Shown here: in pieces, positions 1 to 31,990 of the stretch
Position numbering within the stretch: position 1 is the first letter of the stretch
Layout: each line of letters opens with the position of its first letter
Virus record (IMG/VR): IMGVR_UViG_3300025151_000170
Span: 1 to 31,990 of that record
Direction: 5' to 3' (one strand)
From: a virus
Length of the DNA: 31,990 bases
Translations under genes and position numbers: made by a program
The notes under the pieces: generated by a model
Seen by the model: only the letters and a program-made list of their open reading frames with translations
What the model was told of the DNA's origin: nothing
Database searches by the model: none

Positions 1-278
1 TATACTGCCTTTCTAAGACCGAATAGAAGCAGTCTAGCGGCAACAAATTGATAGTTAGGTGCATCCAGTGAGATCAGATCGTTAGCAGAACGAATCAGAA
101 TCTCTTGGATATCTGAAGTTTGAATACCGTCAAAGAACTGTAGGTTAGAATTCATCTCAACCTGACTTTCCGAGACACCTGCAAGACCATTGCAGGCATG
201 TTCTACCATAGCATGTACTTTATCAAGATCAAGTGGAGTTTTTTCTCCGTCTCTTTTGATCACATGGATTTCTTTCAT
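1..278 (-). CDS. nrdA: Ribonucleotide reductase class Ia, large (alpha) subunit, N-terminal fragment
   Basis: Only the first 92 codons lie in the window; the gene runs off the left edge. The visible part is an ATP-cone-type N-terminus: MKEIHVIKRDGEKTPLDLDK, then a conserved hydrophobic pattern and FVAARLLLFGLRK near the edge. This matches NrdA, which reduces ribonucleoside diphosphates to deoxyribonucleotides for phage DNA synthesis; the catalytic barrel is not visible. The ATG at 278 overlaps the TGA of the upstream primase gene as ATGA, so translation is probably coupled. The partner nrdB is not in the window and would be expected beyond the left edge. Identification is strong from the N-terminus and from the replication context. 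Confidence 0.88.
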   Translation of the reverse strand, partial: MKEIHVIKRDGEKTPLDLDKVHAMVEHACNGLAGVSESQVEMNSNLQFFDGIQTSDIQEILIRSANDLISLDAPNYQFVAARLLLFGLRKAV

Positions 279-1264
279 ACCTTTTTCCATTCGCTAAGTT
301 TGATAGTTGCTTCTAAACCGCTGTAAGTGTTAAATTCTACCAGAGATTGAACGTCATGTCCAGCGATAAACATATCGTTAAGGTCTTTCTCTTGTATTTT
401 ATCAGGCCAAATTACAATTTCATATCCCTTGTCAATTGCTTTCTCCATTCTATTGATGATTTCCCTATTGCGTCGTTCGTTATCATACACAAAGACAACT
501 TCTTTATCGCGCAATATCTCCCAATCAACATCTGCTCCTGCCATAGCAATTGCATTGTCGATGTAAAAACTATCAAAGGGACCTTCAGTAATGTAGATAG
601 TCTTCTTAAAATCTACTCGGTTGAGACCGAAGACTTTAATTTTGGATTCATCCAGCATGATAGTGATATACCGCAACTTATCATCTGAACTTAGGGACCT
701 CCCTTGGAATCCAAACCACTCGCCGTTGGTGTCAATGAAAGGGATAATGATTCTTGGGTGATCCTTTTTGACATCTTTGAACGTTGGTTTTTGAGTATTA
801 ACCCATGTGCAGAACTTGTCTGTATAGAACAAATCAGAGAAATGTTCCTTTGGAATCTGACGACCGAGAAGATACCCGACCGCTGGGTGTTCATTATTTA
901 GACAATCCACACTGTGAAGTTCTCCCTTTTTCTTGAACTTCGGTTTTTCAAATTTAGGTTTAGGAACATACGAACCCTTGCCTGTAGTGCCAGACTTATA
1001 TCGCTCCATGATATACTCATCATGCAAGTCAGGAGCATTGTCCTTCAGAAAATTTGGCAATGTCCTACCCACTCCACAGTTATGGCACTTGAATACCATG
1101 TCCTGTTTCAGGCGAAAGAAATACCCTCGTGCTTTATTACGATGCTTCTGAGAGTCACCACAATAAGGACACCGAAAATTATACAGTCCACTCTTCTTCC
1201 TAGAAAACTTGTCTAGGCGTCCAGATAGAAGACTGACGTAATACTCATCAACAAATTCAGACAA
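275..1264 (-). CDS. 61: DNA primase, T4 gp61-like
   Basis: The 329-residue protein has an N-terminal zinc-binding domain (C32-x2-C35 and C60-x2-C63) followed by a Toprim-like catalytic core with ITEGPFDSF near residue 226 and a VYDNERRN acidic motif about 35 residues later. This is the arrangement of DnaG-family primases, and the length fits T4 gp61 (about 340 aa). It would make RNA primers for lagging-strand synthesis together with the gp41 helicase, encoded elsewhere in this window. The start codon appears to be TTG at 1264, overlapping the end of the upstream gene; no in-frame ATG lies nearby and no strong ribosome site is visible. The stop overlaps the nrdA start. Confidence 0.9.
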   Translation of the reverse strand: MSEFVDEYYVSLLSGRLDKFSRKKSGLYNFRCPYCGDSQKHRNKARGYFFRLKQDMVFKCHNCGVGRTLPNFLKDNAPDLHDEYIMERYKSGTTGKGSYVPKPKFEKPKFKKKGELHSVDCLNNEHPAVGYLLGRQIPKEHFSDLFYTDKFCTWVNTQKPTFKDVKKDHPRIIIPFIDTNGEWFGFQGRSLSSDDKLRYITIMLDESKIKVFGLNRVDFKKTIYITEGPFDSFYIDNAIAMAGADVDWEILRDKEVVFVYDNERRNREIINRMEKAIDKGYEIVIWPDKIQEKDLNDMFIAGHDVQSLVEFNTYSGLEATIKLSEWKKV

Positions 1265-1658
1265 TACGATGGTCTACCGCTGTATCCATCATAGCACCAT
1301 TAGCAGGAGGGGTCAACAGGTTTGAAAAAATTCTCTGACCAATGGGAGAGATGAGGACACTAATCACTGCTAGTGCTCCTGCGATGCTCCACATCTTCTT
1401 TTCTAATATTCTGAGTCTATCATCGATAAGACGGATGTCTCTTTCACATCCTTTCTTAATTGCATTAGTTTCCCTTTTAAGATCTTCCGACAATCTATCT
1501 AACTTCTCAAATAGAATAGCATCTACTTTATCTTGTTTATCTAACTTCTCATTATGAACAGCAAGAAGTTTCCCCATTTGAATGGAGTTATCTTGCAATG
1601 TATCTACAACTCTTTCAAGTCTTTCAATTATAGCAGTGTTTAGATTTTGTTCATCCAT
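1257..1658 (-). CDS. Coiled-coil protein with C-terminal membrane anchor, unknown function
   Basis: I do not recognise a named family. The 133-residue protein begins with a long heptad-like helical region, roughly residues 5-85, rich in Leu, Glu, Lys and Asp (IIERLERVVDTL, LFEKLDRLSEDLKRE). A single hydrophobic segment follows (MWSIAGALAVISVLISPIG, about residues 88-108) and then a short tail. This architecture recalls XhlA-type or other phage tail/lysis accessory proteins, but that is only a resemblance. The ATG at 1658 overlaps the upstream stop as TGATG; a GTG one codon earlier is possible. The end overlaps the primase start by a few bases, so both are probably translated together. Confidence 0.7.
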   Translation of the reverse strand: MDEQNLNTAIIERLERVVDTLQDNSIQMGKLLAVHNEKLDKQDKVDAILFEKLDRLSEDLKRETNAIKKGCERDIRLIDDRLRILEKKMWSIAGALAVISVLISPIGQRIFSNLLTPPANGAMMDTAVDHRIV

Positions 1659-2212
1659 CACTTATCAACAGTTGCTTGTGCTCCACCTGCTCTCTGCTTC
1701 TTCATGAGAGCCTGAGTTTTCTTTTGCAACTCCATTCTAATTTGTTTGATCTTATCTTCCGCTTTTTGTTTCTCCAGACTAACTTGCTGACGAGTCATTT
1801 GTGCCTGCATTGCTTTGTCTGCTTGCTCTTTGACGTTACGCATATGCTTCATACGCTTATCCATAAAGAACTTGCCAGCAGCACCAGGCATGATTCTTTC
1901 AATTTTTACATCACCTCTGTAACGAGGATTGATAAGAAGACGCATCTTCTGTGCTAATTCTGCAGGAGAGTTAGCATAGATAACAGTCTCACCAACCTCA
2001 GGGATGGTTACTTTATACTGAAACAATCTAGAAGGCATTGTAGGATTCTCTTTCGATTCTCCCAACTTGTTACCAGGCATCACAAGTTTCTTGTCTTCTT
2101 TACTCTTCTTCAGTTTCTTACGAAACTTCATGACTGGATCGTAACCTGCATTGGGTCCTGTGGCATCAGCACTACCACTAAATCCTCCAGTACCAGCAGT
2201 CATGACCGTCAT
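1658..2212 (-). CDS. Conserved cyanophage hypothetical protein, basic coiled-coil C-terminus
   Basis: The 184-residue protein opens with a Gly/Ser/Thr-rich low-complexity stretch (TAGTGGFSGSADATGPNAG), then a Lys-rich segment. A small folded-looking domain follows at about residues 65-110 (YKVTIPEVGETVIYANSPAEL, then a PRYRGDVKIERI motif). The end is a long charged helix (about 115-175) with heptad character. No catalytic motif is visible. The phrase ATGPNAGYDP near the N-terminus resembles ATGPRPGSRYRGD at the end of the 3665-4195 gene; ADATGP/TDATGP may be a shared peptide used by this group of proteins. The ATG overlaps the preceding stop as ATGA. A virion or assembly role is possible but unproven. 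Confidence 0.7.
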   Translation of the reverse strand: MTVMTAGTGGFSGSADATGPNAGYDPVMKFRKKLKKSKEDKKLVMPGNKLGESKENPTMPSRLFQYKVTIPEVGETVIYANSPAELAQKMRLLINPRYRGDVKIERIMPGAAGKFFMDKRMKHMRNVKEQADKAMQAQMTRQQVSLEKQKAEDKIKQIRMELQKKTQALMKKQRAGGAQATVDK

Positions 2213-2571
2213 AGTTTCTCCAGTTCTTCTTCTAAATCGGGATCCACCTCTAAAGATGGCATCATTCCTATAGGATATTTATTCAAGTAAATCAGTAGAG
2301 TTTTTAGCAAACTCCAATACTCCCTCTCCATCTTGAAAAAAAGCAAGGGAGTTGCTGCTTCACCAAAAACATTATAAAGAATGATGAGATGATTTATAAT
2401 CAAATGAGTCCTTAGTGACCCTCCACGAACATAACGCTTCAAGAGTCTTTTTAGATACTTGAAGCGTTTCATGTCCTCATCAAAATCCTCTCTAGTCACA
2501 CAGTGAGGATTTTCATAATGCTTAATGGCGAACAGAATGTAGTTAGACTCATTCAGTTCGTCAAATTTCAT
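2209..2571 (-). CDS. Conserved phage protein of unknown function (DUF7207-like)
   Basis: This is a 120-residue, mostly helical protein with no signal peptide or zinc motif. Its middle reads FKYLKRLLKRYVRGGSLRTH, followed by LIINHLIILYNVFGEAATPL and an acidic tail (LEVDPDLEEELEKL). I recall the same pattern (small protein, basic helix, then HLIILYNVFG) in many T4-like cyanophages and pelagiphages as a conserved hypothetical gene. Hydrophobic stretches are short and broken by charged residues, so it is probably soluble. It sits directly after the Ig-like structural protein with a TAATG overlap, so it should share the late transcript that starts from the promoter at 3391. Confidence 0.72.
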   Translation of the reverse strand: MKFDELNESNYILFAIKHYENPHCVTREDFDEDMKRFKYLKRLLKRYVRGGSLRTHLIINHLIILYNVFGEAATPLLFFKMEREYWSLLKTLLIYLNKYPIGMMPSLEVDPDLEEELEKL

Positions 2572-3359
2572 TAGCTACCAAATGTCAATGTTGCTACGGC
2601 AGAGATTACTTCAGGAGCACCATTATCAGATGTCACCTTAACACGATACTGGTTGCCATCGTTTGCTGCAGTCTGACCTGTGAGTGCCAGGTTGGTGCTG
2701 GTTGCACCAGCGACATTCGAGAAACGACCAGTGGAGGTGAGTCTCTTCTGCCATTGGAATGCTGCTGTACCAGAGTTGGTAACAGAAGCAACAACAGCGA
2801 AGGTTGCATCACCAGAAGAAGTAGTCTTGTCGGTGTTGTTTGTGCTGAGTGTGATGGTGTTCGCTGCATCTGCTACGAGTGTATCATCAGTGTCGTCACC
2901 TGCATCAGAAGCACTTGCATGTACGAATGCTAAGCACTCTGCCTTGTGACGAGTTGCACCAGATACATCAGTATGAGTGCGATACTGCCACCAACCAGGA
3001 CCAGTGATACCACGGGTTTTATTTGCTGCGATATCAACCTCAGTATTATCTACGAAAAGCAATTCGTAAGAGTTAGTGTCGCCACCCTTGATAACAAACT
3101 CAGCGACTGCACGAGGGGGTGTTCTACGCAGAACACTGGCAGCAGCGACTGAATTACTAGTAGATCCTGCATATACTTTATGCAGTTCAATAGAGGTGGT
3201 TGATGTTACTGTTTTTACGATGTAAGCAACGCCAAGAATATCCAGAACGTCACCAACTTCTACAGAGTCAGCAGCGTTTTTAGTTACTGTTGCGTCATTT
3301 TGTGTGACTGCAATAGTATTGGCGAAAGCCTTCCCGTCAAGTTTTCCGTAGATTGCCAT
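2571..3359 (-). CDS. Virion structural protein with C-terminal Ig-like domain
   Basis: The 262-residue protein is rich in Thr, Ser, Ala, Val and Asn and predicted to be nearly all beta. The N-terminal ~125 residues form one domain (starting MAIYGKLDGKAFANTI, with a GPGWWQYRTHTD motif near 121-132). The C-terminal ~95 residues read as an Ig-like fold: FQWQKR as the core Trp strand, then TAANDGNQYRVKV as the D-x-G-x-x-Y strand. Ig-like domains of this sort decorate phage capsids and tails and help bind carbohydrate or cell surfaces. A T4-type late promoter lies immediately upstream, consistent with a structural role. Whether it belongs to the capsid (Hoc-like) or the tail cannot be told from the sequence. 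Confidence 0.82.
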   Translation of the reverse strand: MAIYGKLDGKAFANTIAVTQNDATVTKNAADSVEVGDVLDILGVAYIVKTVTSTTSIELHKVYAGSTSNSVAAASVLRRTPPRAVAEFVIKGGDTNSYELLFVDNTEVDIAANKTRGITGPGWWQYRTHTDVSGATRHKAECLAFVHASASDAGDDTDDTLVADAANTITLSTNNTDKTTSSGDATFAVVASVTNSGTAAFQWQKRLTSTGRFSNVAGATSTNLALTGQTAANDGNQYRVKVTSDNGAPEVISAVATLTFGS

Positions 3360-3390
3360 TAGATTTTTCCGAAGACGTTTTCCTAATATT

Positions 3391-3398
3391 TATTTATA
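3391..3398 (-). promoter_or_regulatory. T4-type late promoter TATAAATA
   Basis: On the minus strand this reads TATAAATA exactly, the gp55-dependent late-promoter core of T4-like phages. It lies 32 nt upstream of the ATG of the Ig-like structural gene, with AGGA and GGA purine stretches in the leader. It also directly follows the terminator hairpin, so it restarts transcription for the 3359-1257 genes. It is the only perfect copy I found outside a coding region in the window. Confidence 0.8.
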
Positions 3399-3419
3399 AA
3401 AAAAGGGGCTTTCGCCCCT
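3398..3419 (-). terminator. Rho-independent terminator
   Basis: On the minus strand the sequence is a 5-bp GC stem GGGGC-GAAA-GCCCC (extended by one A-T pair) followed by seven T residues. It comes right after the stop codon of the 67-aa gene at 3425. The GNRA-type loop and uninterrupted T-run make this a convincing intrinsic terminator. Its T-run abuts the late promoter, separating two transcription units. Confidence 0.85.
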
Positions 3420-3424
3420 CTGAG

Positions 3425-3628
3425 TCATTCACCCTCTCTAGTGACAAGTGCTGTCTTCACTGCTTCAAGCAGTTTATCATCAGCAGTTGTCTTTGTAAGT
3501 TTGACTGCTTTCTCCAAAACGAGGATGCAGATATCGATCAGTTTTTCACCGAGTTCTGCATCGTCAGGAATCTTAGAGACTGCATCTGCTACAACTTTCT
3601 TAGCAAGGGGAAGTAAAAATGCCAACAT
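3425..3628 (-). CDS. Small hypothetical protein
   Basis: The 67-residue product is mostly helical. It begins with a short hydrophobic stretch (MLAFLLPLAKKVVADAV), then reads SKIPDDAELGEKLIDICILV and ends with KTALVTREGE. It may lie on a membrane surface or form a small helical bundle; no family is recognised. The gene is followed within a few bases by a strong intrinsic terminator, so it is the last gene of its transcript. About 25 nt upstream the minus strand reads TGATGCTATATAGATT, which loosely resembles an extended -10 and could give it a promoter of its own; this is weak. Coding status rests on intact frame, spacing and terminator position. Confidence 0.6.
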   Translation of the reverse strand: MLAFLLPLAKKVVADAVSKIPDDAELGEKLIDICILVLEKAVKLTKTTADDKLLEAVKTALVTREGE

Positions 3629-3664
3629 GATTAGTTACCAAAAACGGGTCTAATCTATATAGCA

Positions 3665-4195
3665 TCAATCTCCTCTGTAACGAGAACCAGGACGAGGACC
3701 AGTTGCATCAGTCATTTTCTGAGCATCTGTTCTAGTATCCTTGGGAAGAGGTTTCTTTAACATCTTGCCACGAATTGCCTTATGGTCTGGTTTAGGATTT
3801 CTATCCTTTGCTGCATCACGAGAGATCTTCATCTGATCATCAATTGACAGTGACTTACCCTCAGTGAATTTCCCAAAGGTCAAGAGCGAGGTTTCAGTTT
3901 CTGCGACTTCTTTTGTGCTTTCTTCTGAAACTTCTTCTTGACTGACATAGGCTTGTTCCTCCATAGATTTTGTTTTTTTACCGCCACAAGTCGGGCAGGT
4001 CTTTCCATCTACCATACCTGTACCTCTACAGGTAGGACAGATAGATTTTTGTGCGGGAGTTTTTTCATCACACTTGCACTCAGCTTCACCTGTCTTGGGA
4101 CAAGGTTTGCCGCCATGCTTTTCCATAACATCTTTCAGTTTAGGATTGATGGTAACTTTAGTTTTCTTTTCAGATAATGCTTTAAAACTCAGCAT
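3665..4195 (-). CDS. Zinc-knuckle protein with DnaJ-type CxxCxGxG repeats, possible prohead/virion protein
   Basis: The 176-residue protein contains a DnaJ-like cysteine pair, CPTCRGTG (C53, C56) and CPTCGG (C67, C70), with further cysteines at 32, 40 and 42, so it probably binds zinc. In DnaJ such repeats bind unfolded protein; no J domain is present. The start, MLSFKALSEK, resembles the short amphipathic F-x-x-L-x-E leader of T4 internal proteins, and FTEGK lies further on. The rest is charged and probably disordered (VSQEEVSEESTKEVAETE), ending in TDATGPRPGSRYRGD. It lies one base downstream of the 530-aa gene and shares its strand, so a common role in the prohead or virion is a reasonable inference. 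Exact function unknown. Confidence 0.7.
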   Translation of the reverse strand: MLSFKALSEKKTKVTINPKLKDVMEKHGGKPCPKTGEAECKCDEKTPAQKSICPTCRGTGMVDGKTCPTCGGKKTKSMEEQAYVSQEEVSEESTKEVAETETSLLTFGKFTEGKSLSIDDQMKISRDAAKDRNPKPDHKAIRGKMLKKPLPKDTRTDAQKMTDATGPRPGSRYRGD

Positions 4196-4196
4196 A

Positions 4197-5789
4197 TCAA
4201 CCCCCGTAGTTGTCGCGTGCTTTAATGTCTGCCATCTTGCTGAAACGCTCTTTCTCTTTTTGACGAGTGATTGCGCTTACAATCTTGCCAGACTTATCCT
4301 GTGCTTTAGAACCTGCCTTGGTAGACATTCCTTTGCTAAGTGCATCGCGACTCAGGTTACCTGCTCTACGATACATTGCAGTTTCTTTTTTCTTGTCGAT
4401 GGGTTTGTAACCCTCTTCAATTACATTCTCGATTTCTTCAATGCTGAAGAGACCAGACTCATAGAGATGTGCAATTCTATCATAGTCTTCACCCAAACGC
4501 TTAGCAAGTTTGTCGCTACCCTTGGATACTACACGAGCAGTCTTACCAACTGCTTTCTTCAGACCTTTCTTAACTGCACCACCGATTCTTCTGAGAAGAC
4601 CAGGACCTTTCTTCTTAGCAGGAGCACTGCTAGAAGATTCCCCGCCACCACCAGAGGAAGAAGAACCGCTGTCAGAACTGCTGCTAGACGAAGTGCCTCT
4701 GGTTTTCGCTAACAGTGCATCCAACTTACCACCTGTACCATCATCATCTTTCTTGGGTGCTTCTTTCTTTTTCTCAGGGCGAGACATTGCTGCTCGCTTC
4801 TGCTTGATTCGTGCTGCTTGGAATTCACCAACTGCCTTACCAGCATTTGAAGCAACAGATTTACCTGCTGCTTTGATACCCTTCTTAGCAGCACTACCTG
4901 CTGCCTTTGCACCTGCCTTGAGTTTAGCACCCGCTGCTTTGGCAGCAGACTTCATACGCTCAACACGGGAGGGACGATTCTTCTTAGCAGCATCCTTAGA
5001 TGACTTGACTGCAGAGTCGTAGTAAGAATCAGATACCTCAGAGAGTAACTCAACTTCTTCAAGTGCTTCACAGATTTCAAGCAGATCATCTTCATCTTCT
5101 GCAAGTTCTACGAGTGCTTCCATGAAGAGATCAATCAGTTCTTCATCGGTTGCCTCATCAATTTCTACCATGTCAGCAATCTCTTCATCACTGAAGTAGA
5201 ATGCTTCTTTGCGAGCTGCACGTCTCTCATCACGCTCTTTCTTTGCACGATCCACTGCCATTTCCATGCCACCTTTGCCGTAACCAGCAAGGATACGACG
5301 ATCCTTTTTACGCTCAGCAGCAGTTCTTTCGGGAGCGGGAGCAGTTCCATCGCGTTGGATGTGAGACTTAGAACCGCTGTACTTACCTTCACCAAGAACC
5401 TCTAAGTTCTTATCGTAATTGGCAAAGTGCTCGTGATGACCTTCTTCAATAATTTCTAATTCTTCGACAGGGACATTCTCAAGGATGACATTACCATCAG
5501 TGATATCGTAGTGAGTTACAGTGCCATCATCAAGCAAGGTATGTTGCTCAGGAATTACACTATACTCTTTACCTTCCTTCTTGACCATCTTGGCACAAAG
5601 GTGGGTCTTCTTACCCGCCGCTTTTGTGACAGTCTTACGACGATTCAGAAGATATGAATCAGTAGAGTCTTTGTCACCATCATTATCAATGTCACCATCT
5701 TCCTTACCAACAGGGTCTAACTTTTTCTTTTCATACATCTGCACTTGTTTCAGTGCCTCTGACATATCGGGAAGTTCGTTATGATACAT
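4197..5789 (-). CDS. Large charged protein with EF-hand/dockerin-like loop, histone-like and Ser-rich regions; candidate prohead core protein
   Basis: The 530-residue protein is modular. Residues 23-50 contain DPVGKEDGDIDNDGDKDSTD, a calcium-loop pattern like EF-hand or dockerin. Residues ~80-135 form a small beta domain. Residues 200-252 are very acidic. Residues 278-321 are Lys/Ala-rich like histone H1 (AAKAAGAKLKAGAKAAG). A Ser/Gly linker follows (367-388) and a conserved basic C-terminus with VIEEGYKPIDKKKE (456-469). Several sites fit the T4 prohead protease consensus (L/I)xE before G/S: after residues 116, 134, 444 and 459. I recall proteins of this type in many cyanophages annotated as structural or hypothetical. 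A role as scaffold or internal protein is inference. A GATAAATA late-like element lies 25 nt upstream. Confidence 0.75.
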   Translation of the reverse strand: MYHNELPDMSEALKQVQMYEKKKLDPVGKEDGDIDNDGDKDSTDSYLLNRRKTVTKAAGKKTHLCAKMVKKEGKEYSVIPEQHTLLDDGTVTHYDITDGNVILENVPVEELEIIEEGHHEHFANYDKNLEVLGEGKYSGSKSHIQRDGTAPAPERTAAERKKDRRILAGYGKGGMEMAVDRAKKERDERRAARKEAFYFSDEEIADMVEIDEATDEELIDLFMEALVELAEDEDDLLEICEALEEVELLSEVSDSYYDSAVKSSKDAAKKNRPSRVERMKSAAKAAGAKLKAGAKAAGSAAKKGIKAAGKSVASNAGKAVGEFQAARIKQKRAAMSRPEKKKEAPKKDDDGTGGKLDALLAKTRGTSSSSSSDSGSSSSGGGGESSSSAPAKKKGPGLLRRIGGAVKKGLKKAVGKTARVVSKGSDKLAKRLGEDYDRIAHLYESGLFSIEEIENVIEEGYKPIDKKKETAMYRRAGNLSRDALSKGMSTKAGSKAQDKSGKIVSAITRQKEKERFSKMADIKARDNYGG

Positions 5790-5790
5790 T

Positions 5791-6951
5791 TTACTTAGTG
5801 TCCTTGTCCTTTTTATTTATCTTGCGAATGAATTCACCTGGGGTGAGTTTTCTCATATAGTTAGCAAGTTTATCTGTACCCATCTCACCAGCAGGTGTAA
5901 AATCAAAATATTTAATGTCATTACGCTCTACCAAATCCTTTAACCAGGAGCGGTAAATACCATCACGCTCATCAATAGTGATGATATAATTGCTACCACG
6001 ACTAACAACTTTACTAACGATCCCTGTGTTGATATTTTCAACAAACGTTCCCACCTCAAATAAGTCTTGATTGAAATACGCCTCGCGAAGACCTTGGGGA
6101 TCTAACTTAGGAGCAATCTCATGAAGTTCATAAGATGCTTCTGCAAAATCATCAAACTCTTCTACTTGCATTGCCTGGCGTAATGTCAAGTATAACTTCT
6201 CAGTACCTTCTTTACCAAGACCTTTTGACATTCCTTTACTAAAGGTGTCAAAGTCATCCTCTGCTGCTGCTTTACGAAGTTTAGATGCAGACATACCTTC
6301 CACACCTTCAGCATCAGGGTCGCGACCACCAGCACTTACCACTTTGATTTCGTCAAAGGTATATAAGTCCCCATTGTATTTTTGTGCGAGTGAATTAAAC
6401 TCAGATACCCTGTCACCTCCCACCACAATATTAACTGAACTATACCCGTCATTATCGATGGCACTAAGAACATCAAAGATAGTACGCATGTCGGGACTAT
6501 CAACAATCGCATTGGCATGATCTGGATATGCTTGCCGCATATATTTAATTTTGGTCCCCGCATCAAGGGGGTTCTTCTTAGGATCCTCCGACCTTGAGGG
6601 GTATATTCTATACTCTCCTCCACTTGTTTTTGCCTCTCTTGCTACTTTGTCTAGAAGCCTTTCGTGACCAATAGTAGGTGGATTAAATCTTCCAAATGTA
6701 ATAGATATTGTACCTTGATCGACCGCACCCGAGCCATCTCCAGTTTCTTCTTCTCCATTCTGTTGAGTTGGCGTAGTATCTGGATTCTTGGGGTCAATCT
6801 TTATAAGTTTTCCGTCCTTAGACATATGAGTTACGTTGCCCGAAGCGTCGGCATAACGTCCGTAACCAATATGTTTAAGTTTTAAAGTCTTTGCAGCCTT
6901 TGCTGCTTGTGATTTTTCGGCTTCAATTAGGAAAGCACTGAACTTCTTCAT
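5791..6951 (-). CDS. Nucleotidyltransferase (HxGH/NMNAT-like) with capsid-targeting-like N-terminus
   Basis: The 386-residue protein carries a nucleotidylyltransferase domain at about residues 80-240. FGRFNPPTIGH (86-96) is the T/HxGH nucleotide-binding loop, VVGGDR (176-181) a core strand, and MSASKLRKA (220-228) the ISSTxxR-type motif. Members of this superfamily (NMN adenylyltransferase, pantetheine-phosphate adenylyltransferase, cytidylyltransferases) transfer AMP or CMP to a phosphate. The N-terminus MKKFSAFLIEA resembles the capsid-targeting sequence of T4 internal proteins, with LIE before A11 matching the gp21 protease consensus. Residues ~12-80 are a charged linker and the C-terminal ~110 residues are unassigned. 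The substrate cannot be named; NMN is a guess from similarity. It sits one base upstream of the candidate core protein. Confidence 0.82.
   Translation of the reverse strand: MKKFSAFLIEAEKSQAAKAAKTLKLKHIGYGRYADASGNVTHMSKDGKLIKIDPKNPDTTPTQQNGEEETGDGSGAVDQGTISITFGRFNPPTIGHERLLDKVAREAKTSGGEYRIYPSRSEDPKKNPLDAGTKIKYMRQAYPDHANAIVDSPDMRTIFDVLSAIDNDGYSSVNIVVGGDRVSEFNSLAQKYNGDLYTFDEIKVVSAGGRDPDAEGVEGMSASKLRKAAAEDDFDTFSKGMSKGLGKEGTEKLYLTLRQAMQVEEFDDFAEASYELHEIAPKLDPQGLREAYFNQDLFEVGTFVENINTGIVSKVVSRGSNYIITIDERDGIYRSWLKDLVERNDIKYFDFTPAGEMGTDKLANYMRKLTPGEFIRKINKKDKDTK
5814..5821 (-). promoter_or_regulatory. Possible late promoter, GATAAATA variant
   Basis: The minus strand reads GATAAATAAA, one mismatch from TATAAATA, 25 nt upstream of the 530-aa gene start and inside the 3' end of the nucleotidyltransferase gene. 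An AAGGA purine stretch follows before the ATG. The spacing resembles the good late promoter at 3391, but the same octamer also occurs inside other genes (7176, 13862), so it is weak evidence. Confidence 0.3.
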
Positions 6952-6952
6952 T

Positions 6953-7936
6953 CTACCAATTTTTACTAAGATTAAAGTTTGCTTTACTAAAGGTCAGTCG
7001 ATCTACTATCTTTACTGGGTTGTTGGAAACAGTAACAAACCCCTCATGGCGAGTAGGTTGTCCATCGATGTAGCATTCAACTGTTCCATTAACAACGATA
7101 GCATCGAGTAGACGCTGTTTCAGTTGGAAGATTTTATGCCACACCATAAAGGTCTGAACATTAACCTCTTGCTTATATTTATCATCCATCGCAGCGTACA
7201 TTACTGCGCCGTTGGGGATGCTACCAGCACGAATGAATTTATTGACAAAAGTCCGCAAGTATAAACGAGTGTACTTATCCTTAGAAACCTTGCACTTTGG
7301 AATCAAAGCAAGGATTTCTGCTACAAGTTTAGGAGCAAACCATATACCAACAGAAGCATCTGTAGTATCAATGAAATGTGTTCCATTTACAGACGGTAGC
7401 GTAGCACCAACAGTTGCTTCTGCATTAGGTGAAACCTCATTATAAAAAGTATGAGGTGCTAGAATAATATCCCTATTAATAGGAGTAGGAAACCTGTAAG
7501 TAATAGTATTGGGAGTATATTGCCTGCCGCCACCGACACCAATAAAGTCAGCTTGAACAATACGATCAGTACGGGGAAGATGATATAGACAAAGACGAAG
7601 TATATCAGCAACCCGCCCAGTATGGTTTTGATCAATGTCTTCATTGGTGTAGTTGATCTTAACGAGTTTTTTGTTGAATACAGACTTGGTGCCAACGAAG
7701 AACTTACCGTTCTCTGGATTGGTGCCAAACACGATAGCAGGGGCACCGTCCCACTTGACGCTGACCTTACGGCACAGAACCATCTCTTTAAGTGCAGCAA
7801 GTGCTGCCCTACGACCGTCAAAGATAAAATCTTCTGGGTGCTCAAGGTGGGTATTGGGCAAAGTGTCCTCTGTCTCTATACCGTTATTATAGCATGATAA
7901 AGTGGAGTCACACATGGTCTTGTGCCAGTTCCTCAA
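6953..7936 (-). CDS. DUF6267-like protein with DNA/RNA-ligase-type nucleotidyltransferase motifs
   Basis: The 327-residue protein contains SVKWDGAPAIVFG (59-71), which matches motif I (KxDG) of covalent nucleotidyltransferases such as DNA and RNA ligases, with K61 as the possible adenylated lysine. Further matches in the right order are FFVGTKS (79-85, motif III-like), VQADFIG (128-134, motif IIIa-like), HEGFVTV (297-303, motif IV-like) and VKIVDR (308-313, motif V-like). I recall this family from cyanophages as DUF6267; the ligase relation is my inference. No OB-fold or zinc finger is evident. It is joined by ATGA to the 473-aa gene and lies next to a second, unrelated nucleotidyltransferase. 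The first ~25 codons contain a TGCTATAAT sequence, so a later non-ATG start is conceivable. Confidence 0.75.
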   Translation of the reverse strand: MRNWHKTMCDSTLSCYNNGIETEDTLPNTHLEHPEDFIFDGRRAALAALKEMVLCRKVSVKWDGAPAIVFGTNPENGKFFVGTKSVFNKKLVKINYTNEDIDQNHTGRVADILRLCLYHLPRTDRIVQADFIGVGGGRQYTPNTITYRFPTPINRDIILAPHTFYNEVSPNAEATVGATLPSVNGTHFIDTTDASVGIWFAPKLVAEILALIPKCKVSKDKYTRLYLRTFVNKFIRAGSIPNGAVMYAAMDDKYKQEVNVQTFMVWHKIFQLKQRLLDAIVVNGTVECYIDGQPTRHEGFVTVSNNPVKIVDRLTFSKANFNLSKNW

Positions 7937-9354
7937 CTGAGTTTATAGTAGACGGAAGAGTAATCTGATTGTGATCCAGCATACAAATACAATGCTTTCA
8001 TAGCATCATCTGCTCTACCATTCAACCCCTTTAAATAATTTAAGAAGCGAAGACCAGACAATTTACTATACTTCCAAGCCTGAGGACGTAAATTAATTAT
8101 TTGCATTGCTTTATCTCTATCTGTTGGAAGATTTGCAGCATTATATTTTTTCAACAGATTGTATATCTCTTCATTGATTGCTTTTTTTACACTAGCAGGT
8201 GCATTCGAACGACACTTATTCCAATCTGCCTCTTTAGGAATACCTTTGAAACCTGCTTGTGTTAATACCTTTGCTACAACAGCACCTTGAATTTTTCCTT
8301 GGGCAGCAAATTGACCTTTAAGTTCTAACTTCCAGTCACCTTTGTTTTCTCCACCAAAGTTTCTTGCCTGAAACTTTTGAAAGTTACCAGAACCATAGTA
8401 ATAGTAAACATCCATTGGATATTGTTTATCACCCCTTCTTTTGTTATCGAATGTCAGATCATAGTGATGAAAAGATGCATTTAGTGATGCCTTTCTTTGA
8501 GCAGGTGTTTCGGCATTTAAAAGTCTTGCACTTGGACTGCCTCCCATTTTCTTCAAAGAAAATCCAACTAAATCTTTAGCAGCATTTCTCGCTTGAAGAT
8601 ACGAATTCAATTCAGAAATCGTGCCAATTGCTTTAAGGTCTGCAGCAATCTGTGCTTTCATACTTTTTCTAACTGCCCAGATGTCAGCAGGATTCCACTT
8701 ATCTTCAGATGCAAGATTAGTTTGAGATTTTACTCTCTTAAATGCTTTAGCAATTGCACCATCATCAATGACTTTATCTCCTCTTACAAACTCATATGTT
8801 CCTGCAGAACCACCAAGAGTTCTCTTTATTAATGCACCACCCTTCATAGAAGAGTTCTTCCACTCAGAATCGAGTGCAAGAATTTGTTCAATATTTACTC
8901 CTGGTGTATCACTAAATGCTTGACCACATTTTAAATCTGCTTCCGATACAACTCTCAAATCTTTGCATTCATATATCATAGCAGCATACAAACACTGTGC
9001 AGACTCAACGATCTTCGTGACATCTGCGCCAGCACCAGAACCTCCAGAGGGTGGTTTAATTTGTAATCGAATTACCTTTTTATTATCGGTGTTTGCAATA
9101 TAAACATCAATCTGATTATCTCCAGAAAGAACGTCTACACCTTCGTTTTGTAGTGCCTCAGTAATTTTTTTAGTTGCTCTACTTCTCTCTGCCTGAGAAA
9201 CATAAACCTTTAAAAGAATTTGAACCTTTTTTCGGGATTCGGCATCTTCTATATTCTTTACATCAAAAGAGTAGTATGCATAATCTTCGCCGCCAAGTGC
9301 ATCCATTACCTTTCTAAAGGTAGCAGTATTTGCTTCAGGAACTTTAAGTGTCAT
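7933..9354 (-). CDS. Conserved phage protein of unknown function; possible nuclease-like fold
   Basis: The 473-residue soluble protein has no signal peptide. Two features stand out. Residues 83-100 read D-V-Y-I...RLQIK, resembling a PD-(D/E)xK-type core with Gln in place of the usual Glu, followed by a Gly/Ser loop (PPSGGSGAGA) and a helix. Residues 219-229 read KWNPADIWAVR, a conserved-looking motif. The C-terminal half (about 290-473) contains a Tyr-rich segment (MDVYYYYGSGNFQKFQARNF) and a basic region. I do not recognise the family, and the nuclease idea is low confidence. It is linked by ATGA to the ligase-like gene downstream. Just upstream the minus strand reads TTAATAAATAG, an imperfect late-promoter-like sequence. 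Confidence 0.7.
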   Translation of the reverse strand: MTLKVPEANTATFRKVMDALGGEDYAYYSFDVKNIEDAESRKKVQILLKVYVSQAERSRATKKITEALQNEGVDVLSGDNQIDVYIANTDNKKVIRLQIKPPSGGSGAGADVTKIVESAQCLYAAMIYECKDLRVVSEADLKCGQAFSDTPGVNIEQILALDSEWKNSSMKGGALIKRTLGGSAGTYEFVRGDKVIDDGAIAKAFKRVKSQTNLASEDKWNPADIWAVRKSMKAQIAADLKAIGTISELNSYLQARNAAKDLVGFSLKKMGGSPSARLLNAETPAQRKASLNASFHHYDLTFDNKRRGDKQYPMDVYYYYGSGNFQKFQARNFGGENKGDWKLELKGQFAAQGKIQGAVVAKVLTQAGFKGIPKEADWNKCRSNAPASVKKAINEEIYNLLKKYNAANLPTDRDKAMQIINLRPQAWKYSKLSGLRFLNYLKGLNGRADDAMKALYLYAGSQSDYSSVYYKLS

Positions 9355-9378
9355 CTACTCTTTTTGACTATTTATTAA

Positions 9379-9543
9379 TCAGGGTCTTGTCAAACGATAA
9401 CGATACAACTTCAGTTTATTGACTAATTGATCATGGTCTGTTACTCCTGAGGCAATCTGTTCTCTTGCTCTTGCTACATCATGTGATGACATTGTATCCA
9501 ATGCCTTAAGTAGATGATCAACTTCTTGAAGATTTAATGTCAT
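9379..9543 (-). CDS. Small hypothetical protein (54 aa)
   Basis: This short frame encodes 54 residues starting MTLNLQEVDHLLKALDTM and ending LKLYRYRLTRP. It looks like a small helical protein with an amphipathic first helix. Its ATG overlaps the TGA of the upstream gene as ATGA, the same coupling seen throughout this genome, which is the main support. It stops 24 nt before the next start. Function unknown. Confidence 0.6.
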   Translation of the reverse strand: MTLNLQEVDHLLKALDTMSSHDVARAREQIASGVTDHDQLVNKLKLYRYRLTRP

Positions 9544-9767
9544 TGGGTTAAAGATTTGTAGACTGCTTCGATGTGCATATTACCATGAAAATACCCTGCT
9601 ACGATAATAGCAAGGGTACACAGAATGACACTAACCAACATCAGGACGGGGGTAATGGATGATGATGTACTCTTCGATACTTCCGTCTTTGTTTGGCATG
9701 GATTGTCTGTACCATTTGCAGGTGTCTCCATAGATTCTACAAACTTGGTCAACTTGCATCGTTGCAA
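9540..9767 (-). CDS. Small single-pass membrane protein
   Basis: The 75-residue product has a polar N-terminus (about 36 residues, rich in Thr/Ser/Lys) and one clear membrane helix, ITPVLMLVSVILCTLAIIVAG (about 38-58), then a short tail. The start is uncertain: ATG at 9767 has AAGGA 13 nt upstream and overlaps the preceding gene by 19 nt, while a second ATG at 9731 is in frame. The stop overlaps the next gene as ATGA, supporting that the frame is real. A small phage membrane protein of this form could act in takeover or lysis, but nothing points to a specific role. Confidence 0.58.
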   Translation of the reverse strand: MQRCKLTKFVESMETPANGTDNPCQTKTEVSKSTSSSITPVLMLVSVILCTLAIIVAGYFHGNMHIEAVYKSLTQ

Positions 9768-10027
9768 TGGTGTCCTTTTCTTTCTGGGTCATCATTCTTA
9801 GAGGGGGTAAAGGGTGTACGAGAGAGATTTTTAATTACAATGAAAGCATCTTTATTGTATTTACGAGTACCAAGTGGCGACTGCCACTTTTTATTATACT
9901 CTTCACCAACATCAATACCAGAAACTTGAGTTCCAGCAATCTCTATGACGATGTTGTCGTGACTAGGGTCCCACCCGAGATCTTGGATCATAGCAGGTAG
10001 ATTCTCTTGTGTCAATCTTTCGGACAT
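9749..10027 (-). CDS. Hypothetical protein
   Basis: This 92-residue protein has a conserved-looking middle: IVIEIAGTQVSGIDVGEEYN, then KDAFIVIKNLSRTP, suggesting an alternating beta-strand domain with a helical start (LTQENLPAMIQDLGW). The C-terminal ~20 residues are polar and probably disordered (SKNDDPERKGHHCNDAS). It begins 4 nt after the stop of the 2OG-oxygenase-like gene and overlaps the following membrane-protein gene by 19 nt if that gene starts at 9767. No known family recognised. Confidence 0.6.
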   Translation of the reverse strand: MSERLTQENLPAMIQDLGWDPSHDNIVIEIAGTQVSGIDVGEEYNKKWQSPLGTRKYNKDAFIVIKNLSRTPFTPSKNDDPERKGHHCNDAS

Positions 10028-10031
10028 AATA

Positions 10032-10553
10032 TCAAATAGGAATCAAAGAGAGCATTTTTTGAGGTTTCATAGGTTCGACACAGATATCAAATCCTAATGT
10101 TATCCTCGGTCCAGGATAGTCATCCTGAACAACAACTTTGTGTTGTCTATAACCAGGACCAATGTATATATTACCGATTTCATTTTGTATTTCATAGTCC
10201 TCAAATACAGTCTTAGTATTCTTTGGATCTATACAAATATAACCATGATATTTAAATTCATGATTGTGCCATTTTAAAACCGTGTCTGGAGTATGATAGT
10301 TTAACCAACACTGCATCCACTTATATTTTCCTGGAACATATTCATGTATAATACCTTTCAATTCAAAAAACAATTCTCGGAAAAGTAAATTAGGAGATGT
10401 TAATGCAAAGAAATTATACAACCCATAAGTCCATGTAGAATCTTGACCATGAAAAACATCTTGATGTGTCTCATATGCTTTGTGTATTAACTTAACCATC
10501 TCATCTTTATTGTCGATGATTAATTGAGATTTGTAGATTTTATAATCATCCAT
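10032..10553 (-). CDS. 2OG-Fe(II) oxygenase-like protein, HxH type
   Basis: The 173-residue protein has the double-stranded beta-helix pattern of 2-oxoglutarate/Fe(II) oxygenases. WHNHEF places H96 and H98 where HxD is usual; GYRQHKVVV gives the distal His (H138); and GPRITLGFDI gives the 2OG-binding Arg (R150). The acidic ligand is replaced by His or could be E99, so the metal site may be atypical. It is the last of three similar genes in tandem (11800-10032) and overlaps the second by 8 nt. Such phage oxygenases may hydroxylate protein, nucleic acid or small molecules; the substrate cannot be inferred here. Confidence 0.75.
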   Translation of the reverse strand: MDDYKIYKSQLIIDNKDEMVKLIHKAYETHQDVFHGQDSTWTYGLYNFFALTSPNLLFRELFFELKGIIHEYVPGKYKWMQCWLNYHTPDTVLKWHNHEFKYHGYICIDPKNTKTVFEDYEIQNEIGNIYIGPGYRQHKVVVQDDYPGPRITLGFDICVEPMKPQKMLSLIPI

Positions 10554-11157
10554 GAATCTTTAAGTTAAATGATACCGCAATACGATCGCTATCAAGTTCA
10601 TTACTATCTACAGAGTGGGGTAAATGAGATGGAAATAAAAGTAGTCTACCTTGGACTGGGTGATATATACAATCATCCCGATAAAATTTATTAGGTAAAC
10701 CATTCTGCAATAGAATAAAATCTTCCCACTCAGATCTCCAAAATCGTATACATCCATGATTTAAATCAGATGCACACTTAACATAGTAAACTCCAGAGAT
10801 AAATGCTCCAGGGTGTGTATGTCTTATATGACTCCCACCTTTTGGATTTATGTTTACCCAATAGTTATGGACATATAATTTTCGTCTGTCGCCTTCTTCA
10901 AGATATTCAGATTGAAAAATAACATTTGATGCTTTAGTAATTTCTTGAATCAATTGAAGTAAATTTCTCTGATTGATATTGAAGTCAAGATCATTAGATT
11001 GGTATCCATTTCTTGTACTGCAGATTCTACCTTTAGGTTGAAGATTCTTTACTTGATAACACTCATCTGCAAGTGCATCATTATTGAGATCTAAGTCAAC
11101 CCACCAGACTGAAGTTGGAAATATATTCTCAGTATTTATTTTACTATCTTTTGACAT
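10546..11157 (-). CDS. 2OG-Fe(II) oxygenase-like protein, TIGR02466 type
   Basis: The 203-residue protein matches the pattern I associate with TIGR02466 putative oxygenases: an N-terminal NIFPTSVWWVDLD, then NYWVNINPKGGSHIRHTHPG and FISGVYYV. Metal-ligand candidates are H113 and H115 (HTH), the distal H181 (LPHSV), and R192 in DRIAVSFNL for 2-oxoglutarate. HxH again replaces HxD. It overlaps the downstream oxygenase by 8 nt and starts 8 nt after the stop of the 55-aa gene. This family is common in T4-like cyanophages, often in several copies; the substrate is unknown. Confidence 0.85.
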   Translation of the reverse strand: MSKDSKINTENIFPTSVWWVDLDLNNDALADECYQVKNLQPKGRICSTRNGYQSNDLDFNINQRNLLQLIQEITKASNVIFQSEYLEEGDRRKLYVHNYWVNINPKGGSHIRHTHPGAFISGVYYVKCASDLNHGCIRFWRSEWEDFILLQNGLPNKFYRDDCIYHPVQGRLLLFPSHLPHSVDSNELDSDRIAVSFNLKIHG

Positions 11158-11165
11158 GATAGAAC

Positions 11166-11333
11166 TTACTTTCCAACACCATAGTCACCTTTCTTTCCAC
11201 TCTCTGATTCGAGTCTACGGATATCATCATGCAAGCGATTGGTTGCATGAAGTTTTTTGATTGCTTCGCGAACCTCATCAGTCTCTTCCCACTCCCAAGT
11301 GTCGCTGCCAATAGTCGTAGTTTTTTTAGTCAT
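11166..11333 (-). CDS. Small hypothetical protein (55 aa)
   Basis: The frame encodes 55 charged residues, starting MTKKTTTIGSDTWEWEETDE and ending ESGKKGDYGVGK. It is predicted helical and soluble. Its ATG overlaps the TGA of the upstream oxygenase as ATGA, and it ends 8 nt before the next oxygenase gene starts, so it fills the gap between two tandem enzymes exactly. This placement argues for a real gene. Function unknown; a partner of the oxygenases is one possibility. Confidence 0.65.
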   Translation of the reverse strand: MTKKTTTIGSDTWEWEETDEVREAIKKLHATNRLHDDIRRLESESGKKGDYGVGK

Positions 11334-11800
11334 AAGTCAAAGTCAAAAGCGATAGTGTATCTTTCAGTTTCTTCATGCACAGGTGCAGAATGAAATATGT
11401 GTGCTGGAAATACAACTAGAGTATTCTTTGGAACATTGATTTGGAAATCTTTTCGTATACCTTTAAATACTGTTCCAGGTCCGTCATCAAAGTAGTACAC
11501 ACATGTATATCTATGCGGATGAGTGTGCCAGCAATAATGATCAGGATATCCCTTCCTTGTATAGTTTAACCAACAGCGTTCTATACTATTATCCATTCCA
11601 CAGGCGTGAAATAATTTAGATAGATCTACTTCTCTGTGTATATTTGATGGTGTTTGAAGTCCTGGAAAATCACCAATGTCATTCCAGTCTTTTAGATACG
11701 GTTTTGTTTTTTCTAGAATACTCTGACGTTCTGAATCTGTGTATATGTTGTAGTAGAATTTGAAATCATAGAATATTCTAAGCAAAACATTCTGAATCAC
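11330..11800 (-). CDS. 2OG-Fe(II) oxygenase-like protein, HxH type
   Basis: The 156-residue protein shares the layout of the two downstream oxygenase-like proteins: IERCWLNYTRKGYPDHY precedes CWHTHPHRYTCVYYF (H92 and H94), FPAHIFHSAP supplies the distal H137, and ERYTIAFDF supplies R147. The phrase CWLNYxxxG also occurs in the 10032-10553 product (CWLNYHTPD), so these two are probably paralogues. The protein is somewhat short for the superfamily but has all core strands. It overlaps mazG by 4 nt (ATGA). Enzymatic activity and substrate are unknown. Confidence 0.75.
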   Translation of the reverse strand: MIQNVLLRIFYDFKFYYNIYTDSERQSILEKTKPYLKDWNDIGDFPGLQTPSNIHREVDLSKLFHACGMDNSIERCWLNYTRKGYPDHYCWHTHPHRYTCVYYFDDGPGTVFKGIRKDFQINVPKNTLVVFPAHIFHSAPVHEETERYTIAFDFDL

Positions 11801-12198
11801 ACATCACCTTCCTGACGATTCTCAGAGAAGTGAACATCAAATGTACCATCAGGATAACGAGCAGAGAGTTTCTCCACATTCATGGCAAGAACTTCATCGA
11901 GACTAATGTCCAGACCCATACATGCTTGAGCAACATACCACATGATGTCACCCAGTTCACGCTTCAGGTGAAACAGGTTATCTTCATTGACAGGTTTGCC
12001 TTGAAAGACAATCTTTTTGACAATCTCAGTGAACTCACCTGCCTCAGCACACATGCCTACAGATGCAGTAAGCAGTCGCTCGGTAGGAAATCCCTGACCT
12101 TCAAGTTCTTGAACACGATAAACGAATGCTTCGTGATCTTTGCTTTGTTGCGACGTAACCGCATTGACGAATTCAACATACTTAATAGGGTCAATCAT
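11797..12198 (-). CDS. mazG: MazG-like nucleotide pyrophosphohydrolase
   Basis: The 133-residue protein has the all-alpha NTP-pyrophosphatase signature: E52 and E55 in AEAGEFTEIVKK, then E81 and D84 in ELGDIMWYVAQ, the ExxE...ExxD magnesium site. MazG hydrolyses (d)NTPs to monophosphates and pyrophosphate. In cyanophages it is an auxiliary metabolic gene long proposed to act on host (p)ppGpp or to recycle host GC-rich nucleotides; this role is debated. A single MazG domain of this length is usual for cyanophage copies. Its start overlaps the gp41 helicase stop, so it belongs to the replication operon. Confidence 0.92.
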   Translation of the reverse strand: MIDPIKYVEFVNAVTSQQSKDHEAFVYRVQELEGQGFPTERLLTASVGMCAEAGEFTEIVKKIVFQGKPVNEDNLFHLKRELGDIMWYVAQACMGLDISLDEVLAMNVEKLSARYPDGTFDVHFSENRQEGDV

Positions 12199-13570
12199 AC
12201 TTTAGATCTTGGAACGTTTTCTTTGCTGTAAATTTTTTAACTAGGTCAATTTGCTGCTCAGGTTGACCCGAATCGACTAGATCATCTTGAGCAGATTCCT
12301 CCACATCATACAACCTCATCTTCGCTCTGTCAATACCCACACAGAATCTCTTGTAGGCAGTCAGGTCATTGTATCTATTCTTCAATTGCTTGACCATGAT
12401 CTGATTCATGCCCTCAAGCTCCTCCGTGCTAATAAGGGCAAACATAAGATCAGCAGTAGCAGGGAGACCAAAGGATTCACTAGTGTCAGTAAGGTCAACA
12501 TCAGTGCTACCGTAACCTGAACGAGTGGTCTGCGTAGCACTGATAATAGGTACGTTGCATTCACACGCGAGACCACGGAGCTCCTCAGCGATTGCTTTGA
12601 CATAGGTGTAAGAGTTGACAATGCTCCCTTTATATCTTTGGGAAGCACAGATATTGAGGTAATCCACAAAGATAATATCGGGTCTAATAGACCGCTTAAG
12701 AGCAAGATCACTAATAAGAGATTTAAAATGTCCGACATGTGCAGAAGCAGTAGGATACTCTTTAATAATTAGCTTGCCTTGAGTCTTCTTTGAGAGATTT
12801 GTTATCTTTTTCTCAAACATCACCTTCGGAAGATCCGCGAGCTGTTGTATCGGGACGTTGAGAAGATTTGCGTCAATGCGTTCAGCGATCTTTTCCTCCG
12901 CCATCTCCATCGTGATATAAAGGACGTTCTTCCCCTGAAGGAGCGCCGAGGAAGCACAGTGGCACATAAACAAAGACTTGCCCACCCCAGTACCAGCGAG
13001 TGCGATATTGAGAGTTTTGTTAGGAAGACCACCCTTCGTAATCTTATTGAAGAGTGAGAGGTCAAACGGGATTTTATCTTCTTTACGATGGTAGAAATCG
13101 TACCTTTCTTGAGCGTCCGAGACATAATCGTGTCCTACGTGTTGATCGAATGACACCCCGAGTGCTTCAGAAAGAATCTGTGGAATAGCACCTTTATCAC
13201 GTTTGGTGTCCTGTCCGTCAGCAATCTTGACACTTTCCATAAGAGATAGGTAGATCGCACGCTCTTGACACCACTTTTCTGTAGCATCCACGAGCCAATC
13301 GTAGTCTGCGGGATCATCGGAAAGGACATTCAAAACTCCAATAACTTCTTGAAATTGATCTTCAGTGAGATCAGTTCGTTCTTGACATTCTATAGCAACT
13401 GCGTTGAGAGATGGTAATGTATCATACTGACTGATGTATTCATGAATCTCCAAGAAGATTATCTTATATTCTCTGGCAGTAAAGTAGTCCTGCTTGAGAA
13501 ATGGCAGCACCTTGCGAGCATATTTTTCATAAAAGACAAGGTTGCTTAGGATAGTGACTTCTAGATTCAT
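12191..13570 (-). CDS. 41: Replicative DNA helicase, T4 gp41-like (DnaB family)
   Basis: The 459-residue protein has a DnaB-type N-terminal helical domain (about 1-140) and a RecA-fold helicase domain. Walker A is GTGVGKS at 193-199; Walker B lies in PDIIFVDYLN near residue 300; ATQTTRSGYG provides the later H4/arginine-finger region. Length is close to T4 gp41 (475 aa). As a hexamer it unwinds DNA ahead of gp43 polymerase and works with gp61 primase. It overlaps the upstream oxygenase and downstream mazG by a few bases, so all are co-translated. Confidence 0.95.
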   Translation of the reverse strand: MNLEVTILSNLVFYEKYARKVLPFLKQDYFTAREYKIIFLEIHEYISQYDTLPSLNAVAIECQERTDLTEDQFQEVIGVLNVLSDDPADYDWLVDATEKWCQERAIYLSLMESVKIADGQDTKRDKGAIPQILSEALGVSFDQHVGHDYVSDAQERYDFYHRKEDKIPFDLSLFNKITKGGLPNKTLNIALAGTGVGKSLFMCHCASSALLQGKNVLYITMEMAEEKIAERIDANLLNVPIQQLADLPKVMFEKKITNLSKKTQGKLIIKEYPTASAHVGHFKSLISDLALKRSIRPDIIFVDYLNICASQRYKGSIVNSYTYVKAIAEELRGLACECNVPIISATQTTRSGYGSTDVDLTDTSESFGLPATADLMFALISTEELEGMNQIMVKQLKNRYNDLTAYKRFCVGIDRAKMRLYDVEESAQDDLVDSGQPEQQIDLVKKFTAKKTFQDLKYD

Positions 13571-14187
13571 TGAAGATAGTGCAAGTAGGTTCCGAGAATG
13601 TATTTTTTACCTTTTACTACGGGTCTTCCAGCATGACGATACATCCAAGTAGGTGGGAAGACTAGTATTCTAGCACGTTTCGGGGTGATTGTGTGTGAAA
13701 GTTTTGGGAATTCTGTAGTGCCGCCCACCTCTACGTCATTTAAGTAAAGGAAGCATACCAAAAATCTACGAGCAGAGTTGTGATCACCTACATCAACATG
13801 ATCAGCAAACTCGTCTGTCGAATTTTCACGATAGCGTTTGACTCTAAACTCCTCAAAAGCATATTTATCAGGAAAGTCTGGACCTAAATCCAACTCATCC
13901 ATATATCTACTAACAGCTTCAATAAACATAGATTGAACCTGTTTTTGAATGGGCATCCAAGTAATGCTCTTCTTCATGTATTGCTGAGAGATATTCATCT
14001 CAGTAAATGTAGGTCTTTGAGATCTGTCAATATAAATTTGATTGTCTTCCTCTGCCTCAAAAGAGTCTACAATTTGATCGCAAATAGTGTCATCACAAAT
14101 ATCATCATACACTTTGATATAATCTGTGAGTTTCTCACAAGGTTTGATAAAATCAGTCAGACTTGTTTCTAGAGGATTAACTACCAT
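13567..14187 (-). CDS. 2OG-Fe(II) oxygenase, prolyl-4-hydroxylase-like
   Basis: The 206-residue protein has a canonical metal triad: H130-V-D132 in [10 protein letters not shown], and H185 in YRHAGRPV, followed by K195 (GKKYILGTY) in the position where prolyl-4-hydroxylases bind 2-oxoglutarate. The strand [20 protein letters not shown] between them is typical of the P4H family. It sits between uvsX and gp41 with short overlaps on both sides. AGGAG lies 7 nt before the ATG, within the end of uvsX. The target is unknown; protein hydroxylation is the family's usual chemistry. Confidence 0.88.
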
Positions 14188-15187
14188 AACGAAACTCCTG
14201 TGCTGCTGCCTCCTCCAACTGTGCCATTACTTCTTCGGTGAAATACTTCTGCGGATCAGAGAGAATAGACTTAGGGTAAACAGTAGATTCACCAACAACG
14301 ATCCGATTCCCCCGCTTGGTGAAGACTCCGTATTTCTCACCCAGTTCCAGTAGTCCGTAATACCTGTCCAGTCCACGGTCGTAATAAAGACGTGTTTCAA
14401 CTTGTGAGTTCTCCTTCGTAAGACGAGATTTGTGTGCTTTACACTTAATGATATTACCTACAATTTCAGTGCCATCCTTCTCCTTCTTCTTAGACAGATA
14501 GATGATAGTAGAAGATGCATACTTCAGACCAGAACCTCCACCCATTTCTTTGGTGGGAATGTATGATCCGATGACATCATAGGTATGATTGGTGACCAGC
14601 ATGGGTACGTTTGCCTTGCCCAGTTTCAGGGTGAGCACACGGAATGCACCTTTGATCAACTGACTCTTGGTCATGTCACGAACCTGCTTGTCAGCAGCAA
14701 CGTCTGCAATCTCTTTCTCAGTAGAAAGCATACCGAGAGAGTCCAGGACAAACATCAAAGGTTTACGATCAGCAGCATCCTGCTCCATATACTTGTCAAG
14801 GATACGACAGGACTGAGTTCGGAACTGTTCGATGGTTGCAACAGGTACAATCATCATACGATCTGCAGCAATACCACGATCCTCAATCATCTGCTTAGAA
14901 ATAGCAGACTCAGATTCAAAATAAATTACACCAGCGTCAGGATTGGAATCGAGAAAATGCTGGACAATGCCGAGACAAAAGAAAGTCTTGCCAGTAGACG
15001 ACTCTCCTGCAATAGCGGTAATCTTATTTCCAGGGACGCCACCGTAGATTGAGCCAGATACCAAAGCATTAAAGATGTAACTGCCAGTATCAATGAAACC
15101 ACTGGTATCTCCCGCAGCAACACCATCGCTAACAAGTCCTGCATATTCATTGCCAATTTCCTTTGCTACATCCTGTAAAAAATTCAC
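14177..15187 (-). CDS. uvsX: UvsX RecA-like recombinase
   Basis: The 336-residue protein carries a RecA core: Walker A GESSTGKT at 61-68, Walker B in [11 protein letters not shown] near residue 150, and a loop-2 region around [20 protein letters not shown]. It forms filaments on single-stranded DNA for strand exchange, repair and recombination-dependent replication, as T4 UvsX does. The start is GTG at 15187, preceded by a strong GGAGG site 7 nt upstream and overlapping the 51-aa gene's TGA as GTGA. The C-terminus overlaps the oxygenase gene by 11 nt. Length is slightly below T4 UvsX (391 aa). Confidence 0.95.
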
Positions 15188-15339
15188 TCTTTAACCTCCA
15201 ATAATGATGTGATGTAATTAGAACGTTTCATGGCACGTTCAAACCATTGTGCTTCTTTTAAATCACCAAATGATTTTTCTTCTCTTGGCGAAAATCCAAA
15301 TGCATTTTGATAGGTGACTACAAATTTTTTTCTGTTCAT
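15184..15339 (-). CDS. Small hypothetical protein between gp43 and uvsX
   Basis: I place the start at the ATG at 15339, which overlaps the polymerase TGA as ATGA, giving 51 residues ([20 protein letters not shown]...). A longer frame reaching 15381 exists but would overlap the polymerase by 46 nt without need. The protein is basic, with a beta-type start and a helical middle ([17 protein letters not shown]). The end overlaps the UvsX GTG start and carries the UvsX ribosome site. Function unknown; the position suggests a replication or recombination accessory role. Confidence 0.62.
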
Positions 15340-17834
15340 CCGAATAGGAACTCCAGTGATGCTACTTTTTCTGCTTGCCATCCAATCGTATCCATAATAA
15401 CTTTAATAGGTTCAAGGAAACTCTTTGAGAATTGTAAGTCATAATCCACCTGTTTGTCAAGACCAAACTCTCTCGGGAATGTACCCAGATAACTGATCAC
15501 ATTCTCGTTGATTTTATTAGGTGTCTTCAAATAAACAAACTTAATCTTCTCTCCGTCTTGAATCAAGGGATACTTATGTGTCAGTTTATTTTTCTTATTA
15601 TGGAAATTATACAACAACGCGCCACGCACATGGATAGGAGTGCCTTTACTATAGATCGTTGCTGGATTGGACCATTTATTTAGATTATTACAACCTCGTG
15701 GAAATGAAATATCTTCAACTGGCAACGATGTAAACTTTTCACGAAAATCTGCAATGAACTCTTGTGCCTGCTCCTCATCTTTATTCATGATCACAGTCAT
15801 ACAATCCCTAATAGCAGTACGACATGCAGCAGGAGTAGAAGACTTGACTGCCTCAAGACCCATGATTTTCAGTTTGGGTTTCTCATAGCGAACACCCTCG
15901 CTGTCCCAGACGTTGAGGATGTATCGCTTCTTAGCAGTCCAGATGCCCTTGTTAGCAATGTTCTCTCGCTTCATGAACATCTTCTGTTCATAGGCACCAA
16001 CATAGTCTGCTAGTTCCTTGTAGGACCTGTCGATGAATGGTTCAATTCGTTCTTTGCAAGCAGTGTCAAGGAAGTTAACGATCCTCTCTTTAGAAATATC
16101 TGGGTCATTAAATACTGAGCGAACAAGTAGATCAAGACAGATATAGATGCTGTCAGTATCGGAAGCAATAACATAATCGTGGTCCTCCGTTTTAAGTAAT
16201 TTGTTTAGGTATTGATTTACTTTCCCTTCAATCCATCTAATCGAGACTTGCCCGCTAAGAGTAATCGCCTCAGCATTTGCAAGATTGTAGTATCGAAAGT
16301 ATTGGTTTCCGATGGCACCATAGGCACTATTAAGTTGGATCTTTCTTGCCATTTGGATGTTGTTAAATTTTGAGATATCCTTTTGTAGTGCCAAGGTCTC
16401 TGCAGGTGTGGTGGCATGTTCAAGAGCTTGCTTAGATTCAAGCATTCGTTTCTTGTAGATGGTACGTTCATCATAGATTTGCTGCATCATTTCTGGTAGG
16501 AACCCGTGAACATCCTTTCGGTATTGTGCTCCGTTAGCGCACACACAGTGCTCACCGCTAATGTCTAGCGTTTCCTCAAGGATTCTATCCACCGTTGCGC
16601 TGGGATGTCTCGCGTCGATGAGTGTCTCTGGGGAAATATTGTACTGCATAATAAGATGAGGATACAGACTATTGAGGTCAAAACTGACAACCCAATCATA
16701 CTTTCCAGGAATCGGTTCCTTGACGTATGCTCCTGCATATTTTTCATCCTTCTTCGCACCTTTACGAGGGGGAACAACAATATTACGTTCACTTAGATAG
16801 TTATAAATCATCGTGTCCCACATACGGACTTGACTATACACATCTTCAAAGTTCACCTTCGCATCATAAGACATAGTGATTGCTAGTTCAAGCAACTTCA
16901 TCTTATCTTCCAATCTGTCAATCAGTTCAACGTCTTGGATGTTGTATTCCATAAACTTCTGCCAATCTCGGGTATAGAAATCCTTGAAGTTTTCGTATTC
17001 AGAGTGATCAACTTTTCGCTGCCCAAGTTCGACGAAAGCGATATGGTCAAGTCTGTAAGATTCTTGATTTGAGTATGTAAACTTGCGATATAGATCCAGA
17101 TAGTCAAGAATGTTGACACCAGAGATATCGTAAGCATAATTTTTACGCCCTTGGACATAGACCTCCCTCTCATTTGCACGATTCCATGGGGAAAGACTCT
17201 TCATCCACTTCTCCCCAAGCACACGATTAACCCTACGGGCGATGTATGGAACGTCATATAGATTCACGTTCCAACCCGTAAGGATATCAGGTGTATTGTT
17301 TGACCACCAGGTGATAAAGTCTTCTAGCATTTCGTTCTCAGTCCAGAAAACTTTATACTCAACACCTTTAGGCGGATTAAATTCACGCATTGCCCAGCAG
17401 TAATACTGCTTTGTCACCATATCTTTGATGGTGATGGACAACATCTCTTCTGCTGCTTCTTCTACATTAGGGAATCCATTCTCACACTGAACCTCAATGT
17501 CCAGTGCATAGATTTTCATCTGACTGATATTATAATCAACTTCATTAGGATATTCTTGAGCGATAAATTGATACACAAATCTCTCATACCCATGAACTTT
17601 GAATCCTTCAATGCCATCATACTTAGCAATGAACTCTCTCGCTTCACGAGCAGACTCAAACTTTACTGGACGGACATTATCACCCTCTAGTGTCTTGTAT
17701 TTCTCTTCCCTATTTGAAGTTACAAACAGGGTAGGACTAAAATGGGTACGAGACTGGACTGGTTGTCCATCCTCATACCCACGATAAAGAATCACGTTTC
17801 CTGCGAGTTGCACATTGGTATAGAACCTACTCAT
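15336..17834 (-). CDS. 43: DNA polymerase, family B, T4 gp43-like
   Basis: With the ATG at 17834 the protein has 832 residues starting MSRFYTNVQLAGNVILYRGY; a longer frame opening with TTG at 17858 is less likely. The proofreading exonuclease motifs are present: ALDIEVQ (Exo I), GWNVNLYDVPYI (Exo II) and YNIQDVELID (Exo III). Polymerase motifs are SFDLNSLYPHL (A), KIQLNSAYGAIGN (B) and ASDTDSIYI (C, the DTD metal site). The extreme C-terminus ([10 protein letters not shown]) resembles the clamp-interacting tail of T4 gp43. It is the phage replicase, working with gp45, gp44/62, gp41 and gp61, all encoded here. The start overlaps the upstream gene by 8 nt. Confidence 0.97.
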   Translation of the reverse strand: MSRFYTNVQLAGNVILYRGYEDGQPVQSRTHFSPTLFVTSNREEKYKTLEGDNVRPVKFESAREAREFIAKYDGIEGFKVHGYERFVYQFIAQEYPNEVDYNISQMKIYALDIEVQCENGFPNVEEAAEEMLSITIKDMVTKQYYCWAMREFNPPKGVEYKVFWTENEMLEDFITWWSNNTPDILTGWNVNLYDVPYIARRVNRVLGEKWMKSLSPWNRANEREVYVQGRKNYAYDISGVNILDYLDLYRKFTYSNQESYRLDHIAFVELGQRKVDHSEYENFKDFYTRDWQKFMEYNIQDVELIDRLEDKMKLLELAITMSYDAKVNFEDVYSQVRMWDTMIYNYLSERNIVVPPRKGAKKDEKYAGAYVKEPIPGKYDWVVSFDLNSLYPHLIMQYNISPETLIDARHPSATVDRILEETLDISGEHCVCANGAQYRKDVHGFLPEMMQQIYDERTIYKKRMLESKQALEHATTPAETLALQKDISKFNNIQMARKIQLNSAYGAIGNQYFRYYNLANAEAITLSGQVSIRWIEGKVNQYLNKLLKTEDHDYVIASDTDSIYICLDLLVRSVFNDPDISKERIVNFLDTACKERIEPFIDRSYKELADYVGAYEQKMFMKRENIANKGIWTAKKRYILNVWDSEGVRYEKPKLKIMGLEAVKSSTPAACRTAIRDCMTVIMNKDEEQAQEFIADFREKFTSLPVEDISFPRGCNNLNKWSNPATIYSKGTPIHVRGALLYNFHNKKNKLTHKYPLIQDGEKIKFVYLKTPNKINENVISYLGTFPREFGLDKQVDYDLQFSKSFLEPIKVIMDTIGWQAEKVASLEFLFG

Positions 17835-18048
17835 TCGCTGCCTGATACTCCTTTGCAATTTGCTCTGACGGATCCACTATAGTCAAGATTGACTCAGATG
17901 TCAAGAACAAATCACGCTGTGAAGCAAAGGCGGGGAATGGTACAAGTTTACCTTCAGGTGTAATACTGAAACATTTTTCAACAAGAACAGATGGTTCTTC
18001 ATCTAACTCAGTCACTTGACCGATAAGATACTCACTCCTGTTTGTCAT
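17827..18048 (-). CDS. Sm-like small protein, paralogue 1
   Basis: With the ATG at 18048 the product has 73 residues (MTNRSEYLIGQVTELDEEPS...). It shares a scheme with two other proteins in this window: a short strand with polar turn, EYLIGQVTEL; then VEKCFSI, a PFPAF motif, a strand ILTIVDPS and a C-terminal helix EQIAKEYQAAN. This strand-rich pattern fits the Sm/LSm-like fold reported for a protein of putative cyanophage origin. Sm folds form rings that bind RNA (Hfq) or act in assembly; binding here is untested. It overlaps the polymerase start by 8 nt. A longer form from 18087 is possible but starts inside the upstream gene. Confidence 0.68.
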   Translation of the reverse strand: MTNRSEYLIGQVTELDEEPSVLVEKCFSITPEGKLVPFPAFASQRDLFLTSESILTIVDPSEQIAKEYQAANE

Positions 18049-18391
18049 CAACAGGATCTTCAGGTTCGATTCCATTGGTAGCTCCAACTAATTCAGTGTA
18101 CTTAGTGACTACATCATCATGCGTTTCATATGCACTAATGATTTCATCATAGCGAACAATAATTTTTTGTTCTTTTGCAAGAGGTGCGTAAGGTTCCATC
18201 GTAATTTCAGGATTACTGAGTTTATGGATGTTGCCATCATCGTCCTCAGCAGACATTCCTTCAGAAATCCAAACCGTGTATGGTTGAATCAACTGATAAC
18301 CAAGAACTTTGTTCTCGCCTTCTTGACTAATCTCACGAATGTCACAGATAACGTCTTCACCGTTTCTTGTTCTTACGACTCTTACGCTCAT
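18032..18391 (-). CDS. Sm-like small protein, paralogue 2
   Basis: The ATG at 18391 has an excellent GGAGGAG ribosome site just upstream, so I prefer it to the TTG 15 nt earlier; the product is 119 residues. It begins MSVRVVRTRNGEDVICDI, then VLGYQLIQPYTVWI, ITMEPYAPLAKEQKIIV, and a helix after DEIISAYE. The order G-E-D/E-V-I, hydrophobic strand with P, PxAP/PWA turn, and VxxxYxxxxG parallels the 25391-25687 product closely. A longer insert (GMSAEDDDGNIHKL) and an acidic tail (GIEPEDPVDDKQE) are specific to this copy. It is sited just ahead of paralogue 1 and gp43. An RNA-binding or ring-forming role is inferred from the fold only. Confidence 0.75.
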   Translation of the reverse strand: MSVRVVRTRNGEDVICDIREISQEGENKVLGYQLIQPYTVWISEGMSAEDDDGNIHKLSNPEITMEPYAPLAKEQKIIVRYDEIISAYETHDDVVTKYTELVGATNGIEPEDPVDDKQE

Positions 18392-18587
18392 AACTCCTCC
18401 TTTCAATTTCGTTTACTGCTTCCTTAATAATATCCTTGAGGATTTTATCTTCGGTTGTATTTTTTTGTTCTGCGATGGGTCTGACATGCCGCAGAAGTTC
18501 TTCAGTATAGGATGCTGGTACTTCAATTGTCAAGAGGTCAGTTTCACCATCATGGTTATTTGGTTTTAAATTTACATATACATTCAT
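18357..18587 (-). CDS. Hypothetical protein, basic C-terminal tail
   Basis: The 76-residue product starts MNVYVNLKPNNHDGETDLLT and continues as a probable helix (SYTEELLRHVRPIAEQKNTT, KILKDIIKEAVNEIERR). It ends in a strongly basic tail (YERKSRKNKKR) that could bind nucleic acid. The GAGGT ribosome site lies 6 nt before the ATG. It is the first gene after the terminator at 18598-18627 and overlaps the next gene by 35 nt. No family recognised. Confidence 0.65.
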   Translation of the reverse strand: MNVYVNLKPNNHDGETDLLTIEVPASYTEELLRHVRPIAEQKNTTEDKILKDIIKEAVNEIERRSYERKSRKNKKR

Positions 18588-18597
18588 AAGTATACCT

Positions 18598-18627
18598 CAA
18601 ACAAAAAGAGACCCCAAGGGTCTCTTT
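18598..18627 (-). terminator. Intrinsic terminator after the hsp20 unit
   Basis: A 10-bp perfect stem, AAAGAGACCC paired with GGGTCTCTTT around a 3-nt loop, is followed on the minus strand by TTTTTGTTT. It lies between the small membrane-protein gene (ending at 18644) and the next gene start at 18587. I see no clear promoter between it and that start, so some read-through or an upstream signal must serve the polymerase operon. Confidence 0.85.
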
Positions 18628-18643
18628 AGTTGTATACTATATA

Positions 18644-18838
18644 TCAATAATCATCCAGGTAACTTTGACAGGTGTCAGGATTTTTCTTACACCATGCTCT
18701 GACATAAGAATCAGCATCTTGTTCCATAGTGTAGTGAGCGTGATTGTGTGCTAGTCCTATCACAATCAAAGTTCCTACCAGCAGACCATTAAACAGAGTC
18801 ACTGGATGACTCAACACTCGGAGTATCTTGGATATCAT
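18644..18838 (-). CDS. Small single-pass membrane protein
   Basis: The product of up to 64 residues has one membrane helix, LFNGLLVGTLIVIGLAH, and a polar tail with two cysteines (AWCKKNPDTCQSYLDDY). The ATG at 18838 overlaps hsp20 by 50 nt; a GTG at 18802 would overlap by only 14 nt and begin just before the membrane helix, so the true start is uncertain. It is followed by a clear terminator and is probably the last gene of the hsp20 transcript. The tail would be outside or inside depending on orientation, which I cannot fix. Function unknown. Confidence 0.6.
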   Translation of the reverse strand: MISKILRVLSHPVTLFNGLLVGTLIVIGLAHNHAHYTMEQDADSYVRAWCKKNPDTCQSYLDDY

Positions 18839-19271
18839 AGACTTTGAGTTTCTGGTGGTCAGGAATAATTCTTCTCAATTCTACCACAAGCAATCCATTG
18901 CTGAAAGTAACTGTGCCGATCTCGACATCATCCGACAAGTTGAAACCTCTAGCGAAGGTACGAGTGGAAATACCTCTGTGCATGTATTCCTCTTCCCCTT
19001 TAGTCTTCGCTGCCTTAGACCTGATTAGGAGGACGTTACTCTCTGTAGAGACTTCAAACTCATCCTTCGACCAACCAGCAAGTGCTACTTCAATCCTCCA
19101 TTTGACATTTGATTCCTGCACTAAGTTATATGGAGGATATGATTCATTAACACCACCCATTCCATATGAGTGGAGTCTGTAAAAAACGTCATCTAGTCCG
19201 ACACCATATCTTTCTGCAGCGTCTACGATGGCACCAAGATCTTTCGTGGTGAACTTCTTAAGTCCAGTCAT
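18789..19271 (-). CDS. hsp20: Small heat shock protein (Hsp20/alpha-crystallin family)
   Basis: The 160-residue protein shows the alpha-crystallin domain at about residues 50-145: SNVKWRIEVALAGWSKDEFE, VLLIRSKAAKTKGEEEYMHR, ISTRTFARGFNLSDDVEIG and SNGLLVVELRR, then a KLKVYDI segment. Small heat shock proteins hold unfolding proteins in soluble complexes without ATP. Phage copies are common in cyanomyoviruses and are thought to help fold or assemble virion proteins, or protect photosystems, though this is not shown. The ATG has a strong AAAGGAG site. It is the first minus-strand gene next to the divergent intergenic region at 19272-19421. Confidence 0.92.
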   Translation of the reverse strand: MTGLKKFTTKDLGAIVDAAERYGVGLDDVFYRLHSYGMGGVNESYPPYNLVQESNVKWRIEVALAGWSKDEFEVSTESNVLLIRSKAAKTKGEEEYMHRGISTRTFARGFNLSDDVEIGTVTFSNGLLVVELRRIIPDHQKLKVYDIQDTPSVESSSDSV

Positions 19272-19421
19272 TTGTTATGCTCCTTTAATAAGCGAGTTTG
19301 ATTGTGTGGTCCCCGAAGGCAACCGTATTATTTAATAGTCATACCTAGTAATATTTGGGTGTAGCATTCCGAACATGAGTGTAAGGTTTACCAGACCTAC
19401 ATATAGTAAGACAACAAATCA
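19272..19421. other. Divergent intergenic region
   Basis: This ~150-nt non-coding stretch separates the hsp20 gene (minus) from the exported-protein island (plus) and must hold promoters for both. I see no exact TATAAATA. On the plus strand TATAGT lies at 19402-19407, only 15 nt before the ATG, so it may not be a true -10. On the minus strand ATTAAATAATAC around 19325-19340 is AT-rich and promoter-like. Neither is convincing enough for a firm call. Confidence 0.6.
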
Positions 19422-19925
19422 ATGGGCAAAATGAAAAAATTCATTCCCTTTGCAATGATTTTATTGACAGCGAGTGCAGCAAATGCTGGTGGACTTGTTA
19501 CCAAACATGCAGCGAGTGTCCAACTGACTGTTGATGCTGCAAGGGCAACCTCATCGAGAATCGGAAGTTCGTTCAGTATTTCAGGATCAAATATTGATAC
19601 TACGGACGGTAATACTGCTCATACAGTTTCTGCTGGTACTATCACCTCTGGTGTATACAGTCCTGGCACGATTGCAGCAACACAGGATACTGCTGGTGCA
19701 GCATTTAGTTTCTCCCAGTCTTATACACAGGCTGACGCAGTGCCCACAAGTGCTGCAACTGTAGGTGCTAATCCAAACTTCGGTTCAGTTACTTCTTACT
19801 CGGCAGGAACTAAAGATACTTTAGCAGGTACTGTAACCAGTGCAGGTGTCCTTACCGTAACCGCTGGTGGAGCTGGTACTACGGCAATCGGACAATACGT
19901 CTCGGAGATCACTGTAATTGATTGA
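19422..19925 (+). CDS. Exported beta-rich protein, unknown function
   Basis: The 167-residue protein has a clear signal peptide: MGKMKKFIPFAMILLTASAA with predicted cleavage after ANA at about residue 22. The mature part is low in charge, rich in Thr/Ser/Gly/Ala and probably all beta. Segments SGVYSPGTI, TQDTAGAAFSFSQSY and VTSAGVLTVTAGG stand out. The first two resemble parts of the next protein (ASGQLSPGTG, FTQTTPGAAFQFTETL), so the two are likely paralogues. It would be delivered to the periplasm, outer membrane or surface. The ribosome site is weak. It is the first of three plus-strand genes in an otherwise minus-strand region. Function unknown; host-envelope modification or superinfection exclusion are only ideas. 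Confidence 0.75.
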   Translation: MGKMKKFIPFAMILLTASAANAGGLVTKHAASVQLTVDAARATSSRIGSSFSISGSNIDTTDGNTAHTVSAGTITSGVYSPGTIAATQDTAGAAFSFSQSYTQADAVPTSAATVGANPNFGSVTSYSAGTKDTLAGTVTSAGVLTVTAGGAGTTAIGQYVSEITVID

Positions 19926-19936
19926 AGGAGGTCATG

Positions 19937-20380
19937 ATGACTTTTGGAAAGACAATACTTTGGTCTGTCCTGTCTGTGGTGGGTGTAAGTGCCATACTTG
20001 CTCCTGCCCAGGCGGTCCCCGTGGTCCCGAACTTCACACAGGGCTCAATGACGAGCCACACGGAGACAACATCAAAGATAACCGAGACCATAAATTCAAT
20101 GGACTACTCGACGGGTTATCAATACTCAGTGACTGGATCAGGCGTCACAGCATCTGGTCAACTATCCCCAGGAACAGGGAGTAACAACGTAACTATTAAC
20201 GGCGTGACATCATCATGGACAAATGTAACCAGCAAACCTCAGTTCACACAGACAACACCAGGGGCAGCATTCCAGTTCACCGAAACTCTGAGTTCTCCAG
20301 GTCTGCAAAATCATACAATTATTCAAAGAGAGACAGAGGTTACAAGCATAACCGACACTACAAGTATCTTCTCCCAGTAA
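19937..20380 (+). CDS. Exported beta-rich protein, paralogue of the preceding gene
   Basis: I choose the ATG at 19937 because AGGAGG lies 5 nt upstream; another ATG sits one codon earlier at 19934. The product has 147 residues with a signal peptide (TFGKTILWSVLSVVGVSAIL, cleavage expected after AQA). The mature part is Thr/Ser/Asn-rich and beta-like, with YQYSVTGSGVTASGQLSPG and FTQTTPGAAFQFTETL, resembling the upstream product. It has no cysteines. The gene follows by 12 nt and its last 166 nt overlap the third plus-strand frame. Function unknown; the shared architecture suggests it works with its neighbours in the cell envelope. Confidence 0.75.
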   Translation: MTFGKTILWSVLSVVGVSAILAPAQAVPVVPNFTQGSMTSHTETTSKITETINSMDYSTGYQYSVTGSGVTASGQLSPGTGSNNVTINGVTSSWTNVTSKPQFTQTTPGAAFQFTETLSSPGLQNHTIIQRETEVTSITDTTSIFSQ

Positions 20381-21279
20381 TTGCTGCTCTAGTAGCATCA
20401 CCTGTAAATGCAGAAACCATTGGTGGTGTATCAGCAACAGCAAGTCCAATCGCGAATAGCTCTGGCTCGGTGACTAACCAGGCAATTCAGGTTTTACAAG
20501 GTCCATATATCACTAACACATATGGAGGAGGAATTCAGTGTCAGGGTCCCACTGTTAACTTCACACCGTATGTGACAGGAACTGCAAGTATGCAAAAACC
20601 ATACGAAGCATACTTCAATGATCCAGTGTACGATGTCACTGATAACTTCGGTGCTTTCGATGCTGATGGAAATGAAATTGGGGATGGAATTTTAGACAAT
20701 CCTGGCGACGTATTATTCTACAAAAAAACTAGAACTGCACAGAAAGATAACTACAGTATTGGTGTAGGTTTCTCTGCAACTTGGTCTAGACCATTAGATA
20801 AAAAATTACAGGAACAATGTAAAGAAGCAGCAGCAACTCAGATATCACACATTCAACAACTGACTGCCAATAAGAGACTCGATTTTGAGATCGCGAGACT
20901 TAAGAATTGTGGCGAATTGATGAAGGCTGGAATTATGTTTAAACCAGGAACAAGATATGCTGCCGTATGTGCAGATGTGATGGTAATGAATACGAATGTG
21001 ATTGCTCCTCATGCACATGAGATTCCCCAGCAGTATGAGTCAGTACATCCTACTTCTTCAGGGGACGAACAGACCTCAACTTCTTCACAGCCTCATTCCT
21101 CTGACGCTGCTCTGCTAGGCGCTCCCCTTTCGACTGGACTGGGAGAGTCTTCCCCCTTAAGGTCGCAATCTTCTTCAGTACCTTCTTCACAGTCGGTTTC
21201 ACCACTTTTAACAAAAGATCAGCAAGAGGCTTTGCGAGCAGTGCAGAGGTCGTCGCTACAACAGCGATTGAAGCGGTAG
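20215..21279 (+). CDS. Exported protein with conserved cysteines; start and C-terminal end uncertain
   Basis: The open frame is 354 codons. Residues ~46-66 (KHNRHYKYLLPVIAALVASP then VNAET) look exactly like a signal peptide with a basic start, yet the nearest in-frame ATG is 45 codons earlier at 20215, inside the previous gene and without a good ribosome site. The mature core (about 67-275) contains TNTYGGGIQCQGPTVNF, an acidic DADGNEIGDGILDNPGD segment that looks like a calcium loop, VGFSATWSRP, and a helical region with cysteines (LQEQCKEAA, LKNCGEL, YAAVCADV). The last ~77 residues are Ser-rich and lie antisense to the 21050-21838 gene, so the native end may differ. Function unknown. Confidence 0.65.
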   Translation: MDKCNQQTSVHTDNTRGSIPVHRNSEFSRSAKSYNYSKRDRGYKHNRHYKYLLPVIAALVASPVNAETIGGVSATASPIANSSGSVTNQAIQVLQGPYITNTYGGGIQCQGPTVNFTPYVTGTASMQKPYEAYFNDPVYDVTDNFGAFDADGNEIGDGILDNPGDVLFYKKTRTAQKDNYSIGVGFSATWSRPLDKKLQEQCKEAAATQISHIQQLTANKRLDFEIARLKNCGELMKAGIMFKPGTRYAAVCADVMVMNTNVIAPHAHEIPQQYESVHPTSSGDEQTSTSSQPHSSDAALLGAPLSTGLGESSPLRSQSSSVPSSQSVSPLLTKDQQEALRAVQRSSLQQRLKR

Positions 21280-21838
21280 CAGTTACCTTTCCTGCATTAG
21301 GGATATTGACAACAATCTGATCGGGGATGGTAAGTTGTTCTGTTACCATCAGACATTTCTTACCGACCAGTTCATAACCAGTAATCTTTTTATTACCCTC
21401 TAGGATCTTTCCTACAGGGTTCAATAACTCCTGTTCTCTAGTGGGACATTTTGGAATTGGAGGTTTTGTATCTGTTTTTGCCTCTGGTGCTTTTACTTCT
21501 GGTTGCTCAGGAGATTTAATTGGTGGTACAGGTGCTTTATATTCAAACTTTAATTTATCTTTGTTGTAGTCCATCGGATTAAATGATGGCATACCAGCAT
21601 CACAATATACCTTCACACCTTTGGGATCATCTTCATTGAGGATCCCACTTTTTTCTTTACTAGTATTTTGTTCATGTGCTTCCACACATCCAGGCATGTC
21701 TACAATAGGAACACCCACCTGCTCCGTAATTGGAACAGATGGGGGAACTGCCTGAGGTGGACTTGTAACCCACCCTGGTGGTTGATAAACCTGTATATCA
21801 GGTATGTTCACATTATCAATACCAATATCTTCAATCAT
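21050..21838 (-). CDS. Proline-rich membrane protein, unknown function
   Basis: With the ATG at 21838 the product has 262 residues. The N-terminal ~45 residues are rich in Pro and Val (IQVYQPPGWVTSPPQAVPPS). A middle section has cysteines (DMPGCVEAHEQN, KVYCDAGMPSFNPMDYN, KCPTREQELLNP, KKCLMV), then a Pro/Lys linker. A hydrophobic segment (ASIAVVATTSALLAKPLADL, about 197-216) could cross the membrane, and the C-terminus is very basic (VKKVLKKIATLRGK, KLRSVRPLKK). I recall similar proteins in Synechococcus phages but no function. The start overlaps the upstream stop as TGATG. Its final 230 nt run antisense to the third plus-strand gene. Confidence 0.72.
   Translation of the reverse strand: MIEDIGIDNVNIPDIQVYQPPGWVTSPPQAVPPSVPITEQVGVPIVDMPGCVEAHEQNTSKEKSGILNEDDPKGVKVYCDAGMPSFNPMDYNKDKLKFEYKAPVPPIKSPEQPEVKAPEAKTDTKPPIPKCPTREQELLNPVGKILEGNKKITGYELVGKKCLMVTEQLTIPDQIVVNIPNAGKVTATASIAVVATTSALLAKPLADLLLKVVKPTVKKVLKKIATLRGKTLPVQSKGERLAEQRQRNEAVKKLRSVRPLKK
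21326..21350. repeat. Perfect 8-bp inverted repeat downstream of the plus-strand island
   Basis: GATGGTAA and TTACCATC flank a 9-nt loop, 46 nt beyond the stop of the third plus-strand gene and inside the minus-strand gene. On the plus strand it could act as a weak terminator for the exported-protein transcript, but only CATTTCTT follows, so a true terminator is not established. Confidence 0.4.
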
Positions 21839-22428
21839 CAGCAATCATTAAATACTTCACCAACTTGTGAACCAACTTCAGAACCAACTTGCTGACCCAA
21901 AAGAAGTGCCCAACCACCTGCTAACCATCCAACGTAAGGGATGCTAGCGAGAGCAGGAGCGGCAACACCAGCAGCGATAGCACTACCTGCCATTGCACCT
22001 TGTGACCGTGCTCCAGCGTCCGCCACGATGCACTCGATGTCTTTTGCAGACTTTCCCTCACCTAGCGTTGCAGCACCTCCCATGTTCCTCACACCTTCCA
22101 TGGTGTATTGATCAAGGCGAGATTCCTTACGGTCCTCAAAGGTATCAGAACCACCAAACAATCCTTTCTTGTTTCTAGTTTGTACTAAATCAACAGATCT
22201 TTCGGACTGTAAGACTTTAGGATCATTTGCTTTATATTCAATACTATACCCATCCTTACCTGCTTCAATTTTGTAGGAAGAATATGGAGTACCGCGTGGA
22301 ATATTGATGGTTGGAACTTGATAAACCTGTTGTCTACCTGGTTGTCTAATAACATATCCAAGCAAACCAATATGTGCCACAGCAAATAGTCCACCAACAG
22401 TTGCAGCAGCAATCTTTAATTTATTCAT
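21838..22428 (-). CDS. Membrane protein with C-terminal glycine-zipper-like region
   Basis: The 196-residue product opens with a membrane or signal-anchor helix (KIAAATVGGLFAVAHIGLLG). The middle is polar (TINIPRGTPYSSYKIEAGKD, KGLFGGSDTFEDRKESRLDQ). The C-terminal ~55 residues alternate Gly/Ala and hydrophobic residues (GAMAGSAIAAGVAAPALASI, then LAGGWALLLGQQVGSEVGSQ), typical of a glycine-zipper membrane-inserting region. The only two cysteines are at about 132 and at the last residue. Such proteins may form pores or oligomerise in the membrane. It belongs to a run of four membrane proteins between 21050 and 23115, and its start overlaps the upstream stop by ATGG-type coupling. Function unknown. 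Confidence 0.7.
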   Translation of the reverse strand: MNKLKIAAATVGGLFAVAHIGLLGYVIRQPGRQQVYQVPTINIPRGTPYSSYKIEAGKDGYSIEYKANDPKVLQSERSVDLVQTRNKKGLFGGSDTFEDRKESRLDQYTMEGVRNMGGAATLGEGKSAKDIECIVADAGARSQGAMAGSAIAAGVAAPALASIPYVGWLAGGWALLLGQQVGSEVGSQVGEVFNDC

Positions 22429-22688
22429 GGCATTGTCCTAGTAGTCACTTTGGGAGTGACAGGCACACCAGGAATAGCACCACCTGTCGTTGCTGGTAAT
22501 TCAGGCATAGAGGCATCAAGAATGTCAGGAACTGCATCAGTGATAGCACCGATAGCACCACCTGCTAATACATCTGTAAGTTCTTTGATGAGTGCATCTT
22601 TCTGAAGATACACATAAGTCCCACCACCCACGATGCCTACGACACCAGCGAATGACAGGACTGCTAATACGTTAATAATTTTTTGCAT
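22425..22688 (-). CDS. Small membrane protein with Pro/Thr-rich tail
   Basis: I place the start at ATG 22688 (MQKIINVLAVLSFAGVVGIV), giving 87 residues; a longer frame opening upstream with TTG would overlap the preceding gene by 50 nt. One N-terminal membrane helix is followed by a Lys/Leu segment (YLQKDALIKELTDVL), a Gly/Ala stretch (AGGAIGAITDAVPDI) and a Pro/Thr tail (PGVPVTPKVTTRTMP). No Shine-Dalgarno site is obvious, but the start lies 4 nt after the upstream stop, so translational coupling is probable. Function unknown; it is a possible partner of the adjacent membrane proteins. Confidence 0.62.
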   Translation of the reverse strand: MQKIINVLAVLSFAGVVGIVGGGTYVYLQKDALIKELTDVLAGGAIGAITDAVPDILDASMPELPATTGGAIPGVPVTPKVTTRTMP

Positions 22689-22692
22689 GGTA

Positions 22693-23115
22693 TTACATTT
22701 TGTAAGTGTCATCTGTAGTGATCTTGATCGGTGCTTGCTCAATTCTAATTGTTTGAGCAGGTGCAGACTCTTTTGCTGCTGCGATCAATCTCTCCATATC
22801 TGCCTTAGAGATGCCTCCACCACCGTTGGCGGCAGCTTGTGCTCCTTTTTTAGCAGTCTGGACCCCGAACGTAGCTAAAACCCCAGTAAACACCGAGGCT
22901 ATGAAAGTTGGATCGAGATCTTGTTTAGGAATCTGAAGTGCAGGTGGCAGATCTACATACGCTAATGTGAGAATACCACCCGACCATATCAAAATTCCCA
23001 GTCTTACAAACGTAGACAGAATAGCCAACTGTTCTTCTTTGTCTTCAGATGCCTCTTTGAGTTTGCTAAAGATACCTTTCTTTTTCGGTTCTTCTTTTTT
23101 AACTTCTTCGGACAT
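22693..23115 (-). CDS. Two-helix membrane protein, holin-like topology
   Basis: The 140-residue protein has a charged cytoplasmic-looking N-terminus (MSEEVKKEEPKKKGIFSKLK), two hydrophobic segments (about 35-53, LGILIWSGGILTLAYVDL, and about 68-86, FIASVFTGVLATFGVQT) and a polar C-terminus with a Gly linker (AAANGGGGISKADMERLIAA). Two membrane helices with charged ends are seen in class II holins, so a lysis role is possible but not proven; no endolysin is in the window. It begins 24 nt after the regA stop and has no clear promoter of its own. I consider the gene real, with function open. Confidence 0.68.
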   Translation of the reverse strand: MSEEVKKEEPKKKGIFSKLKEASEDKEEQLAILSTFVRLGILIWSGGILTLAYVDLPPALQIPKQDLDPTFIASVFTGVLATFGVQTAKKGAQAAANGGGGISKADMERLIAAAKESAPAQTIRIEQAPIKITTDDTYKM

Positions 23116-23139
23116 ATAAACAAAGCATGGCAGCTCTAT

Positions 23140-23568
23140 TTAGGATTCTGAAACTTGCCGCTTCTTACCGATATTATACTTAGACTCAAGGGTCCAATCA
23201 CCCTTTTCTTTATATGCAATCACTTTGATTTGACTCAGAGGCGCTGCATCTGTGACAGACTCTTCTTTTACAATTTCTACTAGTCCCCAGTCAGACAGCA
23301 GTTTGATGATACGGTTACGTCTCTGTACATCATTCTCAGAAAGGTTTGCTTTCTTGCCGTCAAGAGCGAACAACTCTTTGAAGTGTACGATGTAATACTG
23401 TCCTTTCTTATGAAGAATATGGCAGGACTGAAATAATTTCTTTTCCTTTCGAGATGCAACACCAATACGGGTAAGAGTTTCACGAACCTTCAGGAAGTCA
23501 TCTGGTTCCTTCAGGTTTACTTCTACCATATCATTTTTCGTCCATTGAACTTCCTTAAGTTCACTCAT
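23140..23568 (-). CDS. regA: RegA translational repressor
   Basis: The 142-residue protein matches T4 RegA, which binds the ribosome-binding region of many early mRNAs and blocks their translation. Recognisable parts are FLKVRETLTRIGVASRKEKK and LFQSCHILHKKGQYYIVHFK, then DVQRRNRIIKLLSDWGLVEI. It is slightly longer than T4 RegA (122 aa). The gene order gp45-gp44-gp62-regA is the same as in T4, although here other genes are inserted between gp44 and gp62. It overlaps gp62 by 4 nt. In this genome it could control the many tightly coupled early genes, including its own cluster. Confidence 0.92.
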   Translation of the reverse strand: MSELKEVQWTKNDMVEVNLKEPDDFLKVRETLTRIGVASRKEKKLFQSCHILHKKGQYYIVHFKELFALDGKKANLSENDVQRRNRIIKLLSDWGLVEIVKEESVTDAAPLSQIKVIAYKEKGDWTLESKYNIGKKRQVSES

Positions 23569-23969
23569 CGTTTCTTACCCCCTTTATTCAATTTGTCTTT
23601 AATAACTATGAGTTGGTTTTCGGTAAGAATCCTGAGTGCTTGCATAGCTTTCTCGGTTGAATAACCATAGAACTCTTTGACAAGTTCAATATCCTTCACC
23701 TTTTCTTTTTTACCCCAAGGAGAAAATCTCTTACGGGACCTGACGGTATTTATAAAGAAATCGTATTGAAGTTTCTTATCAAGATTAGGATACTGATTCA
23801 TCTCATTTGCGTACATCACAGTATCGATGTGTTGAGACATACACTTGTTAATTACAAACGGGGGATAGTTCTTTTCCCAAAGAGGATCTTCATCCTCCAT
23901 CAGATTTTTCTTTGTCAAATTGATGGTGTTTAGATAATCCTTTAGTGGATACCTTTCATCGTAACTCAT
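23565..23969 (-). CDS. 62: Clamp loader small subunit, T4 gp62-like
   Basis: The 134-residue protein starts MSYDERYPLKDYLNTINLTK and contains FVINKCMSQHIDTVMYANEM, which match gp62 proteins of T4-like phages. It joins four gp44 subunits to load the gp45 sliding clamp on primer-template DNA. It is shorter than T4 gp62 (187 aa), as is usual in cyanophages. It sits directly upstream of regA, as in T4. A perfect TATAAATA lies inside the gene but is probably accidental. Confidence 0.88.
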   Translation of the reverse strand: MSYDERYPLKDYLNTINLTKKNLMEDEDPLWEKNYPPFVINKCMSQHIDTVMYANEMNQYPNLDKKLQYDFFINTVRSRKRFSPWGKKEKVKDIELVKEFYGYSTEKAMQALRILTENQLIVIKDKLNKGGKKR

Positions 23970-24564
23970 AATACTCTTTCTTTAAAATGTTGGATCTTGT
24001 GAGAGCGTCTACAGTTTTATATACTTCTGATCTTCTATCGAAAAACGCATCCCTACACCACCCAGTAACTCTAACATAATGCAGGAAGAACTGAATATAA
24101 GATTCTCCAGTATACTTTCCCTCTCTCCAATGATCAGCAATACATCCAAGATACATCACCGCATCACCTGGTTCTAACACCAAACAATGACTCTCATAGT
24201 AAGGAGTTTCTATACAAAATTTCCACTCTTCATCACCTTCAAGATGCAGTGTTAGAGATATTTCACATGCTGCCCTATCAATATGACGAACTAACTCAGA
24301 ACCATTTTTATAAATTCTACCAAAAACATATGTTGGTAGTACAGTTTCACCACACAACTCAGATATTCTAGGACAAAGATTACACAAAAGTGCTAGTTGA
24401 TCATCAGAATTACTCCAAGCGTCTGCATTAGAAACCTGATCATCATCTCCAAATCCAATCTCTTCTTGAAGATTTTTATATCTACGAGCAAGTTCTTTAG
24501 CTTCTTCAGGGGGAATGAAGTTTTTTATAAGAACATAATTATTTTCTAAAAGTTCTTGATTCAT
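23956..24564 (-). CDS. 2OG-Fe(II) oxygenase
   Basis: The 202-residue protein carries a canonical HxD: H94-I-D96 in ELVRHIDRAACEISLTLHL, with distal H145 in IADHWREGKYTG. The fold starts with VLIKNFIPPEEAKELARRYK, a common beginning for phage oxygenases. A YIQFFLHYV strand follows. A 2-oxoglutarate-binding basic residue after the distal His is not obvious, though R147 or K150 lie near. It is inserted between gp62 and the Dam methylase with short overlaps on both sides. Substrate unknown; neighbouring a DNA methylase makes a nucleic-acid target conceivable but unproven. Confidence 0.85.
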   Translation of the reverse strand: MNQELLENNYVLIKNFIPPEEAKELARRYKNLQEEIGFGDDDQVSNADAWSNSDDQLALLCNLCPRISELCGETVLPTYVFGRIYKNGSELVRHIDRAACEISLTLHLEGDEEWKFCIETPYYESHCLVLEPGDAVMYLGCIADHWREGKYTGESYIQFFLHYVRVTGWCRDAFFDRRSEVYKTVDALTRSNILKKEYYELR

Positions 24565-25394
24565 ACAACATAATTTAAGAGGAGAAGTTCTTTACGTTGT
24601 TGCTGTTCTTGCATGTATTCGCCAACAGATCGCATGGTATATGTATGATCATACTCGTAAGGTTTCCAATCAATAAACCTACTTTTAATAAGATTAGAAG
24701 AATTATAGGAGATCATTTGATCGCACTTAAATTTGTCACAGTCATAGAAAAATCTATCGTGATCAAATCCTCTATGCATATTACCTTTTTTACCATAAAG
24801 GTTTGTCTTGATATCGTATGGAGGATCTAGATATACAAAGATATCTCTTTCATCAGTCAGAAGTTGCTCATACGACAAGTTAGTAATTTGCCATTTTTTG
24901 ATGAGTTGAGAATAGTAGGGGAGTTTCTCGATTCCTCGCATACTAAAGTTTGAGTCTGACGCCTGCTTGCTGAAGGAGGAGGACTCAGTGAGACCAGAAA
25001 AAGAGCACTTGTTAACAATATAGAAAGCGACAGCACGAGCCGTAGGGTCACAGCTTCGGGGGTCCTTCCCGAGATACTCTTTAGACTCCAGGAAAAGATA
25101 TTTTGCCGAAGCGGGGTCAGGGTGCCTTTGTTTAAGTTGGACAAGTTGGTTCTTAATTTCATTGCCATTCAACTGGAGTTGCTTCCAGAACGTATAGAGC
25201 GGTTCATACAGATCATTCACCCAGATATCCAAGTGAGGATACATCTGCGAAACATACAATGCCACAGAACCACCACCAAGGAAAGGTTCACGAAACTCTT
25301 TGTAGTCAGAAAAAAGTGGAAAGAACTCTGCCATCTTTTTGACAGCACGAGACTTACCACCAGGATAACGAAGGGGAGTTTTCAAAGAGGTCAT
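24561..25394 (-). CDS. dam: DNA adenine N6-methyltransferase (Dam, D12 class)
   Basis: The 277-residue protein shows the D12-class layout: LRYPGGKSRAVK (8-19) near the N-terminus, the SAM-binding motif EPFLGGGSVALYV (36-48), and the catalytic DPPY (190-193) in IFVYLDPPYD. It methylates adenine N6 in a short DNA site; GATC is typical of the family, but specificity cannot be read from the sequence. Phage Dam can protect DNA against host restriction or regulate it. It lies between an oxygenase gene and the Sm-like gene within the clamp-loader cluster, all with 4-nt overlaps, so it is expressed with replication genes. Confidence 0.93.
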   Translation of the reverse strand: MTSLKTPLRYPGGKSRAVKKMAEFFPLFSDYKEFREPFLGGGSVALYVSQMYPHLDIWVNDLYEPLYTFWKQLQLNGNEIKNQLVQLKQRHPDPASAKYLFLESKEYLGKDPRSCDPTARAVAFYIVNKCSFSGLTESSSFSKQASDSNFSMRGIEKLPYYSQLIKKWQITNLSYEQLLTDERDIFVYLDPPYDIKTNLYGKKGNMHRGFDHDRFFYDCDKFKCDQMISYNSSNLIKSRFIDWKPYEYDHTYTMRSVGEYMQEQQQRKELLLLNYVV

Positions 25395-25687
25395 ACAATC
25401 AGTTTTTTCTCAGGGAGGACGATGTTGTTACCAAAGATTTTATCATACTGTGCAACCACTTCGGGTGCAACCTCAACAGAATAGATAACATGCTTCATAT
25501 CCAAACCAATCTCAGGATGATCTGGATCAATAACAGTTGCCCATGGCATGAATCCCACCTGTCCTTGTTGAGGAATAACTAGAAGAGCATTTTTGATTGT
25601 GAGAATACCATTACTAAAGTCAGTAACTTCAGCAACAATTTCCTCGCCAGTAATCATTCGAATCAATTTTACGTCAATCATAATCAA
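25391..25687 (-). CDS. Sm-like small protein, paralogue 3
   Basis: The 98-residue protein is the cleanest copy of the pattern seen in the 17827-18048 and 18032-18391 genes: DVKLIRMITGEEIVAEVTDF, then a strand ILTIKNALLVIP, the turn MPWATV, a strand HVIYSVEVAPEVVAQYDKIF and a short tail. The strand-turn order fits the Sm/LSm fold known for a cyanophage-like protein. It would probably form a ring; an RNA or protein partner is unknown. It is linked by 4-nt overlaps to the oxygenase and dam genes in the clamp-loader cluster. A second ATG two codons later could also be the start. Confidence 0.78.
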   Translation of the reverse strand: MIMIDVKLIRMITGEEIVAEVTDFSNGILTIKNALLVIPQQGQVGFMPWATVIDPDHPEIGLDMKHVIYSVEVAPEVVAQYDKIFGNNIVLPEKKLIV

Positions 25688-26196
25688 AGAAATGTGTATA
25701 CAAGAACTACTCGTCTATTGGATGTAGGAAGTTTGTGTTGATGGAGACCTTCAAAGATGTAGATATCATCCTCTTTACCATAATAATCATCCTGACCATA
25801 AACCATGGTAGGTCCACCATTACAATCTGTAAGATAGACAAGCATATTGGTATGAGGAAAGTCGTGATCGCGATGTAATGGACTTGGTTGAGTATTTCCA
25901 GTAGTGGAAGGTAGAGTCAGATTTGCATTTACTCTATACAAAACTCTCCATGGTATCCCTTTCTCTTCACAAATGTCACAAAAAACTTTTTCTGCTAAAG
26001 GAAGAACACTAGATTCTGGAACTGCATATGCTTTATTATCACCAGGTCTATTTAAAAGAACATGTGAGAAAAATGGAAAATTATTTACATCTGTCTGACC
26101 CTGACTATATTGACCTCTAAGAGCATCTTTAATAAAGAACCAAGGAAACTTTTCACCAAGTACAAGATTTTTTAATTCAAAATAATTATCTGTCAT
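25684..26196 (-). CDS. 2OG-Fe(II) oxygenase
   Basis: The 170-residue protein has H108-R-D110 in PSPLHRDHDFPHTNMLVYL as the HxD, distal histidines at 152/154 in FEGLHQHKLP, and R161/R162 in NRRVVLVYTF as the 2-oxoglutarate contact. The middle NGGPTMVYGQDDYYGKEDDI is typical of phage oxygenases of this type. It lies between gp44 and the Sm-like gene, with ATGA overlaps. The substrate is unknown. It differs from the three HxH proteins at 10-11.8 kb and is closer to classical dioxygenases. Confidence 0.87.
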   Translation of the reverse strand: MTDNYFELKNLVLGEKFPWFFIKDALRGQYSQGQTDVNNFPFFSHVLLNRPGDNKAYAVPESSVLPLAEKVFCDICEEKGIPWRVLYRVNANLTLPSTTGNTQPSPLHRDHDFPHTNMLVYLTDCNGGPTMVYGQDDYYGKEDDIYIFEGLHQHKLPTSNRRVVLVYTFL

Positions 26197-27134
26197 TTGA
26201 AATTACATTCCAACATCAACTGAGTCAGACAAGCAAGAAGATTAATCTCTTGGTCTACCACAAAAGCAGACTTATACTGATACTCAGCAATAATAAGCAC
26301 AGCAGCAGCAACACTAGGACCATCCATCACACCAGATAGATTATCATAGAGTTTACGCATGATAGAGGTGGGATCAGAATCAAGATTCTGTGTCACCCAC
26401 TTCTTCACGTCATTGAACTTTTTATTCTTAAGTGCTTCTACAAGACTGTCTACGTTGGCATCACCTAACGTCGCCAGAATGCCAGTGTCAATAGACCCTG
26501 TGCTTGCGTATCGCTGCAACTCATTGAGGGTTCTTCGGAAGTCAGGGAAGTATTTCTGAACGACCTCTGCCACAACTCTAGGTGCGTAGGAGACCTCCTC
26601 GCGTTTGAGGATATCTTGGCAACGATTGAAGAAAGATGCCGCCAACTCTTGTTTAGTGCTTCCACGAACATTGAATTCTACGACAGTCGTCCTACTATGT
26701 AGCGGTTCGATGATCTTGTTCTTGAAGTTACAAGTAAAGATGAATCTACAGTTCTTCTGAAACTCCTCAATTGAAGCACGGAGTAGAAGTTGAACATCAG
26801 GCGTTGTATTGTCTGCCTCATCAATGATAAGAACTTTGTGCTTGCTAGAAGAAGTGAGAGACACAGTACTAGCAAAGTTCTTTGCCTGATTGCGTACAGT
26901 GTCCAGGAATCGACCTTCATCAGATCCATTGATAACATAGTAATCTGCTCCCAATTCGTGGCATAATGCCTTAGCGATAGTAGTCTTACCAACACCAGCA
27001 GTTCCAGACAGAAGAAGATTGGGAATCTCACCCTGTTCAATGAAACTCTGGAAGGTTTGTTTCACACTGGCAGGAAGTATACAGTCCTCAACTTTCTGAG
27101 GACGATACTTCTCTACCCATAAAAAATCATTCAT
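26193..27134 (-). CDS. 44: Clamp loader large (ATPase) subunit, T4 gp44-like
   Basis: The 313-residue protein is an AAA+ ATPase: Walker A GTAGVGKT (44-51), Walker B VLIIDEADN near residue 105, and the SRC-like motif in EPLHSRTTVVEF. The N-terminus FLWVEKYRPQKVEDCILP is the standard clamp-loader beginning. With gp62 it opens and loads gp45 on DNA. Length fits T4 gp44 (319 aa). Its start shares one base with the gp45 stop (27134), and the order gp45-gp44 is as in T4. Confidence 0.96.
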   Translation of the reverse strand: MNDFLWVEKYRPQKVEDCILPASVKQTFQSFIEQGEIPNLLLSGTAGVGKTTIAKALCHELGADYYVINGSDEGRFLDTVRNQAKNFASTVSLTSSSKHKVLIIDEADNTTPDVQLLLRASIEEFQKNCRFIFTCNFKNKIIEPLHSRTTVVEFNVRGSTKQELAASFFNRCQDILKREEVSYAPRVVAEVVQKYFPDFRRTLNELQRYASTGSIDTGILATLGDANVDSLVEALKNKKFNDVKKWVTQNLDSDPTSIMRKLYDNLSGVMDGPSVAAAVLIIAEYQYKSAFVVDQEINLLACLTQLMLECNFK

Positions 27135-27793
27135 CAGTTGTTAGGTTCCAGAGCAATAAAATATTTGATACCATCGCCTTGAAAGAGAGCGACGTTTTGC
27201 TTGCTGATAGTCACATTATAATCACCCGCAAGAAGTTTGAGATTCTCAACCTTGAAGCAATAACAAAATTCTTCATCGCTAGTTCCAACTTCAACAGAGT
27301 AACTGTTAGAAGTATCATTCTTCTTATCAGTTACACACAGGTTCATAGTACCATCATCACTGAAGAGGCACAGATCAGGAAGTTGATATACACTAGCAGC
27401 ACGTTGAAGTTGCTGTAGAACACCCGCTTCAAGACGGAACTTCACATCCTCAGAAGGAATATTGATCTCTTTCTCAGGAGGTTGAGTGATAATATCGGGG
27501 TCAGCATAGAAGAAACGAGTCTTAGACTTACCACGCTGATCACTCACAGTGACGTAATTGGACTGGGTAGTATCGATCTTTGGCGAATCAAAGAGAGACA
27601 AACCGCCCAAGAATACACCCAGATCGTAAATAGAAATCTGCGTATCAAACGATTCTTCAACGTCAGCGATAGCAAGAATATTCTTGTTGATGCTGAGAGT
27701 AGCAACTTTATTGCCAGGTTTGATAACGATTGATTTATTGATAGAACAAAAGTTCTTAAGGACTTCAATAGTAGATTTAGAAATTACTGTCAT
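27134..27793 (-). CDS. 45: Sliding clamp, T4 gp45-like
   Basis: The 219-residue protein fits the gp45 processivity clamp (T4: 228 aa). It opens with VISKSTIEVLKNFCSINKSI and has alternating strand/helix repeats, including LGVFLGGLSLFDSPKIDT and FRLEAGVLQQLQRAASVYQL. Three subunits encircle DNA and tether gp43. In T4, gp45 also activates late transcription together with gp33 and gp55, which links replication to promoters such as the TATAAATA at 3391. The gene precedes gp44 with a single shared base. Confidence 0.95.
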   Translation of the reverse strand: MTVISKSTIEVLKNFCSINKSIVIKPGNKVATLSINKNILAIADVEESFDTQISIYDLGVFLGGLSLFDSPKIDTTQSNYVTVSDQRGKSKTRFFYADPDIITQPPEKEINIPSEDVKFRLEAGVLQQLQRAASVYQLPDLCLFSDDGTMNLCVTDKKNDTSNSYSVEVGTSDEEFCYCFKVENLKLLAGDYNVTISKQNVALFQGDGIKYFIALEPNN

Positions 27794-28068
27794 CGATTGG
27801 GATACTCTTCACGGTTTGCAGATTGGTCACTGAAATGTAGCAGCAACAGTCCATAATGTAGGATCTTAATAATGTCACGACGGGCAGTGCCCTTCTTGTC
27901 ATAACGAGAGGCATACTTCAGAATGTTGGATCTGCAGAATGCCTCAGCATCACCACAGGCATCAATCAAATCTAGCGTCTGAATCTTGTCAGTTGCATAA
28001 TGTTGATTGTAAGTACCTGCGATATAATCTCGGAGCTCCTGTAGGAGCGCCTCTTCATTGTACTTCAT
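27790..28068 (-). CDS. DUF3310-like phage protein
   Basis: The 92-residue protein contains the pattern of DUF3310: a Tyr/His-rich start (YNQHYATDKIQTLDLIDACG), then AFCRSNILKYASRYDKKGTA and a helix RRDIIKILHYGLLLLHF. In many phages this small family, of unknown function, includes a KYxxRxxxKG-like motif. It overlaps both the cobS-like gene and gp45 by 4 nt, so it is translated with the clamp genes. I would not assign an enzymatic role. Confidence 0.82.
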   Translation of the reverse strand: MKYNEEALLQELRDYIAGTYNQHYATDKIQTLDLIDACGDAEAFCRSNILKYASRYDKKGTARRDIIKILHYGLLLLHFSDQSANREEYPNR

Positions 28069-29150
28069 TGATCATTTAGAAGGTCAGAGTTTTCAGTATT
28101 ATATTCGGAATCCTCACCTGCGTCAACCTTTGTATAAAGGTCAAGGAAAGATTGCTTAGTATCATCATCAAAGCGATTGATACACTTAGTGATAGCATCT
28201 AGACGATCACCGAAGATTTGATATGCCTGAACAATATGAACCAGACGACGAGTGGTAATGACCTCATCAACCCCACCGTCAAAGAACGTCTTACGGATAA
28301 CACCTGCCCACTTCACCAAGTTCTCAGCAAAGTCGTCATCACAACCAACGTTCTGCAGAATCTTGGTTTCTACAGAAGCGACAGGATAATCTTGCTCAAA
28401 GGTTACGGGGAAACGCTCAAGGAATGCTTCATTAAGAATATTGGTTCCAACAAAGCGACCGTCATCGCTGCCTTTACCTTTAGTATTTGCAGTTGCAATA
28501 ACATTGAATCCTTGAGCGGGTTTTACATATTTACCAATCTTCTTCAGAAAAACACCCTTACCCTCAAGTACGGATTGCAGACACAGGATCTTGTTAGATG
28601 CCAGGTCAATCTCATCTAGAAGCAACACAGCTCCCCGCTCCAGAGCTTCGATGACTGGACCATTATGCCAAACAGTGTCACCATTGACAAGACGGAAACC
28701 ACCAATAAGATCGTCTTCGTCCGTTTCGATTGTGATGTTGACACGAATCAGTTCTCGCTTCGTTGCAGCACAGACTTGCTCAACAGAGAGCGTCTTACCA
28801 TTGCCCGAGAGACCCGTGATAAACGAAGGGTAGAATTGACGGGAAGCAATAATCTTTTTAAGAGACTGAAAGTTACCAAACTGGACGTAGGAATCATCTT
28901 TCTCAGGAATGTAATTTACAGCGGATGTTGCAGAGGGTGCTTCATATGCCTGTTCAATTTCTTGAACGGTCAGGTTCCACTTGCCCGTACCTGATTTATA
29001 AGACTTCAGGCGTTTGCAAGCAGTAGCATAAGATACGTTCAACTGCTTTGCTGCCTCGCGAACATTCTCACAACCGACTTCGGTGCCAGCATTCGTAGTG
29101 AGATAACCGACAAGATCTTCAGTAGTAACAGGGTTTGGAGCGAAGGGCAT
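28065..29150 (-). CDS. cobS: CobS/MoxR-type AAA+ ATPase
   Basis: The 361-residue protein has an N-terminal ~70-residue helix-turn-helix-like region (CENVREAAKQLNVSYATACK) and an AAA+ core with Walker A GLSGNGKT (113-120), Walker B LLLDEID (176-182), and sensor FNVIATANTKGKG. This is the cyanophage CobS group, named after the cobaltochelatase subunit that helps insert cobalt in vitamin B12 synthesis. MoxR-type ATPases more generally remodel proteins with VWA-domain partners, and a VWA protein is encoded just upstream. Whether the phage protein acts in B12 synthesis is not decided by sequence. A promoter and terminator precede it. Confidence 0.9.
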   Translation of the reverse strand: MPFAPNPVTTEDLVGYLTTNAGTEVGCENVREAAKQLNVSYATACKRLKSYKSGTGKWNLTVQEIEQAYEAPSATSAVNYIPEKDDSYVQFGNFQSLKKIIASRQFYPSFITGLSGNGKTLSVEQVCAATKRELIRVNITIETDEDDLIGGFRLVNGDTVWHNGPVIEALERGAVLLLDEIDLASNKILCLQSVLEGKGVFLKKIGKYVKPAQGFNVIATANTKGKGSDDGRFVGTNILNEAFLERFPVTFEQDYPVASVETKILQNVGCDDDFAENLVKWAGVIRKTFFDGGVDEVITTRRLVHIVQAYQIFGDRLDAITKCINRFDDDTKQSFLDLYTKVDAGEDSEYNTENSDLLNDQ

Positions 29151-29174
29151 TGGTTTTCTTTTGATTACTCTGTA

Positions 29175-29183
29175 ATTATAGCA
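29175..29183 (-). promoter_or_regulatory. Extended -10 promoter for the cobS-like/clamp operon
   Basis: The minus strand reads TGCTATAAT followed by TACAG, an extended -10 (TGnTATAAT) without a good -35. It lies 25 nt upstream of the cobS-like ATG and directly after the hairpin terminator at 29184-29206. An almost identical sequence, CTGCTATAATTACA, precedes the VWA gene at 31506. Host sigma-70-type recognition is expected, making this a likely early or middle promoter. Confidence 0.65.
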
Positions 29184-29206
29184 GAAAACCCTCCGAGTGG
29201 GAGGGT
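29184..29206 (-). terminator. Hairpin terminator after the VWA/47-aa unit
   Basis: On the minus strand ACCCTCC pairs with GGAGGGT around a 5-nt loop and is followed by TTTTC. The 7-bp GC-rich stem lies 16 nt after the stop of the 47-aa gene. The T-run is short, so termination may be partial. It is placed right before the extended -10 promoter, defining a boundary between two units. Confidence 0.7.
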
Positions 29207-29221
29207 CTAGTGGACAGTTAT

Positions 29222-29365
29222 TTAGGTGAACACTGCTGTCACCCAGGTAATTGTTGCTCCTGGGTTTCGTGCTAGTGCCACCTTCTTGGCATCATCATAG
29301 TCTTTGGCAATAACAATTTCTTCAAAGACCGTGCCTGCTTTGTAGAGTTGTACTTTACACTTCAT
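29222..29365 (-). CDS. Small hypothetical protein (47 aa)
   Basis: The frame encodes 47 residues (MKCKVQLYKAGTVFEEIVIA ... RNPGATITWVTAVF). It looks like a tiny beta-alpha-beta domain: a strand, a helix KDYDDAKKVALARNPG and a final strand. The ATG overlaps the VWA gene's TGA as ATGA, and a terminator follows closely. Such short domains are frequent in cyanophage genomes, but I cannot assign a role. Confidence 0.68.
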   Translation of the reverse strand: MKCKVQLYKAGTVFEEIVIAKDYDDAKKVALARNPGATITWVTAVFT

Positions 29366-31482
29366 GCGATCTGCTCAATAAATGCGTTAAGGATAGTTTT
29401 GTTTGTCATCTTAGATCCCATATGCTTTTTGAAAGCACGGGTCAATTCTGCTTTAGTAGCAACCTCTTTTTTCTGTTTAACTTCAAGATCTTGAGATCCC
29501 ATACCAGTGTTTTTATCGGGCATATAGAATGCTTCTGTAAATCCTGCTCGTTCTTTGATTGAAGCAAAGCGTTCTTTTTTCCACTGCTTATCAATAGCAT
29601 CCAGTTGATCACCAGCAAACTCGCGAACAAGTTTAGTCAAGTCACCTTTTGCACAGAGACGAATACCAACCCAGTTGTAATCAGTGATCTCGCGATAGAA
29701 GGATACGATCTCCTTTGTAGTTACATAAGGTTGATTTGAGATTCTACGAGTGTATCCAGTCTTAGGATCACGAAGGAAGAACACTTTGCCACGAGTGTGA
29801 CACAGATACTGATAACGATATTCACCAGCACGATAGGAATGATCATCAGGAAACTGATGTACATAACTCATGGGATTTGCTTCACCATCAGTCAAACAAA
29901 TAACATTGACTTTACTCACACGTTCAACCCTCTTAATCGAATTTACAATCTTACGAGTGCAATACACTGCCTCAGCAAGAGGAGTTCCACCAAGGGTATA
30001 AGGACTGTAGTGAGAAAGTCTCCATCCACCCATAGCAAACACTTGTGTATAAACAAGTTGCATAGACTTCTCTAGAGACTTTGCATTCTGACGTGACGAA
30101 AAGAATTCAAAAAGACGGAAGTCTGAAGCGATAGCAAGTTCACCAACATTCTGATCTGTAACACTGTTATCCATGTCGCTGTATCCATAACCAGACTGGA
30201 AAGCATACACCCTGAACGGAATACCAGATTTTTTACAGAACCAAATGAGATTGTAGGTTTGCTTCAGAGTGTCAAGCAACTGACTCTGCATAGAACCAGA
30301 CCAGTCAAGATACATCACGAGACCGTGATTCTTACCTTCGGGAATGACAGTGACTTTCTTGAAGATGTCATCGTTATACTTGTAAGTGTGTAGTTTGTTA
30401 GTATCAATAACACCTGTCTTTGCAGTTGCAGCACGACGATATTCGTCTGCAGACTTCTTCATTTCAAACTGCTTGCACAGATAATTGACAGTCTTCTGAG
30501 TATCTTTCTTGAAAGAGTTGTAGTGATCTACAGCATACTGAACATGCTCTGACCAACCACTGTCACGAGTTTCATCGTAAAAGTGATTCTGAAGATTATA
30601 TTGAGTGACGTTGAATGGAACGATGTAGTCTTCAACTTTAGGATCGGGGATAGAAAGATACACCCATTCCTTAGCATCATCATCTACAAGAGTTTCAAGT
30701 GCCTGAGAGAGTGCTTCATCAGTTACGGACTTAGTTTCATCACATTGATCGCCACCATGATATGAAGGGGTTTCAAGGTCTGCATCATCAGCAGTACGAT
30801 CTTTACGATGATCTTTCTCAGGATCACTTTCAGTAGGCCAATCTTTTTCCTCGTCAAGTTCTGCGCTACTATCTTCGATGGTTTGATCAGGACTTTGCTG
30901 ACCGTCAGAAGATTCGGGCAGTGGTGGCATATTCATATCTTCTTTGTTTTCTTGCTTCTGTGAGCAGAACTCATAAAGTTCTTTAGCAAGATCAACAACC
31001 TCTTGAAAGGTCTTAGTCTTTTCTGCACGATTGACCCATACCATCTCCTCGTCGGCAAATGGAATATTGGGATTACCCTTGAAGTAAAGATTGATGCGGT
31101 CAATCAGTGAGAGAGTATTGGGATCGTCATTCTTCACACCGAAGAAATCTTGCTCCCATAGTTCACGGTAACCCACAAAGAAAGAACGACGAAGACCAGG
31201 ATAGGTCACTTTCATCATACGCTCAATACGAGCATCCTCCAAAACATTCACAAAATCCTTTGGAGCAGACGAGAAGTCTTCGTTAGGGGTATAGAGGGCG
31301 TGACCCACCTCATGCCCCACCAGGAGGTCATAGACGGTGCTGGAAGCAGTCTTCCAGATAGGCAGGATGAGCAGACGTTTATCAACGTCAAAACAGGCAG
31401 TGCTTACTTTGCGGTGCTCTACAGTAAGGTTCTCGGTAGCGAGCAGTTTGGCAAGCGTTCCTTTTACTTCCTGAGTGTTCAT
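29362..31482 (-). CDS. CobT-like VWA-domain protein with HExxH motif
   Basis: The 706-residue protein has three parts. Residues 1-110 contain HEVGH (57-61) and NVLEDARIER (79-88), the pattern of a zinc metallopeptidase site (HExxH plus a downstream Glu). Residues ~180-260 are an acidic, disordered linker. The C-terminal half is a VWA domain with MIDAS motif DWSGSM (393-398), a further Thr (TLGGTPLAEA) and Asp (CLTDGEAN). This matches CobT-like/VWA proteins often annotated as peptidase in cyanophages. It is encoded just before the cobS-like ATPase; MoxR/VWA pairs usually work together as metal-dependent chaperones. Proteolysis is suggested only by the HExxH motif. The ATG follows GGAGGAGA. Confidence 0.88.
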   Translation of the reverse strand: MNTQEVKGTLAKLLATENLTVEHRKVSTACFDVDKRLLILPIWKTASSTVYDLLVGHEVGHALYTPNEDFSSAPKDFVNVLEDARIERMMKVTYPGLRRSFFVGYRELWEQDFFGVKNDDPNTLSLIDRINLYFKGNPNIPFADEEMVWVNRAEKTKTFQEVVDLAKELYEFCSQKQENKEDMNMPPLPESSDGQQSPDQTIEDSSAELDEEKDWPTESDPEKDHRKDRTADDADLETPSYHGGDQCDETKSVTDEALSQALETLVDDDAKEWVYLSIPDPKVEDYIVPFNVTQYNLQNHFYDETRDSGWSEHVQYAVDHYNSFKKDTQKTVNYLCKQFEMKKSADEYRRAATAKTGVIDTNKLHTYKYNDDIFKKVTVIPEGKNHGLVMYLDWSGSMQSQLLDTLKQTYNLIWFCKKSGIPFRVYAFQSGYGYSDMDNSVTDQNVGELAIASDFRLFEFFSSRQNAKSLEKSMQLVYTQVFAMGGWRLSHYSPYTLGGTPLAEAVYCTRKIVNSIKRVERVSKVNVICLTDGEANPMSYVHQFPDDHSYRAGEYRYQYLCHTRGKVFFLRDPKTGYTRRISNQPYVTTKEIVSFYREITDYNWVGIRLCAKGDLTKLVREFAGDQLDAIDKQWKKERFASIKERAGFTEAFYMPDKNTGMGSQDLEVKQKKEVATKAELTRAFKKHMGSKMTNKTILNAFIEQIA

Positions 31483-31505
31483 TCTCCTCCGTTGGTTACC
31501 TTGTA

Positions 31506-31514
31506 ATTATAGCA
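31506..31514 (-). promoter_or_regulatory. Extended -10 promoter for the VWA gene
   Basis: The minus strand reads TGCTATAAT then TACAAGG, ending 24 nt before the VWA gene start and overlapping the stop codon of the small membrane-protein gene. TTGCAC lies 18 nt upstream, a poor -35. The sequence CTGCTATAATTACA is shared with the promoter at 29175, which strengthens both calls. Confidence 0.65.
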
Positions 31515-31722
31515 GAGATTGATCGCATTGTGCAACAGGTGGGACAGTTTTCACATCGTCCCAATGCCGTACAGCGTTGGCAACGATAGCCACATTGGTA
31601 ACCATGTAAGAAACAAAAATAAGGGTGCGTATGCCAGCAATAGTATCAGATTCTCTGTCTGTTTTTCCACTTTTTTCTCCCAATGCTTTCGCCCAGATTC
31701 TCCATGTACTCTTTCTCTTCAC
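31507..31722 (-). CDS. Small membrane protein
   Basis: The 71-residue product begins with GTG at 31722, overlapping the upstream TGA as GTGA. It has a basic N-terminus (MKRKSTWRIWAKALGEKSGK) and one hydrophobic segment (IRTLIFVSYMVTNVAIVANA), then a short tail (KTVPPVAQCDQSLL). A single-pass inner-membrane protein with the N-terminus inside is expected. Its 3' end overlaps the promoter of the VWA gene. Function unknown; the coding call rests on overlap and composition. Confidence 0.58.
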   Translation of the reverse strand: MKRKSTWRIWAKALGEKSGKTDRESDTIAGIRTLIFVSYMVTNVAIVANAVRHWDDVKTVPPVAQCDQSLL

Positions 31723-31958
31723 ACAAGCATCCCTTTAGTATTCATAAAATGAAGTGTTTCTTTAAGAGTACCACGATGCTGCATTCCCAAAGCGATCATT
31801 GGATAAGATGCTTCTTCACCAAACTCGTCACGGAACTGCGACTCAGTAAAATCTTTATTGAGTTGATAAACAATAGTATCATCCATATGAACTGCTTCCA
31901 TTAGAGCATGTGCTCTCTCGGATTCCATGTTGCCGTTGCTGTAGATAATTGCTTTCAT
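31719..31958 (-). CDS. Glutaredoxin-like protein lacking all cysteines
   Basis: The 79-residue protein follows the thioredoxin-fold pattern of small phage glutaredoxins: strand MKAIIYSN, helix ESERAHALMEAVH, strand TIVYQLN, helix ESQFRDEFG, the cis-Pro loop SYPMIAL and a final helix RGTLKETLHFM. However, the position of the CPYC active site reads NGNMES, and there is no cysteine in the protein. It therefore cannot do disulfide redox chemistry and may have a binding role. Homology is inferred from the overall pattern, mainly the xYPxIxL loop. It overlaps its neighbours by ATGA and GTGA. Confidence 0.68.
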   Translation of the reverse strand: MKAIIYSNGNMESERAHALMEAVHMDDTIVYQLNKDFTESQFRDEFGEEASYPMIALGMQHRGTLKETLHFMNTKGMLV

Positions 31959-31990
31959 TTGTCTTTGTAGGTGATTGAAATTTTCCTTGT
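31955..31990 (-). CDS. C-terminal end of an unknown gene (partial)
   Basis: The minus strand carries an open frame from the window edge that ends TRKISITYKDK then TGA, overlapping the glutaredoxin-like ATG as ATGA. Only 11 codons are visible, so the protein cannot be identified. The ATGA junction, used throughout this genome, is the reason to call it. Confidence 0.4.
   Translation of the reverse strand, partial: TRKISITYKDK

Follow-up and report, generated by a model that had tools for sequence, protein, structure and literature searches.

A predicted T4-type capsid targeting sequence on an NMNAT-like enzyme of marine T4-like cyanophages

Does an enzyme that begins like an internal head protein of phage T4 travel inside the cyanophage capsid, and if so, what might it do in the cell that it enters? 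The question is raised by a 31,990-base IMG/VR fragment of a T4-like cyanophage (hereafter the window, meaning the whole stretch of DNA analysed), whose nearest annotated relatives are S-CAM22, S-CAM8, S-SM1 and Syn30, in line with the cyanophage origin assumed in a sequence-only reading of the same DNA. The open reading frame and motif positions of that reading were also confirmed (MKKFSAFLIEA at residues 1-11, TIGH at 93-96 and SASKLRKA at 221-228, all on the minus strand). With reasonable confidence, we regard the enzyme as T4-tagged cargo that is packed into the head, cut after E10, injected with the DNA and active early as an NMNAT-type enzyme. The enzyme family and its presence in virions were already known; what our literature search did not find described is the leader. 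The features of the locus are as follows, with virion assignments taken from published proteomes.

5791..6951, minus strand: NMNAT-like nucleotidyltransferase of the HIGH superfamily, 386 amino acids, ATG start; orthologue of S-SM1 SSM1_190 (T4-GC190), assigned with an AlphaFold model and PDB comparison
6919..6951, minus strand: leader MKKFSAFLIE/A (slash, predicted cut), residues 1-11, a putative T4-type capsid targeting sequence by position entropies, T4 determinants (PMC9026906) and a T4 control
Between bases 6922 and 6921, minus strand: predicted leader cleavage at the E10/A11 junction
6796..6918, minus strand: GYG/GHG mini-domain, about residues 12-52, found by HMM search and modelled as a helix and four short strands
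6172..6711, minus strand: catalytic adenylyltransferase domain, residues 81-260, pLDDT mostly >90
6664..6675, minus strand: TIGH, residues 93-96 ([HT]xGH motif); T93, G95 and H96 invariant in 42 relatives
6274..6291, minus strand: SASKLR, residues 221-226, second superfamily motif; S221, A222, S223 and R226 invariant in the 42 relatives
5917..6054, minus strand: small C-terminal beta domain, about residues 300-345, matching phrog_4808 and present in the model
6953..7936, minus strand: immediate upstream neighbour, a DUF6267 protein predicted to be a nucleotidyltransferase of ligase fold (K61xDG; E298-G299), without the leader in this phage
7933..9354, minus strand: phrog_1462 protein; relative SSCSM1_90 marked as a virion protein
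4197..5789, minus strand: phrog_764 protein with an Ala/Lys-rich stretch; positional counterparts SSZBM1_139 and SSCSM1_92 detected in virions
2571..3359, minus strand: phrog_613 head protein; relative SSZBM1_136 detected in virions

Two neighbours call for comment in their own right. The 4197-5789 product is named a cytidyltransferase by PHROGs and RefSeq; Pfam finds no such domain in it, and its Ala/Lys-rich stretch is histone H1-like. The phrog_1462 protein matched nothing in Pfam, and a D...QxK resemblance to PD-(D/E)XK nucleases, seen by eye, was not confirmed.

Conservation of the leader in the T4 register

Mutagenesis of T4 IPIII assigns targeting to residues 4 and 7 and processing to residues 8 and 10; the prohead protease gp21 cuts after L/I-x-E, and Asp at IPIII residue 10 stops cutting, not targeting (PMC9026906). 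Relatives of the enzyme were found by tblastn in 530 phage records, mostly of cyanophages. All 80 relatives retrieved by whole-protein search begin MK[KS]FSAFLxEA; because these are all close, distant relatives were fetched by catalytic-domain patterns only. The leader was present in 76 of 80 relatives so obtained, equivalent to 76 of the 78 with a readable start, and the leader conservation for which an alignment of homologues had been proposed as a check was thereby established. Of the other four, two are truncated at a contig boundary, and the remaining two start MKKFSEFLGS, in which F4, F7 and L8 persist but E10 is lost. Across 72 unique starts, entropies were 0.11 bits at F4, 0.00 at F7, 0.18 at E10 and 0.67 at A11, and 2.3-3.3 bits at the free positions 5, 6, 9, 12 and 13; F4 was found in 71/72, F7 in 72/72, L/I8 in 67/72 and E10 in 70/72. 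The suggested likeness to T4 internal-protein targeting peptides has therefore gained in precision, since the conserved positions are those of IPIII targeting (4 and 7) and processing (8 and 10), and at the level of sequence the leader and the IPIII determinants agree position by position. The leader persists in relatives without the mini-domain (L266, L273, L297). Our literature search found no description of it in the cyanophage enzyme, and nothing linking capsid targeting with cyanophages beyond a review of T4 head research.

The predicted cut was compared with prohead processing in relatives. E10/A11 obeys the protease rule, as had been noted from the fit of LIE/A to the gp21 consensus, and resembles sites in the major capsid proteins of S-CREM2 and S-SZBM1 (LLTE/A, ILTE/A), which lie near residue 55, close to the T4 gp23 cut distance. 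Because of these capsid sites, and of the many such sites in the scaffolds of the same two phages, cleavage of the leader after E10 is likely but unproven.

When every start in the window was scanned, the strict leader pattern matched this gene alone. With an aromatic residue at position 4, the pattern found three places in the T4 genome, namely ipII, ipIII and 61.1, which served as the positive control. Eight cluster-B records, some whole and some partial, and Syn9 each had one match in this gene, and the reversed pattern gave zero matches there; in whole S-SM1, S-CAM22, other cluster-B genomes and Syn9 the enzyme gene was the only match, and one 75 kb fragment has a second, unrelated one. 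A bare [LIF]xE[AGS] site near the start was rejected as a marker because it was uninformative (P = 0.34), so the aromatic residues are needed, and a one-residue-shorter pattern, with reverse-control matches in RaK2, was unreliable alone. The leader regular expression was composed after part of the data had been seen. As a separate observation, T4 gene 61.1 (18966-19130, L323), beside primase gene 61, starts MKTFKEFIKE.

An NMNAT-like fold and its ligase-like neighbour

Pfam assigns residues 84-226 to CTP_transf_like (6e-7), and PHROGs likewise calls the protein a cytidyltransferase. The AlphaFold model, confident over residues 81-260, gave best Foldseek matches to NadD, NMNAT and PPAT, and VIA-align left PPAT and NadD tied (Z 13-14, 2.6-3.2 Å, about 150 residues). 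With [HT]xGH, SxSxxR and a Rossmann-like fold, the protein belongs among the HIGH-superfamily adenylyl/cytidylyltransferases, and the proposed NMNAT/cytidylyltransferase membership is upheld by the model and by both motifs being invariant in 42 relatives. NadR, NadD and NadM scored best of the subfamily profiles, though below their curated cut-offs: the best E values among the 42 relatives were 3e-7 for NadR and 2e-4 for NadD, none of the 42 reached the NadR, NadM or NadD cut-off, and the window protein fell far below all. A PDB sequence search returned nothing useful for the enzyme or for DUF6267. We favour an NMNAT-type reaction and would name the substrate only tentatively. NadV (NAPRTase, PF04095), which would be the NMN-making partner, was found in 0 of 10 related cyanophages, while the same search detected it in 6 of the 14 genomes used as controls; the window represents just part of its genome. 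Given this negative result, a role in countering NAD-depleting defence is considered only possible; PADLOC reported nothing for the cassette.

The alternative that survives best is compatible with packaging and concerns the substrate: together with DUF6267, the packaged enzyme would act on RNA or another phosphate, for example in repair of cut tRNA, and not on NAD. Where the two genes share a strand, DUF6267 is the immediate upstream neighbour in 99 of 100 pairs; it is present in 10/10 cyanophages, and in S-PM2 (L300:1273-3052) it is split by a frame change, its C-terminal half being fused to a leaderless enzyme (p138/p139). Its model (pLDDT 84) aligns best with RNA ligases (VIA, Z about 8), and the best 50 VIA matches are all RNA or DNA ligases; K61xDG and E298-G299 are invariant, and KxDG motif I, EGxV motif IV, a downstream lysine and the ligase fold are those of covalent nucleotidyltransferases and ligases. 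Foldseek alone found no significant match for DUF6267 (best E 0.095), and our literature search found no paper naming the family; on the strength of the model, we predict a ligase-fold nucleotidyltransferase. The lack of NadV in the 10 cyanophages is also consistent with an RNA substrate. However, joint action is weakened by the two genes lying far apart in S-CREM2, S-SCSM1, P-SSM2 and S-SSM7, S-CREM2 gp87 is missing from the virion list, and the enzyme's best subfamily scores are NadR/NadD-like. A substrate of RNA or another phosphate is a credible alternative that we nonetheless think unlikely. In three other records (L183, L112, L178), a DUF6267-like protein itself carries an MKxFxxFLxEA leader, with no such enzyme in the sequenced stretch.

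Virion detections and the leader as a tag

The window enzyme is 79% identical to S-SM1 SSM1_190, labelled T4-GC190. Sullivan et al. 2010 (PMC3037559) described T4-GC190 as a cyanophage core protein and a "putative citidylyltransferase"; they detected it in purified S-SM1 virions and remarked that it had not been detected in those of S-PM2. Relatives are reported from virions of S-SZBM1 (PMC9146016), S-SCSM1 (PMC9602691) and S-CREM2 (PMC10665884). An NMNAT-like protein was therefore already known from cyanophage virions, contrary to what the sequence-only reading had supposed, such findings having been published several times since 2010. The proteins listed there (SSM1_190, S-SZBM1_140, SSCSM1_91 and S-CREM2 gp154) all bear the leader. 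The detections come from mass spectrometry of whole virions, which does not resolve location inside the particle, and the authors of the S-SCSM1 (PMC9602691) and S-CREM2 (PMC10665884) studies could not exclude carry-over through CsCl purification. The enzyme is probably carried in the virus particle. The capsid targeting proposed at the outset is strongly supported by the IPIII register match, by the recovery of ipII and ipIII with the same pattern and by the leader-bearing orthologues in purified virions, so that packaging by a putative T4-type address tag is well supported.

The leader also marks other virion proteins. All five annotated strict-leader proteins of S-CREM2 are virion proteins (P = 6e-4, indicative, the pattern being post hoc): SAM lyase gp6 (Pfam S-AdoMet_lyase, 2e-19), kinase-like gp14 (Pkinase, 1e-5, below cut-off), gp13, gp136 and cytidylyltransferase gp154. 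With a narrower pattern, 6 of 8 leader genes in three genomes with virion mass spectrometry encode virion proteins (P = 8e-4, indicative; the S-SCSM1 gene number, 287, was estimated from 293 annotated features), and without the enzyme family the figure is 3/5 (P = 0.054, suggestive only). These P values are indicative because the pattern was composed after some starts had been seen. The two leader genes missed in the virion lists belong to one 105-residue family (SSZBM1_191, SSCSM1_30). That family (L307; L089:32311-32628), with leaders MKSFKSFLSES and MKTFKQFMSES, sits amid virion genes near terminase.

Sharing extends beyond the leader. The Cas9-like gp12 of S-CREM2 has RFASFMAEA slightly inside its annotated start, and the GYG/GHG mini-domain (~40 residues) occurs in the S-CREM2 virion proteins (L085:7704-12846) gp14, in two copies, and gp12, with whole-protein HMM E values of 1e-10 or better; tblastn with leader plus mini-domain returned the enzyme family only, among the matches listed, and the wider sharing surfaced only by HMM. 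A leader-only scan of the collection gave at least 98 open reading frames, at least 67 of the enzyme family and at least 3 DUF6267-like, and by eye singletons among the matches listed resemble HAD, HNH and HEXXH enzymes. Because the tag is found on other cargo in related phages, it would serve as a general address label. We lean slightly towards a broader proposal, that marine T4-like phages use this leader for a whole set of injected enzymes, with NMNAT-like proteins, a core cyanophage function, as the commonest cargo, alongside SAM lyase, kinase-like, Cas9-like, DUF6267 ligase-fold, HAD-, HNH- and peptidase-like members.

A second alternative holds that the leader is a prohead-core docking peptide on a protein serving head assembly, with the enzyme fold incidental or inactive and injection irrelevant. 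IPIII mutants slow head assembly (PMC9026906), and genes adjoining the enzyme have relatives detected in virions. At least four leader-bearing relatives with damaged or missing catalytic motifs (L206, L118, L187 and L107, with L138 as a further case) suggest that some role may not need catalysis; these relatives keep leader and mini-domain, L107 having lost the whole enzyme domain. Against this, 58 of the 67 leader-bearing family members among the matches listed retain the catalytic motifs, several exceptions being merely cut at contig ends, and a SAM lyase and a kinase-like protein carry the same leader, which fits delivery better than building. We consider a purely architectural role improbable. 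Weaker still is the proposal of an ordinary metabolic enzyme, late and abundant, that contaminates particles and whose leader is an amphipathic helix of other use: the proteome authors themselves raise carry-over and the peptide counts are low (2 in S-SZBM1, 3 in S-CREM2), but independent detection in at least four phages, conservation that follows T4 targeting and cleavage positions and is not helix-like (5, 6, 9 and 12 are free), and leaderless relatives, whose existence means that the fold does not depend on the leader, make it very improbable.

Homologues lacking the leader had been named as grounds for doubt. They exist in S-PM2, S-RSM4, HTVC008M and the jumbo phage RaK2, yet all have other architectures, and the fused S-PM2p139 was not detected in S-PM2 virions. 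This absence agrees with the missing leader; seven structural proteins were missed there as well, so the non-detection of the enzyme may reflect poor sensitivity.

Under the cargo reading that we prefer, the first ten residues would act as the capsid targeting sequence. By analogy with T4, F4 and F7 would dock the protein onto the prohead core during head assembly, and the prohead protease would cut after E10, leaving a 376-residue enzyme in the head. The enzyme may be delivered with the DNA at infection and, as fold and motifs suggest, would work immediately in the cell as an ATP-using NMNAT-type adenylyltransferase that produces NAD or a related dinucleotide before phage gene expression begins.

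Relation to known packaged proteins and enzymes

The cyanophage virion papers left cargo versus contamination undecided; an exact T4-register signal answers that question in principle. If injection occurs, an NAD-type enzyme would be placed in the cell ahead of any phage gene expression. The tag may allow the injected proteins of ocean T4-like phages to be listed from sequence alone, and if the general-tag proposal is true, delivered proteins would become readable even for uncultured phages.

DUF6267 shares with ATP-dependent RNA ligases (T4 Rnl1, Naegleria RNA ligase) its predicted fold, KxDG and EG, and differs in its about 10% identity and a large helical insertion. The enzyme itself has the fold and the [HT]xGH and SxSxxR motifs of NadR, NadM, NadD and CoaD (PPAT), whereas its identity to them is about 10-20%, it scores below every subfamily cut-off, and a NadV partner was not found in the 10 cyanophages. 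The window protein is an orthologue of the "cytidylyltransferase/NMNAT" of cyanophage virions (T4-GC190; S-SM1, S-SZBM1, S-SCSM1, S-CREM2), whose reports, in their accessible portions, mention neither leader nor packaging mechanism. The comparison with T4 Alt, drawn in the sequence-only reading, stands in part: both would be head-packaged, gp21-cut enzymes and, should NMN be the substrate here, both would belong to NAD metabolism. The folds are unrelated, however, the Alt propeptide has 7 residues, and Alt uses NAD, whereas the cyanophage enzyme might make it. The closer model is T4 IPII/IPIII (MKTYQEFIAE/A), which matches in leader length, register, aromatic residue 4, F7, L/I8, E10 and A11. 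In contrast to the small basic proteins of T4, the cyanophage cargo would be a 376-residue enzyme, its gene lies between replication genes and its cleavage is predicted.
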